Assembly (NCBI GenBank): GCA_030550025.1
Contig: JAUQQC010000005.1
Coordinates: forward strand, 1 to 64,000
Direction of reading: 5' to 3'
DNA from: Acidobacteriota bacterium
Lineage (GTDB): Bacteria; Acidobacteriota; Blastocatellia; HR10
Length of the DNA: 64,000 nt
A program made the translations under genes and the position numbers. The notes beneath the pieces were generated by a model, which did no database searches, was not told where the DNA came from, and saw only the letters and a list, made by a program, of their open reading frames with translations. Below are positions 1-64,000 of this stretch, in pieces. How positions within the stretch are numbered: the first letter of the stretch is position 1; every line of letters starts with the position of its first letter.

Positions 1-169
1 TGAGGAAGGCGAGCGCCTGCCCCAAGCCGTTGGTCAGAATCATTACCGGCAGCTTCAACACGAGGCCGCGATACTTTCTCTTCACGTCCGCCGGTTTTCG
101 ATCAACCGCCTGGACATCGGCCCACGCCGCTTTGGCCCGCTGTTGTTCTTTCGTCTGTTGGAAACTCAT
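1..169 (-). CDS. cmr5: Cmr5, type III-B small subunit (partial, cut by window edge)
   Basis: Reading the minus strand from the ATG at 169 gives 56 residues starting MSFQQTKEQQRAKAAW and containing KLPVMILTNGLGQALAFL, the helix typical of Cmr5. Cmr5 is the small alpha-helical subunit that lines the Cmr effector filament and helps hold target RNA. The start lies 4 nt after the cmr4 stop codon (TAG at 174-176), so the two are probably cotranslated. The C-terminal half is outside the window, as is cmr6, if this operon carries it. The family call rests on the motif and the operon position. Confidence 0.9.
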   Translation of the reverse strand, partial: MSFQQTKEQQRAKAAWADVQAVDRKPADVKRKYRGLVLKLPVMILTNGLGQALAFL

Positions 170-173
170 GGTA

Positions 174-1118
174 CTAGCCATTGCCTTGTCCCTCCTTTTG
201 TGGCTCCGCATGGAATCGCACGCTGACGATGCCGCGACCGATGGTCGCATCGCCGCCAAGTTGCAGGCGCTTGCCGTTAATCTCGCGCAAGAAATCGAGC
301 ACGGCATCGGCATTCGTTAGCTCAGCGCGATCATCCTTCACCGGATCGTGCGCAAGAACGACGGAGTAAAGAAGCGAATCGGGCAGCAGCGCCTCTTCGT
401 AGAAAAGCCCACCCTTCACGACGGTGCGTTTGTCATTGTCAATTTTGATCCGCGCTTGAACTTCCGTGGAAAGCTTGACGAAATCGCAGAAGGCATTGTC
501 GGGAAGCAGGAGCAGGCTCTTTTTGACTTTGTCCCGCCAGAACGCATATTCGCTCCCGTTAGGGAACGCTTCTTGAGAAAGCCATTCTGCGATGGCGGTC
601 ACCGCGGCAATTGCTTGGAACCCGAACGCATACTCTTCAAGCAGCACCTGATCGCCGGCGGCCACATCGCAACCGGCTTGTACTCCCAATACGGTTTGAT
701 CGTTCGGCGGGGTCGGTACAGTCCAGCCTATGGGGACGCCTGCAATTTGCGCATCGCGGCGAAATCGCTCGAGCACGGTCGGCGAGGTGCAGTAGGCGAA
801 AATCCCCTTCAGCGAACGAACGGGAAAGAGCAGAATCCGCGCATCCGTGAAGGTGACGGCCGCTGCGAATCCGCTTTCTTCCGAACCGATCTTATCCGGC
901 CCGAACGTGAGTTCGATCTTGCGCCTGTTGGTATTATCGGTCAATTTGAACTCGAACCATTCGCGCACGGCGCCTTTCAGGCCGGACGCTTGAATCACCG
1001 GAAAGTCGGTGTACTTTTCTCGTTGAATGGGCAGGTCCACGACGCCGAGGCTCGTGCCGCTGCCGGCATGAAGCGACGTTTCGGTGTAAAGAAACATCAA
1101 CGTGGCTTTCTTGAACAT
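174..1118 (-). CDS. cmr4: Cmr4, type III-B RAMP backbone subunit
   Basis: This is the Cas7-type RAMP protein that forms the backbone of the Cmr complex. In the family it supplies the aspartates that cut target RNA at 6-nt intervals. The N-terminus MFKKATLMFLYTETSLHAGS followed by a Gly-rich stretch and PVIQASGLKGAVR is characteristic of Cmr4. The length, about 314 residues, is normal. The ATG at 1118 has an AGGAG about 10 nt upstream. ATG 1127 and GTG 1124 are in-frame alternatives, and all of them lie at or over the end of cmr3, indicating translational coupling. Confidence 0.93.
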   Translation of the reverse strand: MFKKATLMFLYTETSLHAGSGTSLGVVDLPIQREKYTDFPVIQASGLKGAVREWFEFKLTDNTNRRKIELTFGPDKIGSEESGFAAAVTFTDARILLFPVRSLKGIFAYCTSPTVLERFRRDAQIAGVPIGWTVPTPPNDQTVLGVQAGCDVAAGDQVLLEEYAFGFQAIAAVTAIAEWLSQEAFPNGSEYAFWRDKVKKSLLLLPDNAFCDFVKLSTEVQARIKIDNDKRTVVKGGLFYEEALLPDSLLYSVVLAHDPVKDDRAELTNADAVLDFLREINGKRLQLGGDATIGRGIVSVRFHAEPQKEGQGNG

Positions 1119-1120
1119 AG

Positions 1121-2311
1121 TCACCATGCTCCTATGAGAGAGTGCCCGAACCCCTGTCGAGCGGTTTCGGGAAAAGTCTCCGAATCTTCGGAGACGGACC
1201 TTTCGTGGAAGGCCTCGATGACTGCATCGGCGTCGCCCTCCAGAAGCTCGAAGAAGTAGACGCTCCCGGCGGGGACGAAGCGATGAACAGGTTTAGGGAA
1301 CTGCTTGACCAGATCGAATCCGCCGATGCCGACGGGCTTGCCGAGCGCTGCGGCGAGGAGTTTGACGCACACGTTTCCGCGAGAGCCTTCGAGCGTCTGC
1401 TCGTCAATCCATCCGGGGCGCCAGCCATGCTCAAACAGCGCGGGAGTTGCGAGCACCAGCTTGAACCTGCGGCGCTCCTGGATTCGTTGCTTGATACGGT
1501 CCAGTGACAGCGTTGAAACCCGCGCCGGTTGATAATGAGCCGGACGGCGATCCCCGCCCAGGTTGATCAATCCAGAATCCGGCAGAAGCTGTGTCCCATG
1601 AAACTCAGCAAAAAAGCCGACGCCGTGCTTGAGCCGAAGGTATTCGACGCTGTAAAGCAAGCCTTCGCGCACCGACCGGCGAGCGCGATCCCGCGCGATG
1701 CCGGTTCGCTCTTCTCGCGTGAAGATCACTTCGCCGATGTGATCTCCGCTGATGACCTCTTCGGCTCCGAAAAACGAATCCGATGAATCCGGCTCATCAG
1801 TCAGATACCGCTGCATTCCTTTTTCGGTGAGCCAACCCGCGGCCGCTTCAAGATGTACGTCTTTCGCGAGCCAAAGATGTCGGAGCCCCGCAGGGAGATT
1901 CGTCTGAACAGGAACTCCGTCAGCCGGTTTCAGGAGCGCGAGCCGTCCCGTGCCTTTGACTTCAGCCACATCCTGCGGCATGGGATAGAGCAATTCCACC
2001 GAAATCGCCTGCTCATGGGAATCCCCTGATTCTCGCTTTCGCGCGACGAGCAGGCGGCGAAGTTCAAGCGTGCCGAAACGCGTTGGCGAACCGATCTCTG
2101 CGACTAATTCCGGCGGAACGCCCTTCCCTTCCCTGAACGCCTCGAAGCGACCGAAACGATGGCTCAATAGGTGAGATCGAATCGCCGCATAGACGGTTGA
2201 CGGCGGCGGCGGGAAGACGCTCCGCGCCAGATGATCCTCGCCGCCGGTGAAAGGCTTGCTTTCCCGGAAAAGCAATACATCGAGCGGTTCGATGAAAATC
2301 GCCTTGTTCAT
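1121..2311 (-). CDS. cmr3: Cmr3, type III-B Cas5-like RAMP subunit
   Basis: The 396-residue product begins MNKAIFIEPLDVLLFRESKP followed by FTGGEDHLARS and PPPPSTVYAAIRS, the hallmark N-terminus of Cmr3. Cmr3 pairs with Cmr2 at the foot of the complex and holds the 5-prime handle of the crRNA. A Gly-rich stretch (GKPVGIGGFDL) lies near residue 330. The ATG overlaps the cmr2 stop as ATGA, so the two are translationally coupled. The 3-prime end abuts the cmr4 start region. Confidence 0.93.
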   Translation of the reverse strand: MNKAIFIEPLDVLLFRESKPFTGGEDHLARSVFPPPPSTVYAAIRSHLLSHRFGRFEAFREGKGVPPELVAEIGSPTRFGTLELRRLLVARKRESGDSHEQAISVELLYPMPQDVAEVKGTGRLALLKPADGVPVQTNLPAGLRHLWLAKDVHLEAAAGWLTEKGMQRYLTDEPDSSDSFFGAEEVISGDHIGEVIFTREERTGIARDRARRSVREGLLYSVEYLRLKHGVGFFAEFHGTQLLPDSGLINLGGDRRPAHYQPARVSTLSLDRIKQRIQERRRFKLVLATPALFEHGWRPGWIDEQTLEGSRGNVCVKLLAAALGKPVGIGGFDLVKQFPKPVHRFVPAGSVYFFELLEGDADAVIEAFHERSVSEDSETFPETARQGFGHSLIGAW

Positions 2312-5115
2312 CGGTTCTCCTCCCGACTGAGGAACACCGCGAGGTCTAAAAACTTGCCGAGATCGTCAAGCGAGACTCCCCGCTCAAAAAGCCGCAAAAG
2401 CCCTTCGTCGAGCAGCCGACGGCTGATCTCACTCTTCTCATCCTTTGACAGCCGCCCGTTAAGATGACGACCGAGCAGGCGATGCGCCTCTTTCGCGACG
2501 GCTTCTTGGGGAAGGTCCGAGAGCGCCCAGGCTTCTTCGCGGAAGACATAAGCGAATTTCGGCGACACGTCGTCTCTCGAAAAGGCATCGCGCCACTGGA
2601 TCAAGCACTGGAGCGTATCAACGTGCACGGAACCGTCTCTCTCGTAATACCACTTCGCGCCGAAAGATTCATGGCCGCCCGACCGCTTCATGAGCGCAAT
2701 GGAGAACGCATTGCGACCGATCGCGTCTTTGGCTCGCTTCTCCTCTGCTCGCGCGGCGTTGAGCGTTTGACCGAGGTCTTGCATGTGGTGGGCGATGGCC
2801 ACGCCCACGCTGGCCGTCGCCGTCATGCCCATCGTGAGCTGGAATCCCGTCTCCGTTCGGACAAATCCGGAACCAGTGATCCAGTCCACCTGGTTCTCAT
2901 CGCCCGTGAGCGCGCCGGTGAAGAAGGCGCGCAGTTTGCGCATCACCTCCGGCAGATCGCGGAGCGAGACGAACGCCATCACGTCATCGCCACCGGCATA
3001 GATCAACTTGCCGAGGTGCTCCTCTTCGACGATGCGGCGGGCGGTCGAGAGCGAGAAGTCGCGCAGGGCCTTGCTGATGGCTAGATGCAGCGACGGATTA
3101 AGCGGGCGCGGCATCAGCCCGAGCTTTTGCCACTCGCTGCTTGTCTTCAGCTCGTTCCACACGTTCGGGTGAAGGATGTCTTGCAATCGCGGGGCGAATT
3201 CACCGGCCAGCCATTTCCCCATATGATCGCCGTCCATCACCAGAGCGGCGTAGTAGCGAGACGGCGCGCCGAGACCATTCCGCTTGGCGAAATCGAGCAG
3301 CTCGGCGAGTCCCTCCAAAGCCTCCTTCCGCGCAGACTCCAGGCCGGCAGGATCATCCCTCCACCTCTCGGTCAGCTCACGTTGAAGGTCTCGCTTGTTG
3401 AAGGATTCCTCGAAGAGCCAATCTCCATCCAGTCGGGCGAAGTCCCAAGGCAGATCGGGCATCTTCTTGTGAGCACGAGCCGCCGCTTCCGCCATCTTTG
3501 GAAGAGGCGCGCTCTTTGCCCGGTCATCCCCTAGAAGGGTTCGCACACACGTCGTATAGCGGTTCAACACCCCAAAGAGTTTCATATCTCCCTTCGAGAG
3601 CGCCTCGACGATTCGTCGCTTGAAAGGCGAGGTCGCGACGGTGCTGGTCGAAGGAAAAGACGTTTCGATGTCCCATCCGAGCCCTCCGTCTTCCTCAGAG
3701 GCTTTGAAATAATAAGCCGCCGCCAATCGTTTGGTGAGCGCAATGGCGCTCAATCGCTCGCCGCTGCGAAGCATTGGGAGTCGAGGAATCATTCGCCTAT
3801 TCCAAAACTCACGGAGCTTGCCGAAATCTGCATGCTCGGCCAGATGCACCGGCTCAAGCTCCGCAATCATCGTGCACTTGAAATGCGGCTCAACTTGCCC
3901 GGCGAAATCGCGCGTGGCCTTTCGACTCCCCAGGCCGCGTTCGGTCAGCGCATAGAGCTTGCTGTAGCAGGTGCCGATGTTCGGCGTGTAGCCCGTCTTC
4001 TCGTACTGCTCGACGATCGAAGCGAACTCCCACGGTTCTTGCATCGGCTGACACCACGTCTTGAAGGTTTCGAGAAACTGCCTGTAATCCTCTCCCCACG
4101 GAAGCACGGCCCAGTAGGTCTCCAGGAAGTTTTCGGTCTGCCGCCGCCAGATGTTCTCCCACTCGCTGTCTGGCGTGATACCGGCTTCGCGCTCGACGCG
4201 CTTTTTGACAGTGTAGCAGATGGTTTTGAAAACCTCGCGCACTCTCTCGTCAACTTGTCGAGCGAGTTCGGCTGCCTCATCCGCGGGCAGGATAGCCAGG
4301 AAGCGATTGGGAAGCGTCGGCGCAGAGAGTTTCTCCTTGCTTGGTTCCTCGATGAACTTCAGCCCTTTCTCCTCGATCAGCCAGAGATCGGCGAAGGGTT
4401 GCCCGCACAGGTCGGGAAAGATGATCGAATCCGGCCCCCATGCCTCAGCAACGACTTTCATCGCCTGCCAGGAGAGAAACGAGAGCAAGTAGCTGCCCGC
4501 CCAAAGGTCTTGCGTTTTTCGCGCCGCCGCGATGAAGCTCTGAACCGGTCCGAGAGCGAAAAGGAGAAATGCAGGTTCCGGCAAGGCCGCCGCGATGGCT
4601 GACGTGACGCGGCGATGCTCCCAGATGGAATGATCGGACACGCGCGTATCGGCCGGAAGCACTTCCCAGAGCTGTCCCATGCCATCCTGTTTCCGCTTGG
4701 CTTCAAGCAGGGGAAGCAGCTCGCGCCAGAGCGAGAGATAGAGCTTCTCCAGGTCACCGCCGTAGGTTTGGGACAACTCATCGAACACCTCGTCCACCGA
4801 AGCCATGACGGCGCGATGATCCACCGTCGCAAGCGATTGAATGGGGAATTGCTTGCCCGAGAGCGGGTGAACGATGAGCGGATTCTGAGGCCAATCGGTC
4901 GGAAAGCCCCGGAGGCTCACGCGATCGGCAGCCGAGGCGATGCGATCGGCCGTTTTGACTTCGTCCGGGATCACTCCCTCAAGCCCGAGTTTTTCCATCA
5001 ACTCCTTGGCCCGCCCCTCATGCCCGCCGTTGATCGTGCGTCCTAAGATGAGCGCCTTCTCCGGCGGATCATGGAGCAGGGCGCGAATTTTGCGAAGCAA
5101 GACGTCTCGGTTCAT
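2308..5115 (-). CDS. cmr2: Cmr2 (Cas10), large subunit with HD and GGDD motifs
   Basis: The 935-residue Cas10-family protein is the signature subunit of type III systems. An HD pair sits at residues 15-16 (LLHDPPEKAL), as expected for the N-terminal nuclease domain. The cyclase motif GGDD lies at residues 708-711 (LIYAGGDDVMAFV), so cyclic oligoadenylate synthesis should be possible. Between them, the region usually holding a four-Cys zinc ribbon shows only isolated cysteines (TCYS and FKCT), with no CxxC pair. The ATG at 5115 overlaps the cmr1 stop as ATGA. A TTG at 5121 is a less likely start. Confidence 0.95.
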   Translation of the reverse strand: MNRDVLLRKIRALLHDPPEKALILGRTINGGHEGRAKELMEKLGLEGVIPDEVKTADRIASAADRVSLRGFPTDWPQNPLIVHPLSGKQFPIQSLATVDHRAVMASVDEVFDELSQTYGGDLEKLYLSLWRELLPLLEAKRKQDGMGQLWEVLPADTRVSDHSIWEHRRVTSAIAAALPEPAFLLFALGPVQSFIAAARKTQDLWAGSYLLSFLSWQAMKVVAEAWGPDSIIFPDLCGQPFADLWLIEEKGLKFIEEPSKEKLSAPTLPNRFLAILPADEAAELARQVDERVREVFKTICYTVKKRVEREAGITPDSEWENIWRRQTENFLETYWAVLPWGEDYRQFLETFKTWCQPMQEPWEFASIVEQYEKTGYTPNIGTCYSKLYALTERGLGSRKATRDFAGQVEPHFKCTMIAELEPVHLAEHADFGKLREFWNRRMIPRLPMLRSGERLSAIALTKRLAAAYYFKASEEDGGLGWDIETSFPSTSTVATSPFKRRIVEALSKGDMKLFGVLNRYTTCVRTLLGDDRAKSAPLPKMAEAAARAHKKMPDLPWDFARLDGDWLFEESFNKRDLQRELTERWRDDPAGLESARKEALEGLAELLDFAKRNGLGAPSRYYAALVMDGDHMGKWLAGEFAPRLQDILHPNVWNELKTSSEWQKLGLMPRPLNPSLHLAISKALRDFSLSTARRIVEEEHLGKLIYAGGDDVMAFVSLRDLPEVMRKLRAFFTGALTGDENQVDWITGSGFVRTETGFQLTMGMTATASVGVAIAHHMQDLGQTLNAARAEEKRAKDAIGRNAFSIALMKRSGGHESFGAKWYYERDGSVHVDTLQCLIQWRDAFSRDDVSPKFAYVFREEAWALSDLPQEAVAKEAHRLLGRHLNGRLSKDEKSEISRRLLDEGLLRLFERGVSLDDLGKFLDLAVFLSREENR

Positions 5116-6317
5116 AACCAATTCCTCACATCAAGACGACCGCCAAACTGATCGCGAAACTGCTCGATCAAGCTTTGCTGGAGGGCAGCCGTCGGGGGAG
5201 CAAATAACTGCGGCCTCTGTTTTGCTCCCTTCGACTGGTCTTTGATCCTGAGCTTCTCGCCGCTCGGCAGGAAAGACGCTTTGAAGTAGATCAACACCAG
5301 GGCGATTTCCCCACCTTCCAACTTGACGAAGCGAAACAGTAGCGGCGAGGCTCGCCGGGTGAAGTGTTGCGTCTCGACCATCGCCTGCTTGCCGGGCGCC
5401 GAACGATAGCGAAATTGCAGCGGCAGTCCGAAGGCCGGCCGCTGCAATGTCGGCGAGCGACCGGCCTTCAAGTAATCGTCCAACACGGAGGGGTAATCGG
5501 GATTGCGTTTATGCCGAAATTGCTGGAATTGCTTTCCCACTTGTTCCATTGCACCGAGAGCGTTGCTCCACGTGCTCTGAATGATCCAGATGTCTGCGTA
5601 ATCTGGATGAAGGATAGGAAAGTCCACGCTGCCGCTCGGTGCTTTCGTCGCGAGCGAGTTCAGTCGCGCGACGAGATCGCGAACTTCTTTCAAGCCGTTT
5701 TCCAGATGCCCTTTCAAGGCCTCCGGGCTGCTGACGCCGGCCATCGTAAAGTTGGGAAGACCTGCTAAAATCCCTTCACCGCCTCTCACCTCCTTCACCT
5801 GCACATCCCCGCCGCCGCGTCGTGCGCGCGTCCCGATCCCTCCGAGATGTGTCCAGCACCAGAGGGCGCAGGCGGCGAGCTTCAACACCCTGTCAGCGTC
5901 CTTGTTGAATGAGGAAAACTCCAGCGTGAAGGTCGTCCCGACATCGGCGTAGGGACGCTCGTTTCCGCCGAGCTGCGTCGAGTAGAGCAAATAGGTCAGT
6001 CCGGGGCGACGAGTCTCCTTCTTCGTCCTGTCGTATCCCAGATCAAGCTCGCTGTTTTGCTTGATTCGCCCGCCGGCCCAACGAATGTCCTTGACCCTGA
6101 CGAGTACAGGAGACCCGCGCTCCTCTTTTCCGAAGACCTGGCTCTCCAGCTCGTGAAGTCTGTCCGGTCGCGTGACGCCTAACCCACCGAGCAGCGCGCG
6201 ATACCAATAGCGCAATTGTCCTCGGATACTGGCGGCGCGAAGCTCGACCGCGTTTTGGTCATTGCCCGACAAAAACAGCGGCGTGACGGTCTCCAGCGTG
6301 ATGCTCACTTTTTTCAT
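5112..6317 (-). CDS. cmr1: Cmr1, type III-B RAMP subunit
   Basis: The 401-residue product starts MKKVSITLETVTPLFLSGND and continues with ELRAASIRGQLRYWYRALLG, the signature of Cmr1. Cmr1 caps the Cmr complex next to Cmr6 and contacts the 3-prime part of the crRNA. I chose ATG 6317 because GGAGG precedes it by about 5 nt; ATG 6329 is possible. A second RAMP-like fold with Gly-rich segments follows after residue 130. It lies 89 nt downstream of cas6 and overlaps cmr2 by 4 nt. Confidence 0.93.
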   Translation of the reverse strand: MKKVSITLETVTPLFLSGNDQNAVELRAASIRGQLRYWYRALLGGLGVTRPDRLHELESQVFGKEERGSPVLVRVKDIRWAGGRIKQNSELDLGYDRTKKETRRPGLTYLLYSTQLGGNERPYADVGTTFTLEFSSFNKDADRVLKLAACALWCWTHLGGIGTRARRGGGDVQVKEVRGGEGILAGLPNFTMAGVSSPEALKGHLENGLKEVRDLVARLNSLATKAPSGSVDFPILHPDYADIWIIQSTWSNALGAMEQVGKQFQQFRHKRNPDYPSVLDDYLKAGRSPTLQRPAFGLPLQFRYRSAPGKQAMVETQHFTRRASPLLFRFVKLEGGEIALVLIYFKASFLPSGEKLRIKDQSKGAKQRPQLFAPPTAALQQSLIEQFRDQFGGRLDVRNWL

Positions 6318-6406
6318 CTTCGCCTCCATGCGGAACCGAATTTATCAGAGCTGATCTTTACCCTTCCACAGCAACAACGTTGCCGCAATCCTTTTGCCGT
6401 CCTGGG

Positions 6407-7447
6407 TTAGGAGGCCGTGGTCGTCGCATCGAGCGCAGAGTGAACCCCAGAGGCTTTGAGCTCATACTTCCCGAGCCCGAAAGTCGTGCCGGTGCCGACG
6501 TGCAAGAGTTCGCCGGCGATGAGAAGCGGGAGGAAATCGGCTCGCGCGTCCCCCTTCAGCTCGTATTCGACTTCGCCGACGAATCCGCCCAGGCGCATCT
6601 TCGTCCGCTGTCGGTGGGAGTAGCGCTCCCAATCGCACCAGGTGAGGGCTTGATGGAGTGTGGGGACAGCCCGCGCGCGTTCGATTAAGGCGCGATGGTC
6701 GAGCGTTCGAGTCTCGTCCCCGTGCACGAGCATGAGCTGCCAGAGTCGCCGCAGCAAACTGCGCACGAGTAGGTCGAAAGGAAGCTCGCTCTGCAAATCT
6801 CCACCGATGCGCACGCGCGTGGGAGTCAGGAAGCGGAGCCGCACGCGCTCCAGTGCGTGGTCGCTGAACTGAAGTTGCCGTGCCCGGATGAACATATCCA
6901 AACGCTGCTCATCCGCCTCCCAGAGGAAGCGATTGGACGGACCATTATAGATCGTGGAGGTGCGACCGTCGGCCTCGCGTTGGCAAACCGTTTCCAGAGC
7001 GAAGCGGGCGCGTCCTCGTCCGACGCCCGCGCGCCCAGCCCATTCCACAGCGAGGATCACGTGGGGCAGATAGGTCACGGCTCGCCCAAGCAATAACAAG
7101 CCAAAGGTCACCGTCTCGCCTGCCATATAGCGCTCTTTCTCCTCAGGTGGGGGCTCCAGCACGTAGGGGTGCGGCGCATGCCGCTGCCCGCGAAATGCGG
7201 GCACTTCAGCCGGCGGCGATGTCTCGAACACATAAGGGTAACTGCAGCTCGAACGCACCAAGCACAATTCGCATTGTCCATCGGGGCGAATGCACACAGC
7301 GCGCTTGAAGGCCCAGCCTAAGGCGCCACGCAGGGTTGAACCTTTGAAGCGTGGGAGCCACGCTTCTTCTTGCACGCGCCAGGTGAACTCGAAAAACCCC
7401 AAGCGCAGCGCGCGAGCGAAACTCAGGATGTCCGGTCTGGTCTCCAT
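6407..7447 (-). CDS. cas6: Cas6 pre-crRNA processing endoribonuclease
   Basis: The 346-residue RAMP protein should cut pre-crRNA within the repeats. The C-terminal Gly-rich loop (LHVGTGTTFGLGKYEL, about residues 315-330) is the typical Cas6 motif. An N-terminal Cys cluster (CELCLVRSSCSYPYVFE, near residue 60) is found in the Cas6 subfamily with the PF10040-type C-terminal domain. The start ATG has GGAG 8 nt upstream. It is the first gene of the cmr operon. No CRISPR array was seen nearby, so the crRNA source must lie outside the window. Confidence 0.9.
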   Translation of the reverse strand: METRPDILSFARALRLGFFEFTWRVQEEAWLPRFKGSTLRGALGWAFKRAVCIRPDGQCELCLVRSSCSYPYVFETSPPAEVPAFRGQRHAPHPYVLEPPPEEKERYMAGETVTFGLLLLGRAVTYLPHVILAVEWAGRAGVGRGRARFALETVCQREADGRTSTIYNGPSNRFLWEADEQRLDMFIRARQLQFSDHALERVRLRFLTPTRVRIGGDLQSELPFDLLVRSLLRRLWQLMLVHGDETRTLDHRALIERARAVPTLHQALTWCDWERYSHRQRTKMRLGGFVGEVEYELKGDARADFLPLLIAGELLHVGTGTTFGLGKYELKASGVHSALDATTTAS

Positions 7448-7644
7448 TAGAGGAACTCCCGCTCGTCTCCGCAGCTCATCGGTGTCTCCGCTTGAAGGGC
7501 CATGCGAACGAGAACAGGAACCACGTGCTTTCGCGAGCGCTCAATTCCGCGCATCTCTGAGCCACCAGATTCGCGAACGAGGCGGTCCCAGGATCCGCGC
7601 TCTTAGTACGCCGTCACCTCACCGTGCGGTGAAATGACGCCGTA

Positions 7645-7674
7645 ATTTTACAGAGAAGCGCGAGCATGCGTCAA
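7645..7674 (-). promoter_or_regulatory. Predicted promoter of the cas6-cmr operon
   Basis: On the minus strand TTGACG (7674-7669) and TAAAAT (7650-7645) are separated by 18 nt, close to the sigma70 consensus. It lies about 200 nt upstream of cas6, so a long untranslated leader is predicted. Confidence 0.6.
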
Positions 7675-7692
7675 TCGCTTCTTCCGTGTCGA

Positions 7693-7722
7693 TTGACGCT
7701 GCGGACTCCGAGTCGGTATGAT
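7693..7722 (+). promoter_or_regulatory. Predicted promoter of the esterase gene
   Basis: TTGACG (7693-7698), an 18-nt spacer and TATGAT (7717-7722) lie 32 nt upstream of the ATG at 7755. The element is divergent from the cas6 promoter, with 18 bp between the two -35 boxes. Confidence 0.6.
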
Positions 7723-7754
7723 CTCGCCCTCGGAATCGAATACGGGAAGGAGCG

Positions 7755-9302
7755 ATGAAGGCGGTGTGGCGGAAGGTTGTGTGGCTTGCATTCATCGTTG
7801 CTCTTCATGGTCACGGGTCCTCGAGCTCCTCCTCGCTGCGGTTTGAAGTGAGGATGGCGTCTGGGCTTCTGGAGACTCCGCAAACGGGGCGCCTGCTTTT
7901 GGTCCTCAGTTCGCGACCGGAGCCCGAACCGCGTTTCGCCATTGGGCGCCCGGGACTCAAGGGACCATCCGTCTTCGGACGCGATGTTCGGGATTTCGGA
8001 CCTGGGCAGGTGGCCATTCTGGACGAGACGGCGATTGGAGTGCCGATCGAGCGCCTCTCGCAGGTTTCGCCGGGGGAGTATTTCGCGCAAGCCGTGTTCA
8101 TGTGGAATCCCGATCTCCGGCGGCCAGACGCGCCCGGTAACCTATATAGCGACCCGCGACGTATTCGACTCGATCCCGCGCGCGGCGGCACATTTCGCCT
8201 GGAGCTGACGCACAAGATTCCTGAGGAATCGCCCGAGGAGACCGAGTACGTGAAATTCGTGAAGATCCCCTCTCGGCTCCTCAGCGCGTTTCACGGTCGG
8301 CCCATCTATTTGCGCGCCGGAGTGATTCTACCCCGCGATTATGCGCGCGAGCCCGAACGCCGCTATCCCTTGCGCGTACACATTGGGGGATATGGCACGC
8401 GGTACACGAACGTGCTTCGGATGATGGCCGAGGGTTCGGAATTCCGGCGCGCGTGGCTTGCGGAGGATGCGCCGCGAATGCTCCTGCTGCATTTGGATGG
8501 GGCTGGTCCTTATGGAGATCCCTACTACGTGAACTCGGCGAACAACGGTCCGTACGGCGATGCGCTCGTTCAGGAGCTGATCCCGTATGTGGAGCAGACG
8601 TTTCGCGCGATCGGTCGGCCGGAGGCGCGCGTGCTCGATGGAGGGTCAACGGGCGGTTGGGTCGCCCTCGCGCTTCAAATTTTCTATCCCGACTTCTTCA
8701 CCGGCGCGTGGGCGTACTGTCCCGACAGCGTGGACTTCCGCGCCTTTCAACTCCTCAACATCTACGAGGATGAAAACGCCTATGTGAACCGCTACGGATT
8801 CGAGCGACCGAGCGCGCGCGATCTGCAGGGCGATGTGCGCTTCACGATGCGGCACGAGTGTCAGGTGGAGAACGTCATGGGCTTGGGCGACAGCTACACG
8901 ATGTCGGGCGGACAATGGGGGGCATGGAATGCCGTCTACGGTCCGCGCGGCGCCGACGGGCGTCCGGTCCCGCTCTGGGACCCGAAGACGGGACGGATCA
9001 ATCGCCAGGTGGTCGAGCATTGGAAGGCCTACGATCTACGCCTCGTCCTGGAGCGGAATTGGTCGACGCTCGGTCCGAAGCTGCGGGGGAAACTCCGCAT
9101 TTGGATGGGAGAGGCCGACGATTACTTCCTCAACAATGCCGTTTACCGGCTGGAAGACTTTCTGAAGCGAGCCGATCCCCCGGCCGATGCGCGGATCGTT
9201 TACGGGCCACGTCACGGCCACTGCTGGCGCGGAGCGAGCGAGCGCGAGATCATGCGAGAGATGGCCGACGCGATCGAGCGGGCTCTTGGCCATTGGCGTT
9301 GA
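7755..9302 (+). CDS. Secreted putative esterase (alpha/beta hydrolase, PF00756-like)
   Basis: The 515-residue protein begins with a Lys/Arg-hydrophobic-Ser-rich leader that looks like a signal peptide (about residues 1-25). The C-terminal two thirds resembles the esterase D/enterochelin esterase family. It has an oxyanion-like HIGGYG near residue 210 and a nucleophile elbow GGSTGG with Ser298. A likely acid lies in GEADDYF, and a late His in RHGHCW may complete the triad. About 180 N-terminal residues form a separate beta-rich region. GGAAGGAG precedes the ATG. The substrate cannot be told. Confidence 0.75.
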
Positions 9303-9382
9303 CAGAGATCGCCTCGATGTGCCATCAATTAACGGTTGTGACGAATCCGCAACGGAATAAGCGAAGGCGAGGAGGAGAACAA

Positions 9383-9745
9383 ATGAAGCCGCTCGCCGAG
9401 ATGAAATGCGAAGCGTGCCGCGGCGACGCCCCTCCGCTGGGCGAGGAAGAGATCGCCGCGCTCTCGGTGCAAGTGCCGGAATGGAAGGTCGTCGAACGGG
9501 AAGGGATCAAGCGCCTGGAGCGTACGTTTCGCTTCAAAGACTTCGCCGAAGCGCTGGCGTTCACGAACAAAGTGGGCGCGCTGGCGGACGCCGAAGATCA
9601 TCACCCGGCGATTATGACCGAATGGGGGCGCGTCACCATCACCTGGTGGACGCACAAGATTCGTGGCCTGCATCTCAACGACTTCATCATGGCGGCCAAG
9701 ACGGACCGGCTCTACGCCGAGGGAACGGCAGCGCCCTCCGAATGA
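9383..9745 (+). CDS. 4a-hydroxytetrahydrobiopterin dehydratase (PCD/DCoH)
   Basis: The 120-residue protein carries the pterin carbinolamine dehydratase signature EDHHP (about residues 73-77) followed by [18 protein letters not shown]. The enzyme dehydrates 4a-hydroxytetrahydropterin formed by aromatic amino acid hydroxylases. Bacterial copies without a hydroxylase partner may serve in molybdopterin or general pterin recycling. No hydroxylase gene is in the window. The ATG at 9383 is preceded by GGAGGAG. The first 20 residues, with CEAC, are an extension before the fold starts. Confidence 0.88.
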
Positions 9746-9766
9746 CGGCGCGCAGAGGAGCAGGGG

Positions 9767-10570
9767 ATGGAGCGATTTCACGGACGGGCGCTCTCGTGGG
9801 AGGTGAGGGACGGCATCCTGGAGCTTCAGCTCCACCGCGAGCCGTGCAATGAGATCGGTTCGGTGATGCTAGAGGAGCTGGAGCAGTTCGTCCGGGCGTT
9901 GGAGGATCTCGCGGAGAACGCGCACGTCGTCATCCTCTATAGCGCGCTGCGCTGCGGATTCAGCGCCGGAGCTGATCTGCGGGAGTTGTATGAGCGCGCG
10001 CGGGATTTGAATGTGGCCGAGCGGACGGCTGGCGTGCGCGCGTTCCTGGAGCGCATGCATCACGTCCTCACTCTGTTGGAGGTCGCGCCGCTGGTGACGA
10101 TTGCGGCCGTGCATGGTGTGGTGTTTGGCGGGGGGTTGGAATTGGCCCTGGCGTGCGATCTCATCATCGCCGACAAGATGGCGCGGTTCGGCTTCCCGGA
10201 ATTGCGCTTGGGAGTGATTCCCGGATTTGGGGGCATCCCGCGCTTAAAGCGAGATGTGGGCAATGGGGTGGTGCGCGATCTTCTCCTCACGGGACGGAGT
10301 GTGAACGCTGCGCGCGCGTATGCGGCGGGCTTGGTCAGTCAACTCGCGGCCGAAGGACAAGCGCTCGCCGTCGCTCGGACGACGGCCGCTCAGATCGCGA
10401 AATTTGATCCCACAGCGCGTCGGATCGCGAAGCGCTTCATCAAACCCATCCCCGATGAAGAGCTGCGCGAGGAGATCGAACTCTTCTGCACGTTGTTCGC
10501 GCGTCCCGAAGTGATGGAGAACCTGCGTCGCTTCGTCGAGAGCCGGAGCCCGTTTCCCTACCTGCCTTAA
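9767..10570 (+). CDS. Enoyl-CoA hydratase/isomerase family protein
   Basis: This 267-residue crotonase-fold protein shows the family landmarks: the oxyanion region FSAGADLRELYE near residue 65, and a second block VHGVVFGGGLELALACDLIIA near residues 111-131. The latter is followed by FGFPELRLGVIPGFGG, whose Glu matches a catalytic position in hydratases. It probably acts on an acyl-CoA in beta-oxidation or amino acid breakdown. It starts 21 nt after the pterin dehydratase, and AGAGGAG precedes its ATG, so the two may share a transcript. It converges with lhgO. Confidence 0.85.
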   Translation: MERFHGRALSWEVRDGILELQLHREPCNEIGSVMLEELEQFVRALEDLAENAHVVILYSALRCGFSAGADLRELYERARDLNVAERTAGVRAFLERMHHVLTLLEVAPLVTIAAVHGVVFGGGLELALACDLIIADKMARFGFPELRLGVIPGFGGIPRLKRDVGNGVVRDLLLTGRSVNAARAYAAGLVSQLAAEGQALAVARTTAAQIAKFDPTARRIAKRFIKPIPDEELREEIELFCTLFARPEVMENLRRFVESRSPFPYLP

Positions 10571-10578
10571 GTCCCCAT

Positions 10579-11793
10579 TCATCCTCCTTCCAAATGCGCG
10601 AGGGCTCGCGCGGCGATGATCTGGCCGATGCGCAGCGAAGCCGTCGCTGCGGGCGAAGGAGCATTCAAAACGTGCACCATGCGTTCGGCTTCGAGGATGC
10701 GAAAATCATCCACGAGCCGACCCGAGAGGTCAACGGCCTGAGCCCGCACGCCAGAGGGCGCCGGCCTCAAGTCCTGGGCGCGGATCTCCGGGACGAGTCG
10801 TTCCAGTGCGCGCGCGAACGCGCGTCGGCTGAAGCTGCGCGCCATCTCACGTAGGCCCGTTCGTCCATATCGAGCGATCAAGCGCCAGAAGCCGGAGAAA
10901 GCGATCATCTCTCCGAGATCTCGGACGGAGAGGCTCCATCGCGTATATCCCTCCCGTTTGAGCGCGAGTGCGGCATTCGGACCAGCCTCGACGCGCCCAT
11001 CCAAACGACGGGTGAAGTGCACGCCGAGAAAGGGCAGCTCCGGATCGGGGACGGGATAGATGAGATTTTTGACCAAGAAGCGCCGTTCGGGAATCAGCTC
11101 ATAATAATCGCCTCGGAACGGGACGATCCGCAGATCAGGATGAAGACCGCAGAGGCGCGCCACGCGATCGGCCTGAAGACCGGCACACCCGACGAGGACG
11201 CGGCATCGGACGTCGCCCGCCGTCGTCTCCACGATGATCTCCCGACCAAGGCGATGGATGCGAAAAGCGCGGGCACGGGTGCGAACCTCCCCACCCCGTT
11301 GGCCGATCAAGCGCGCGAGCGCTTGAGTGACGAGCGCGAAATCGGTGATCCCCGTCTCCGGAACCCACAGGGCGGCGAGCCCGCGCGCATACGGCTCGTA
11401 TTCCGGAATCTCCTCGGCACGCAGCCAGCGAAGGCCTTGAAGGCCGTTGAGGTGACCGCGCCGCTGCAGATCGGCCAAGATGGGCAACTCGCGTGCGGAC
11501 GTCGCGATGACCAGCTTCCCGCAGCGCTCATAAGGGATTTGCTGCTCTTCGAGGAAGCGATAGAGCGCCTGGCGTCCTTCGACGCATGTTCGCGCCTTCA
11601 GAGAACCAGGGCGGTAGTAGAGTCCCGAGTGGATGACGCCGCTATTGCGCCCGCTCTGATGAGCGGCGAGGTGAGGCTCGGCTTCCAAAACGACAAGCGA
11701 GCAGCGTCGTGGCGGCTCCAGAAGAGCGTATGCGGTGGCGAGTCCTACGAGTCCGCCGCCGATGAGAGCGACATCATACAGCCGCGCGCTCAC
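10579..11793 (-). CDS. lhgO: L-2-hydroxyglutarate oxidase (FAD)
   Basis: The 404-residue FAD enzyme oxidises L-2-hydroxyglutarate to 2-oxoglutarate. The dinucleotide motif VALIGGGLVGLATAY lies at residues 7-21. SGRNSGVIHSGLYY (about 48-61) and KARTCVEG are characteristic of LhgO. The conserved C-terminal segment FRGDYYELIPE and the closing NAPSPAATASLRIG fit the family. The start is GTG at 11793, which overlaps the upstream TGA, giving coupling to the epimerase-like gene. The open frame extends much further upstream, but that part only overlaps the neighbour. Confidence 0.93.
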   Translation of the reverse strand: MSARLYDVALIGGGLVGLATAYALLEPPRRCSLVVLEAEPHLAAHQSGRNSGVIHSGLYYRPGSLKARTCVEGRQALYRFLEEQQIPYERCGKLVIATSARELPILADLQRRGHLNGLQGLRWLRAEEIPEYEPYARGLAALWVPETGITDFALVTQALARLIGQRGGEVRTRARAFRIHRLGREIIVETTAGDVRCRVLVGCAGLQADRVARLCGLHPDLRIVPFRGDYYELIPERRFLVKNLIYPVPDPELPFLGVHFTRRLDGRVEAGPNAALALKREGYTRWSLSVRDLGEMIAFSGFWRLIARYGRTGLREMARSFSRRAFARALERLVPEIRAQDLRPAPSGVRAQAVDLSGRLVDDFRILEAERMVHVLNAPSPAATASLRIGQIIAARALAHLEGG

Positions 11794-12689
11794 GCCTTTC
11801 GAAGAAGATGGCGAAATGCGCCTTCCAGCTCTGGATACTGGAAGACGAAACCCGAGGCGAGCAATCGAATTGGTTCGACGCGCTGACTGGCCAACAACAA
11901 CTCTTCGCCCATTTGCCCGAAGAGCACTCGCACGGCGGTGGCCGGCAGAGGCAGAAGCGTCGGTCGGCCAAGGACGCGTCCGAGCGTACGCACGAATTCG
12001 CGATTTCGGACGGGATCGGGCGAGACGACGTTGACCGGCCCGCGCAAAGTCTCGGTGAGAAGCGCGTGTTGAATCGCACGCACGACATCGTCTATGGCGA
12101 TCCAGCTCCAGTACTGCTGTCCGGATCCGATGGGCCCTCCCAGGCCCAGCCGAAAAGGCGGCAGCATTTGCGCCAATGCTCCCCCGCGCGGGCTGAGGAC
12201 GATGCCGAACCGAAGAAGCACGACGCGAAGTCCCCTCTGAGCCGCCGGTTCGGTCGCCGCTTCCCACTGCGTCGCCACTTCGGCGAGGAATCCGCGCCCG
12301 GGCGGACTCTCCTCGCGCAAGAGTTCATCGCCGCGATCCCCATAGTATCCGATGGCCGAGGCGGAGACGAGTACAGTCGGTGGCCGCTCCAGTCGTGCGA
12401 GCGTCTCAGAGAGGAGTCGCGTACCTCGAATCCGACTCTCCCGAATGCGCGCCCTTTTTTCGGTCGTCCATCGCCCGGCGATATTCTCCCCGGCTAGGTG
12501 AACGACGGCATCGAACCCCTCAAGCTCGGACGGCTCGATCCTCCCGGCCTCTGGATCCCAGAGCACGACGCTCTCCTCAACGCGAAGCGGCGCACGCGCC
12601 AGCCGCACGACCTCATGCCCTCCGGCGCGCAAAAACGGCACCAGAGCCGATCCGATGAGCCCCGTAGAGCCCGTCACGAGAACCTTCAT
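11790..12689 (-). CDS. TIGR01777-type NAD-dependent epimerase/SDR protein
   Basis: The 299-residue extended SDR protein starts with the Rossmann motif VTGSTGLIGSAL (residues 4-15). Other TIGR01777/YfcH landmarks are HLAGENIAGRWT (about 67-78), SASAIGYYGDRGDE and FGIVLSPRGGALAQM. The ATG at 12689 has GGAGGG 6 nt upstream, and the usual family length of about 300 supports this start over the earlier in-frame Met. It is coupled to lhgO by a GTGA overlap. The family has no firm biochemical role. Confidence 0.9.
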   Translation of the reverse strand: MKVLVTGSTGLIGSALVPFLRAGGHEVVRLARAPLRVEESVVLWDPEAGRIEPSELEGFDAVVHLAGENIAGRWTTEKRARIRESRIRGTRLLSETLARLERPPTVLVSASAIGYYGDRGDELLREESPPGRGFLAEVATQWEAATEPAAQRGLRVVLLRFGIVLSPRGGALAQMLPPFRLGLGGPIGSGQQYWSWIAIDDVVRAIQHALLTETLRGPVNVVSPDPVRNREFVRTLGRVLGRPTLLPLPATAVRVLFGQMGEELLLASQRVEPIRLLASGFVFQYPELEGAFRHLLRKA

Positions 12690-12917
12690 CCCATCCCTCC
12701 GTTCGCAAATGACGTAGCGCCCCACGCGATCGCGCAGAGCATTGGGATCATCCATCACCCGGCGCCTCAAAGATGGCCGAAGCGCTCAAGAGTTGTCAAT
12801 AGGGCATCCTGCGCTGGCGCAAGCAGGAGGGCTTGATCAATAGGAAAATGCGAACTGGCCGAAGCTTCCGCGACTCCTCTCCAATCACGCCAGGGCGCAA
12901 TGCCCTGGCGTGAGGGC
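12690..12917. other. Intergenic region with a 12-bp hairpin
   Basis: This is 228 bp between the redoxin gene and the epimerase gene, both on the minus strand. Apart from the hairpin at 12885-12913 no feature was recognised. Confidence 0.6.
12885..12913 (-). terminator. Hairpin downstream of the redoxin selenoprotein gene
   Basis: A perfect 12-bp inverted repeat (TCACGCCAGGGC and its complement) encloses a 5-nt loop, 4 nt after the redoxin stop codon at 12918. No U-tract follows, so it may be a transcript-end stabiliser rather than an intrinsic terminator. Confidence 0.55.
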
Positions 12918-13469
12918 TCACTCGCGGCGGGCGACGATCGAGCGAGCCGCCTGGGCGATCGGCTCAAACGCCTCAGGCGTGACGTTCGTCGCCACGTGCA
13001 CGGCCTTCTTCCGCGTATACACGATCACGGTGTTCGACGCCGTGCGATCCACCCGGTATTTCTGAAGGGCCGGATCATCCGCCCCTTTGGGGAGATACGT
13101 CAGGGGAATGGTGAGACGCCGCTCGGCAGCAAGGCGTTCCAGCCGATCCTTGATCTCAGGACCGGCGATGTACACCACGAAGCCTCGCAGCCCTTGTTCT
13201 CGATAAGCCATGACGAGCCGATCAATTTTCTCGACCAACCTGGCCGAGACCTCGCTGTCGTCCTTGATGAAAGCCATGACGACAGGAGCGAGGGCGTAAT
13301 TTCAGACGTAGCAGAGTTGCTTGCCCTTATTCGGGCCGGTCACATCCACGACGTCGAAGGCGGGCGTCGTATCGCCGACCTGAAAGCTCGCTCGATCCTG
13401 CGCGCGTTCGAGCGAGGGCATCAGGCCGAGCGTCACGACGCTCACGGCAATGATCCACGCTCCCCTCAT
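12918..13469 (-). CDS. Exported redoxin-like selenoprotein; in-frame UGA at codon 56
   Basis: Read through one TGA (13304-13302), the frame gives 183 residues. Residues 1-24 look like a signal peptide. FQVGDTTPAFDVVDVTGP then leads to the redox site C53-Y-V-U56-NYALAP. The frame continues through the TGA without slippage, and both sides belong to one thioredoxin-like fold; the C-terminal part (LTYLPKGADD, NTVIVYTRK) is normal for the family. Related redoxins that I remember carry Cys where UGA stands (CYRC-type motif). The ATG at 13469 has AAGGAGGAG upstream, whereas the Met after the TGA (13277) has no ribosome site. A hairpin follows the UGA. It probably reduces peroxides or disulfides outside the cytoplasm. 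The alternative is a nonsense mutation. Confidence 0.82.
13251..13288 (-). promoter_or_regulatory. Candidate bacterial SECIS hairpin for Sec56 of the redoxin gene
   Basis: After the UGA the transcript can fold CTGTCGTC (13285-13278) onto GACGACAG (13262-13255), 8 perfect pairs. Three more (CTC with GAG) follow if one C is bulged. The 15-nt apical region starts 24 nt after the UGA, with GG at its third and fourth positions. The distance suits a bacterial SECIS; the loop is larger than usual. Confidence 0.55.
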
Positions 13470-13654
13470 ATTCTTCTCCTCCTTACGAATGTCATCTGGC
13501 GGTCGCTCCAGCCACTCGAAACAGCGTGGTTCAAGCTCCGCTCGCGAATACGCTCGTCCCCGATGATTGGTTGCATGTCTTGGAAACGGGCTCAGGGATT
13601 CTCCGTGTTACAATTTCCGTCGTGCTCGGGCAAGAGGCGCACGCTCGGGAGCGT

Positions 13655-15373
13655 ATGGCGGGAAGGGCTGTCCCCTGCGCGCAGAGGCCTGCGCGCGCTT
13701 GGCTGACGAGCGTTTTACTCGCATTCGTCCTTCTCCCTTATGGCGTGCACATCGGCACGCCGTCGCTGTGGGATGCCAATGAGGCCTTCTACGTCGAGGG
13801 ACCACGCGAAATGCGCGAGCTGGGGGATTGGCTCACGCCGCGGTTCAACTTCGCGGAGAAATTGAACAAGCCCATCCTCTCCTACTGGCTCGTCCTCCTC
13901 TCCTTCGAGCTTTTCGGGGTGAGCGAAGGAGCAGAACGCGCAGTGATCCTTCTGTGCGTCATCGCGACGGTTCTGCTGACCTATCGACTGGGAGAGCTCC
14001 TCCTTGGTCAGCGCGTCGCGCTCTGGGGGGCGCTCATCGTGGCGACGAGCCCGAAGCTCATCATGGTGGCGCGGCGGTCACTCATTGACGCGCTGCTGAC
14101 GTCGCTCATCACAGCGGCCGTGTATTTCCTCCTCTGCGGGTGGCATCGGCGATCGCGTGCGCGCCTTCTTCTCGGTCATGCGGCGATGGGGCTCGGCGTG
14201 CTGGCCAAGGGCCTGCTGGGGATCGTCCTTCCCGCAGGGGTGGTCGCATTGTTTCTCCTTCTCACGCATCGCCTCGCGGAGGTGAAGCGCTTTCGCCCGG
14301 GACTTGGCGCGCTTATCGGTTTGGCGATCGCAGCCCCATGGTTCGCGCTCATGACCCAGAGGCATGGAGGGGCATATCTCTTCTCCTTCTTCATCGGGGA
14401 GCACGTCAGTCGGTATCTCTATGGGACGCAGGGAGCGCAGCGCCCCTTCTGGTATTACGTCCCGACGCTTCTTGGCGAGTTCGCCCCGTGGTCCTTCTTT
14501 CTTCCGCTCGCCATCGCGATTGCGTGGAGACGCATCCGATCCGCTGGCCAAGAGGGGGAAGGTCAAGTGTCGCTTTCCACCTCCGATGGGCTTTCTCTTC
14601 TGTGCATTTGGTTTGGCTTCGGGTTCGTGTTCTTCAGCCTCTCGGCGGCCAAACAGAATGAGTATTTGCTCCCTCTCTATCCGGCCGCGGCGTTGCTGGT
14701 CGCCCACATGTTCTCGGCGATCAGAACGCCGGATGATGCGAGCGTACCTGGACGTCCGGTTCAATGGCGCGCTTGGAGGGGATTCCTCATCGCTCTCGGG
14801 GCCTTGTCGGTCGCGCTCCTTTTGGCCGCTCGTTTACTCTTTCATGCCGCGCGGGCGCTCTTCCCCGATCACCCACTGGCCTATCTCCCCGCGTTCGTAC
14901 TCGGAGCCGCGGCGCTTGGGCTCCTCTGGGAAGGATGGAAGCAACGCCCGCGTCGCGTCTTCGGCATATTGGTCATGATGGTCGTGCTCCTTCATGCTTC
15001 GATGGCCGGACTCCTTCCTGAGATCGAGCGGTATCGCCCGATACGGTCGTTGGCTGAGCGGATCCGGCAGGAAGCTGGGCCGGAGGATCTCGTGGGGTAT
15101 TACCGGCATACGGCTCCCAGCCTGTGCTATTATACGCGGCGACGGATCTTCGAGGCATTCGAGCCGGAAGAGCTGCGCGATCTCTGGCGCCTGGGGAGGC
15201 GCGTCTTCTGCGTGATGAGCGAGCGCGATGCTCGCGAGCTTGTGGAACGCCAAGGGCTCCTGCTTCGGATGGTGGAATGTCGGCCTTCGCTCTTCCCCCT
15301 GCGGATGAGGGAGTTCCTGCGCCTGCGTCGTCCCGACGACCTGCCGCGCATCTGCGTGGTGACCAATCGCTAG
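13655..15373 (+). CDS. GT39/ArnT-like membrane glycosyltransferase
   Basis: The polytopic membrane protein of about 572 residues belongs to the family that moves sugars from polyprenyl phosphates onto lipid or protein. The first periplasmic loop has the signature SLWDANEAFYVEGPREM then GDWLTPRFNFAEKLNKPILS, matching the DE...KPPL pattern of ArnT/PMT proteins. About a dozen hydrophobic segments follow (for example residues 80-200 and 240-420), with a soluble C-terminal tail. ATG 13655 is my choice of start because the leader upstream is not membrane-like; GTG 13621 is also possible. The acceptor is unknown. Confidence 0.82.
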   Translation: MAGRAVPCAQRPARAWLTSVLLAFVLLPYGVHIGTPSLWDANEAFYVEGPREMRELGDWLTPRFNFAEKLNKPILSYWLVLLSFELFGVSEGAERAVILLCVIATVLLTYRLGELLLGQRVALWGALIVATSPKLIMVARRSLIDALLTSLITAAVYFLLCGWHRRSRARLLLGHAAMGLGVLAKGLLGIVLPAGVVALFLLLTHRLAEVKRFRPGLGALIGLAIAAPWFALMTQRHGGAYLFSFFIGEHVSRYLYGTQGAQRPFWYYVPTLLGEFAPWSFFLPLAIAIAWRRIRSAGQEGEGQVSLSTSDGLSLLCIWFGFGFVFFSLSAAKQNEYLLPLYPAAALLVAHMFSAIRTPDDASVPGRPVQWRAWRGFLIALGALSVALLLAARLLFHAARALFPDHPLAYLPAFVLGAAALGLLWEGWKQRPRRVFGILVMMVVLLHASMAGLLPEIERYRPIRSLAERIRQEAGPEDLVGYYRHTAPSLCYYTRRRIFEAFEPEELRDLWRLGRRVFCVMSERDARELVERQGLLLRMVECRPSLFPLRMREFLRLRRPDDLPRICVVTNR

Positions 15374-15469
15374 GGATCGGCCAAAGCGTGACGCTTCGCC
15401 TCGAAGGGCATGGAGAACGAACGTGGTTTCTGCGGAGAACGAAGGACTGGCCGAGAGGCGGTGTGAAAT

Positions 15470-15499
15470 TTGCCAAAGGCATCAGGCGAAGTGTACATT
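15470..15499 (+). promoter_or_regulatory. Possible lon promoter
   Basis: TTGCCA (15470-15475), an 18-nt spacer and TACATT (15494-15499) lie 91 nt upstream of lon. The match is moderate. No CtsR or HrcA operator was recognised. Confidence 0.4.
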
Positions 15500-15589
15500 A
15501 CATGCTGGGTCCCCGGGTGGGGAATGTAGCTCGCGCAGTGAGGGGAGACGCGCGGGGCCCTGAGTCCTGGAGGGGAAGAGGAGGGGATC

Positions 15590-17947
15590 ATGGAACACGA
15601 AAGCGAAGTGCTTGCGCTGCCGGTTCTGCCGCTGAAGAACGTCGTGCTCTTCCCACACATGACGATGCCCCTCTCGGTCGGGCGTCCGATCTCGATCGCG
15701 GCTGTGGAAGCAGCGCTCTCCAGCGAAGAGAAGCTCATGGTCGTGGTCGCGCAGCGCGATCCGAACATCGAAGAGCCCAAACCGGAAGATCTCTTCACCA
15801 TTGGCACGAAAGCGGCCATTCGGCGAATGACTCGCGCTCAGGATGGGACCTTGCAAGTGCTCATGCAAGGTCTGGAGCGCGTGGTCTTGCTGCGGATGGA
15901 GCAAACGGCACCCTACATGCGGGCCCGCATCAGTCCCTTACCGCTTTTGGAGGAGAATCCGGTTGAGATTGAGGCTTTACATCGAGCCATTCTCGATCAG
16001 GTCTCCAAAGCGCTCGGACTGCTCCCGCAAGTCCCCGAAGAGCTGCATGCTGCGTTCGCGCAGACGGACGATCCCGTGCGCTTGGCCTATCTGCTGGCCA
16101 CGATCCTGAACTTAGATCTGTCGGCGTTGCAATCCCTTCTAGAAGCACGGACGAAGGATGATCTGCTGCGCTTGCTCTTTAAGCATCTCACGCACGAGGT
16201 GCAGGTCTTGGAATTGCGCCATAAGATCGCCAGCCAGGCGCAGCAAGAGATGACGCGCGAGCAGCGCGAATATTTCCTCCGGCAGCAACTGCGGGCCATC
16301 CAACGCGAATTAGGGGAGATCGATCCGCATCAGGCGGAGGCCAATCTCTTGCGCGAGCGGTTGGAGCAAGCCGAGCTGCCGGAATTCGTGCGAAAGGAGG
16401 CCGAGCGCGAGCTGAACCGGCTGGAGAAGCTTCCGAGCATGGCTCCGGATTATCACGTCATCCGCACGTATCTGGAATTGGTCCTGGAGCTGCCGTGGAA
16501 TCGGCAGACGGAGGATAATCTCGATCTGGCGAACGTGCGGCGCGTGCTCGATGAGGATCATTATGGATTGGAGGACGTCAAGCAACGCATCCTCGAACAT
16601 CTGGCGGTCCTGAAGTTGAATCCGGAAGCGAAGGCCCCGATCCTCTGCTTCGTCGGTCCGCCCGGCGTGGGGAAGACGAGCCTCGGACAATCCATCGCTC
16701 GCGCGCTTGGGCGAAAGTTCGAGCGATTGAGCCTCGGCGGATTGCACGACGAAGCGGAGTTGCGCGGGCATCGGCGCACGTATATTGGCGCCATGCCCGG
16801 ACGGATCATTCAAGCCATTCGGCGCGCGGGCGTGAAGAATCCGCTCCTCATGCTCGATGAAGTGGACAAGATCGGGCGGGATTTCCGCGGCGATCCGGCC
16901 GCCGCGCTCCTGGAGATCCTCGATCCGGAACAGAACCACTCGTTCCGCGACAACTATCTCGATCTGCCGTTTGATCTCTCCAAGGTCTTTTTCATCACCA
17001 CGGCGAACACGCTCGATACGATCCCGCGGCCCCTTTTGGATCGCATGGAAGTGCTGCGGTTGCCCGGCTACAGCGAAGAGGAGAAGGTGGAGATCGCCCG
17101 ACGCCATCTCGTCCCGAAGAAGCTCAAGGAGACGGGGCTCACGACCGAGCAGTTGCGGATCCCGGATGCGACGCTTCGCTATCTCATCGCGCGCTACACG
17201 CGCGAGGCGGGCGTGCGACAACTCGAGCGCGCGATCGCGCAAATCGCCCGCAAGATCGCCCTTCGCATCGCGGAGGGGCATACCGAGAGCGTGATCGTCC
17301 GAATCGAAGACGTGCCAGAACTACTCGGTCCCGAGCGCTTCTTCCCCGAAGAGGCGCGCAAAGAGTTGCCTGTTGGCGTAGCGACCGGCGTCGCATGGAC
17401 GGAGACTGGAGGGGAAGTCCTCTACATCGAGGCGGCTCTCCTGCCTGGAGGGAAAGGTTTGACGCTCACGGGGCAACTTGGCGAAGTCATGCAAGAGTCG
17501 GCGAAAGCGGCCGAGAGCTACATCTGGGCGCACGCGGAGGCCTTCGGCATCAATCGCGAGGTCTTCGAGAAAAACGGCGTGCATATTCACGTCCCGGCGG
17601 GAGCGATCCCGAAGGACGGCCCATCGGCGGGCATCGCGATGGTCACGGCCCTGGCTTCGCTCTACACGGGCATTCCCGTGCGGAACGACGTGGCGATGAC
17701 GGGCGAGATCACGCTCTCGGGATTGATCCTCCCGGTCGGGGGCATCAAGGAGAAAGTACTCGCGGCGCGTCGCGCGGGCATCCGCCGCGTCATCCTTCCA
17801 CGCCCGAATGAGAAAGACCTTCGGGAACTCCCTGAGCACGTTCGGAACGAAATGGAATTTTTCTTTGTCGAACGGATCGAAGAGGCCATTGGCGTCGCCA
17901 TCCCCGAACTCGCCGAGCGGCTGGAGCGCCTCAAACAAGTGGCCTGA
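15590..17947 (+). CDS. lon: ATP-dependent protease Lon (LonA)
   Basis: The 785-residue protein has the complete LonA layout: an N-terminal substrate domain (residues about 10-200, starting [20 protein letters not shown]), an AAA+ module with Walker [10 protein letters not shown] near residue 356, and a C-terminal peptidase domain. The catalytic dyad is Ser679 (KDGPSAGIA) and Lys722 (GGIKEK), the same numbers as in E. coli Lon. It degrades damaged and regulatory proteins in the cytoplasm. The ATG follows GGGGAAGAGGAGGGG. Length and motifs are normal. Confidence 0.97.
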
Positions 17948-18003
17948 GGCGCGCCAGGGAAGTCCCGGAGCCGAATCTCGCGCGGAAACCTCTCGAGACG
18001 GGC

Positions 18004-20124
18004 CTACCTCTTCACGAGCGTGACGATGTTGGAATCATAGGTTTTGCCATCCTCGGTTCGAGCGCGCACGAGGACGCGATAGTTTTGAGGGCCTGCAGGA
18101 AGACCTGCCAGTGTGATAGTGACGCGGTGAGTGAGGGTGAGGAAGCGATAGGAAGCGATCGTCGCCGTGAAGTTTGGAATCGCATCCAGGGGGACCACCT
18201 GCAAAGCGACGCCACCTGTATAGCTCGGATGCTTGCGGACGGCGAGGAAGAAGGTCGCCTGCCGGTTCTGAAGGCGAACCGAAGTCGGCGTGGCACTGAT
18301 GGAGACTTTAGGGGGGGCGATGACGGTGATCTCGATCTCGGCCGTCGCTTCGCCACCCCGTCCATCGTCGGCGCGCACGCGCACGGTCACGCGAATCGGA
18401 TCGGCGTCGGGGATCGGATTGAGGCCGGTTGTATCCAGTCGTGCGGCAGCTCCGGAACCTGTGATCGTCCCTGCGGAAGCGGTCCACGTGTACGCGAGCG
18501 CATCGCCATCGGGATCACCGCCGCGGGCGGTGAGGAAGACCATGAAGCCATCCTGGATCGTCGTTCGACTCGCTTCCAGCGCGACCTGTGGAGGGCGATT
18601 CGGCGGACGAACGGTGATGCTTCGACTGGCTGAGGCGGAGTGACCGCGCCCATCCTCCACCGTGACGGTGACGACGACAATGACCGGAGTCGCCCCGGGT
18701 GTGGGATTGATGCCCGTCGTATCAAGCGTGGCTTCGGTGATCCCGGCCTCAAGCTTTCCGGCCGTCGCCTTCCAATGATAGGTGAGAGGGTCCCCATCCG
18801 GATCGCTCCCATTGGCTGTGAAGGAGACGCGCTCTCCATCGTCCGCGACGAGGCGGCTGGCCGAGAGCGAGACCGTAGGGGGGCAATCCTTCTCGCACAC
18901 CTTGGCGGGATCATCAGCGTTGAGCACTCGGAGCGTCCCCATGGCGTCGAGGACTCCGCCTGTGTTGACCTTCCCCGCGAGCGCGGGCACAAGCTGCACG
19001 CCTTGACGTAATGCTTGGTGAAGCTCATGGAGAGGAACGTCGCGCACCGAGAGCGCCAGGGCAGCCACCCCCACGACATGCGGCGCCGCCATCGAAGTCC
19101 CACTGAAGCTGGCGTATCCTCCGCCCGGCACTGTGCTCAAGATGGAACGTCCGGGGGCCGCCAGGTCCACCCAATCGCCATAGTTCGAGAAATAGGCGAG
19201 GTCCCCGTTTTGATCCACGGCCGCGACCGAGAGCACGCTCTCATAAGCGGCCGGATATTGCCTCACGTTCGTGCTCCCATTGCCGGCAGCGGCGATGAAG
19301 AGAATCCCCTCGGCCTTTAACCGCTCGATCGCTTCCTCAAGGGCGCGCGAATAGGTGTCGGCCCCCCAACTGGCGTTCACCACACGGATGTTCACCCCGC
19401 GCCGCTTCATGGTGAGGATGTAGTCGATCGCCTCGAGGGCATCCGAGAGGTACCCAGAGCCCTCCCGATCCAGGAACTTCAACGCCATGAGTTTCACACG
19501 CCAATTCACGCCGACGATGCCGAGCTGATTGTCTCCGACGGCGCCGATCGTTCCCGCCACATGCGTCCCGTGTCGATTATCGTCCGCCGGAGGTTGCGAA
19601 GGCGAGATCGCGTTATAGCCGTAGACGTCGTCCACGTACCCGTTGCCGTCATCATCCCGGAGATTGCCGGGAATCTCTCCGGCGTTCACCCAGATATTGT
19701 CCCGGAGATCGGGATGCAGGTAGTCGATGCCCGTGTCGATGACGGCGACGACGACGTTGGAGTCGCCCCTGGTCACCGTCCAGGCCTCCGGCGCGCCGAT
19801 CATCTCCAATCCCCACAAGTTGACGAAGCTCGGATCATTCGGGACGATGCGCTCGGCGGTGTAGAGTAGGTCCGGCTCCGCATACTCGATGTCGTCCTCA
19901 TAGGACAACAGGTTCAAGCGGGTGAGCACGTCTTCCCCCTTTCGCAGGGCGATGACCTGCGGACGCTTCATGCCGCGCCGCTTGATGAGCACGCGCTGCG
20001 GATGATAGCGAGCACCGATGAACCGCCACAGATCGAAGGCAGAGCGCTGTCGAGCGCTCAATCGGGGGAGCATTCCCGCGACGATCGCAGCCGCGATGAG
20101 GATACCGACGATTGACTTTCTCAT
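18004..20124 (-). CDS. Secreted S8 (subtilisin-like) serine protease with PKD-like repeats
   Basis: The 706-residue exported protease has a signal peptide at residues 1-25 (MRKSIVGILIAAAIVAG). A propeptide-like region is followed by the catalytic domain, with Asp in VVAVIDTGIDYLHPD, His in DNRHGTHVAGT and Ser in FSGTSMAAPHVVG. The oxyanion Asn is in AAAGNGS. After residue 420 come two PKD/cadherin-like repeats, each with a D-x-DGDxLxYxW signature, and a terminal beta domain. The ATG at 20124 has GGAGAGGG upstream; the longer open frame overlaps uvrA and is rejected. Confidence 0.9.
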   Translation of the reverse strand: MRKSIVGILIAAAIVAGMLPRLSARQRSAFDLWRFIGARYHPQRVLIKRRGMKRPQVIALRKGEDVLTRLNLLSYEDDIEYAEPDLLYTAERIVPNDPSFVNLWGLEMIGAPEAWTVTRGDSNVVVAVIDTGIDYLHPDLRDNIWVNAGEIPGNLRDDDGNGYVDDVYGYNAISPSQPPADDNRHGTHVAGTIGAVGDNQLGIVGVNWRVKLMALKFLDREGSGYLSDALEAIDYILTMKRRGVNIRVVNASWGADTYSRALEEAIERLKAEGILFIAAAGNGSTNVRQYPAAYESVLSVAAVDQNGDLAYFSNYGDWVDLAAPGRSILSTVPGGGYASFSGTSMAAPHVVGVAALALSVRDVPLHELHQALRQGVQLVPALAGKVNTGGVLDAMGTLRVLNADDPAKVCEKDCPPTVSLSASRLVADDGERVSFTANGSDPDGDPLTYHWKATAGKLEAGITEATLDTTGINPTPGATPVIVVVTVTVEDGRGHSASASRSITVRPPNRPPQVALEASRTTIQDGFMVFLTARGGDPDGDALAYTWTASAGTITGSGAAARLDTTGLNPIPDADPIRVTVRVRADDGRGGEATAEIEITVIAPPKVSISATPTSVRLQNRQATFFLAVRKHPSYTGGVALQVVPLDAIPNFTATIASYRFLTLTHRVTITLAGLPAGPQNYRVLVRARTEDGKTYDSNIVTLVKR

Positions 20125-20213
20125 CCGCGCCCTCTCCGAAAAATGTCTCTCGTGTTCCGCTTCTGTGACGCGCAGATGAGAAGTCCTGGTTGGCCACAAG
20201 TTCTCGTCGGGGA

Positions 20214-23084
20214 TCAGGGGGCGTGAAACGCGTGGTCTGAAGAGGAGCGTTCGGGGGATGCGCACGCGCCGAAGAAGAGCGGCGCCAGGGCTTGTCCCGT
20301 ATAGGAGCCGGGCGTGCGAGCGATCGTCTCGGGCGGTCCTTCGGCGACGACCCATCCGCCCTCCTCGCCGCCTTCGGGGCCGAGGTCAATGATCCAGTCG
20401 GCGCACTTGATGACCTCCAGATTGTGCTCGATGACGATCACCGTATTCCCCATATCCACGAGCCGTTGTAGGACCTCGAGCAAGCGTCGCACGTCCTCGA
20501 AATGAAGACCCGTTGTCGGTTCGTCGAGGATGTAGACCGTGCGTCCGGTCGCCCGCTTGCTCAACTCGCGCGCGAGCTTGATCCGCTGGGCCTCGCCGCC
20601 GGAGAGCGTCGTGGCCGGCTGGCCGAGCTCGATATATCCGAGGCCGACATCAAGTAGCGTCTGGAGCTTATTCCGAACCGGCGGGATGCTCTCCAGTAAG
20701 GCGTAGGCTTCCTCCACCGTCATGCGAAGGACATCTGCGATCGAGTACCCCTTGTAGCGCACGCTCAGCGTCTCCTGGTTATAGCGCGCCCCGCGGCAGA
20801 CGTCGCAGGTCACGTAGACATCGGGGAGGAAGCTCATCTCGATGCGCTTCATGCCATCGCCCTGACACGCCTCGCATCGTCCGCCTTTGACGTTGAAGCT
20901 GAAGCGGCCGGGCTTGTATCCCCGCTCGCGCGCCTCCGGCAATTGCGCGAAGAGCTGGCGGATGAAAGTGAAGACGCCGACATACGTGGCCGGATTCGAG
21001 CGTGGCGTCCGCCCGATGGGCGATTGATCGATCTCGATCACCTTATCCACGTGCTCCAATCCGGTGATGCGCTCATGCGGGCCTGGCTCAAGCGGGCTCC
21101 CATAGAGGTGGCGCGCGAGGGCACGATAGAGGATCTCATCCACAAGCGTGGACTTACCCGATCCGGAAACGCCCGTCACGCAGATGAACAGCCCTAGCGG
21201 GAACGAGACCGTGATGTTCTTGAGATTATTCGCCCGCGCGCCATAGATGGTGAGGCAGCGTTCGTTCGGGGTTCGACGCGATGCCGGAATCGGGATGTGA
21301 CGGCGCCCGGAGAGGTATTGCCCCGTGAGCGAGTCCGGATGCCGAGCGATCTGTTCCGGCGTCCCGCAGGCGACCAGATACCCCCCATGCACGCCGGCGC
21401 CCGGACCGAGATCAATGATGTAGTCGGCGCGGCGGATCGTCGCCTCATCGTGTTCGACGACGATGACCGTGTTCCCCAAATCGCGCAGTTTCTCCAGCGT
21501 GGCGAGCAATCGCGCGTTATCGCGAGGATGGAGCCCGATCGAAGGCTCATCGAGCACATAGAGCACGCCGCGCAGCTGCGAACCGATTTGCGTCGCCAAG
21601 CGGATGCGCTGCGCCTCGCCTCCGGAAAGCGTGGAGGCCGGACGATCCAACGTCAAATACCCCACCCCCACCGTATCCAAGAACTCCAAGCGTGCGCCGA
21701 TCTCGCGCAGGAGTGGCTCGGCGATCTGTCGCTCCCGAGGCGTCAACTCGTTAGGGAGATCGCGGAAGACCCGCACGGCTTCGCGAATGGGAAGTGCCGT
21801 GTAATCGGCGATCGAGCGCCCGGCCACGCGCACCGCGAGACTCGCCCGTTGCAACCGCTTCCCCTCGCAGGTCGGGCACGGCACCGTCCGAATGAGCACG
21901 CGGTAGAGATCCGTCTTGTCGTCCTCCCCGTCGCTCTCTTGCCGCTCCAGGTGGCGCTCCAGCAAAGCGATCGCCCCCGCCCATTCGAGCCGGTAGCGAA
22001 GGCCCTTGTGCTCGAAGGGGATTCGCTCGCGCAGGCCATAGAAGAAGGCCTCCTTCACCCGAGGCGGAAGTTCGACGAACGAACGGCTCGGCTCAACGCG
22101 ATAATGACGGGCGAGCGCTAAGAGGACGTCCTTCAGATACCCCCCGAGCGCGCGATCGAACGGAAGCACGTCCAACCGATCCAGCGGCTGCGCGGGGTCT
22201 GGGATCATCCGCTCCGGCGCGATCTCGCTCTTGATCCCCAAGCCTTGACATTCGGGGCACGCGCCATAGGGGCTATTGAACGAGAACGAACGCGGCTCTA
22301 ACGCGGGGACGGAAATGCCGCACTCAACGCAAGCCATCTTCTCCGAATACAACTGCTCGCCGCCATCCACGACCGCGATCGTCACGATCCCTTCGGTCAA
22401 CTTGAGCGCCGTGCGAATCGAGCGCTCCAGACGCTCCTGAACGCCCGGCTTCAACAGCAGCCGATCCACGACGACTTCGATCGTGTGATTCTTCCGCTTG
22501 TCGAGCTTGATCTCCTCATCGAGAGCGCGCAATTCGCCATCAATGCGCGCGCGCACGAAACCGGACTGAGCGAGTTTCTGCAGCTCCTTTCGGAATTCCC
22601 CCTTACGTCCGCGCACGATCGGGGCCAGGACCATCACTCGCTCGCCCGGTGGTAGATCCAGGACGGCCTTGAGGATCTGCTCGACCGATTGCCGAGTGAT
22701 GGGACGCCCGCACTCGGGACAATGGGGCTTGCCAATCGCCGAAAAGAGCACGCGCAGATAGTCGTAGATCTCGGTGACCGTTCCGACGGTCGAACGCGGA
22801 CTCCGGCTGACCGTCTTCTGCTCGATGGAGAGTGCTGGCGAGAGCCCTTCGATAGCATCCACGTCCGGCTTCTCGAACTGATCGAGGAACTGGCGGGCAT
22901 AGACCGAGAGCGACTCCACGTAGCGGCGCTGTCCTTCGGCGTAGAGGGTATCAAAGGCGAGACTTGATTTCCCCGATCCACTGAGCCCCGTGATGACCGT
23001 GAGCGAGCGATGAGGGATCTCCAGATCGAGGTTCTTCAGGTTGTGTTGTCGGGCGCCCCGAACGGTGATGCGATCAATTGGCAT
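20214..23084 (-). CDS. uvrA: UvrA, excinuclease ABC subunit A
   Basis: The 956-residue damage-recognition ATPase of nucleotide excision repair shows two ABC modules. The first Walker A is [10 protein letters not shown] near residue 33 and the second is [10 protein letters not shown] near residue 640. Two ABC signatures, [12 protein letters not shown] and [12 protein letters not shown], are present. Zinc modules are visible as CVEC...CPEC and CEAC...CDVC. The N-terminus ([20 protein letters not shown]) is canonical. It is followed on the same strand by the S8 protease, with 89 nt between. Confidence 0.98.
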
Positions 23085-23155
23085 CGCTCGCCTCCTGTCG
23101 CGCCGCGCGTGCGGAGTCTCTCAGAGACCTCTTCCCATCGTGATCCAAAAGGGGA

Positions 23156-23185
23156 ATGTTACCGATCGCGCGCGTGAGGTGTCAA
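23156..23185 (-). promoter_or_regulatory. Predicted uvrA promoter
   Basis: On the minus strand TTGACA (23185-23180), an 18-nt spacer and TAACAT (23161-23156) lie about 70 nt upstream of the uvrA ATG. The -35 box is a perfect consensus. No LexA-type palindrome was recognised. Confidence 0.6.
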
Positions 23186-23213
23186 GAAGCGGTTTCGTGC
23201 GGTGGATTCGCTT

Positions 23214-25667
23214 CTATCGCATCGTGCGGACCCAGAAGGGGATGTACAATGGTTCCGGGATCGTCGCGCCATCGTCGCTCACCGAGATGAACCCCTCCCA
23301 GTCTCCCGCCGCAACCGTCGGAGAGATGCGCAGCGTGAGGGTGAACTGGCCCGTCCCACCCGGGCGGACTTGGAACGTCGTCTTATTCAACGTCGCCGTG
23401 ATGGCCGGATCGGCGTTCGGCATCGTGAGCGAGAGGCGATAGGTCACAAGCTGCGCGGAATGGTTCTTCACGGTGAAGGTCTTCGTCCGAGTGACCGATT
23501 GCCGAACGCGAATGGCGCCGAAACTGTGCGTGGGAGTGTCTACAGTCGTCAGCACGCGGGCTACGGCGCGCATATTCACGAGGCCGGCGCCGCGGTCCAT
23601 CACGCGCTGCGCTTGGAGCCGTGGGGGCCGCCAGGCCGTGGTGAGAATGGCCGAGCGAATCTCAGCCGGCGTCCAGCCAGGGCGCAATTGCTTGAGCAAA
23701 GCGGCGACGCCCGCCACGCGCGGCGCGGCGAAGCTCGTCCCGTTGCGGAAGGCGAAGCCGCTGGGATCGTAAACCGGATCTTGAAGACCCCGCTCGACGG
23801 CCGGAGGCACGGGGAATCGCGCGTCTCCACGCGGATCGTCATCTTGAACGGCGGCATAACTGCCCAAGCCCGGAGCGACCACATCGGGTTTGATAGCGAA
23901 GGACGAAGCCGGTCCCCGCGAGCTGAAGTCCGCCAACTGATTCGGCTCGATCGCGAGCGTCACGATTGTCTCGTCCGGCAGATCTAAACGCTCCAAGGCG
24001 ACGCGCGGGGGTCGGCCCGCTCTCTCGCTGACGTCCACGAACTGCTTGAGGGCGAGCCCGGCTCGGCGCTGGAGGAAGAGCGCGGGAAGTGGTGCGCCGC
24101 CAAGATTGGGAGTGATAAACGTATCCCCCCCAGCCTCGCTGTTGTAGAAGAGGACGGCGATCGCTCCAGCCATCGCGGCGTTTTGATTCTTCGTGGCGAA
24201 CGTGCACTGTCCGCGCTGAATGAGGGCGATGGCCCCGGCGAGCGAACCGGCCGGAAGCGGCTCGCACGCGAGCCCGCCGCCATCGGCCACGCCGTTGTCT
24301 ATAAGGTCCACATCGCGCAGCGGGGCATGAAGTGCCGTCTCCGGAAATGGGCTGGCGCCGTTGAGTCCCCGAAATCCGAGGAGTTCGCCGAGCTCCGGAG
24401 GTGGCTGCGGTTCCAGCAGGCGCACGCGCCCAAGAGCCGAAGCGGCCGCCCCTTGATGGGCGTTCGTCGTCGCGCCGACGGCGATCACGCGCTCAGCATT
24501 GGCCGGACTTCGGACCGTTCCTCCTGCCGCATTCTGCGTCCTGGAGGGCGGAGGGCCATCGTTACCGGCGGCAGCGACGACGACGAGGCCGGCTGAGACG
24601 GCGTTCGTGGCCGCGCGATCTAGCAGAGCGTTCATCGGATCGCCCAGACTGACGTTGATTACATCCATGCCATCCCGCACGGCCTCTTCGATCCCGGCCA
24701 AAAGACTATCCAATCCACAACGCGGCGCGCAAACGCGATAGCTCCCGAGAAACGCCTTCGGCGCCACGCCGCTGATCACCACCGGTCGCGTCCCAGGGAA
24801 ATACGTCAGGTCAATGATGTTGCCAGCTGCGCAACTGGCCACATGCGTGCCGTGTCCATTCAGATCTTGAGCCGTGCGAAACCGCGCATCCAGATTCGCC
24901 TGTCGGTCAATCACCGACTGGAAGACCTTCGCGACGATGACCTTGCCGTTAGCTAACCCCTCGCCCGTATTCGCCTTGGGGAATCCCGGCGGTGGCTCGA
25001 GCATGGCATCCCGGAGCATCGGATGATCGAAATCCACGCCCGTATCCACAATGCCGATCTTGATGCCCAGACCCGCCCGTTCGCGCCCGCCAACGGCTTC
25101 CCATAATTCCTCAGCGCCCATGAGGGCGTGACTGACGTCAAGCGGCGGGAGAGCTCGCACCGTCGGAGGGGCCGACTCCGGAAAGACCTCCACGATGGGA
25201 AAGATCTCAATGACCTCGGGGAACGAGGCGAGAAGCTCCACCTTCTCCGCTGGAACGGTGAGCGCGAGGCCGTTGAGCACAACGTGATAACGATGGTGAA
25301 CCGTGGCTTCCGGAATCCAGCGGTACATCTTGGTGAGGAAGAGATCGTGCTGGCGCTGCAGGTAAGCCACATAGGCGCGCGAGCGCGCGGAAGCCATATC
25401 CAACCGCCCCTGGACGTGATTTTCGGGCGCGACGGCCAAGCTCGTAGCCGCCAAGCCCCGGATCGTCCCGCGATACGTGGCTACAGGCTCGTCCTTCAAA
25501 AGGACGATCACTGCCACATGGTCGTTGACTCGAACGGCCTGCTCGAGAACCGTCTGCACCTGAGCGCGCTTCCGCTGCAACGCCTCAGCCGACTGAGCGC
25601 GAGCGCTCGGGCCCAGCATCCCCAGAAGCAGAACGAGCGAGATCGCCAAACACGTCCTTCGCCTCAT
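23214..25667 (-). CDS. Secreted S8 serine protease with PA domain insert
   Basis: The 817-residue exported protease opens with a signal peptide (MRRRTCLAISLVLLLGMLG, cleavage near SARA-Q24). An inhibitor-I9-like propeptide is followed by catalytic Asp in KIGIVDTGVDFDHP, His in NGHGTHVASCAAG and Ser in NGTSFAAPRVAGV. A PA domain (about residues 470-560, IALIQRGQCTFATKNQNA) is inserted between His and Ser, as in C5a-peptidase-like and plant-type subtilases. The C-terminus is an Fn3-like beta domain. The ATG at 25667 has GGAGGTG upstream. Confidence 0.9.
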   Translation of the reverse strand: MRRRTCLAISLVLLLGMLGPSARAQSAEALQRKRAQVQTVLEQAVRVNDHVAVIVLLKDEPVATYRGTIRGLAATSLAVAPENHVQGRLDMASARSRAYVAYLQRQHDLFLTKMYRWIPEATVHHRYHVVLNGLALTVPAEKVELLASFPEVIEIFPIVEVFPESAPPTVRALPPLDVSHALMGAEELWEAVGGRERAGLGIKIGIVDTGVDFDHPMLRDAMLEPPPGFPKANTGEGLANGKVIVAKVFQSVIDRQANLDARFRTAQDLNGHGTHVASCAAGNIIDLTYFPGTRPVVISGVAPKAFLGSYRVCAPRCGLDSLLAGIEEAVRDGMDVINVSLGDPMNALLDRAATNAVSAGLVVVAAAGNDGPPPSRTQNAAGGTVRSPANAERVIAVGATTNAHQGAAASALGRVRLLEPQPPPELGELLGFRGLNGASPFPETALHAPLRDVDLIDNGVADGGGLACEPLPAGSLAGAIALIQRGQCTFATKNQNAAMAGAIAVLFYNSEAGGDTFITPNLGGAPLPALFLQRRAGLALKQFVDVSERAGRPPRVALERLDLPDETIVTLAIEPNQLADFSSRGPASSFAIKPDVVAPGLGSYAAVQDDDPRGDARFPVPPAVERGLQDPVYDPSGFAFRNGTSFAAPRVAGVAALLKQLRPGWTPAEIRSAILTTAWRPPRLQAQRVMDRGAGLVNMRAVARVLTTVDTPTHSFGAIRVRQSVTRTKTFTVKNHSAQLVTYRLSLTMPNADPAITATLNKTTFQVRPGGTGQFTLTLRISPTVAAGDWEGFISVSDDGATIPEPLYIPFWVRTMR

Positions 25668-25796
25668 CGCCGCACCTCCGTGCTTCTTCCGCGCACGCAT
25701 AAGCGCGGGGATTATACACGAAGCTTCGTGCGGGACGAAGAACTCGAGCGCGATGCTTGTTCGAAACTTCGTGAAGGCCACCGATGCCGCCTAGTT

Positions 25797-25873
25797 TCTC
25801 CCACTTTAGGGTGCACTTCCAGCCGTTTTTGGGGATGATGGCCTAATAACTGGCCTTCTCTCTCCCACTTCAG
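25797..25873. repeat. Short imperfect direct repeat in an intergenic region
   Basis: The 13-mer TCTCCCACTTTAG (25797-25809) recurs as TCTCCCACTTCAG (25861-25873), 64 bp apart. GGCC-taataact-GGCC lies between them. It is in the gap between the PA-domain protease start and the E1 stop. It could be a protein-binding site or a remnant of a mobile element end; there is no support for either. Confidence 0.4.
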
Positions 25874-25966
25874 CAAAGGGGCAGATAGGTCTCACCAAAT
25901 CGTGAACGACCACAGCGCGAGGACGGCCCATATGCGCTCGCCCGAAGCGATATCCGAGGGAGGCGC

Positions 25967-28093
25967 TCAATAAGCCGCCAGATCGAGGATCGCGTTCACC
26001 AAGTCCTCGACTTGCGGCAGGATGACGTCCTCCAGGTCAGGGGAATAGGCCACGAAGGTGTCCAAAGCGCCGACACGACGCACGGGTCCGTCTAAGTCCT
26101 CGAACAGCTCGTCCGCGATGCGCGCGGCGATCTCCGCTCCGAATCCCCAAGACAAACTATCCTCGTGAGCGACGATCACTTTGCTCGTCTTCTTCACCGA
26201 GCGCGAGATCGTCTCCCAGTCATAGGGATTCAGACTACGCAGATCGATGACCTCGACATCGAGGCCGTGTTGTTCCCGAACTTGCTCGGCTGCCAAAAGG
26301 CTCCGATGAACGAGCGCCCCATAGGTGATGATCGTCAGATCGCGTCCCGGGCGCACGATCTTCGCCTTCCCGAAGGGGATCATGTAGTTCGGTCCCGGAT
26401 ATGGACCGCGATTATAGGGCTGGCGGTAGAGGTGCTTGTGTTCGAGGAAGAGTACGGGATCATCGCAGCGAATGGCCGTGCGCAACAGCCCGTTGGCATC
26501 CACGGCCGTCGAAGGCATCACGACGCGAAGCCCCGGGATGTGCGTGAAGATGCTCTCGCCTGACTGGCTATGGTAAATGGCTCCGCCTTGCAGGTACCCC
26601 CCGATGGGAACGCGGATGACCAGGGGGCAGGACCAAGCGTTATTCGAGCGCCAGCGCAAGAGAGCCAGTTCGTTGCGAATCTGCATCATCGCCGGCCAGA
26701 TGTAGTCGAAGAACTGGATCTCGATGACCGGCTTCAACCCCCGCGTGGCCATACCGATGGCGCGGCCGACGATGTTGGCTTCCGCCAACGGGGCGTTGAA
26801 GACCCGATGCGAGCCGAAGCGCCGCTGCAGGTTATGCGTGACCTTGAAGACGCCGCCCTTGCCCCTGACCTTATCGAGATACTGCTCGCGGCTGCAATCG
26901 GCGACATCTTCGCCGAAGACGACGATCCGCGGATCGCGGGCCATCTCGTCATGCAAGCACGCGTTCAAAAGATCCACCATCGTCTTCGGCTCGCCCGAAT
27001 ACTGCGGCTCGGTCTCGAATGCCGATGAGGTGGGATCAACCGTGGGAGAATACACGTAGAGCGTCGCCGTTGAGGGAGCGGGTTTGGGCTCCGCCAGTGC
27101 TTCATCGGCCGCTTGAGCGACCTCCGCATCCACTTCGGCGCGAATGGCCGCCAGTTGCTCAGCATCGGCCAATCCTTCCCGCAGCAAGAACTCGGCTAAG
27201 CGGGGGATCGGATCGCGCCGCGCTTCTTCCTCTCGTTCCTCATCGGGCTTATAGAGCGTCTCGTCATCGGAGAGCGAATGCGAATAGGGGCGAATGACGT
27301 GCGCGTGCACGAGCGCGGGTCCCCGCCGTTGCCGAACATACGCGGCGGCTTCGCGCAGTGCGGCATAGCTCTCGAACACGTCCGTCCCATCGCACTCTCG
27401 GACCAGGAGATAAGGGAAGCTGCGCACCAAACGCGAGATGCTGCCGCCGGCCGTCTGCACCTCGATGGGAACGGAGATGGCGTACCCATTGTCTTCAATG
27501 AGATAGAGGACCGGCAGCTTCAGATTGCACGCCGTGTTCAGGGATTCCCAGAACTCCCCCTCGCTGGTCGCTCCATCGCCGCTGGAGACGTAGACGATTT
27601 CGTCCGCGTGAAAGCGGCTCGCGCGATCGGCGATCTCTTCGACCAGTTCATAATATCGTCCGGCCTCGGCACACCCCACAGCCTGTAGGAACTGCGTCCC
27701 CGTCGGACTGGAGCTGGAGACGACGTTCAAGCGCCGGAATCCCCAATGCGAGGGCATTTGGCGCCCCCCGGAACTTGGATCCGCCGCCGCCCCCACTGCT
27801 TGCAGGAACATCTCCTTGGGCGTCACGCCCAGCATGAGCATCAGCGCGCGATCGCGATAGTAGGGGTAGAACCAATCGTACGCCGGTCTCAGAACCAATC
27901 CCGCCGCGACGAGCACCGCCTCGTGACCCGCTCCGCTGATTTGAAAGAAGATGCGATTTTGCCGCTTGAGCTGGATCTCCCGATCGTCAATGCGGCGAGA
28001 CAGCAGCATCGTTCGATACAAACGGAGCAGGACCTCCCGACTGAGGCCTTGGTATTTCTCTTTCTCCACCGCGATGTGCGTGACCGGGTTCAT
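25967..28093 (-). CDS. Fused E1 alpha/beta 2-oxoacid dehydrogenase (branched-chain type)
   Basis: The 708-residue protein fuses both E1 subunits of a thiamine-diphosphate 2-oxoacid dehydrogenase. Residues 1-340 are the alpha part, with the TPP motif [15 protein letters not shown] near 180 and the phosphorylation-loop-like HSLSDDE. Residues 375-708 are the beta part, starting [20 protein letters not shown], with GEDVAD and [16 protein letters not shown] Pro/Ala-rich linker joins them. It feeds branched-chain or related acyl groups to a lipoyl E2, which is not in the window. The ATG at 28093 follows GGGAGGGAGGAG. Confidence 0.88.
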
Positions 28094-28347
28094 GCTCCTC
28101 CCTCCCCGTTTTTTTTTCGTGAAGCGCACGCCTGGCTCCCACAATCCTCCCCTTTCAGGGAGTGCCGAACCGCACGTGGGCTTGCCTAACGATGACCTCG
28201 CGATGTGCGACGCGCCCGCTGGAAGATGCCCTCCATTTTCCCGATTTATTTCGCTCAGGGGGACAGTTTATAACTATGCCGGGCTTCCGGTCAACCGAGA
28301 CACGCGGTCCTTCTCCGCGCGAGGCCGATGTGGGACGCGCGCCGCAT

Positions 28348-28377
28348 TTGACGAGCTCGTGGACCGTCTGCTATATT
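28348..28377 (+). promoter_or_regulatory. Predicted promoter of tRNA-Val
   Basis: TTGACG (28348-28353), an 18-nt spacer and TATATT (28372-28377) end 14 nt before the first base of the tRNA, as expected for a stable-RNA promoter. Confidence 0.65.
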
Positions 28378-28391
28378 TCACCTCGCAAGTC

Positions 28392-28466
28392 GGGCACTTA
28401 GCTCAGCGGTAGAGCGTTCGCCTCACACGCGAGAGGTCGGAGGTTCGAATCCTCCAGTGCCCACCA
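28392..28466 (+). tRNA. tRNA-Val (anticodon CAC)
   Basis: A full cloverleaf can be drawn. The acceptor stem is GGGCACT with AGTGCCC, the D stem GCTC/GAGC, and the anticodon stem TTCGC/GCGAG with loop CTCACAC giving anticodon CAC (codon GUG). The T arm is GGAGG-TTCGAAT-CCTCC. The CCA end is encoded (28464-28466). It has its own promoter and lies 75 nt before the AtpZ-like gene. I saw no integration-site duplication in the window. Confidence 0.95.
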
Positions 28467-28541
28467 TGCGTCCCTGCTTTGCGCGCACGTGTTGGCTTTC
28501 TCGAAACCGGTGGCGTACAATCTCCCCCGGGAGGGGTGCGG

Positions 28542-28760
28542 ATGCGCGGAGAGAAGGACGATCCGGGGGAGGCGCTCAAGAAGTTCGGCGTCGCGGCGTC
28601 TTTGGGGACGATCTTCGTCTCCTATGTCGCCGCTGGTCTGTTGATCGGGTACTTCCTGGACAAATGGCTGGGGACATCGCCCTGGCTGTTCTTGCTCTTT
28701 TTCGCAATCGGCGTAGGCGGAGCCATCTACAACGTCTTCAAGCTCGCGGCGCGGTTGTAG
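28542..28760 (+). CDS. AtpZ/AtpI-like small membrane protein
   Basis: The 72-residue protein has two hydrophobic helices (about residues 18-40 and 47-68) joined by DKWLGTSPW. It matches the AtpZ/AtpI family that assists the F-type ATP synthase rotor, possibly by Mg2+ transport or c-ring assembly. The ATG at 28542 follows GGGAGGGG. No other atp gene is nearby, so it is an isolated copy here. The family is short and divergent, so the call rests on layout and the GxxxDKWLGTxPW pattern. Confidence 0.75.
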   Translation: MRGEKDDPGEALKKFGVAASLGTIFVSYVAAGLLIGYFLDKWLGTSPWLFLLFFAIGVGGAIYNVFKLAARL

Positions 28761-28766
28761 GGGAAA

Positions 28767-28795
28767 TTGACAGATTCCGCAAGCGTCTCTACAAT
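28767..28795 (+). promoter_or_regulatory. Predicted promoter of rplU-rpmA
   Basis: TTGACA (28767-28772), a 17-nt spacer and TACAAT (28790-28795) form a near-perfect sigma70-like promoter 39 nt upstream of the rplU start. This leaves a short leader of about 32 nt. Confidence 0.75.
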
Positions 28796-28834
28796 TTTCA
28801 TTTTTCGGTGAAATCGAACGAGGGAGGCTAGAGC

Positions 28835-29146
28835 GTGTACGCCATCATTGCGACAGGTGGAAAACAGTATCGCATCACGCCGGGCGAAGTCCTGCGCGTT
28901 CCGGCGCTTCGCGCCGAGGTGGGGGAGACGATCGAGCTGCCAGTGCTGGCGCTGAGCGATGGGGAACAGGTCAAGATCGGTCGTCCCACTGTGGAGGGCG
29001 CTCGAGCCGTATGTCGCGTCCTGGAGCACGGGAAGGAGCGGAAGGTCATCGTCTTCAAGTTCAAGCGGCGGAAGCAATATCGTCGCAAGAAAGGGCATCG
29101 GCAGAAGTACACGGCCATCCGCGTGGAAGCCATCCAAGCGGCCTAA
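28835..29146 (+). CDS. rplU: 50S ribosomal protein L21
   Basis: The 103-residue product begins [20 protein letters not shown], the standard L21 N-terminus, and ends with the basic [19 protein letters not shown] segment. It binds 23S rRNA in the large subunit. It starts at GTG with GGGAGG 7 nt upstream. It is the first gene of the rplU-rpmA-obgE cluster, driven by the consensus promoter at 28767-28795. Confidence 0.97.
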
Positions 29147-29207
29147 GGCGCGGATGCAGTGGTCGCCGCGCGGGCGCTGGCAGAGTGAACGAAGGAGGTC
29201 AGACGCT

Positions 29208-29477
29208 ATGGCACATAAAAAGGGGATGGGGAGCTCCCGCAATGGGCGGGACTCAGTCGGGAAGCGATTGGGCGTCAAGTGCTTCGGGGGGCAGTTCGTG
29301 ACCGGAGGTTCGATCCTCGTCCGACAGCGGGGTACGCGCTTTAAGCCGGGCTTCAACGTCGGGATTGGAAGCGATGACACGCTCTACGCGAAGATCTCGG
29401 GCATCGTCCGGTTCGAGGACAAAGGACGCCTGGGCAAATTCGTGAGCGTGTACCCGGCGACGCCGGAGGGGAAATGA
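29208..29477 (+). CDS. rpmA: 50S ribosomal protein L27
   Basis: The 89-residue product begins [20 protein letters not shown] and has [20 protein letters not shown], the invariant L27 features. Its N-terminal tail reaches the peptidyl-transferase centre. The start at 29208 follows GAAGGAGGT. There is no N-terminal extension of the kind removed by Prp in Firmicutes. It sits between rplU and obgE as in most bacteria. Confidence 0.97.
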
Positions 29478-29497
29478 GCCGGTGAGCTTCTTCGGAG

Positions 29498-30514
29498 ATG
29501 TTCGTTGATCGCGCGGAAATCGTCGTGAAGGCCGGGGACGGAGGTGACGGCTGCACGGCCTTCCGCCGCGAGAAGTATGTCCCCTTTGGGGGACCGGCGG
29601 GCGGCGACGGCGGTCGAGGGGGACATGTGTACATGGAAGCTACCCTCGGGATGAACTCGCTCATCCACTTCAAGTACAATCCCGAGTATCGGGCCGGGCG
29701 CGGGGGGCACGGCGAAGGGAACAACCGGCATGGACGGGATGGCGAGGACATTGTGATCCGCGTGCCGGTGGGAACACTTGTCTACGATCAAGAGACGGGC
29801 GAGTTGATCCATGATTTCTCAACGCCGGGCGAGCGAGTGCTCATCGCCCGAGGAGGGCGCGGAGGACGGGGGAACGCGCATTTTGCGACGCCCACGCGTC
29901 GTGCGCCGCGCTTTCACGAACGCGGTCAACCGGGACAAGTGCGCCGTCTGCGCCTGGAGCTGAAGCTGCTGGCCGACGTGGGATTGATCGGCTTCCCCAA
30001 TGCCGGCAAATCCACGCTTCTGGCGCGCATTTCGGCCGCGCGCCCCAAGATCGCCGAGTATCCCTTCACGACGCTGGAACCGGTCCTGGGCGTCGTACAA
30101 TGGGACGAATACCAGAGCTTCGTCGTCGCCGATATCCCTGGGCTGATCGAAGGAGCTCATCGGGGAGCGGGCTTGGGGCATGAGTTCTTGCGACATGTCG
30201 AGCGAACGCGCGTGCTCCTGCACTTGATTGACATCTCCCCCTTCGCCGAGCACGAACCGGTCGAGAGCTACCGCATCCTCAACCACGAGCTGGAGGCGTA
30301 CAATCCCAAGCTTCTGGAAAAGCCGCAAATCGTCGTGGCGACGAAGATGGACATCGCTTCGAAGGAGCGCGTCTCGGCATTAGAAGCCTTCTGCCGGACG
30401 CACGATGTGGAATTCGTGGCCATTTCGGCTGTGACCGGGCAGGGAGTCGCCGAACTTCTGGAGCGCACGGCCCGGTGCCTGGAAGATGCGACGGTTCCCC
30501 TCTCGTCCCGGTGA
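29498..30514 (+). CDS. obgE: Obg family GTPase
   Basis: The 338-residue ribosome-assembly GTPase has the Gly-rich Obg fold at residues 1-158 ([20 protein letters not shown]). The G domain carries P-loop GFPNAGKST near 165, switch [22 protein letters not shown] and the specificity motif ATKMD. The protein ends soon after the G domain, so the C-terminal OCT domain of some Obg proteins is missing, which is common outside Firmicutes. It is in the rplU-rpmA-obgE-nadD run. Confidence 0.96.
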
Positions 30515-30521
30515 GCCCAAT

Positions 30522-31175
30522 ATGCGTATCGGAATCTTCGGGGGCACGTTCGATCCCGTCCACAACGGTCATTTGGAGATCGCCGAAAAGGTCGAGCAAT
30601 GGTTCTCCCTGGATCGCGTGCATTTCGTCCCAGCAGCGCGATCTCCTCATAAAGGGCGACCGCCGGAAGCCGGAGCATGGGACCGATTCGCCATGCTCGT
30701 GTTGGCGACGCGCCCGTACGGGCGATTTTACGTCTCAACGGTGGAGTTGGAGCGAGGAGGGGTGAGCTATTCCATTGATACGATCCGTGAGTTCCGGCGT
30801 CAGATGGGCGCAGAGGGCGATCTCTACTTCATCATGGGCGCCGATGCTTTTCGGACGCTCACCGGATGGAAGGAGTATGAAGAGCTGCTCCGGTTGACGA
30901 ACCTCGTCGTCGTCTCGCGCCCGGGGCATACCTTGAACGCGGAGAGCCTTCCTGAGGTCTTTCGCTCCCGAGTGCGAATATGGGAGCCCGATCACGAGCG
31001 TACTTCGGAGCACGAACCGCACATCTATCTGTGCTCGGGGATTCACAACGAGACTTCGGCGACGGCGATTCGCGCAGCGCTGCGGCGAGGGGAGACGATC
31101 GCTCATCTGGTTCCTCCAGATGTCGCCACTTATATCGAGAAGTATCAGCTCTATCGCAATCCGATCACTCGTTGA
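30522..31175 (+). CDS. nadD: Nicotinate-nucleotide adenylyltransferase
   Basis: The 217-residue enzyme adenylates nicotinate mononucleotide in NAD synthesis. The nucleotidyltransferase motif GIFGGTFDPVHNGHL is at residues 4-18, and the ISSTxIR-type motif appears as NETSATAIRAALRRGE near 185. ATG 30522 starts directly at the conserved N-terminus, 7 nt after the obgE stop, so the two are cotranscribed. Length is normal. Confidence 0.94.
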   Translation: MRIGIFGGTFDPVHNGHLEIAEKVEQWFSLDRVHFVPAARSPHKGRPPEAGAWDRFAMLVLATRPYGRFYVSTVELERGGVSYSIDTIREFRRQMGAEGDLYFIMGADAFRTLTGWKEYEELLRLTNLVVVSRPGHTLNAESLPEVFRSRVRIWEPDHERTSEHEPHIYLCSGIHNETSATAIRAALRRGETIAHLVPPDVATYIEKYQLYRNPITR

Positions 31176-31176
31176 G

Positions 31177-31539
31177 ATGACGCGCGTGTCCTCAGCACGG
31201 GATGCTCGAAGGGACCTGGCGCTGGCCATTCAAGCGGCGAGCGACAAGAAGGCCGAGAACATCGTCGCGCTCGATCTGCGGGGCGTGGCGTCGTTCACCG
31301 ACTACTTCCTCATCTGCAGTGGAACCTCCACGCGCCAGGTTCAGGCCATCGCCGAAGCCATTTTGGAGAAGTTGGAGGAGCATGGCACGCGCCCTTTGCA
31401 CGTCGAAGGGGAAGTGGTAGCTCAATGGATTTTGATTGATTACGGCGACCTGGTCGTCCACGTCTTCGAGCAAAGCGCGCGAGAATATTACGATTTGGAG
31501 CGGCTTTGGCGCGACGCTGAACGCCTTCCGATCCCGTGA
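31177..31539 (+). CDS. rsfS: Ribosomal silencing factor RsfS
   Basis: The 120-residue protein contains the RsfS/Iojap core: KKAENIVALDLRGVASFTDY, then FLICSGTSTRQVQAIAEAI and the end motif DYGDLVVHVFEQSAREYYDL. It binds L14 and stops subunit joining under starvation. It starts at ATG 31177, one base after the nadD stop. The order nadD-rsfS-rlmH is widely conserved and supports the call. Confidence 0.94.
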   Translation: MTRVSSARDARRDLALAIQAASDKKAENIVALDLRGVASFTDYFLICSGTSTRQVQAIAEAILEKLEEHGTRPLHVEGEVVAQWILIDYGDLVVHVFEQSAREYYDLERLWRDAERLPIP

Positions 31540-31571
31540 GCGCGACTCTCCCGACTGAGGAGCTTCAAGGG

Positions 31572-32033
31572 ATGTACCTGGAATTCCTGTGGGTGGGGAA
31601 GACGAAGAATCCGTATCTGGCCGCGCTCGAGCAGGACTATTTGCGCCGCCTTCAACGATTCGCTCCCGCTCGGATTCGCGCGTTGCGTACGATCTCCGAG
31701 CAAGATCCACGGCGCCTCTGCGAGCGAGAGAGTGCGGCGCTCATGGATGCGCTGCGGCCCGGATTCCGGGTCGTCCTGCTGGACGAGCGCGGGAAGATGC
31801 TCAGCTCCCAAGAGTTAGCCGGATGGTTGCGCGCGCAACAGCAGACCGGAACTCCGGGACTTTGTTTCCTCATCGGCGGCCCGCAGGGTGTCTCCGAGAG
31901 CGTTCGAGAGCGTGCCGACGAACAATGGGCGCTCTCTCGTTTGACGCTGCCGCACGAACTGGCCCGCGTCATCTTATTGGAGCAAATCTACCGAGCTTTT
32001 GCTATAATTTTTGGCTTGCCTTATCCGAGGTGA
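31572..32033 (+). CDS. rlmH: 23S rRNA pseudouridine-1915 N3-methyltransferase RlmH
   Basis: The 153-residue SPOUT methyltransferase has the SAM-knot region CFLIGGPQGVSESVRE followed by LTLPHELARVILLEQIYRAF, both diagnostic of RlmH. I chose ATG 31572, which gives the usual length and has AGGAG about 9 nt upstream. A GTG at 31536 that overlaps rsfS would add 12 residues without family support. Confidence 0.94.
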   Translation: MYLEFLWVGKTKNPYLAALEQDYLRRLQRFAPARIRALRTISEQDPRRLCERESAALMDALRPGFRVVLLDERGKMLSSQELAGWLRAQQQTGTPGLCFLIGGPQGVSESVRERADEQWALSRLTLPHELARVILLEQIYRAFAIIFGLPYPR

Positions 32034-32076
32034 GCGCGGCCGCCCGCGCGGCAAGTGAAGAGCGGAGAGACGGCGC

Positions 32077-32448
32077 ATGATGACGAAGAAGAAGGTCGAA
32101 CATTATCGGAGACGGCTGCTGGAGAAACGAAAGGAGCTGCTCTGCGCGCTCGATCGGCACGTCCACTATGGGCGGGAAGCGGATCAAGACGTCGCGCAGG
32201 ATCCGGCGGATAAGGCCTCGAACTCCTATCTGAAAGAACTACTCTTCAGTCAGAGCACGAGCGATCGCTATATCCTCGCGCTCATTGACGAGGCATTGGA
32301 GCGCATCGCGGAGGGGACTTATGGCATTTGCGTGGCCTGTGGTGCGGAGATTCAGCCGAAACGTTTGGAGGCCGTCCCTTGGGCTCGCCACTGCGTGACG
32401 TGTCAGGATTTACAGGAGCGCGGACTTTTGCGCGAACCCGAGCGTTGA
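32077..32448 (+). CDS. DksA/TraR-type zinc-finger protein
   Basis: The 123-residue protein has an N-terminal coiled-coil-prone region ([18 protein letters not shown]) and a C-terminal zinc finger with C-x2-C-x17-C-x2-C (GICVACG ... HCVTCQ). This is the DksA/TraR layout. Such proteins bind the secondary channel of RNA polymerase and change promoter responses to ppGpp. The length is shorter than E. coli DksA and like the small TraR/YocK group. It is followed after 4 nt by namZ. Confidence 0.85.
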
Positions 32449-32452
32449 TCAG

Positions 32453-33616
32453 ATGCGCCTTGGTCTTGACGTCCTCTTCCTCCGGCACCGGCATCGGCTA
32501 CGGGGTAAACGAATCGGAGTCGTCGTCCATCCCGCCTCGCTGGATCGTCATCGGCGCCACGCCCTTGAGCGCTTTACTGCTACCTCCGACTTTCGCCTCA
32601 CGGCGATCTTCGGTCCGCAACACGGCCTGCGCGGCGAGACCCAGGATAACATGATCGAATGGGAAGGATGGCGGGATCCGAAGCTCGGGATCCCCATCTT
32701 CAGCCTCTATGGCGCGACGCGCATGCCCACGCCGGAGATGCTCGCCGACGTAGATGTCCTCGTCCTCGATCTCCAGGATGTCGGGACGCGCGTCTACACC
32801 TACATTTGGACGATGGCGCTGTGCATGATGGCCGTCGCGCGCGCCGATCGGGAGATGATCGTACTGGATCGGCCGAATCCCATTGGCGGCGTGCAGGTCG
32901 AAGGTCCGGTCTTGCAGAAAGGCTTCGAGTCCTTTGTCGGGATGTTCCCCATCCCGCTGCGACATGGGATGACGATTGGGGAATTGGCGCGATTGTTCAA
33001 CGAGGCGTTTGGCATCGGATGCCGGCTGCAGGTTATCCCGATGGAGGGGTGGCGGCGCGATCTCTGGTACGATCAGACGGATCTGCTCTGGGTCCTGCCC
33101 TCACCGAACATGCCGACCGTGGAGACGGCGACGGTGTATCCGGGAATGGTGCTCCTGGAGGGAACGTTGCTCTCGGAGGGGCGAGGGACGACGCGTCCGT
33201 TCGAGCTGATCGGGGCCCCCTTCATTGATCCCGAACGCCTGGTCGCCGAGCTTCGGGCCGAGAAGCTTCCGGGCGTCTTCTTCCGACCGTGCTATTTTCA
33301 GCCGACGTTTCACAAACATGCCGGGCAACTCTGCGGCGGCGTGCAGGTTCACGTCCTGGACCGTGCGCGTTTCAAACCCGTCCTCACGGCCGTCGCTCTC
33401 CTCAAGGCCATCCATCGCCTCTACCCCGAACATTTCCAATGGCGCCCGCCGCCGTACGAGTATGTCTTCGACCGCCTGCCGTTTGACATCCTGGCCGGGA
33501 CGGATCGCCTGCGTCAGCAGATCGCGGACGATCGCCCGCTTCGGGAGATCGAGGATTCCTGGCGTGCCGATCTGGAGTCGTTTCGCAAGCTGCGTCGAGC
33601 GTACCTGATGTATTGA
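32453..33616 (+). CDS. namZ: DUF1343 protein, NamZ-like exo-N-acetylmuramidase
   Basis: The 387-residue protein matches the DUF1343 family, whose studied member NamZ releases terminal N-acetylmuramic acid from peptidoglycan fragments. Visible landmarks are GPQHGLRGE, then LVLDLQDVGTRVYTYIWTM and VLDRPNPIGG near residue 143. SPNMPTVETATVYPGMVLLE and EGRGTTRPFE follow. No signal peptide is visible, so it may act in the cytoplasm on imported wall fragments. It starts 4 nt after the DksA-like stop. Confidence 0.85.
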   Translation: MRLGLDVLFLRHRHRLRGKRIGVVVHPASLDRHRRHALERFTATSDFRLTAIFGPQHGLRGETQDNMIEWEGWRDPKLGIPIFSLYGATRMPTPEMLADVDVLVLDLQDVGTRVYTYIWTMALCMMAVARADREMIVLDRPNPIGGVQVEGPVLQKGFESFVGMFPIPLRHGMTIGELARLFNEAFGIGCRLQVIPMEGWRRDLWYDQTDLLWVLPSPNMPTVETATVYPGMVLLEGTLLSEGRGTTRPFELIGAPFIDPERLVAELRAEKLPGVFFRPCYFQPTFHKHAGQLCGGVQVHVLDRARFKPVLTAVALLKAIHRLYPEHFQWRPPPYEYVFDRLPFDILAGTDRLRQQIADDRPLREIEDSWRADLESFRKLRRAYLMY

Positions 33617-33628
33617 GCGGCGCGCGGC

Positions 33629-34210
33629 TCATCGCGCTTCCAGGAGCCGAGCCGCGTGGTAGATGTAATGGACCCCGGAGAAGATCGTGATGGCGAAGCT
33701 CACCGCATACAGATAGGGCAATAGCTCGGAGAAGCTCCCCCACGTATTGGCCGCGAGGACGAAAGCCACCGTGAGGACCTGGATCGTCGTGTGGATCTTC
33801 CCCGGGATCGAAGGGCGAAATCGCCGAAAGCCCGTCACGATGAAGAGTGTGAGCGCGCCGAGCACAATGAAGACATCGCGGCTGATGATGGCGATTGTGA
33901 GCCAGAGGGGGATCGGTCGGTATCCGCGATCCGGGAGGGTGAGCAAGACGAAGGCCGTTATGACGAGTAACTTATCGGCCATCGGATCGAGGATCGTCCC
34001 CAGCGGCGTGCTCTGGCGGAAATATCGCGCGACGAATCCATCGAGCACATCCGTGATGCCAGCCACGAGGAAGACCCAGAGGGCCGTGCGAAGGTCATTG
34101 TAAAGGATGAGCGCGGCGAAAGCAGGAATCAACATCAAGCGGACGAGGGTGAGCAGATTGGCGAGCGTCACGACTTGAGTCATCGGGATCGGCTCGAGCC
34201 CAAGCGACAT
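33629..34210 (-). CDS. pgsA: CDP-diacylglycerol--glycerol-3-phosphate phosphatidyltransferase
   Basis: The membrane enzyme of about 193 residues carries the CDP-alcohol phosphotransferase signature D-x2-DG-x2-AR-x8-G-x3-D-x3-D as DVLDGFVARYFRQSTPLGTI then LDPMADK. It makes phosphatidylglycerophosphate, the precursor of phosphatidylglycerol. Several transmembrane helices are clear. ATG 34210 (7 nt after the upstream stop, with GAGG before it) or ATG 34183 could be the start. It follows the phosphoesterase gene. Confidence 0.88.
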   Translation of the reverse strand: MSLGLEPIPMTQVVTLANLLTLVRLMLIPAFAALILYNDLRTALWVFLVAGITDVLDGFVARYFRQSTPLGTILDPMADKLLVITAFVLLTLPDRGYRPIPLWLTIAIISRDVFIVLGALTLFIVTGFRRFRPSIPGKIHTTIQVLTVAFVLAANTWGSFSELLPYLYAVSFAITIFSGVHYIYHAARLLEAR

Positions 34211-34217
34211 CGCGGCC

Positions 34218-35054
34218 TCACACGAACGTCGCACGCTCGTGCTCTGACATGCTCCTCAACTCCAAGAGGGTGATCTCCGGTCGGCAACGGTAGCGGAGCG
34301 GAATGAGGACCGTGCCCAATCCGCGATTGACGTAGATCTGCGTCGCCCCGCATCGTCCGTGTCCGCGCAAGAAGGGCCAGAAGCGACGCGCGCGCCGCCG
34401 CCACGAAGGGATGTTGATTTGACACCCATGCGTGTGTCCGGCCAGGACGAGCGCGATGCCGGCGTGAGCGGCCTGCCAGATGATATTCGGATTGTGCGAG
34501 AGCAAGAGCGTCGGCCATCGGCGATCCAAACCGCGCATGGCCGTCAGGAGATCGTCCTCGCCTAAGGTCAGGTCGTCAATGCCCACCAGCTCGAGGGCTT
34601 CCCCGCCCTTGCGCAAAGAGGTGTGCGCGTTGCGCAGCAGCTCGATGCCGCGCCGACGAAGGGCGTGGGCGAGCGCTTCCGGGCCGGTCCAGAAGTCGTG
34701 ATTTCCGAGCACGGCATAGATGCCGCACCGCGCGCGCAGTTCCCCGAGCACTTCGGCCACCCCACCGATGTAAAATCGCGAGTGGCTCACGTAGTCTCCC
34801 GTGAGAACGATGGCGTCGGGAGTTAAGCTGTTGGCGAGCGCCACCGCGCGAGCGATATACTCGGCGTCCACAAAGGCGCTGTGATGAATGTCGGAGAGCT
34901 GCACGAGGGTGAAGCCCTCGAAGCTCGGTGGCAAATCCGGCAGCGAAATCCGCTGCCGGACGACCTCGATGTCGCGCGTCTCATCCACCGCGTGGCGCAC
35001 AAGCCCCAGAAACCCGGCCGCCACGCGAGCGCGTTTCGGTTCGCGAAGGATCAT
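34218..35054 (-). CDS. Metallophosphoesterase (YkuE-like)
   Basis: The 278-residue calcineurin-type phosphoesterase has all metal-binding blocks: QLSDIHHS, LTGDYVSHS, GNHDFW, LLSHNPNI and AGHTHGCQI. It resembles YkuE-type and UDP-diacylglucosamine-hydrolase-like enzymes. A short hydrophobic or amphipathic N-terminus could place it at the membrane. ATG 35054 has GAGGATGG upstream; ATG 35099 is less likely. The neighbouring pgsA hints at a role in lipid or envelope metabolism, but this is inference. Confidence 0.85.
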   Translation of the reverse strand: MILREPKRARVAAGFLGLVRHAVDETRDIEVVRQRISLPDLPPSFEGFTLVQLSDIHHSAFVDAEYIARAVALANSLTPDAIVLTGDYVSHSRFYIGGVAEVLGELRARCGIYAVLGNHDFWTGPEALAHALRRRGIELLRNAHTSLRKGGEALELVGIDDLTLGEDDLLTAMRGLDRRWPTLLLSHNPNIIWQAAHAGIALVLAGHTHGCQINIPSWRRRARRFWPFLRGHGRCGATQIYVNRGLGTVLIPLRYRCRPEITLLELRSMSEHERATFV

Positions 35055-35254
35055 AAGCCCATCCTCGCACAACGCACGTGGACGCCCGCCCTCCCTCACT
35101 CGAATAGATCAGCGGCTTATTATAAGCGCCCCCTCGGGCCGAAGCCAAAGGGGCGGAGGCCTTTTGGGCCGTGAAAAAGGCGGATGGTACGAAGCCCGGG
35201 ATCGTGCTACAATAAGCGGCTCTTTGTGAAAATCCTTAGGACGGAGGGAGCCCA

Positions 35255-38200
35255 ATGAGACGACTTCGCTTCTACGCTGCCGCGATCCTTGTGCTCGCTG
35301 TCCTCCCCTCGGTAGGCCTCGCTCGCGAGGCCAAACTCGTCCGATACCCTCACTACCATCAGGGACGCATCGCGTTCACCTACTTGGGGGACATCTGGAC
35401 GGCGGACGAAAATGGTCAAAATGTACGTCGCCTCACCGTCCATCCCGCGCGGGACGTCTATCCGCGCTTCTCGCCCGATGGTCGGTGGATCGCCTTCTCC
35501 AGCGATCGGAATGGGAACCTGGACGTCTACATCATCCCCTCTGAGGGGGGAGTGGCGAAACAACTGACGTTTCATTCGGCCGATGACACGGTGCTCGGAT
35601 GGACGCCGGATTCGCGCGCCGTGCTCTTCAGTAGCCAGCGCGGCGAGTTCTTCATGCCCAACCTCTACACGGTAAGCATCGAGGGCGGCATGCCGCGTCG
35701 TGCGGGTCCGGACATGGGCGTCTACGGATGCTACTCCCCAGATGGGCGGAAGCTCGCCCTCAACCGGAAGGCTCAAGCCTACTGGCGCAAGTATTATCGG
35801 GGCGCGTATCAAAGCGACATCACGGTGATGGACTTGACGACCAAGAGGTTCACGGAGTTGACGGATTTCGAGGGAATGGATTCCTGGCCGATGTGGGGGC
35901 GAGATGGCTATATCTACTTCGTGAGCGATCGAGACGAAGGAGGAGTGACGAACATCTGGCGCGTGCCGGAGCGCGGAGGTCGAGCCGAACGCGTCACGGC
36001 GTTCCGTAGCGGCGATGTGCGCTGGCCCGCCATGAGCGCGGATGGACGCGTCATCGTCTTCGAGCACGATTTCCAAATCTGGAAACTCGATGTGGCGACG
36101 CGAAAGGTGACGCCGATCCGGCTCGACATCGCCGCAGAGACGCAGGAGAATTTGGTCGAAGTCCGCGACTTCAACTCCGAAGTGGACGACTATGATCTGG
36201 CGCCTTCGGGCCGACGCATCGCGTTCTCCATTCACGGAGAGATCTTCACGGCGCCCGTCGAAGAGGGCGACCTGAAGCAGATCACCGATAGTCCAGCGCG
36301 CGATCGCGATCCGAAGTATTCGCCCGATGGCAAATGGATCGCGTTCGTCTCGGACCAGAGTGGACGCGAGGAGCTGTACCTCGCGCCGGCCGATGGATCC
36401 GGCCCGACACAGAAGCTCACCGATCAAGATGTGCTCAAGTTCGCCTTCGCGTGGTCGCCAGATTCTAAGGAGATCGCCTACACGACTTCCGACCTCAAGC
36501 TCTACAAGGTCAACATCGAGACCAAACAGGTGGCCGAACTGACCTCCTCTAAATACGGACAGATCGGCCCACCCGCATGGTCACCCGATGGGAGATGGAT
36601 CGCCTACGCCAAACCCAATCATGCGCGGCGAAACGACATCTACCTGATCCCCTCGACCGGTGGCGAGGAGCGAAAGGTGACGTTCGAGCCGTTCAACTAC
36701 GCCGCACCACGATTTGCGCCCAATGGGCGCAAACTCTATTTCCTCCGGAGCGAGATGAGTCTCTTCTCGAGTCAGCCGTCGGTGCAACTTTTCTCGATGA
36801 CGCTAGAGCGAGAGGAACGCGATCCGACCGAGCCGGAGGAGCGCGCAGAGACGGCCGAGGCGACCGAGGGAGGACCACGCCGTCCGTCAGTGACGCGACC
36901 GGAGCCGCCCAAAGAGATCGTCATTGATTGGGCAGGACTGCGACGACGGACGCGCCAGCTGACGCGCATGCCCTTCCCCGTCTCCAGCTATGCCATCTCC
37001 CCAGATGGTCGTACGATCGTCTTCGCCACGAGCGAACCGACCGGCACGCGCATGGTGCCCGTCCTCTACTCGATCCAAGAGGATGGCCGGAGGCTGACTC
37101 GGATCACCTCTGGGACGGTGCCGAGCGAGGATGGTGACGACGGACCGCCGCTGCCGGGCTTTGGTCCGGGTGGGGGGATCGGCGACATCGCCTTCTCGCG
37201 CGATGGGCGCACGATCTTCTTCCGCGAGGGCAATGGCGTGTATTCGGTCTCGCTGCCGGCGAGCGTAGCGGCGACTCAAGCGCCCGGGGCTCGAGGCGAG
37301 GTCCCGCGTCGACGTCTCACGTTCGTCGCCAAGGTGAAGATTGATAAGCCCGCAACATGGCAACAGATGTTCGACGATGCCTGGCGCACGATGAAGTATC
37401 GTTTCTACGACCCGGCGATGCACGGCAAGGATTGGGACGCCGCGCGCGAGAAATACCGCCCGCTGCTAGAGCATGTCGGCGATCGTCAGGAGTTGCTCAA
37501 TCTCATCAACGAGATGATCGGCGAGTTGAACGCTTCGCATACGGGGACAGCGCCACCGCCGCGCGGCCGCGCCGCGAGCGTCTCGACCGGTCATCTCGGC
37601 CTCGATCTCGAACCCGATGAGCAGGCCGGGCGGTATCGCGTGACCTACATCTACGAGAATGGGCCGGCCGATAAGGACTGGGTGAAGGTGAGCGTCGGCG
37701 ATTACTTGATCGCCATCGAGGGCAAACCGATCAAAGCCGGGGACAACTACTATCCGCTGCTCAATCACCGGCTCAATCGGAAGCTCGAGGTGACCTTCAA
37801 CAGTAAGCCCACGGAAGAGGGAGCTTGGACGACGCGCATCGAACCGATCTCAATGGCCGCGTTCAATCAGCTTCGATATGAACGGTGGGTCAAGGAGCGA
37901 CGCGAGCTGGTGGAGAAGCTCTCGGGCGGGCGCATCGGCTACGTGCACATTCAGGCGATGAATCGGCCGTCGCTGCTGCGCTTCGAGCGAGAGCTGCGAG
38001 AGAATCGGGATAAGGAGGCCCTGATCATTGACGAACGCTGGAACGGCGGGGGGAACATCGAGCAAGAACTGCTGGCCTTGCTCATCCAACGTCCCTATCA
38101 GATCTGGCAGCCGCGCGGCACCGAACCGACATATCGTCCGCTCAACGGCTTCTTCGGCCCGAAGGTCGTGCTGCAGAACTGGCGTTCGGCCTCCAACGCC

Positions 38201-38527
38201 GAGATGTTCCCGGCGGGCTTCCGCGCCCTCGGCCTCGGCAAGGTGATCGGCACCAAGACGATGGGCGCCGTCATCGGGACCGGGTCCTATCGCCTGATTG
38301 ACGGTTCGACCATTCGCACACCGAGCGTGGGCGTCTTTCTGGCCGATCCGCGACGCACGAACATGGAGAATTACGGCGTCGAACCCGACATCTTCGTCGA
38401 GAACACTCCGGAGGACAATCTGGCCGGTCGCGATCGCCAGCTCGAAGTCGCCGTGCAAGAACTGCTCAAGGAGTTGAACCGCGGGCCGCGTCAACCGATC
38501 GCGCAGGGCAACGCGCGTGACTTCTGA
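35255..38527 (+). CDS. Tricorn-type S41 peptidase, exported
   Basis: The 1090-residue protein has a signal peptide (MRRLRFYAAAILVLAVLPS, cleavage near LAREA). Two beta-propellers follow, built of PD40/WD40-like repeats with recurring SPDGRWIAF and SPDG motifs. After an insertion rich in charged residues (about 500-560) come a tricorn core and PDZ region (residues 760-860) and an S41 catalytic domain (LIIDERWNGGGN, with Ser in the RSASNAEMFP block). Such enzymes trim oligopeptides. GGAGGGAG precedes the ATG. Confidence 0.9.
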   Translation: MRRLRFYAAAILVLAVLPSVGLAREAKLVRYPHYHQGRIAFTYLGDIWTADENGQNVRRLTVHPARDVYPRFSPDGRWIAFSSDRNGNLDVYIIPSEGGVAKQLTFHSADDTVLGWTPDSRAVLFSSQRGEFFMPNLYTVSIEGGMPRRAGPDMGVYGCYSPDGRKLALNRKAQAYWRKYYRGAYQSDITVMDLTTKRFTELTDFEGMDSWPMWGRDGYIYFVSDRDEGGVTNIWRVPERGGRAERVTAFRSGDVRWPAMSADGRVIVFEHDFQIWKLDVATRKVTPIRLDIAAETQENLVEVRDFNSEVDDYDLAPSGRRIAFSIHGEIFTAPVEEGDLKQITDSPARDRDPKYSPDGKWIAFVSDQSGREELYLAPADGSGPTQKLTDQDVLKFAFAWSPDSKEIAYTTSDLKLYKVNIETKQVAELTSSKYGQIGPPAWSPDGRWIAYAKPNHARRNDIYLIPSTGGEERKVTFEPFNYAAPRFAPNGRKLYFLRSEMSLFSSQPSVQLFSMTLEREERDPTEPEERAETAEATEGGPRRPSVTRPEPPKEIVIDWAGLRRRTRQLTRMPFPVSSYAISPDGRTIVFATSEPTGTRMVPVLYSIQEDGRRLTRITSGTVPSEDGDDGPPLPGFGPGGGIGDIAFSRDGRTIFFREGNGVYSVSLPASVAATQAPGARGEVPRRRLTFVAKVKIDKPATWQQMFDDAWRTMKYRFYDPAMHGKDWDAAREKYRPLLEHVGDRQELLNLINEMIGELNASHTGTAPPPRGRAASVSTGHLGLDLEPDEQAGRYRVTYIYENGPADKDWVKVSVGDYLIAIEGKPIKAGDNYYPLLNHRLNRKLEVTFNSKPTEEGAWTTRIEPISMAAFNQLRYERWVKERRELVEKLSGGRIGYVHIQAMNRPSLLRFERELRENRDKEALIIDERWNGGGNIEQELLALLIQRPYQIWQPRGTEPTYRPLNGFFGPKVVLQNWRSASNAEMFPAGFRALGLGKVIGTKTMGAVIGTGSYRLIDGSTIRTPSVGVFLADPRRTNMENYGVEPDIFVENTPEDNLAGRDRQLEVAVQELLKELNRGPRQPIAQGNARDF

Positions 38528-38662
38528 ACGCCCCGCGGCAGGCGAACCCATGGGAGGCTCCGTCGAGCATCCCTCGCTCCACGGCGCCTCCCCGAATGCG
38601 CTCTCATCGCGGATCGTCCGCCCCTTCCGCACAGCGGAACCGAGGGCGCGCGTATCGCAAGC

Positions 38663-40795
38663 TCACGGTTGACTTCCCTTCAGGAAGCGATCGAAGAAAT
38701 CGGCAGCCGCGCGATAGGCGCGAATCCAGTTCCGATGCAAGAGGAAGTCGTGCACTTCATCGGGGAAGACGAGCTGTTCGACGTGCGCTTTGCCTTCGGC
38801 GCGCAGGCGTTGGATGAGATCGGTCGTCTCAATGAAATCCACGTTGCGATCGTCATCCCCGTGGATGAAGAGGACCGGAGAGGTCCAGAATCGCACCGAC
38901 GCTACGGGCGAAGACTCCCACGCGAGCCGCATGAGGTCTTGGCCGTGAATCCCCCATCCACCGCCCCCCTCGCGCAAGCGCGCGCGCAAGGACCAATCGT
39001 GCACGCCGTGCAGATCCACTCCCGCAGCGAAGAGATCGGAATTGCGCGCCAGACCGAGCGCCGTCAAATATCCTCCGTAGGATCCGCCCCAGAGTCCGAT
39101 CTTCTGCGGATCCACTTCGGGACGCTGCTGAAGATACTTCGCCGCGGCGATGACGTCCTGATATTCCGAGGCTCCGCGCGGCCCTTGATCCGGCGCCAGG
39201 CGAAACGCTCGCCCATACCCGATGCCCGAGCGGAAGTTCACCGACAGAACGACATACCCCTGACTGGCCAGATATTGATTGAAGCCGTAAGCGCGATGGT
39301 AGTACCCGCGTGGATGCCAACCGAGCAGCATCTGGCGGATCGGTCCGCCATGTAAGAAGATCACGGCCGGTCGCCGATCGCCCGGCCGCGCATCGCGCGG
39401 CAAAAAGAGTTGACAGTGAATGGACAAACCATCAGGAGCTTTCACGATCACTTGCTGCGGTTCCACCAGATGCTGTTCGGGGAAATCGCGCGGGATGGAC
39501 TCTGGAGCGATCAGGCGCACGGTATTCGCTCGCTCCTCCACGAGCGCCGGAGCTGCTGGTCGTCGAGCGGTAGAAGAGAGGCAGAGAATGTACCGCCGTT
39601 CGGCCGTGATGACCGGACTCCATTCGATTCCCGTTCCACGCGTGAGTGGCCGTAGTCCTGTCCCATCCACGTTCACTTGCCAGAGATGACGACGGTCTAT
39701 GTCGCCCTGATTCGAGTTGAAGACGACCACACGCCCATCGGGAGAGAGCGTGGAATCCTCGACCTCGAATTCTCCCGGCGTCAAGGCCACTTCTTTCCCA
39801 CCGCTCACCGGGACCGAGTACAAGTGCATCCATCCTTCGTGCTCGGAATAGAAGACGAGGCGATCCCCGGCAGCCCAACGCAGCGGCTCCGCCGGGTATG
39901 TCTGAGCGAAGCCGGCCGTCGCATTGGGCGACGTCCACACGGAGCGCGCCTCGCCAGTCTCCACATCGGCGACATAGAGGGAAAAAGGAAGCTCCCATTC
40001 GCGCGTGCGCGGGGGATCAGCCATCGCGCCAGGGATGCGAATGAACGCCAGACGCCGTCCATCAGGCGACCACACGGGAGACCGATCGCGATCCACCGAA
40101 GGCGCGATCCACGTGATCGCTCGCTTGTGCAGATCGAAGACGCCAATGAAGCTGTGATCGCCGCGCGCGCTGACGAACGCCACTTTCGTCCCATCGGGCG
40201 ACCACACGGGCGATCCGTTGCGGCCGCGCGCTTCAAAGAGCGGGCGCTCGCGCTCCCCTCCCGCGAGCGGCGCGACGAAGATTCGCCCTCGACGCTCGAA
40301 GGCGACCAGATCGCCGCGCGGCGAGACCTGTGGATTGCTCCCTTCGGCGATCTCCCACGTCTTCCCATCCTCTAGGCGTACGGCCATGATGAGCTGCCGC
40401 GCGCCGCGCGGATCGCTCGTCGGATTAGGCACTTCGCCCTCGCGATTGGGCGGGCCGCCGCGCACGTAGACCAAGACCGACGCGTCCGGACTGAACGCGA
40501 GTTGACTGATCTCCTGACCGTCATCCTCCATGTAACTGGTCACCTGTCGCGCCCGAAAGTCCGGGCCATCGGCTACCCAAATGTTCCTTCGCCCCTGCGC
40601 GTTGAAGACCCACGCCACGCGATCCCCCCGAGGCGCGGCGATGAGCTGCGAAGGGAAAGGCGCACTCAATACCGCTTCGATCGAAAAGGGGCGATCCTTC
40701 TCCAACGCGTGCGTGGAGGCCGCGGCAAGAGGCGAAAGCCACCCTCCCACAAGCGCACACGCCGCGATGATCCAGGCTCCGAGAACCCTCTGCAT
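38663..40795 (-). CDS. Exported S9 prolyl oligopeptidase-family peptidase
   Basis: The 710-residue protein has a signal peptide (MQRVLGAWIIAACALVGGWL) and a beta-propeller of TolB-like repeats (SPDASVLVYV, SPDGTKVAFVSA, SPDGRRLAFIR). It ends in an alpha/beta-hydrolase domain. The nucleophile sits in GLWGGSYGGYL; the Asp is probably in IHGDDDRNV and the His in PDEVHDFLL. It resembles dipeptidyl or acylaminoacyl peptidases. It converges with the tricorn gene, and the two could act on the same peptides. ATG 40795 follows GGGGAGGGAG. Confidence 0.9.
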   Translation of the reverse strand: MQRVLGAWIIAACALVGGWLSPLAAASTHALEKDRPFSIEAVLSAPFPSQLIAAPRGDRVAWVFNAQGRRNIWVADGPDFRARQVTSYMEDDGQEISQLAFSPDASVLVYVRGGPPNREGEVPNPTSDPRGARQLIMAVRLEDGKTWEIAEGSNPQVSPRGDLVAFERRGRIFVAPLAGGERERPLFEARGRNGSPVWSPDGTKVAFVSARGDHSFIGVFDLHKRAITWIAPSVDRDRSPVWSPDGRRLAFIRIPGAMADPPRTREWELPFSLYVADVETGEARSVWTSPNATAGFAQTYPAEPLRWAAGDRLVFYSEHEGWMHLYSVPVSGGKEVALTPGEFEVEDSTLSPDGRVVVFNSNQGDIDRRHLWQVNVDGTGLRPLTRGTGIEWSPVITAERRYILCLSSTARRPAAPALVEERANTVRLIAPESIPRDFPEQHLVEPQQVIVKAPDGLSIHCQLFLPRDARPGDRRPAVIFLHGGPIRQMLLGWHPRGYYHRAYGFNQYLASQGYVVLSVNFRSGIGYGRAFRLAPDQGPRGASEYQDVIAAAKYLQQRPEVDPQKIGLWGGSYGGYLTALGLARNSDLFAAGVDLHGVHDWSLRARLREGGGGWGIHGQDLMRLAWESSPVASVRFWTSPVLFIHGDDDRNVDFIETTDLIQRLRAEGKAHVEQLVFPDEVHDFLLHRNWIRAYRAAADFFDRFLKGSQP

Positions 40796-41045
40796 ATCTC
40801 CCTCCCCGTTTCCAAAATTCGACCGCCGGGGACCACACCCCAGCTGGTTCCAGCGTGCTCCTCGGATGAACCGCCGTTCTCGCGCTGCGCAATATTATTC
40901 GCGCCCGGCGATATCGGTCAAGAGGCGCTCCCCGCACGGGAGACGAAGACCTCGCACGTTGTAACATCCGGCTCTCCTCACGCGTATCTGTGAGGCGAAA
41001 GCCAAAGAAAAGGCTTCCGTCATGGGGGGCCGAGGAGGAGAGGTC

Positions 41046-41528
41046 ATGCGCGAGGTCATCGAACTTCAGGTCAATGGCATCCGACACCGCTTGGAAGTCG
41101 AGCCGAACCGTCGCCTGCTCGACGTATTGCGTGAGGACTTGGATCTCACGGGCACGAAATACGGCTGCGGCGAAGGACAATGCGGCGCGTGCACGGTCCT
41201 CGTTGAAGGGCGAGCCATACGTTCGTGTATCACCCCCGTGCATCTGGTCGCCGGCCGCCCGATCACGACGATCGAAGGCGTGGCTCACGGCGGACGCCTG
41301 CATCCGCTTCAGGAGGCATTCTTGGAGGTCGACGCCTTACAGTGCGGCTATTGCACGCCAGGCATGATCATGTCTGGCCTGGCGCTTTTGACCGCGAATC
41401 CCGATCCGAGCGAGGACGAGATCATTCGCTTCATGAATGGGAACATCTGTCGCTGCGGGACCTATGGGCGCATCGTTCGCGCCATTCAAAGGGCCGCGCA
41501 AAAGATGCGAAAGGAGAATCGGCGATGA
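41046..41528 (+). CDS. [2Fe-2S] subunit of a molybdenum hydroxylase (xanthine dehydrogenase family)
   Basis: The 160-residue protein carries both iron-sulfur centres of the family: the plant-type cluster C-x4-C-x2-C (GCGEGQCGACTVL, about residues 41-53) and the alpha-helical cluster CGYC ... CRCGTY. It transfers electrons from the molybdenum subunit. ATG 41046 has GGAGGAGAGG upstream. The stop overlaps the ATG of the large subunit, so the pair is translationally coupled. No FAD subunit gene adjoins, as in isoquinoline or aldehyde oxidoreductases of the two-subunit type. Confidence 0.92.
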   Translation: MREVIELQVNGIRHRLEVEPNRRLLDVLREDLDLTGTKYGCGEGQCGACTVLVEGRAIRSCITPVHLVAGRPITTIEGVAHGGRLHPLQEAFLEVDALQCGYCTPGMIMSGLALLTANPDPSEDEIIRFMNGNICRCGTYGRIVRAIQRAAQKMRKENRR

Positions 41529-43792
41529 GAGGCGAGATCTTCGGAGAACTTCTGAATCCAGCTCTGGAACCCGAACGCTACGAACTTTTCGCGACTTCCC
41601 TTCCGATTGCTCCGACCAGCCATGACCCGGGCAGTGTGGGAGAGAACGGCTTGACGGCGTTGGCCGAGGAGCCGCTTCGGGAGATCGCTCCACTGCTCAC
41701 GCGCCGCCAGTTTTGTCAGGCGTTGGGAGCCGGACTGCTCGTCCTTCTGTTCCGGGACGTTCGCGCCCTGCAGGAGTCCGGTGGCGGACGTCGTACTGGA
41801 TCCCCGTCGTTGCCACAGGAGATCAGCGCGTGGCTTCACATCAGCCGGGAAGGTCTGGTGACGGTCTATACGGGCAAGGTTGAAGTCGGGCAGAACATTC
41901 GAACGTCACTCACGCAGGTCGTCGCCGAAGAGCTGCGCGTGCCCATAGAGCGCATTCGCCTGGTCATGGGGGATACAGACTTGACGCCTTTCGACGCGGG
42001 GACGTTCGGCAGCCGAACGACGCCGACAATGGCCGCACACTTGCGCCGCGTTGCGGCCGCGACGCGCGAACTACTCCTTGATCTGGCGGCCGAACAGTGG
42101 CAAGTTGGTCGCGCGACGGTGGAGATCGCCGACGGCAAGGTCCGGCATCTAGCAAGCGGTCGATCGCAGGACATCGGAGAGCTGACGCGCGGTCAGAAGC
42201 TCTCGCGCCCTCTCCCGGACACGGTGGCGCCCACCCCTCCGGAACAGTGGCGCATCCTCGGGGCTTCCGTCCCCAAGGTGAACGGTCGAGCGTTCGTCAC
42301 TGGCGAACATCGCTATACCTCTGACCTGAAGCTCCCCGGCATGCTCTACGGGAAGGTCCTGCGGCCTCCTGCCTTCGGCGCAACGCTCGTCTCCGTGGAC
42401 ACGCGCGAGGCGGAATCCATGCCCGGCGTCCTCGTCGTCCGCGAGGGCGATTTCGTAGGAGTCGCCGCGCCGAGCACCGAACAAGCGGCGCGGGCGCTCG
42501 CCGCGATTCGCGCCGAGTGGAAGACGACGCCACAACCGTCGAGCCGCGAGATCTTCGAGTACTTGAAGAAGAATCCGATCGAGGCTCAGGGCTGGGAGGG
42601 CCGTTCGCAACATCTTGTCGGCTCACTCGAGGAGGGGTGGCATCTCGCCGAGAAGCGCTTTCAGCAAACGTACACAGTCGCTTATATCGCACATGCCCCA
42701 TTGGAGCCGCGTGCGGCTGTGGCCGAATGGAAAGACGGGCGCCTCACGGTGTGGACGGGGACGCAACGCCCCTTCGGCGTGCGCAGTGAGCTGGCGCGGG
42801 CATTCGGTCTCCCCGAGGATCGCGTGCGCGTGATCGTGCCCGACACGGGGTCGGGATACGGTGGCAAACACACGGGCGACGCGGCCCTTGAAGCGGCGCG
42901 CTTGGCCAAAGCGGCTGGCCGCCCCGTCAAAGTCGTTTGGACGCGCGAAGAGGAATTCACCTGGGCGTACTTCCGCCCGGCCGGCGTGATCGAAGTCCGA
43001 AGCGGTGTGAAGGCCGATGGAACGATCACGGCCTGGGAGTTCCACAATTACAATTCCGGCGCTGCTGCCATTCGCACGCCCTACGCGATCCCCAATCAGC
43101 ACATCGAATTCCACCCGACGCGCTCGCCGCTGCGCCAGGGCTCCTATCGCGCGCTCGCGGCCACAGCCAATCACTTCGCGCGCGAGACGGCCATGGACGA
43201 GTTGGCGCACCTGGTCGGAATGGACCCGCTGGCGTTCCGATTGAAGAACCTCGCGGACGAGCGCCTGCGCGCCGTGCTCGAAGCCGCCGCGAGCCGCTTC
43301 GGATGGGGAAAGGCGAAACCAGCTCCCGATCGCGGCGTGGGTCTCGCGGCCGGATTCGAGAAAGGTGGCTACGTGGCCACCTGCGCGGAGATCGCTGTGG
43401 ATCGCACAAGCGGTGAAGTGAAGGCCGTGCGCGTCGTCACCGCCTTCGAGTGCGGCGCCATCCTCAATCCCGATCACCTCAAGAATCAAATCGAAGGTGC
43501 GATCGTCATGGGGCTGGGCGGCGCTCTCTTTGAGTCCATCGAGTTCGAGAACGGAAAGATCCTCAATCCACGCTTCTCGCGCTATCGCGTGCCCCGCTTC
43601 AGCGATCTCCCGCACATCGAAGTCGTGCTTTTAGACCGCCGGGACTTGCCGTCGGCGGGAGCCGGAGAGACCCCGATCGTGGCCATCGCGCCAGCAATCG
43701 GGAACGCGATCTTTCACGCCACGGGCCTACGGCTTCGATCGCTTCCGCTGGCACCCCACGGACTGAAAGGCGAAATCAAACCTCAATCGTAA
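41525..43792 (+). CDS. Molybdopterin-binding subunit of xanthine dehydrogenase-family enzyme
   Basis: The 755-residue large subunit resembles IorB-type molybdenum hydroxylases. It has a Tat-like motif TRRQFCQALGAGLLVLLF (residues 59-76) that is internal, after a 58-residue extension. GKVEVGQNIRTSL and GSYRALAATANHFARE are family blocks; VPDTGSGYGGKHTGDAA is the Mo-cofactor region, and the C-terminal catalytic Glu lies near GAGETPIVA. With the FeS subunit it should hydroxylate an aldehyde or N-heterocycle, probably in the periplasm. The substrate is unknown. Confidence 0.88.
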   Translation: MRGEIFGELLNPALEPERYELFATSLPIAPTSHDPGSVGENGLTALAEEPLREIAPLLTRRQFCQALGAGLLVLLFRDVRALQESGGGRRTGSPSLPQEISAWLHISREGLVTVYTGKVEVGQNIRTSLTQVVAEELRVPIERIRLVMGDTDLTPFDAGTFGSRTTPTMAAHLRRVAAATRELLLDLAAEQWQVGRATVEIADGKVRHLASGRSQDIGELTRGQKLSRPLPDTVAPTPPEQWRILGASVPKVNGRAFVTGEHRYTSDLKLPGMLYGKVLRPPAFGATLVSVDTREAESMPGVLVVREGDFVGVAAPSTEQAARALAAIRAEWKTTPQPSSREIFEYLKKNPIEAQGWEGRSQHLVGSLEEGWHLAEKRFQQTYTVAYIAHAPLEPRAAVAEWKDGRLTVWTGTQRPFGVRSELARAFGLPEDRVRVIVPDTGSGYGGKHTGDAALEAARLAKAAGRPVKVVWTREEEFTWAYFRPAGVIEVRSGVKADGTITAWEFHNYNSGAAAIRTPYAIPNQHIEFHPTRSPLRQGSYRALAATANHFARETAMDELAHLVGMDPLAFRLKNLADERLRAVLEAAASRFGWGKAKPAPDRGVGLAAGFEKGGYVATCAEIAVDRTSGEVKAVRVVTAFECGAILNPDHLKNQIEGAIVMGLGGALFESIEFENGKILNPRFSRYRVPRFSDLPHIEVVLLDRRDLPSAGAGETPIVAIAPAIGNAIFHATGLRLRSLPLAPHGLKGEIKPQS

Positions 43793-43826
43793 GGCTGGAG
43801 ATCTCTGCCTCAAGAGGAGGATGACG

Positions 43827-44642
43827 ATGAGAGGACAACGGCTTGCTCGGCTCATGACCTTCGTGGCCTTGGGCCTTGGAACCACCGCGTACCATCCCGC
43901 TCAAGACTGGGCGCGACGGAGATTGGAAGCGTCGCCGCGCCACCAGGAGTGGGTCTCCATTACGTATGATCGGCGAACGGTTCATGCTTTCGTCGTCTAT
44001 CCCGAAGCCAAAACCAAGACGCCTGCGGTCATCGTGATCCATGAAAACCGCGGGCTCACCGATTGGGTGCGAAGTGTGGCTGATCAACTGGCCGAAGCGG
44101 GCGTGATCGCTATCGCTCCGGATCTGCTCTCGGGCATGGCGCCCGGCGGCGGACGCACGAGCGACTTCTCTTCGGAAGACGCCGCGCGCGAGGCGATCTC
44201 GAAGTTGCCGCCGGAGCAGGTCATGGCCGATCTGAACGCCGTGGCCGATTACGCGGCGCGGTTGCCCGCGGGTAACGGGAAAGTTGCCGTCGCCGGATTC
44301 TGTTGGGGTGGGAGTCAAGCCTTTCGCTTCGCCACCCATCGCCCGAATCTGGCCGCCGCCTTCGTCTTCTACGGCACGGGGCCGCGGGATGCAGAGAGCC
44401 TGGCGCGCATTCGCTGTCCCGTTTATGGCTTCTACGGCGGCAACGATGCGCGCGTGACGGCGACCGTACCGGAGACCGCCGACGTGATGAAACGCCTCGG
44501 GAAGACGTTCGAGCCTATCACGTACGAGGGGGCTGGACACGGATTCATGCGCACGGGAGAAGAGCCCCATCCCACCGAGGCCAATCGCAAGGCGCGCGAG
44601 CAGGCGTGGGCGCGATGGAAGGAGTTGTTGAAGAAGTTGTGA
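43827..44642 (+). CDS. Dienelactone hydrolase family protein, exported
   Basis: The 271-residue alpha/beta hydrolase has the dienelactone hydrolase nucleophile Cys in VAVAGFCWGGSQ (near 165), an acid in YGGNDARV and His in EGAGHGFM. IVIHENRGLTDWV is the usual oxyanion block. The N-terminal 25 residues are weakly hydrophobic and may be a signal peptide. ATG 43827 is placed 6 nt after GGAGG; ATG 43821 is also in frame. It follows the molybdenum hydroxylase genes by 34 nt and may share their transcript. Confidence 0.87.
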   Translation: MRGQRLARLMTFVALGLGTTAYHPAQDWARRRLEASPRHQEWVSITYDRRTVHAFVVYPEAKTKTPAVIVIHENRGLTDWVRSVADQLAEAGVIAIAPDLLSGMAPGGGRTSDFSSEDAAREAISKLPPEQVMADLNAVADYAARLPAGNGKVAVAGFCWGGSQAFRFATHRPNLAAAFVFYGTGPRDAESLARIRCPVYGFYGGNDARVTATVPETADVMKRLGKTFEPITYEGAGHGFMRTGEEPHPTEANRKAREQAWARWKELLKKL

Positions 44643-44797
44643 ATGGCGGAGAAGACAAGGGCAGCCACATGACGCCAGCGAGCAAACGCCGCTCGCTCTC
44701 CCTCTTCAGCCAATGAGGGCGCGCCTTTCGGCGATTCCGCCCCGTCGCTCGCGCACTGGCCTTCGCTTGGAATCGAATCGGCTTCTCTCAGACGTTG

Positions 44798-44818
44798 GCC
44801 GACCGAACCGGTCTGGGC
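44798..44818 (-). promoter_or_regulatory. Candidate SECIS hairpin for the C-terminal Sec75
   Basis: Just after the final stop, GCC-CA-GACCG (44818-44809) pairs with CGGTC-GGC (44805-44798), 8 perfect pairs with a 2-nt bulge, leaving an apical loop GTT. The loop begins 19 nt after the Sec75 UGA but only 10 nt after the terminal UGA. Loop start G, bulge and distance all fit bacterial SECIS rules as I know them. Confidence 0.7.
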
Positions 44819-45052
44819 TCACACCCCTCAGGTGCCGCCAAACCCGATCGTCACCCGATCACCTTCCACGATCACGGGCACGCTGCGCTTGCCCCCGGAG
44901 TACTGGAGCATTTGTTGAAACGCCGATTCCTCCTGTTGCACATTGAAGTATCGGACGTCGTATCCGCGCTGGCCGTAATCCTCACGGGCGGCCGTGGTGT
45001 AAGGTCAGGTGTCCTTCCCGAAGATGAGCACGACGCGCTTCTTCTCCTCCAT
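44819..45052 (-). CDS. Glutaredoxin-like selenoprotein of the UXX-star type, two Sec codons
   Basis: Reading through two TGA codons gives a 77-residue glutaredoxin-fold protein. Residues 6-20 are RVVLIFGKDT-U16-PYTT, matching the glutaredoxin CPYT site with Sec for Cys (TGA at 45007-45005). GGKRSVPVIVEGDRVTIGFG near the end contains the cis-Pro of the fold. It finishes GGT-U75-GV and a real stop (TGA at 44821-44819), so U75 is third from the end. From memory this is the layout of the UXX-star (seleno)protein families. ATG 45052 has AGGAGG 7 nt upstream. Hairpins follow both Sec codons. It lies 81 nt after carB. Function is presumably thiol or selenol redox; partner unknown. Confidence 0.85.
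44971..44993 (-). promoter_or_regulatory. Candidate SECIS hairpin for Sec16
   Basis: After the first UGA, CCGT (44987-44984) pairs with ACGG (44976-44973) around the 7-nt loop GAGGATT. Outer GG/CC pairs (44993-44992 with 44972-44971) close it with a 4-nt bulge. The loop begins 21 nt after the UGA and starts with G. Other folds compete: CACGG/CCGTG and a 5-bp GGCCG/CGGCC stem. Confidence 0.5.
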
Positions 45053-45133
45053 CGCCATTCCTCCTCAAGATCAAAGTCGGACGGAGTGGCCACCTGGCCA
45101 TCCCATAGCAAGGCGCGCGCCCTTTGATCGAGC

Positions 45134-48100
45134 CTACGGCAACGCCGCGCGATGATTGAGCTGACGAAGCTGCTCCTGATACTCCTGCAAGCACCCGATC
45201 TCCAATTGCTCCTTCTGCAAAGCCTCGATGGCTTCGACAGCAGCGCGGGCTCCGGTGAGCGTCGTGATGCATGGGATGCGATATTGAACAGCGGCGCGGC
45301 GGATCGAACGATCATCATAGAACGACGCGCGCCCAAGCGGCGTGTTGATGATGAGATGGATGTGACGGCTCTTGATGAGATCCACGACGTTCGGACGCCC
45401 CTCGTTGACCTTGTAGACGAATCGCGCGGGCAGGCCAGCTTGCTGCAGCGCCTCGCGCGTGCCGCGCGTGGCGATCAGCTCGAATCCCAGATCGCGGAGG
45501 CGACGCGCGATGGGGATCACATTCGCCTTGTCGTTGTCGTTGACGCTGAGGAAGGCCGTGCCGTGGCGCGGCAGATGCGTTCCGGCCCCATATTGCGCCT
45601 TGAGGAAAGCGCTGCCGAACGTCGTCGCTACTCCCATGACTTCTCCCGTCGAGCGCATCTCCGGCCCGAGCACCGGATCCACACCCGGGAAGCGCGCGAA
45701 CGGGAAGACCGGCGTCTTCACGTAAAACCGATCGACCTTCAGCTCGTCGGGCAGATGAAACTCATCGAGCGTATGCCCGACCATGAGCAAGGCGGCGATC
45801 TTCGCCAGCGGAACGCCCGTCGCCTTGCTCACGAACGGCACGGTGCGCGACGCGCGGGGGTTCACCTCGAGCACGTACACGATTCCATCCTTGATCGCAT
45901 ATTGGACGTTCATTAAACCGACGACGCCGAGGGCTTCGGCCAATCGCCGCGTGTAGCGGCGAATCACGTCCAGTTGCTCGGCAGGGATCATGTACGGTGG
46001 GAGCACGCACGAGCTATCGCCGGAATGAATCCCCGCTTCCTCGATGTGCTCCTGGATGCCGGCGATCACGCATCGTGCGCCATCGGCGAGCGCGTCTACA
46101 TCCACCTCGAACGCATCTTCCAAGAAGCGATCGATCAAGACGGGATGCGTGGGCGAGGCTTCGACGGCCTGACGCATGTACCGTTCCAAGGCCCGCTCGT
46201 CGTAGACGATGACCATAGCGCGGCCGCCCAGGACATAGCTCGGTCGAACCAAAACGGGGTATCCGATGCGCGCGGCCACGCGTTTGGCTTCCTCGATGCT
46301 CGTCGCCGTCCCACTCTCGGGTTGCGGGATACCCAACTCCCGCAGGAGATTTCCGAATCGCTCCCGATCCTCAGCCAAGTCTATGGACTCGGGAGAGGTG
46401 CCGATGATGCGCACGCCCGCGCGCCAGAGCTTCATCGCGAGATTGAGCGGCGTCTGCCCGCCAAATTGCACGATGACGCCCTCGGGTTGCTCCAGCTCGT
46501 AAATGTTCATCACGTCCTCGAACGTGAGCGGCTCGAAGTACAACCGATCGGACGTGTCGTAATCGGTCGAGACCGTCTCGGGATTGCAATTCACCATGAT
46601 CGTCTCATACCCGTCTTCTCGAAGCGCGAAGGCGGCGTGACAGCAACAGTAGTCGAACTCGATCCCCTGCCCGATGCGATTGGGACCGCTCCCCAAGATC
46701 ATGATCTTGCGTCGGGTGGTCGGCTGAGCCTCATCTTCGTCCTCGTAGGTCGAGTAGAGATACGGCGTGTACGATTCGAATTCCGCCGCGCACGTATCCA
46801 CGCGTTTGAAGACCGGACGCACGCCGAGTTCCAGGCGCCGCCGGCGCACAGCTTCATCGCTCGTCCCCCAGAGATCGGCCAACCGCGCATCCGAGAACCC
46901 CATCCGTTTGGCTCGCCGCAGGTGTTCGCGCGTCACCGTCTGGAGCGTCATCGTCCGCAAGCGCCTCTGTTCCTCCCCGATCTCGCGCAGTTGCGCCAGG
47001 AACCATGGATCAACCTTCGTCAGTTCGTGGACCTGTTCGATACTCCAACCGCGATCCAAGGCGTAGCGGATGTAATTGAGGCGCTCGGGCGTGGGGATCG
47101 CCAGACGTCGTCGCAGTTCCTCCTCCGGCAGGTCATGATCGAAGCGGAACAGACGCCCCGTCTCCAGCGAACGAATCCCCTTCAGCAACGCTTCCTTGAA
47201 CGTCCGCCCGATGGCCATGACTTCGCCGACCGATTTCATCTGCGTCGTGAGCGTCGGATCGGCCGCCGGGAACTTCTCGAAGGCCCAGCGCGGGATCTTC
47301 ACCACGACGTAATCAATCGTCGGCTCGAAGCTCGCCCACGTCTTGCGCGTGATGTCATTGGGGATCTCATCGAGCGTGTAGCCGACGGCGAGCTTGGCGG
47401 CGATCTTCGCGATCGGGAATCCCGTCGCTTTCGAAGCGAGCGCCGAGGAGCGGGAGACGCGCGGGTTCATCTCGATGACGCGCAGCTCTCCGGTCCGCGG
47501 ATTGACAGCGAATTGGATATTTGAGCCGCCGGTCTCCACCCCGACCTTTCGGATCACGGCGATGGCCGCATCCCGCATGCGCTGATACTCGCGATCGGTG
47601 AGCGTCTGTGCCGGAGCGACCGTGATCGAATCCCCCGTGTGAATCCCCATCGGATCGAAGTTCTCGATTGAGCAGATGATGACGACGTTATCGGCGAGAT
47701 CGCGCATGACCTCCAACTCGTATTCCTTCCACCCGATGATGGATTCCTCCACGAGGACTTCGCGGATGGGAGAGGCCTCCAGCCCTCGCTCGACGATCTC
47801 TCGGAATTCCTCATCGTTGTAGGCGATCCCCCCTCCCGTTCCTCCGAGCGTGAAGCTCGGACGAATGACGATTGGGTACTCCAGATCGGCGGCGATGGCC
47901 CACGCTTCCTCGAGCGAATACGCGAACCCGGCGCGCGGCATCTGCAGCCCGATCTCTTCCATCGCCTGCTTGAAGAGCCGCCGGTCCTCGGCGATGCGAA
48001 TCGCCTGCAAGTTCGCTCCAATCAATCGCACGCCGTAGGCATCCAAAATCCCCTGCTCGGCGAGCGCGACGGCCAGATTCAATCCCACCTGCCCACCGAC

Positions 48101-48367
48101 AGTCGGTAGCAGCGCATCGGGACGCTCGCGCTCGATGATCTTGGCGAGGACTTCGACCGTCAGTGGCTCGACGTACGTGCGATCGGCGAATTCCGGATCG
48201 GTCATGATCGTCGCCGGATTCGAGTTCACGAGGATGACCGTGTATCCTTCGCTGCGCAGCGCCTTGCAGGCTTGCGTCCCCGAGTAATCGAACTCGCACG
48301 CCTGTCCGATGACGATCGGGCCCGATCCGATGACCAGGATCTTCTCGATGTCCGTCCGCTTCGGCAT
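45134..48367 (-). CDS. carB: Carbamoyl-phosphate synthase large chain
   Basis: The 1077-residue enzyme makes carbamoyl phosphate for pyrimidine and arginine synthesis. Both ATP-grasp halves are present, each starting with a matching block: [20 protein letters not shown] and [40 protein letters not shown] and [20 protein letters not shown] are the paired metal-binding segments. The C-terminal MGS-like allosteric domain is complete. ATG 48367 fits the family start ([10 protein letters not shown]). carA is not adjacent. The selenoprotein gene follows downstream on the same strand. Confidence 0.97.
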
Positions 48368-48446
48368 CGCCCCGATACGAAAATCGAAAGTATGGCGCAT
48401 CCTCGCGCAAAAGGGCAAGACGCTCGCCGCGTCGAATCCGAACCGG

Positions 48447-48476
48447 TTGAGCGAGAGGCGGGCCAGATGGTATATT
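48447..48476 (+). promoter_or_regulatory. Predicted promoter of the transpeptidase gene
   Basis: TTGAGC (48447-48452), an 18-nt spacer and TATATT (48471-48476) lie about 100 nt upstream of the ATG at 48581, in the gap that also holds the divergent carB start. Confidence 0.55.
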
Positions 48477-48580
48477 AGCGTTTCGGAGACTGCGCTGGGT
48501 CACGCGATCCGAAGCGCTCACGACCGTGGAAGTGGTGACTCCAATGCTACGACGGCGAGAAGATGTGCGGAGGAGACCAA

Positions 48581-49969
48581 ATGAGAAAGCCGACGCGCGT
48601 GTGGCTTGTGGGGCTCTTGTTCGTCCTGAGTGAGCTCGCTCTACCGACCCATTCTCCACATGGATCCTCGCCACCGCTTGGGCTCCCCGAAAGGAGTTGG
48701 GGAGGACGAGAGACACATCCACGCGAGCTTCTTCCCCAGTCCCAAACATCCCGCCGATCCCATTCCAGGACGCACCGCGTGTCTCAGCGCCAACACGCCC
48801 GTCAAAGAGCCCGACGACAAGCCGCCCTTCAGCGCCGCTTGGCTCGCCTGGAGGCCTCCGCTCGGCAGGCCAGCCAAAGCGCGATTCGGCGCGATGACCT
48901 GCGCGGCGAAGACCTCGAAGTGCGAGAAGCTGTGCTCAATGCGCTCCGCGGTCATGCTGGGACTGCCGTCGTCATGGACCCATACTCCGGGCGCATCTAC
49001 AGCATCGTCAATCAAGAGTGGGCGTTGCGGAAGGGCTTCAAACCCTGCTCGACAATCAAGCTCCTGGTCGGACTGGCCGGATTGAAGGAAGGTCTCATTG
49101 ACGCGCGGACGCCGCTGCCGCTTGGAGGCGGATCAATCGCCATGAACCTGATCGAGGCGCTCGCGTACTCGAACAATCAGTATTTCGAGATCATCGGAGA
49201 GCGATTAGGGCGGACGACGATCCTCCAATATGCGCGAGAATGGGGGCTCGGTCAACCAACGGGAATTAACCTCCCGCAAGAGAACGCGGGCCGATTGCCG
49301 AGCGAACGACCACCGGCACCGCAGAGACGACGCGCGACGCCGGCCGTCGGTCGCCTGGCGAGCCACGGCGACGGATTCGCCGTGACGGCCGTGCAGTTGG
49401 CTGTACTCACCTCCGCGATCGTCAACGGGGGAACGCTCTACCGTCCCTACGTCGTCCGAAGCGACGCGGAGCATCCGACACCAATCGTGCGTCGCTACGT
49501 GGATCTTCCGGCCGAACACCGCGAGAGCCTCATCGCTGGCATGATCGCCACCGTCGAATATGGAACGGCGAAACTCGCTTACGTCCCCGGCATCTCCTTC
49601 GCCGGGAAGACCGGAAGTTGTCGCAGTGACTCCCTCTGGCTCGGCCTGTTCACCTCGTTCGCCCCGGTATCGAACCCCCGTTTGGTCGTCACCGTGATCG
49701 TCCATGGCCGGCATGAGCGCGGCTCCACGGCGGCTTCCATCGCCGGTCAAATCTATCAACGCTTGGCTCATCGGCTGATCCCCCCTCCGACGACGGGAAC
49801 CCCGCAGGAACTTCCAGGATGTTCGCTCGATTCGACTCCTTTACGACGTCCCACCCATGCAAATGGAGGAATGCCTATCCTCCGCACGGAGGAAAGAAAA
49901 ATGCTTTGGTGGAGATGTATCGTCGCAGGCGAGCAAGAATCTCACACCCAAGAAAGGAGAAGCCTATGA
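48581..49969 (+). CDS. Penicillin-binding transpeptidase-domain protein (small class B-like)
   Basis: The 462-residue protein has a signal or anchor helix (RVWLVGLLFVLSELAL) and a Ser/Arg/Gln-rich segment to about residue 110. A transpeptidase domain follows with the serine motif S157-T-I-K160, the S197-N-N triad and K343-T-G. There is no pedestal domain like that of FtsI or PBP2. The spacing is that of penicillin-binding proteins or BlaR-type sensors. GGAGGAG precedes the ATG. The last 60 residues are unlike the family, and the stop overlaps the next ATG by 4 nt. Confidence 0.82.
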   Translation: MRKPTRVWLVGLLFVLSELALPTHSPHGSSPPLGLPERSWGGRETHPRELLPQSQTSRRSHSRTHRVSQRQHARQRARRQAALQRRLARLEASARQASQSAIRRDDLRGEDLEVREAVLNALRGHAGTAVVMDPYSGRIYSIVNQEWALRKGFKPCSTIKLLVGLAGLKEGLIDARTPLPLGGGSIAMNLIEALAYSNNQYFEIIGERLGRTTILQYAREWGLGQPTGINLPQENAGRLPSERPPAPQRRRATPAVGRLASHGDGFAVTAVQLAVLTSAIVNGGTLYRPYVVRSDAEHPTPIVRRYVDLPAEHRESLIAGMIATVEYGTAKLAYVPGISFAGKTGSCRSDSLWLGLFTSFAPVSNPRLVVTVIVHGRHERGSTAASIAGQIYQRLAHRLIPPPTTGTPQELPGCSLDSTPLRRPTHANGGMPILRTEERKMLWWRCIVAGEQESHTQERRSL

Positions 49970-50997
49970 AAGCCGTTCGATTCCATGAGCATGGCAGTAT
50001 TGACGTCCTCCGCTATGAAGATGTCCCCGAGCCGAAGCCTGGGCCGACGGATGTGCTCGTCCGTGTGCGGGCCTGCGCCCTCAACCATTTGGACATCTGG
50101 CTGCGGCGGGGCTTGCCCGGTCGCTCGATCCCGCTCCCCCATATCGTAGGGAGCGACATCGCAGGCGAGATCGTGGAGGTTGGATCAGCGGTCACCCGTG
50201 CGACTGTTGGACAGCGCGTCCTCATCTCACCCGGCCTCAGTTGCGGGCAATGCCCGGCGTGCCTCAATGGCCGAGATAACTTCTGCCGCGAGTACGAAGT
50301 CATCGGTTCGTATCGCTCTGATGGTGGATATGCGGAATATGTCAAGGTGCCCGAGGTGAACATCGTACCCATCCCCGACCATATCAGCTTCGAAGAAGCA
50401 GCAGCGTTCCCATTGGTCTTCCTCACGGCCTGGCACATGCTTGTGACCCGAGCCGGCGTGCGACCAGGAGAGACGGTGCTCGTCATCGCCGCCGGTAGCG
50501 GCGTCGGGATGGCGGCCATTCAAATCGCCAAGCTCTTCGGCGCGCGCGTGCTGGCGACGGCCGGAACCGAAGCGAAGCTCCAAAAGGCAAAAGAGCTGGG
50601 CGCCGACGAAGTGATCAACCACTCGACCCAGGACCTGCTGCAAGAAGTGAAGCGCATGACCGAACGGCGGGGTGTGGACATCGTCATCGAGCATGTCGGC
50701 ACGGCCGTCTTCGAGAAATGCCTCCTCAGCCTCGCTCCAGGCGGACGGCTCGTGACCTGCGGCGTCACCAGCGGTTATGAGACCTCACTTGACATCCGCT
50801 ACCTCTTCAGCCGCCAACTGAGCTTGCTGGGATCGTTCATGGGCAGCAAGGGGGAGCTTCTCGAAGCGTTCACCTTCTTCGTGCAGGGCCGCCTGAAGCC
50901 CGTCATTGATCGCGTCTTCCCACTGGAAGAGGCGGCGGCCGCACAACGCCTCATGGAAGAGCGCGCACACTTCGGGAAGATCCTCTTGAAGCCCTAA
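49966..50997 (+). CDS. Zinc-type medium-chain alcohol dehydrogenase/quinone reductase-like protein
   Basis: The 343-residue MDR protein has the GroES-like N-terminal half ([20 protein letters not shown]) with [13 protein letters not shown] structural-zinc Cys cluster follows ([15 protein letters not shown], about residues 90-104), then a Rossmann domain with [20 protein letters not shown] near 170. Such enzymes oxidise alcohols or reduce activated alkenes with NAD(P). The conserved Cys cluster favours the zinc-dependent group. GAAAGGAGAAG precedes the ATG, which overlaps the transpeptidase stop. A hairpin terminator follows. Confidence 0.87.
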
Positions 50998-51002
50998 TGC
51001 CA

Positions 51003-51029
51003 GGCCCTCGCCTCGAGATCGCGAGGGCC
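51003..51029 (+). terminator. Hairpin after the alcohol dehydrogenase-like gene
   Basis: GGCCCTCGC and GCGAGGGCC form a perfect 9-bp stem around a 9-nt loop, 5 nt after the stop codon. The following bases are not U-rich, so the termination strength is uncertain. Confidence 0.6.
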
Positions 51030-51051
51030 CCGGTTCTGCCCCCCTCACAGC

Positions 51052-51081
51052 TTGGCGCTTCAGCTCCTCGGCAGATATAAT
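51052..51081 (+). promoter_or_regulatory. Predicted promoter of the acyl-CoA dehydrogenase gene
   Basis: TTGGCG (51052-51057), an 18-nt spacer and a perfect TATAAT (51076-51081) lie 46 nt upstream of the TTG start at 51128. Confidence 0.65.
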
Positions 51082-51127
51082 TTTGCCTTATGCGGCATTA
51101 AGCGAAACTAATTCGGAGGAGAAGGCC

Positions 51128-52273
51128 TTGTATATCGAATTGACGGAGGAGCAGCAGCAGGTTCGCCACTTGATTCGTGAGTTCGCCGAGGCCGAGATCG
51201 CTCCGCATGCGCGGGAATGGGATGAGGCCGAACATTTCCCACGCGAGCTGATCCCCAAGCTCGGCGAGCTGGGCGTGCTCGGGGCGATCTTCCCGGAGGA
51301 ATATGGGGGAGCGGCGTTGACCTCGTTGGACTATGCCATCATCATCGAGGAGTTGGCGCGCGTGGATCCAGCCATTGCGCTTACGGTGGCCGCGCATACG
51401 GGCCTCTGCGCGAGTCATATTTTCCTGGCCGGCACGCCGGAGCAAAGGCGGAAATATTTGCCGCCGCTCGCTCGAGGCGAAAAGCTGGGCGCGTGGGGAT
51501 TGACCGAAGCGACAAGCGGCAGCGACGCTTCGCACATGCGCACGATGGCCGTGAAGCGAGATGGAGTTTGGATCCTCAACGGAGCGAAGAACTTCACGAC
51601 GAATGGCTCGTGCGCGGACATCTACGTCGTCTTCGCCGTCACCGACCGCGCGCAGGAGAAGAAGGGCATCTCGGCCTTCATCGTGGAGCGAGGGACGCCT
51701 GGTCTTCACCCCGGGCGAAAAGAGAAAAAACTCGGCATGCGCGCCAGCGACACGGCGCAGGTGCTTCTGGAAGACTGTCCGGTCCCCGAGGAGAATCTGC
51801 TCGGGGAGTTGAACCTCGGGTTCGTGGATGCCCTGCGCGTACTCGACGGCGGGCGGATCACGATCGCCGCCCTGGCCGTTGGGCTCGCCCAAGGTGCTTA
51901 CGAAGCTGCCCTTCGATATGCGCGCGAGCGCTGGGCATTCGGCAGGCCAATCGCCGAATTTCAGGCGATTCAGTTCAAGCTCGCCGATATGGCGACTGCG
52001 ATCGAAGCCGCGCGCTTGCTCACCTATCACGCAGCGGAGCGAAAGGCGCGCGGTCATCGCGTGACCAAAGAGGCCTCGATGGCGAAGCTCTTCGCTTCGG
52101 AGATGGCCGTGCGTGTCTCAGAGGAAGCGATTCAGATCTTCGGCGGCTACGGCTACATCCGGGACCATTCGGTCGAGAAATTCTGGCGAGACGCGAAGCT
52201 GCTGACGATCGGTGAGGGGACGAGCGAGATTCAACGCCTCATCATTGCCCGCGAGATTCTACGCAGCGCGTGA
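51128..52273 (+). CDS. Acyl-CoA dehydrogenase
   Basis: The 381-residue flavoprotein has the family signatures [19 protein letters not shown] (about residues 118-136) and [20 protein letters not shown] near the end. The catalytic Glu position lies in the closing [15 protein letters not shown]. It oxidises acyl-CoA esters and passes electrons to ETF. A TTG start at 51128 is chosen because GGAGGAG lies 6 nt upstream and the family begins there ([10 protein letters not shown]). An upstream TTG at 51083 would add 15 residues with no ribosome site. Confidence 0.92.
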
Positions 52274-52303
52274 AACGGCGCTCGTGCGAGATCAACAAGA
52301 CGG

Positions 52304-52328
52304 GGGGCGCGCTCCGAGGACGCGCCCC
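52304..52328. terminator. Hairpin between convergent genes
   Basis: GGGGCGCG and CGCGCCCC form an 8-bp stem around a 9-nt loop, between the acyl-CoA dehydrogenase stop (52273) and the beta-helix gene stop (52347). It could serve both strands. There is no U-tract on either side. Confidence 0.5.
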
Positions 52329-52346
52329 ACCAGCTTCACCTCGACC

Positions 52347-55300
52347 TCACCACACAATGGAGAAGCGCCCGCTCACGGCCTGTGCCGTCCGACCGCAGGT
52401 ATCGCGCGCCGTCACGCGGAGGCGTCCATTCGTCGTGCGGAGGCCGCGGGGGACCGTCCAGAGGAATTGCGAAGCGTCCCCAGGAAGGTTCGCAACCAGC
52501 GTCCACGTCACCCCACCATCAACAGACAGCTCCACAACATGAGCTGCCAGCTGCACGTCATCCGAGGACGTCCAAGAGATGAGCACGCGCTCGCCGCCAA
52601 CAAAGGCCGAGCCCGTCCCGACGGTCAGACCGCTGATTGTCGGGCTCGCGCCGTCGATGGCGAACAGCTCATCGCTCACATCCGTGGTGACATTGTCCGC
52701 ATAATCGCGCACTCGCACGGCAATGAGCGCGCGCGTCGTGGACAGTCGAGCCGGAATGTTCCAATCGAAGGATTGGACGGTCGCCGGTAGCCGTTCGACG
52801 ATCGGATTGAACCGTACGCCCCCATCGGTGGAGAGCAAGATGTCTTGGAACTTCACGGCCGTGTTGTCCGCCACCTGCCAGGTGATTCGGAAGAGCGCTC
52901 CCGCGCACAGGATCTCCCCGCCGTTCGGGCTGAGCACTCGCACAAACGGCGGCTCGTTTTCCGCCGGCACGATGGAGAAGTCGGCATCGCTCACATCCTG
53001 ATTCACCTTCCCGGCGATATCTTCCACGATGATGCGGATGCGCCCTCGCTGCGTGACGAGCGTCAGCGGGACTTTCCATCGGAAGATCTGTGGATCATCG
53101 CCATCGAGCGTCACGATATCCGTGTACGTCGCACCGCCATCGGTCGAGAGCTGAAGGGTCTGCCGCACCAACCGCGTGTCGTCAGACGCCTTCCAAATGA
53201 TCTCATAGACCTCATTACCCCGGAAAACCTCCCCACCATTGGGCACCACCACCCGCACCTCCGGCACCCGCGAGTCGATGATGAAGTCCGCATCGCTCTG
53301 ATCGAACGCCTGACGTCCCTGTGCATTCCGGACCGTGACGCGGATGCGCGCGCGCGTGGTGGAAACCGTCGCTGGTACCGTCCACGAGAATTCCCGAACA
53401 TCGGCGTCCAAGTTGGACGCGACAATGATTGGGAACGTCGCTCCTCCATCGAGTGAAAGCGCGATCTCTTGCGAGGCGACCCCACCTCCAGCTTCCCACC
53501 GGATGGTGAAGGGGCTGCCGCCGATCAAAATCTCGCCCCCGTTGGGCTGAAGGACGCGCACGCTGAGCGGGCCCTCACCGATAATGAAGTTCTCAGCGAA
53601 TTCCGACGTATCGCCACGAAAGTCCGTCGCCGTACACGTGATCGGCTCTCCGCGAGTTCGCCCCGAGAGCGCGAGCGAGAAGTCCCCTCGATCGTTAGCG
53701 CGCGTGCTGCCCAGGAAGACTTTCCCCTCGCCGCGTCCCGATGAATCCGGATCGGCCAGATAGACCTCGATCATTGCTCCCGCAGGAGCCGGAGCTGGGA
53801 AGACGCCCTTCACCGTCACTCTCCCCCCGCCTTCTTCAGTGATCGCTGTAATCTGGGGGATGACCCATCGCCCACCTCGATCAATGCCCAAGTCTTCGTT
53901 CTGGAAGATCGAATTCTGCGACAGGCGATTTCCCGTCCCTAAGCTGAGGATGCGCACGCCAGCTCCACGATTATACGCGATCACGTTCTGAAGCACGGCG
54001 TTTTGCGCCGCAGAGCCTGCGATCAATACACCACTGCCACCATTCGGCAGGGGGAGTGTTCCCCCAACATCCGTCCCAATGGCATTGCCCACAATCTGAT
54101 TCTCCACGGCGTCGAGGAGCTTCACGCCGTCGCCGGCATTGCCACCGATGACGTTGCGCATGACGCCGTCACTTCCACCGATCCGATGATTCCCCCCGCC
54201 ACTGACGGTGATCCCATCGCCCCCGTTGCCAAGTGCCCCTTGACCCGTCACGTCCACACCAATGCGGTTACCGAAGATTTGTACCCCAGGCGCACTCGCA
54301 CCAAGGAAAACGCCGCTCCCGCGATTCCCAGAGATGACGTTACCCGCACCTTCGACCGCCCCACCGATGAGAGTGTTCGACGAGTTGAGGTCTACGTGGA
54401 CGCCCACGCCACTATTGCCAAGCGCCCGACGCCCCTCGACATCCGTGCCAATGTAGTTCCCCTGGATCTTGCTCGTCGTGCTGCGCACAAGCGTCACGCC
54501 GCTGCCCTCATTGCCCGAAATCACATTTCGCGCCGACGAGGAGACGCCACCGATCTGCGCATTGAAGACATCCACAAGGAGGATCCCGTCGCCTCCATTC
54601 TTCACGGCAGAAGTCCCACGCGCACTCACCCCGATGAGGTTCCCTTGTATGCGCACGCCGGTGCTATTCCGCACCTGAAGACCATGGCGCAAGTTCCCCG
54701 AGATCACGTTTCCCGCTCCACTGGCCATTCCGCCAACAGCTACGTTGTCCGTTCCGGTGAGGAGAAGACCATTGCCGCCATTGGGCAGCGGCGTCCACCC
54801 ATCGGCGGCGACGCCAATGTAGTTACCCACGATCTGCGTATTCCGCGCGAGACCTCGCACCTCAATCCCCTCGCTGCCGTTGCCGGAGATGACGTTTCGA
54901 TCCGAGGCAGCCGTCCCCCCAATGAGCGTATTGCTGATGCTGTCCCCAATGAGATGAATCCCCGCCAACCCATTGCCTCGAGCTTGTTGCCCGGAAGCAT
55001 CCGTGCCGATATAGCATCCGGCGATGACGTTTCCCGTGACCGGCACCTCACCACCGATGATCCGAACCCCATGGCCCCCGAAGCCACTCACGACCAAACC
55101 GCGCACGACATTCAAACTCGAAGCGATCGTCAGCCCATCCACGGCGCCCGCCTGCGAACCATCCAGCACGATGAGCGGTGTGCCCGCGAATCCACGCTGC
55201 GTCGTCCCATCGATGGTTGTCCCCCCATCGGTGAGCGGCGGGAGCGGGCCAAGCGCAGGATTCACCCGAATGAAGAAAACTCCACCGGACTTCTCCGCCT

Positions 55301-56696
55301 CCGGGAGATCGAATCCAATCACATCCGGCGCGTTCTTCCGTCCAGAGGGTACGTCCGAATTCGGAGGATCCCCATTAGCCGCAAGGATCGCTTCGCGCAA
55401 GCTCACGCGCCCATCCTGTCGGACCTCATCCGCCGTCGTCGTGACAAGGATCGTCGGCGGCGCATTGAGCGCGATGGCGACGGTCGCTCCGCCTTGCTTC
55501 GCGACGACCAGATCATCGAGCGCGCCCTGACGGAATCGCCCGGCAACGACCGCCACCGGAGGGCTGTCCACGTCGTAGTTCACCGAACGCTCAAACGCTC
55601 CCCGAGCGCTCCCCAACAAAACCACAATGTGATTGCTCCCGCGCGCGACGACGGCCAGATCGGGATACCCGTCGTTGTTCAAGTTCGCGATGGTGAGCGG
55701 GCCAGGTAACGTCCCCGCATGGAAACTCACCGGAGAAGCAAACGTTCGATCTCCACGGCCCCGCAGCACGAACACGCTCCCGCTCGCGGCATCCGTCACC
55801 ACAATATCCGTCCGTGTATCCTGATCGAAATCGTCAACGGCCAGACTCTCGGGAGCAACTCCCACAGGAAGGAGCTGCGGATACAAGAACTTCCCCTCCT
55901 CCGCCCCATAAAGAATGGCGACCCCCGATCTCTGACCTCGAACGAGCACGATGGCATCGAGCCGGCCATCTTCATCGAGATCGGTCGCGCGAACATCTCC
56001 GAGACCCTGAACGGCGCCACCGACGTTGAGCGAGAAAAACCACGGGGCGCCAAATCCCCTCTGTTCACCGCCCGGCAGAAGCGCCAGAAGTGGCGCATCC
56101 GACGCCGAGACGAGCAAATCCGGCACCCCATCGCGAGTGAAATCGCCCGCGGCGAGTCCGCTCACCATGAACCCGAGCCGCACATCTTCTTCCCATTGCA
56201 GAGAGCCACGTCCCGTCCCCACATAGATCGAGATCACCGGCTGATCCGCGTACCCGACGGCGACATCCAGCACTCCATCCTGATTGAAATCTTCGACCAG
56301 GATCGCCGAGGGCTCTTGCCCAGTCACAGGAATCCGAAGCGGCGCAGTGAAATCTCCTCGCCCATTCCCAAAACGAATGGCTAATTCTCCACCACCGACG
56401 CGGGCGTAGCTGATGAGGAGATCCAACCATCCATCGCCATTGAAGTCTCCACGAGCCAGCCCCGTCGGCCACGACGCTCCGAAGCGTCCCCCTCCGCCTG
56501 GAGGGTCCTCAGGAAGATTCCGCCCGTTCTGCACTGTCAGCTCCGGCTCTCCGCGCCCTTGAGTCAGAATGCCGATCTGACTCGGCCATTTCTGTGGGGA
56601 CGATGCACCGGCGCGCTCGCCCGGGAGAGTCGAGAGGCCTAAAAGTAGAATGAGGACTCCGACGAACCCTACCCACCGAAGCCCGACCGTGTCCAT
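52347..56696 (-). CDS. Large secreted FG-GAP / parallel beta-helix / Ig-like repeat protein
   Basis: The 1449-residue exported protein has a signal peptide (residues 1-30). Residues about 65-400 hold six or more FG-GAP/VCBS repeats with calcium loops such as DFNGDGWLDLLIS and DFNQDGVLDVAVG. A CSLREA-like segment (DGRVSLREAILAANG, near 430) comes next. Residues about 490-960 are a right-handed beta-helix built on repeated GNVISGN/NVISGN and IQGNxIG motifs. The C-terminal 400 residues are four Ig-like repeats, most opening with PNGGE. It is probably a surface or adhesion protein, with no catalytic motif seen. Confidence 0.85.
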   Translation of the reverse strand: MDTVGLRWVGFVGVLILLLGLSTLPGERAGASSPQKWPSQIGILTQGRGEPELTVQNGRNLPEDPPGGGGRFGASWPTGLARGDFNGDGWLDLLISYARVGGGELAIRFGNGRGDFTAPLRIPVTGQEPSAILVEDFNQDGVLDVAVGYADQPVISIYVGTGRGSLQWEEDVRLGFMVSGLAAGDFTRDGVPDLLVSASDAPLLALLPGGEQRGFGAPWFFSLNVGGAVQGLGDVRATDLDEDGRLDAIVLVRGQRSGVAILYGAEEGKFLYPQLLPVGVAPESLAVDDFDQDTRTDIVVTDAASGSVFVLRGRGDRTFASPVSFHAGTLPGPLTIANLNNDGYPDLAVVARGSNHIVVLLGSARGAFERSVNYDVDSPPVAVVAGRFRQGALDDLVVAKQGGATVAIALNAPPTILVTTTADEVRQDGRVSLREAILAANGDPPNSDVPSGRKNAPDVIGFDLPEAEKSGGVFFIRVNPALGPLPPLTDGGTTIDGTTQRGFAGTPLIVLDGSQAGAVDGLTIASSLNVVRGLVVSGFGGHGVRIIGGEVPVTGNVIAGCYIGTDASGQQARGNGLAGIHLIGDSISNTLIGGTAASDRNVISGNGSEGIEVRGLARNTQIVGNYIGVAADGWTPLPNGGNGLLLTGTDNVAVGGMASGAGNVISGNLRHGLQVRNSTGVRIQGNLIGVSARGTSAVKNGGDGILLVDVFNAQIGGVSSSARNVISGNEGSGVTLVRSTTSKIQGNYIGTDVEGRRALGNSGVGVHVDLNSSNTLIGGAVEGAGNVISGNRGSGVFLGASAPGVQIFGNRIGVDVTGQGALGNGGDGITVSGGGNHRIGGSDGVMRNVIGGNAGDGVKLLDAVENQIVGNAIGTDVGGTLPLPNGGSGVLIAGSAAQNAVLQNVIAYNRGAGVRILSLGTGNRLSQNSIFQNEDLGIDRGGRWVIPQITAITEEGGGRVTVKGVFPAPAPAGAMIEVYLADPDSSGRGEGKVFLGSTRANDRGDFSLALSGRTRGEPITCTATDFRGDTSEFAENFIIGEGPLSVRVLQPNGGEILIGGSPFTIRWEAGGGVASQEIALSLDGGATFPIIVASNLDADVREFSWTVPATVSTTRARIRVTVRNAQGRQAFDQSDADFIIDSRVPEVRVVVPNGGEVFRGNEVYEIIWKASDDTRLVRQTLQLSTDGGATYTDIVTLDGDDPQIFRWKVPLTLVTQRGRIRIIVEDIAGKVNQDVSDADFSIVPAENEPPFVRVLSPNGGEILCAGALFRITWQVADNTAVKFQDILLSTDGGVRFNPIVERLPATVQSFDWNIPARLSTTRALIAVRVRDYADNVTTDVSDELFAIDGASPTISGLTVGTGSAFVGGERVLISWTSSDDVQLAAHVVELSVDGGVTWTLVANLPGDASQFLWTVPRGLRTTNGRLRVTARDTCGRTAQAVSGRFSIVW

Positions 56697-56738
56697 AATT
56701 CCCCCTCCAACCCAAGACTCACCACAGGCAATTCCAAG

Positions 56739-56766
56739 ATTTTAAGAAGGTCGACGTATTTGTCAA
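56739..56766 (-). promoter_or_regulatory. Predicted promoter of the beta-helix protein gene
   Basis: On the minus strand TTGACA (56766-56761), a 16-nt spacer and TAAAAT (56744-56739) lie 42 nt before the ATG at 56696. Confidence 0.65.
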
Positions 56767-56820
56767 GCCGACATTTCAGCGCGCGGAAGGCGTGGGATCT
56801 CCTATTGCTCCGGGCGAGGA

Positions 56821-56875
56821 GAAAAAAGCGCCGAGCCGGACCGGGGTTCATCCCACCGATCCCAGGGCTCGGCGC
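56821..56875 (-). terminator. Strong intrinsic terminator of the small exported protein gene
   Basis: GCGCCGAGCC and GGCTCGGCGC (56875-56866 and 56837-56828) form a perfect 10-bp stem. An inner 7-bp stem is nested within it, and six U residues follow (56827-56822). It starts 17 nt after the stop codon at 56892. Confidence 0.85.
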
Positions 56876-56891
56876 ATGGAGATCGCAGACG

Positions 56892-57254
56892 TTACTCAGA
56901 GCGATCGCTCTCAAATTCGAGCGCCTCAAGCTGCCCGGCGAAGGTCAATCGCGTGAGAATAGGCTGCGGTCCCGTTCGCCGATAGGTGATCGAATCCGTC
57001 GCGGCCTTTTGCGGCAATCGCACCAGCTTGTATGACACCTCTGCGACGACTCTCCCCCCTCTCATGAACGTCGCTTTCCCCTCCACACCCGGTTGATAGA
57101 CGATCGTGTACGTCCCCTTCTTCAGAAGCTGTCCGGCGACGAGGACATCTTCGGTGAACGTGACCTGACGACGCTGCTCCTTCTGGGCAGCCCAGGCGAT
57201 CGCTCCGAAGGCGATCATGAAGATCACCAAAAGGCTCAGCGTCCGTTTCATCAT
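56892..57254 (-). CDS. Small exported beta-rich protein, function unknown
   Basis: The 120-residue protein has a clear signal peptide (KRTLSLLVIFMIAFGAIAWA, cleavage near AWA-AQ). Its beta-rich mature part includes DVLVAGQLLKKGTYTIVYQP and ATFMRGGRVVAEVSYKL. I do not recognise the family for certain; it resembles short exported proteins I remember from Acidobacteria. It is monocistronic, with GGAGGTGG before the ATG and a strong terminator after it, suggesting good expression. ATG 57251 could also serve as start. Confidence 0.75.
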   Translation of the reverse strand: MMKRTLSLLVIFMIAFGAIAWAAQKEQRRQVTFTEDVLVAGQLLKKGTYTIVYQPGVEGKATFMRGGRVVAEVSYKLVRLPQKAATDSITYRRTGPQPILTRLTFAGQLEALEFESDRSE

Positions 57255-57427
57255 CGTTCCACCTCCTCATAGGGTCATTGGAGACCAAAACCAGTGATAG
57301 CAAATCTCGTGCCAAATGAGGATCTCGCACCCAACTGCAGGATCAGGTCTTTTCGACGAATTCTTTGGAGGCCATCGGCGACGTGTTCGCGTGTGGCGAA
57401 TCTGCGTGCCATCGGGCAGCGAAAGCG

Positions 57428-58501
57428 TCACACCTCGAGGGCATGTAACGCTTCCTCATACAGCTCCGACCAATAGGACATGCGCTCGACCACGCGCAAT
57501 TGCCGGTACAGTTCGGGATTTTCGAGCAAGCGCGCGGCTCCGAGGACGACGGCTTCGACCGGATGCTCGGCACGCACGATGACCAACTGCAATTGGTCGC
57601 TCAGCCACTGATCCAAGCCGTGCAGGAGCGATCCCCCTCCGCTCAGCACGATCCCGCTCTGGCATACATCGTGCGCCGCATCTGGCGGTGCTTGTTCCAG
57701 GACTCGTCGGATGCCGTCCCGAATAGCCCGCAGGACCGGTTCGAGCGCCTGAGCGACCTCATGGCTTTGCAACAAAACGCCTTCGGTTCCACCTCCTAAG
57801 ACCGATTTCCCATAGACCTTCACAGTGCGACCGTTCCCCTCCGGTAATGCCGATCCGATCTCGATCTTGATCCACTCGGCCGTCCGCTCTCCGATCACGA
57901 GATCGTAGCGCTTCTGCAGATCCTCGCGGATGGCTTCGGTCATGTCATTGCCGGCGATAGGAAGGGTCTCCGAGACGATCAATCCGTGTCGGGAGGCGAT
58001 GCTGAAGGTCGTCGTTCCGCCGCCAATGTCTACGATCATCCGCGCTGATCCATCGGGAGCGATCGCGTCTGCGCCGAAAGCCGCGGCCAATCCCTCCTCG
58101 ATGAGGTCCACGCGATGAGCCCCAGCTTCACGCGCGGCCTCGATCAAAGCATTACGCTCGGCATCGGTCGCCGACCCCGGGATCGTCGCCATCAGGTGAA
58201 TGCGACGGAAGCGATTGCGACAGATGGGTTCCAAGAAGCGCCGCAGCATGCGCTGGGCCAGGTCCAGATCGGCAATCGTCCCATGCCGCAAGGGACGATG
58301 AACCTCCACATCGTAGGGCTCTCGCCCAAGCATCTCCGAAGCGCGTCGCCCGATGGCGATGACCTCTCCGGTGAAGCGATTCACGGCGACGGCCGAAGGC
58401 TCATGCAACACCAGGCCTCGCCGCGAAGAATAGATGAGCGTCGTGACCGTCCCCAGATCCAGGGCCACGCGTTCCACGAAGAGTCGACGGAAGAACCGCA
58501 T
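57428..58501 (-). CDS. mreB: MreB-like actin homologue (rod shape)
   Basis: The 357-residue actin-fold protein has phosphate-1 motif ALDLGTVTTLIYS near residue 13 and phosphate-2 motif MIVDIGGGTTTFSI near 160. The adenosine motif is SGIVLSGGGSLLHGLDQWL near 290. These fit MreB/Mbl, which directs wall synthesis along the membrane. An amphipathic N-terminus (MRFFRRLFVERV) may bind the membrane. mreC and mreD do not follow. ATG 58501 has GAGGAGG upstream, with a hairpin nearby in the leader. Confidence 0.88.
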   Translation of the reverse strand: MRFFRRLFVERVALDLGTVTTLIYSSRRGLVLHEPSAVAVNRFTGEVIAIGRRASEMLGREPYDVEVHRPLRHGTIADLDLAQRMLRRFLEPICRNRFRRIHLMATIPGSATDAERNALIEAAREAGAHRVDLIEEGLAAAFGADAIAPDGSARMIVDIGGGTTTFSIASRHGLIVSETLPIAGNDMTEAIREDLQKRYDLVIGERTAEWIKIEIGSALPEGNGRTVKVYGKSVLGGGTEGVLLQSHEVAQALEPVLRAIRDGIRRVLEQAPPDAAHDVCQSGIVLSGGGSLLHGLDQWLSDQLQLVIVRAEHPVEAVVLGAARLLENPELYRQLRVVERMSYWSELYEEALHALEV

Positions 58502-58935
58502 CTTCACTATCCTCCTCGGCCCTTGCGCACTCTCCAGGCGCAAGAGCCTCGTACGTCTTCTTAGATGCAAGCGGCGTGCCAGAGGCCGCCTCTGGCCTTC
58601 ACCAGTAGTCGCCCGCCGAAACCCGCATGTCCCCATTCCCGTCCTCCCACGTCAGTAGCGAAGACTTCCCTCTTGGAATAACGGGAGTGGCGAATTTGCG
58701 CCTTCTGCAGAGACCAAATCGCCACAGATGAAGAAGGCGGTGCGAAATCTCTCCTCCCCGACTCAGCGGTCGAGTGCCCCCATTTGAAGCGACTCCTGGG
58801 CCGACCGGTGCACGTGAGAAATGGCCTGGCCGTGCGGCACATTATTTGCTTAACTTCGTAAGTGGAAGCCCTCGCGAAATGCGGTGCTGTTTGTGAGCGA
58901 AGCGGCTTCACAAAGACACCAGGAGGCGAAGGCGT
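58502..58935. other. Divergent intergenic region between mreB and hsp20
   Basis: This is 434 bp with no credible gene. On the mreB side there are two perfect hairpins: CTTGCGC/GCGCAAG (58522-58544, 9-nt loop) and GCCAGAGG/CCTCTGGC (58578-58596, 3-nt loop). I found no CIRCE element and no full heat-shock sigma promoter before hsp20; only a CCCCATTT-like block (58777-58784) was seen. Confidence 0.6.
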
Positions 58936-59379
58936 ATGATGCGCATTCGACGTGGCGACCCATTCCGCGAACTGATGAACCTGCAAGAGGAGATCAATCG
59001 GCTCTTCCGCGAAGTCTTCCGCGCGCGTCCGGAAGAAGAGGTGGCCGGAGGATGGACGCCGGCTGTCGACATCTACGAGAACACCGACGGCATGGAGATC
59101 CTCTTCGATCTGCCAGGCATCAACAAGAACGAGATTCAGGTGAGCGTGGAGAAGAACATCCTCACCGTCAGCGGCGAGCGCCGATTGGAGCATGAGGATC
59201 GGCCCGACAGCTATCATCGTGTGGAGCGCCCCTATGGGCGCTTCAGCCGCAGCTTCACCCTCTCGCCCAACATGGACATCGAGAACATCAGCGCGGAATA
59301 TCGCGATGGCGTGCTGCGGGTTTTGATCCCGAAGAAACCGGAAGCGAAGCCTCGGCAGGTGGAGATCAAAGTGAAATGA
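58936..59379 (+). CDS. Hsp20/alpha-crystallin small heat-shock protein
   Basis: The 147-residue chaperone has an N-terminal arm (DPFRELMNLQEEINRLF), the alpha-crystallin domain from about residue 42 (WTPAVDIYENTDGMEILFDL) and the closing motif YRDGVLRVLIPKK. The C-terminal I-x-I/V-type tail is present as VEIKVK. It holds unfolding proteins in the cytoplasm. AGGAGG precedes the ATG. It is followed after 63 nt by grpE, forming a stress gene pair. Confidence 0.94.
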   Translation: MMRIRRGDPFRELMNLQEEINRLFREVFRARPEEEVAGGWTPAVDIYENTDGMEILFDLPGINKNEIQVSVEKNILTVSGERRLEHEDRPDSYHRVERPYGRFSRSFTLSPNMDIENISAEYRDGVLRVLIPKKPEAKPRQVEIKVK

Positions 59380-59442
59380 CCTCAGTCTCCCCGGCGATCC
59401 CCTCGATCGTCGGGGAGGGCCTGCGATGTCGGGGAGGCGCGC

Positions 59443-60060
59443 ATGATCGAGCGAGAGGATCGGCCTTCAACGGAGCGCCATGAGGAATTGGCTCCCGCGC
59501 GTCCGGCCGAGAGGGTGCGCGATATCTCGGAACTGGCGCATTTGACGGCCGAGGTGGAGCAACTCCGCCGGGAGCTGGCTGCCGAACACCGTCGCTATCT
59601 TCGAGCCTTGGCCGACTTCGACAACTATCGCAAGCGCATCGAGCGGGAGTTGAGCGAGCGCGTGCGCGAGGGCGTGCGCAAGGTCCTGTTGGACGTGTTG
59701 CAAGTGCTGGATGCCTTCGAGCACGTCCTGGGCCTGGAGAAGGAACGGACGGAACCGACAACATCCCCGACGGGCGAGGCCTTGCAGCTGATTCATCGTC
59801 AACTGGTGCGGCTCTTGGAAGCCTGCGGCGTTCGCCCCTATGAGAGCCTGGGACGGAAATTCGATCCCGCTCTGCATGAGGCCGTCGAGGCGATCCCCAG
59901 CCGCGAGCATGAAGAGCAGACGATCGTGCGGGAAGTCCGAAAAGGGTATCGTTGGGGGGATCAGATCTTGCGCCCGGCGTGCGTCGTCGTCACCGTCGCC
60001 GAACGTCCCTCGCGAGAGCCGTCTCATCCGACGGGATCAGCCGAGACCTTCCCGCAGTAG
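59443..60060 (+). CDS. grpE: GrpE nucleotide-exchange factor
   Basis: The 205-residue cochaperone releases ADP from DnaK. It has a long N-terminal coiled coil (LTAEVEQLRRELAAEHRRYL) leading to ALADFDNYRKRIERELSE. The C-terminal beta domain contains GRKFDPALHEAVEAIPS and REVRKGYRWGDQILRPACVV. ATG 59443 follows GGGGAGG. dnaK and dnaJ are not next to it. It converges with cdd. Confidence 0.94.
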   Translation: MIEREDRPSTERHEELAPARPAERVRDISELAHLTAEVEQLRRELAAEHRRYLRALADFDNYRKRIERELSERVREGVRKVLLDVLQVLDAFEHVLGLEKERTEPTTSPTGEALQLIHRQLVRLLEACGVRPYESLGRKFDPALHEAVEAIPSREHEEQTIVREVRKGYRWGDQILRPACVVVTVAERPSREPSHPTGSAETFPQ

Positions 60061-60071
60061 GGGCTGCTCGT

Positions 60072-60124
60072 CTCTGAAGAAGAGCTTCCGGTCGCTCCAT
60101 GGGCCGCCATGGCGCTCTTCAGAG
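60072..60124. terminator. Nested hairpin between convergent grpE and cdd
   Basis: CTCTGAAGA (60072-60080) pairs with TCTTCAGAG (60116-60124). Inside, CCATGG-GCCG-CCATGG (60097-60112) forms a second stem. It reaches the cdd stop codon and could end transcripts from both sides. Confidence 0.5.
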
Positions 60125-60508
60125 CATTCGTCCATCAAATGGCTCCGGGAGCAACTCCCGAAGCGGCTGCACCCGCACCTGACCTTTGAGGTTGGCCGAG
60201 ACGACCATCAGATCCGGCGCGAACTCCCATAACACCTGGCGACACGCCCCGCAAGGGGAGATAGGGCTCTCCGTATCGGCGACGAGCGCGATTCGCGAAA
60301 ATCCGCGAATGCCCTCGGAGACCGCCTTGAATAAGGCCACGCGCTCGGCGCACATGGCCAAGCCATAGCTGGCATTCTCGATATTGCATCCGGTGAAGAT
60401 GCGGCCATCGGCCACCAACAGAGCCGCGCCGACGGCGAAATCCGAATACGGCGCATAGGCGAGGGCGCGCGCGGTCACGGCGTGCTCGATCAACTCGGCA
60501 TCGGTCAT
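60119..60508 (-). CDS. cdd: Cytidine deaminase
   Basis: The 129-residue homotetrameric-type enzyme deaminates cytidine and deoxycytidine to uridine. The zinc site is C-A-E in LAMCAERVALFKA with SPCGACRQVLWEF, so all three ligands are Cys. YSDFAVGAALL and GCNIENASYGL are the substrate loops. It lies immediately after udk, which overlaps its ATG, so it is the last gene of the nucleoside salvage operon. Confidence 0.95.
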   Translation of the reverse strand: MTDAELIEHAVTARALAYAPYSDFAVGAALLVADGRIFTGCNIENASYGLAMCAERVALFKAVSEGIRGFSRIALVADTESPISPCGACRQVLWEFAPDLMVVSANLKGQVRVQPLRELLPEPFDGRML

Positions 60509-61167
60509 CGCATCGCTCCTTCCGGCTTCTCGACCTCGGCCAGATAGGCCTTGATCTTCTCGATAATGAGATCAATGCCGACCACGTTATACCCCCCTTC
60601 GGGGATGATGATGTCCGCATAGCGCTTGCTGGGCTCGACGAACTCCAGATGCATCGGACGCACCGTCTCCAGATACTGTCGGATCACGGACTCGACGGTC
60701 CGACCGCGTTCGGAGATGTCGCGGAGGAGACGGCGAATGAATCGAAGGTCATCGGCCGTGTCCACGAAGATCTTCAAATCCATGAGGGCGCGCAAGCGCG
60801 GATTCTCGAAGACGAGGATACCCTCGACCAGGATGATGGGGCGGGGTTCGATGTGGCGCGTCTCCGGCCGACGCGTGTGGGTCGTGAAATCGTAGACGGG
60901 CTGTTCGATCGCTCGACCCGCGCGCAGTTCCTCGATATGCTGGATGAGCAAGTCCGTATCAATCGCATCAGGGTGATCGAAGTTCACCCGGTGCCGCTCC
61001 TCCAGTGGCAAGTGGCTCAAGTCCTTGTAATAGGCATCTTGCTGCAGGTAGACGACGCGGTCGGCGCCAACGGTCTCCAGGATCTTCCGCGCGACCGTCG
61101 TCTTGCCGGAGCCGGTCCCCCCACAAATCCCGATGATCAAGACGCGACGTGCTTCGGCGCCGCTCAT
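60505..61167 (-). CDS. udk: Uridine kinase
   Basis: The enzyme of about 220 residues phosphorylates uridine and cytidine. The P-loop is GICGGTGSGKTTVA near residue 11. DHPDAIDTDLLIQHIEEL and VYDFTTHTRRPET then ILVEGILVFEN complete the family pattern. I use ATG 61167; a GTG at 61182 that overlaps the purine phosphorylase stop would add five residues. It overlaps cdd by 4 nt and follows the phosphorylase gene. Confidence 0.93.
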   Translation of the reverse strand: MSGAEARRVLIIGICGGTGSGKTTVARKILETVGADRVVYLQQDAYYKDLSHLPLEERHRVNFDHPDAIDTDLLIQHIEELRAGRAIEQPVYDFTTHTRRPETRHIEPRPIILVEGILVFENPRLRALMDLKIFVDTADDLRFIRRLLRDISERGRTVESVIRQYLETVRPMHLEFVEPSKRYADIIIPEGGYNVVGIDLIIEKIKAYLAEVEKPEGAMR

Positions 61168-61178
61168 ATCCCTGCGGT

Positions 61179-62045
61179 TCACTCCTTCGGTATCGCTTCG
61201 GTCTGGGTGACCTCGACTCTCGAAAGGCTGGGGATGAGCCGGTCCAGCAGCGTCCGAAGCCGCTCCTGCACGCGCGCCGCAGCAGCCAAGACCTCCTCAT
61301 GGCGCAGCGGACGTTCGGCGATACCCGCCGCCATATTGGCGATCACCGAAAGGCCGAGTACTTCTATCCCCATGTGACGCGCGACGATCGCTTCGGGGAC
61401 TGTGGACATGCCCACAGCATCCGCGCCCAATTGACGCAGCATTCGAACCTCCGCGGGCGTCTCATAGCTCGGCCCGCTCACGGCCGCATACACGCCTTCC
61501 TCCAACACAAGGCCGATCTCGCGCGCGACTTCCTGAGCCAGGGCGCGCAGTCGTGGGGAATAGACATGCGTCAGATCGGGAAAACGCGGGCCGAAGCGCT
61601 CGTCGTTTGGACCCCGCAGCGGATTCACCCCCATCAGATTGAGGTGATCGGCGATGAGCATGAGCGAGCCGGGGCGAAAGCGCGGGTTGATCCCTCCGGC
61701 CGCATTCGTCAACACTAACTGTCGAACGCCGAGCGCGCCGAGCACGCGAATCGGGAACGTCACTTCTTCCATCGAGTACCCTTCGTAGTAATGGATCCGG
61801 CCCTGCAAGGCGGCAACCGTCGTCGTCTGGAGCCGCCCAAGCAGGAGCCGTCCCGGATGTCCCGCAATGGTGGCCGCGGGGAAATTCGGGATCTCCGCAT
61901 ACTCGAGCGCCACCGCGTCGGCCAAACTCCCGACCACATCCCCCAATCCCGATCCCAAGACGAGGCCAATTTGTGGCCGCATCGCGCTCCGATCGCGGAT
62001 GAACGCGACCGTTTCCCGAACGCGTTCGTACAAGGACTTCGTCAT
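61179..62045 (-). CDS. Purine nucleoside phosphorylase (trimeric PNP type)
   Basis: The 288-residue enzyme cleaves inosine and guanosine with phosphate. It shows the type II PNP blocks GLVLGSGLG near residue 27, AALQGRIHYYEGYSMEEVTF, TNAAGGINPRFRPGSLMLI and SGPSYETPAEVRMLRQLGAD followed by VGMSTVPEAIVARHMG. These mark the trimeric PunA/DeoD2 kind rather than hexameric DeoD. It is part of the salvage operon with nupC upstream and udk downstream. Confidence 0.94.
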   Translation of the reverse strand: MTKSLYERVRETVAFIRDRSAMRPQIGLVLGSGLGDVVGSLADAVALEYAEIPNFPAATIAGHPGRLLLGRLQTTTVAALQGRIHYYEGYSMEEVTFPIRVLGALGVRQLVLTNAAGGINPRFRPGSLMLIADHLNLMGVNPLRGPNDERFGPRFPDLTHVYSPRLRALAQEVAREIGLVLEEGVYAAVSGPSYETPAEVRMLRQLGADAVGMSTVPEAIVARHMGIEVLGLSVIANMAAGIAERPLRHEEVLAAAARVQERLRTLLDRLIPSLSRVEVTQTEAIPKE

Positions 62046-62092
62046 CTCATCCCCCTTTCGCCGCTCATGCTAGACCGAAGCCGCTTCGGCGG

Positions 62093-63547
62093 TCAACTGA
62101 TCAGCCCAGCGATCGTCCCGGTTAAGCACGTCGTCAGGAATCCGCCGATCATCGCCCGCAACCCCAATTCCGCGAGATCGCCCCGCCGATTGGGTGCGAT
62201 CCCTCCGATCCCGCCGATCTGAATGCCGATGGAGGCGAAGTTGGCGAATCCACAGAGCGCGTAGGTGGCGATCATCACCGAGCGCGGATGCAGCTCCGAC
62301 TGCACGCGCGCCAGCTCCGCATAGGCGACGAATTCGTTGAGAATGAGCTTTTGCCCGAGCAGATTCCCCACCTCGGTGATGTCCGCCGTCGGCACGCCCA
62401 TGAGGAAAGCCAATGGCGCGAAGAGCCGACCGAGGATCCACTGCAGGTTCGGCGGGATGAAGCTCACACGCGCGTGCAGGAAGCCGAGGATCGCATTCAC
62501 CAAGGCGATCAGGGCGATGAAGGCGATGAGCATGGCCGCGACATTGATGGCCAAACGCGCCCCATCGCTCGCTCCGCGCGCGGCCGCTTCGATCACATTC
62601 CGATCCTCGGTCTTCACCTCGATCCTCACCACGCCGCGCGTGAGCGGCTCCTCCTTCTCCGGGATCAAGATCTTCGCCATCATGATGGCGCCGGGCGCCG
62701 CCATGACGCTCCCCGTCAACAGGTACACGGGATTGATCCCCATGCCGATGTAAGCAGCCATGACGCCCCCGGCGATCGTCGCCATGCCACCGAGCATCAG
62801 ACAGAGCAATTCCGAACGCGTCATCGAGGGCACGTACGGGGCGATGATCAATGGCGCCTCCGTCTGCCCCATGAAGACATTGGCCGCCGCAGCTAAGCTC
62901 TCGGCCCCGCTCACCTTCATCGTCCACGCCATGAACTTCGCCATGGCGAGCACAATCCGCTGCATGATGCCGAGATAATAGAGGATCGAGAAGAACGACG
63001 AGACGAAGATGATCGTCGGCAACACGCGAAAGGCGAAGATGACGCCCAGACGCTCTCCGGCCAGCGGTCCGAAGACGAACGCAGCGCCTTCGACGGAGAA
63101 GGCCAAGAGCCGGCGGATCAGCTCGCCGAGCTGATCGAAGAACCATCGTCCCGGGATAGTTCGCAGAATGAGCAGCGCCAGGGCGATCTGCAACCCCACA
63201 CCCCAGAAGAGGACGCGCAGGCTCACCTCGCGCGGGCTGTTCGAGAGGAGGAACGCGATCCCCAAGATGACGAGGACGCCCACAAGCCCAACCAACCGCG
63301 TCCTCCAAGGGACGGCGGCCGCGCGCGCGCGATCGCGCATGTCGAGCGATGGTCGCTCATCCCCTTGAATCGCCCCAGCGAGTGCGTGTTCATGCGCCGT
63401 CGGCGCCGAAGGGGCGGATGCCCTGGGCAAAGCTGCGAGCGCGCGCACCTTCTCCCCTTCGATGGCGAGGGAGAGGATTCCCGCTCCCGCGAGCAACGCG
63501 CCCAGGACGAGTCCAACTTTGCATCGAAAGGCTCGATCCGTCTTCAT
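62093..63547 (-). CDS. NupC-family concentrative nucleoside transporter
   Basis: The 484-residue membrane protein has the CNT nucleoside-binding hairpins: MGQTEAPLIIAPYV and LILNEFVAYAEL, matching residues that contact nucleoside in the Vibrio transporter structure. An extra N-terminal helix and a loop of about 90 residues precede the core, making it longer than usual. It imports nucleosides with a Na+ or H+ gradient. It lies between pyrimidine phosphorylase and PNP, so uptake and breakdown are encoded together. Confidence 0.93.
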   Translation of the reverse strand: MKTDRAFRCKVGLVLGALLAGAGILSLAIEGEKVRALAALPRASAPSAPTAHEHALAGAIQGDERPSLDMRDRARAAAVPWRTRLVGLVGVLVILGIAFLLSNSPREVSLRVLFWGVGLQIALALLILRTIPGRWFFDQLGELIRRLLAFSVEGAAFVFGPLAGERLGVIFAFRVLPTIIFVSSFFSILYYLGIMQRIVLAMAKFMAWTMKVSGAESLAAAANVFMGQTEAPLIIAPYVPSMTRSELLCLMLGGMATIAGGVMAAYIGMGINPVYLLTGSVMAAPGAIMMAKILIPEKEEPLTRGVVRIEVKTEDRNVIEAAARGASDGARLAINVAAMLIAFIALIALVNAILGFLHARVSFIPPNLQWILGRLFAPLAFLMGVPTADITEVGNLLGQKLILNEFVAYAELARVQSELHPRSVMIATYALCGFANFASIGIQIGGIGGIAPNRRGDLAELGLRAMIGGFLTTCLTGTIAGLIS

Positions 63548-63602
63548 CCCCCCTCCTGAGCTCGTGAAGGTTTCGGGCGGAAGGCCCGACGCTGTCGGAC
63601 GC

Positions 63603-64000
63603 TCACACGATGGCTCTGATCAAGGGATCGGGCGGCGGCGCCGTAGCGCCGATGACGAACGCCGCACGGACTTGCTCCAAGGCGCGCGGGAGCCGTTTGT
63701 CGTCGTTGTAATAAAGCGTGCAGAGCGCTTCCCCACGCGTGACGGGCTCGCCCACCTTCTTGTGGACGATGAGGCCGACGGCATGGTCAATAGGTGCGTG
63801 AAGCTGCTCACGCCCGGCGCCGAGCAGCATGGACGCTGTGCCCAGCCGCTCAGCATGAGCTTCGACCACCACGCCTTCGGCTTCCGCGCGATAGTCGAAG
63901 CGGAATCGCGCCTGCGGCAAGCGCGCGTAATCGTCCACGACGCGCGGATCGCCGCCTTGGGCCTCGATGATCTCCCGGAACTTCTCCAGTGCAGCTCCGC
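63603..64000 (-). CDS. Pyrimidine-nucleoside/thymidine phosphorylase, C-terminal part (partial)
   Basis: The 132 C-terminal residues are in the window and the start is beyond the right edge. EKFREIIEAQGGDPRVVDDY and the C-terminal alpha/beta domain (EAHAERLGTASMLLGAGRE, then HAVGLIVHKKVGEPV) are typical of pyrimidine-nucleoside phosphorylases. The enzyme splits thymidine or uridine with phosphate. It is the first visible gene of the operon running toward cdd, 55 nt before nupC. Confidence 0.9.
   Translation of the reverse strand, partial: GAALEKFREIIEAQGGDPRVVDDYARLPQARFRFDYRAEAEGVVVEAHAERLGTASMLLGAGREQLHAPIDHAVGLIVHKKVGEPVTRGEALCTLYYNDDKRLPRALEQVRAAFVIGATAPPPDPLIRAIV

Follow-up and report, generated by a model that had tools for sequence, protein, structure and literature searches.

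A gene on the minus strand of the 64,000-nucleotide window, the whole stretch of Acidobacteriota DNA analysed here, very probably encodes a genuine member of UXX-star family 1 with two selenocysteine (Sec) residues, an assignment made from sequence comparison and based on the reading frame, the NCBIfam match, the homologues and a low dN/dS ratio. The gene occupies positions 44819-45052, and its predicted product has 77 residues (MEEKKRVVLIFGKDTUPYTTAAREDYGQRGYDVRYFNVQQEESAFQQMLQYSGGKRSVPVIVEGDRVTIGFGGTUGV), followed by UGA. An AGGAGG ribosome binding site (45060-45065, minus strand) lies 7 nt before the ATG at 45052, while a second in-frame ATG at 45058 is an unlikely start because it is only 1 nt from the AGGAGG and hence too close. 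The frame contains three in-frame UGA codons, all on the minus strand: codon 16 (45005-45007), which is predicted to specify the catalytic Sec in a T-U-P-Y-T motif, codon 75 (44828-44830), predicted to specify a C-terminal Sec in U-G-V-stop, and codon 78 (44819-44821), nine bases after UGA75. Codon 78 is a genuine stop, since homologues have UGA, UAG or UAA at this position, and protein conservation ends there. The coordinates, strand, codon number, both Sec codons with their motifs, the ribosome binding site with its spacing and the longest UGA-free run (codons 17-74, 58 codons) had all been given in the preliminary description and proved exact on rereading of the window. Its claim that a standard gene caller would find nothing here holds for callers without selenocysteine models, which would split this two-Sec gene of 77 codons, now confirmed at the sequence level, but not for the NCBI annotation library, which includes UXX-star family 1.

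The whole read-through frame matches the equivalog model NF041114.2, 'UXX-star selenoprotein family 1', with 118.4 bits (E = 1.2e-34, cut-off 72), and reaches 105 bits against the same cut-off of 72 with X at both UGA sites. The broader UXX-star model NF041212.1 is also passed (97 bits versus a cut-off of 66), so that the UXX-star name given in the preliminary description is correct, both scores being well above the curated NCBIfam cut-offs. The two family traits, a Sec at the glutaredoxin catalytic position (UGA16) and a C-terminal Sec-x-x-stop (UGA75-G-V-UGA), are both present. That such a gene would be hard to explain by chance, as had been argued, is borne out by the E value, by the absence of matches to the codon 16-25 pattern, which is itself derived from the family, in 100 shuffles of the window, and by the phylum sample, in which the family was found above the cut-off in 43 of 396 genomes, with two TGAs in frame in 38.

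The best 30 of these 43 phylum homologues, the window gene among them, were read fully and combined with 17 Cys16 forms taken from further genomes, which include several named Deltaproteobacteria, to give a set of 47 homologues. The additional contig scan gave Cys16 forms only, because its search pattern included the Cys codon; these forms are a contrast set, and the Sec:Cys ratio in the following counts is not a frequency. Of the 47 proteins, 26 have Sec and 21 have Cys at residue 16, where Cys is the only replacement, whilst at residue 75 there are 45 with Sec, one with Cys (L071) and one with Ser (L074). Sec75 is retained in 19 of the 21 Cys16 proteins, and the combination of Sec16 with Cys75 was found in none of the 47. 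The final two residues are followed by UGA in 32 genes, UAG in nine and UAA in five. L071 (2505-2735) has Cys at both Sec columns. L074 (6007-6228) ends in GGTSGVURGP, with Ser at the second column and a UGA three codons on, and its C terminus has possibly diverged. The tests named in the preliminary description thus support the selenoprotein interpretation: homologues span both UGA sites, and Cys/Sec exchange is seen repeatedly in column 16 and in a single protein in column 75.

A short frame with two in-frame stops in a draft genome could also be a decayed glutaredoxin pseudogene or the product of sequencing errors creating TGAs. However, the copy in an independent genome of the same genus keeps both UGAs despite 21 differences at third positions and 5 elsewhere, with 18 synonymous versus 7 non-synonymous changed codons and a dN/dS of about 0.10. 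As the TGAs recur in an independent genome under purifying selection, they are not read errors. In addition, two TGAs are common to 38 genomes and column 16 exchanges Sec for Cys only; with the TGAs conserved in independent assemblies, a pseudogene or sequencing error is refuted and retains a negligible probability. The conserved frame with its UGA codons could also be ordinary if UGA had been reassigned to Trp or Gly throughout the genome. Against this, 28 of the 44 long open stretches in the window, some of which are not genes, end in UGA, the alternative at column 16 among the homologues is Cys and never Trp or Gly, and the genome encodes the full Sec machinery. Together these refute a reassignment, to which we give practically no weight.

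The preliminary description covered neither the Sec machinery nor SECIS hairpins, both of which are added here. In the same genome (3.17 Mb, 98.7% complete), a tRNA-Sec was detected at C7:40447 (75.9 bits, gathering threshold 47), together with SelB (374 bits), SelA (584 bits) and SelD (362 bits), i.e. the combination of selC, selA, selB and selD that serves as the criterion for bacterial selenoprotein genes. SelD (L049, G000:C23:106146-107066, minus strand) is a selenoprotein too, with an in-frame UGA in HGAG-U-ACKL. SelB and Sec-tRNA would decode UGA16 and UGA75 with one SECIS hairpin each, their loops about 19 nt downstream, the first hairpin being part of the coding sequence and the second of the 3' untranslated region.

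The predicted SECIS for Sec16 (44971-44993, minus strand; GGCCG.CC-GUGA-GG-AUUA-CGGCC, in full form GGCCGCCC-GUGA-GGAUUACGGCC) has its loop at +19 and a free energy of -8.6 kcal/mol. Published limits for bacterial SECIS (bSECIS) elements are a loop of 3-9 nt with a G in the first two positions, an upper stem of 4-16 bp, a distance of 16-37 nt after the UGA and a minimum free energy of at most -7.5 (PMC13188914). The hairpin falls within these limits, though only 2 bp lie directly under the GUGA loop, followed by an internal loop. The element is best seen in synonymous codon choice. The Ala22 codon is GCC in all 26 Sec16 genes, and the Arg23 codon is CGT in 25 of 26 Sec16 genes versus 2 of 19 Cys16 genes (Fisher p 2.6e-9) and versus 9 of the 104 Arg codons elsewhere in these Sec16 genes (Fisher p 3e-18), both p values overstating the evidence as the genomes are related. 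Nor is CGT present at Arg23 in the Cys16 genes L018 and L022, which belong to the same sample of the phylum, or in L078 and L079, which come from named Acidobacteria. Since this synonymous constraint is limited to genes with UGA at residue 16, it points to an RNA element at codons 22-23 and marks a coding-region hairpin that is predicted to serve UGA16 as its SECIS, with the loop 19 nt downstream. A bSECIS filter applied after codon 16 separates the two groups weakly (20 of 26 Sec genes versus 9 of 21 Cys genes, p 0.03). By RNA folding, the local free energy of the hairpins of the window gene does not differ significantly from that of shuffled sequences (z-scores near zero), and the comparative tests are informative instead. 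An Rfam scan gave no match to a SECIS family, and a match to the snoRNA sR19 at 44961-45012 (17 bits versus 45) is due to chance.

The predicted SECIS for Sec75 (44798-44818, minus strand; GCC-CA-GACCG-GUU-CGGUC-GGC) lies beyond the stop codon and agrees with the bSECIS limits, with a GUU loop at +19 and -8.8 kcal/mol. The 3' hairpins, which MAFFT did not align correctly, were located gene by gene, each in its own register. A hairpin follows UGA75 in 30 of 30 phylum homologues; its stem varies greatly in sequence, its loop lies 13-24 nt downstream of the codon, and 25 of the 30 are within the published limits. In a combined shuffle test, the 30 C-terminal hairpins gave a p of 7e-20, a value that ignores relatedness, whereas the hairpin of the window gene, taken by itself, does not differ significantly from shuffled sequences (p 0.145). 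This individual weakness, together with the observation that recoding of a UGA in E. coli is achieved by only about 40% of ribosomes (PMC4513850), would fit a scenario in which most translation stops at UGA75 and full-length protein with both Sec residues is a minor product. We consider this improbable, as Sec75 is better conserved than Sec16, is followed by G-V-stop and is accompanied by hairpins at a fixed distance. With recoding of UGA75 as the preferred reading, UGA78 would be left to release factor 2, and it is presumably read as a stop because the loop of the second hairpin, 10 nt away, is too close; we infer a spacing rule that separates UGA75 from UGA78.

An AlphaFold2 model built from 17 sequences (pLDDT 92.8) contains the glutaredoxin strands and helices without the last helix, and its Foldseek neighbours are glutaredoxins and NrdH. 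The product is hence predicted with confidence to be a minimal glutaredoxin fold lacking that helix. The U/C-P and T19 site and Pro59 are invariant, with T19 at the position of the resolving Cys in CxxC glutaredoxins. As the protein is also free of cysteine, the chain offers no candidate for the resolving group other than Sec75. We therefore hypothesize, with somewhat better than even confidence, that Sec75 is the redox partner of Sec16, which it would resolve in a diselenide or selenenylsulfide cycle. Alternatively, both selenols could jointly bind a soft metal or metalloid. The family might then function chiefly as a selenol metal or metalloid ligand rather than as an oxidoreductase, with Sec75 in the main role and the glutaredoxin site in a secondary one, which would agree with the retention of Sec75 in nearly all Cys16 proteins, with the lack of any Sec16-Cys75 form and with the suggestion that the Sec of UXX-star proteins binds metal or an unknown substrate (PMC13188914). 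The invariance of the catalytic site, Pro59 and the glutaredoxin fold argues against this, no metal-resistance gene was recognised among the few recurrent neighbours inspected at 20 loci, and we regard a ligand function as rather unlikely, if worth considering. It is a tentative idea that the function of the family centres on Sec75 and that the two UGA codons nine bases apart are separated purely by their distance to one 3'-UTR hairpin; if true, the gene would let SECIS spacing be examined in a minimal natural setting.

The upstream neighbour is carB, coding for the carbamoyl-phosphate synthase large chain (45134-48418, minus strand), which is found next to the gene in 3 of 3 genomes examined in the taxonomic family; carB shares the strand of the gene and terminates at 45134, and the gene thus lies behind carB as originally described. 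No conserved operon was found across 20 neighbourhoods, which show no conservation beyond close relatives, and genomic context therefore gives no function. Neighbours recurring at up to 5 of the 20 loci, named by eye, are thioesterase-, metallo-beta-lactamase- and peptide-deformylase-like genes. A dienelactone hydrolase-like gene (43821-44642) is convergent with the selenoprotein gene, and the same-genus genome (L052) has a gene of comparable length (278 aa), equally far away and likewise on the opposite strand. An adjoining pair on the plus strand (41022-43792) resembles a molybdenum hydroxylase with a 2Fe-2S and a large subunit; both of these assignments in the window were made by eye. In viral contigs, a protein scan found no family member, and a short DNA pattern was too unspecific to use.

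UXX-star family 1 genes provide a clean system to study the role of a C-terminal Sec-x-x-stop, and also the separation of UGA-Sec from UGA-stop at nine bases. Among known systems, glutaredoxin 3 and NrdH (TIGR02181, PDB 1fov and 1h75) have the same fold and the same catalytic Cys/Sec position as the window protein, which differs from them in lacking the CxxC motif and the last helix and in having an extra C-terminal Sec. A classical dithiol glutaredoxin (Grx3) is ruled out by UPYT in place of CPYC and by a score of 38.3 bits, far under the TIGR02181 cut-off of 90; the scores against classical glutaredoxin models in general lie well short of their cut-offs. UXX-star families 2 and 3 (NF041211, NF047338) and the HUGP/GUXX-star fusion NF045501 have a glutaredoxin-like core and the C-terminal motif in common with the window protein, but it scores under their cut-offs (56 versus 100, 52 versus 97 and 57 versus 325 bits, respectively). 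A 2026 review, whose source for family 2 and the fusion is Haft and Tolstoy 2025, lists NF041114 as the two-Sec 'distant Grx-like protein 1' family (PMC13188914). Residues 8-77 of the window protein align to positions 1-70 of the 70 in this model, with both Sec columns and the U-G-V-stop ending present, and there is no essential difference other than that the member comes from another species. UXX-star family 1 is already catalogued, and the window gene is an additional member.
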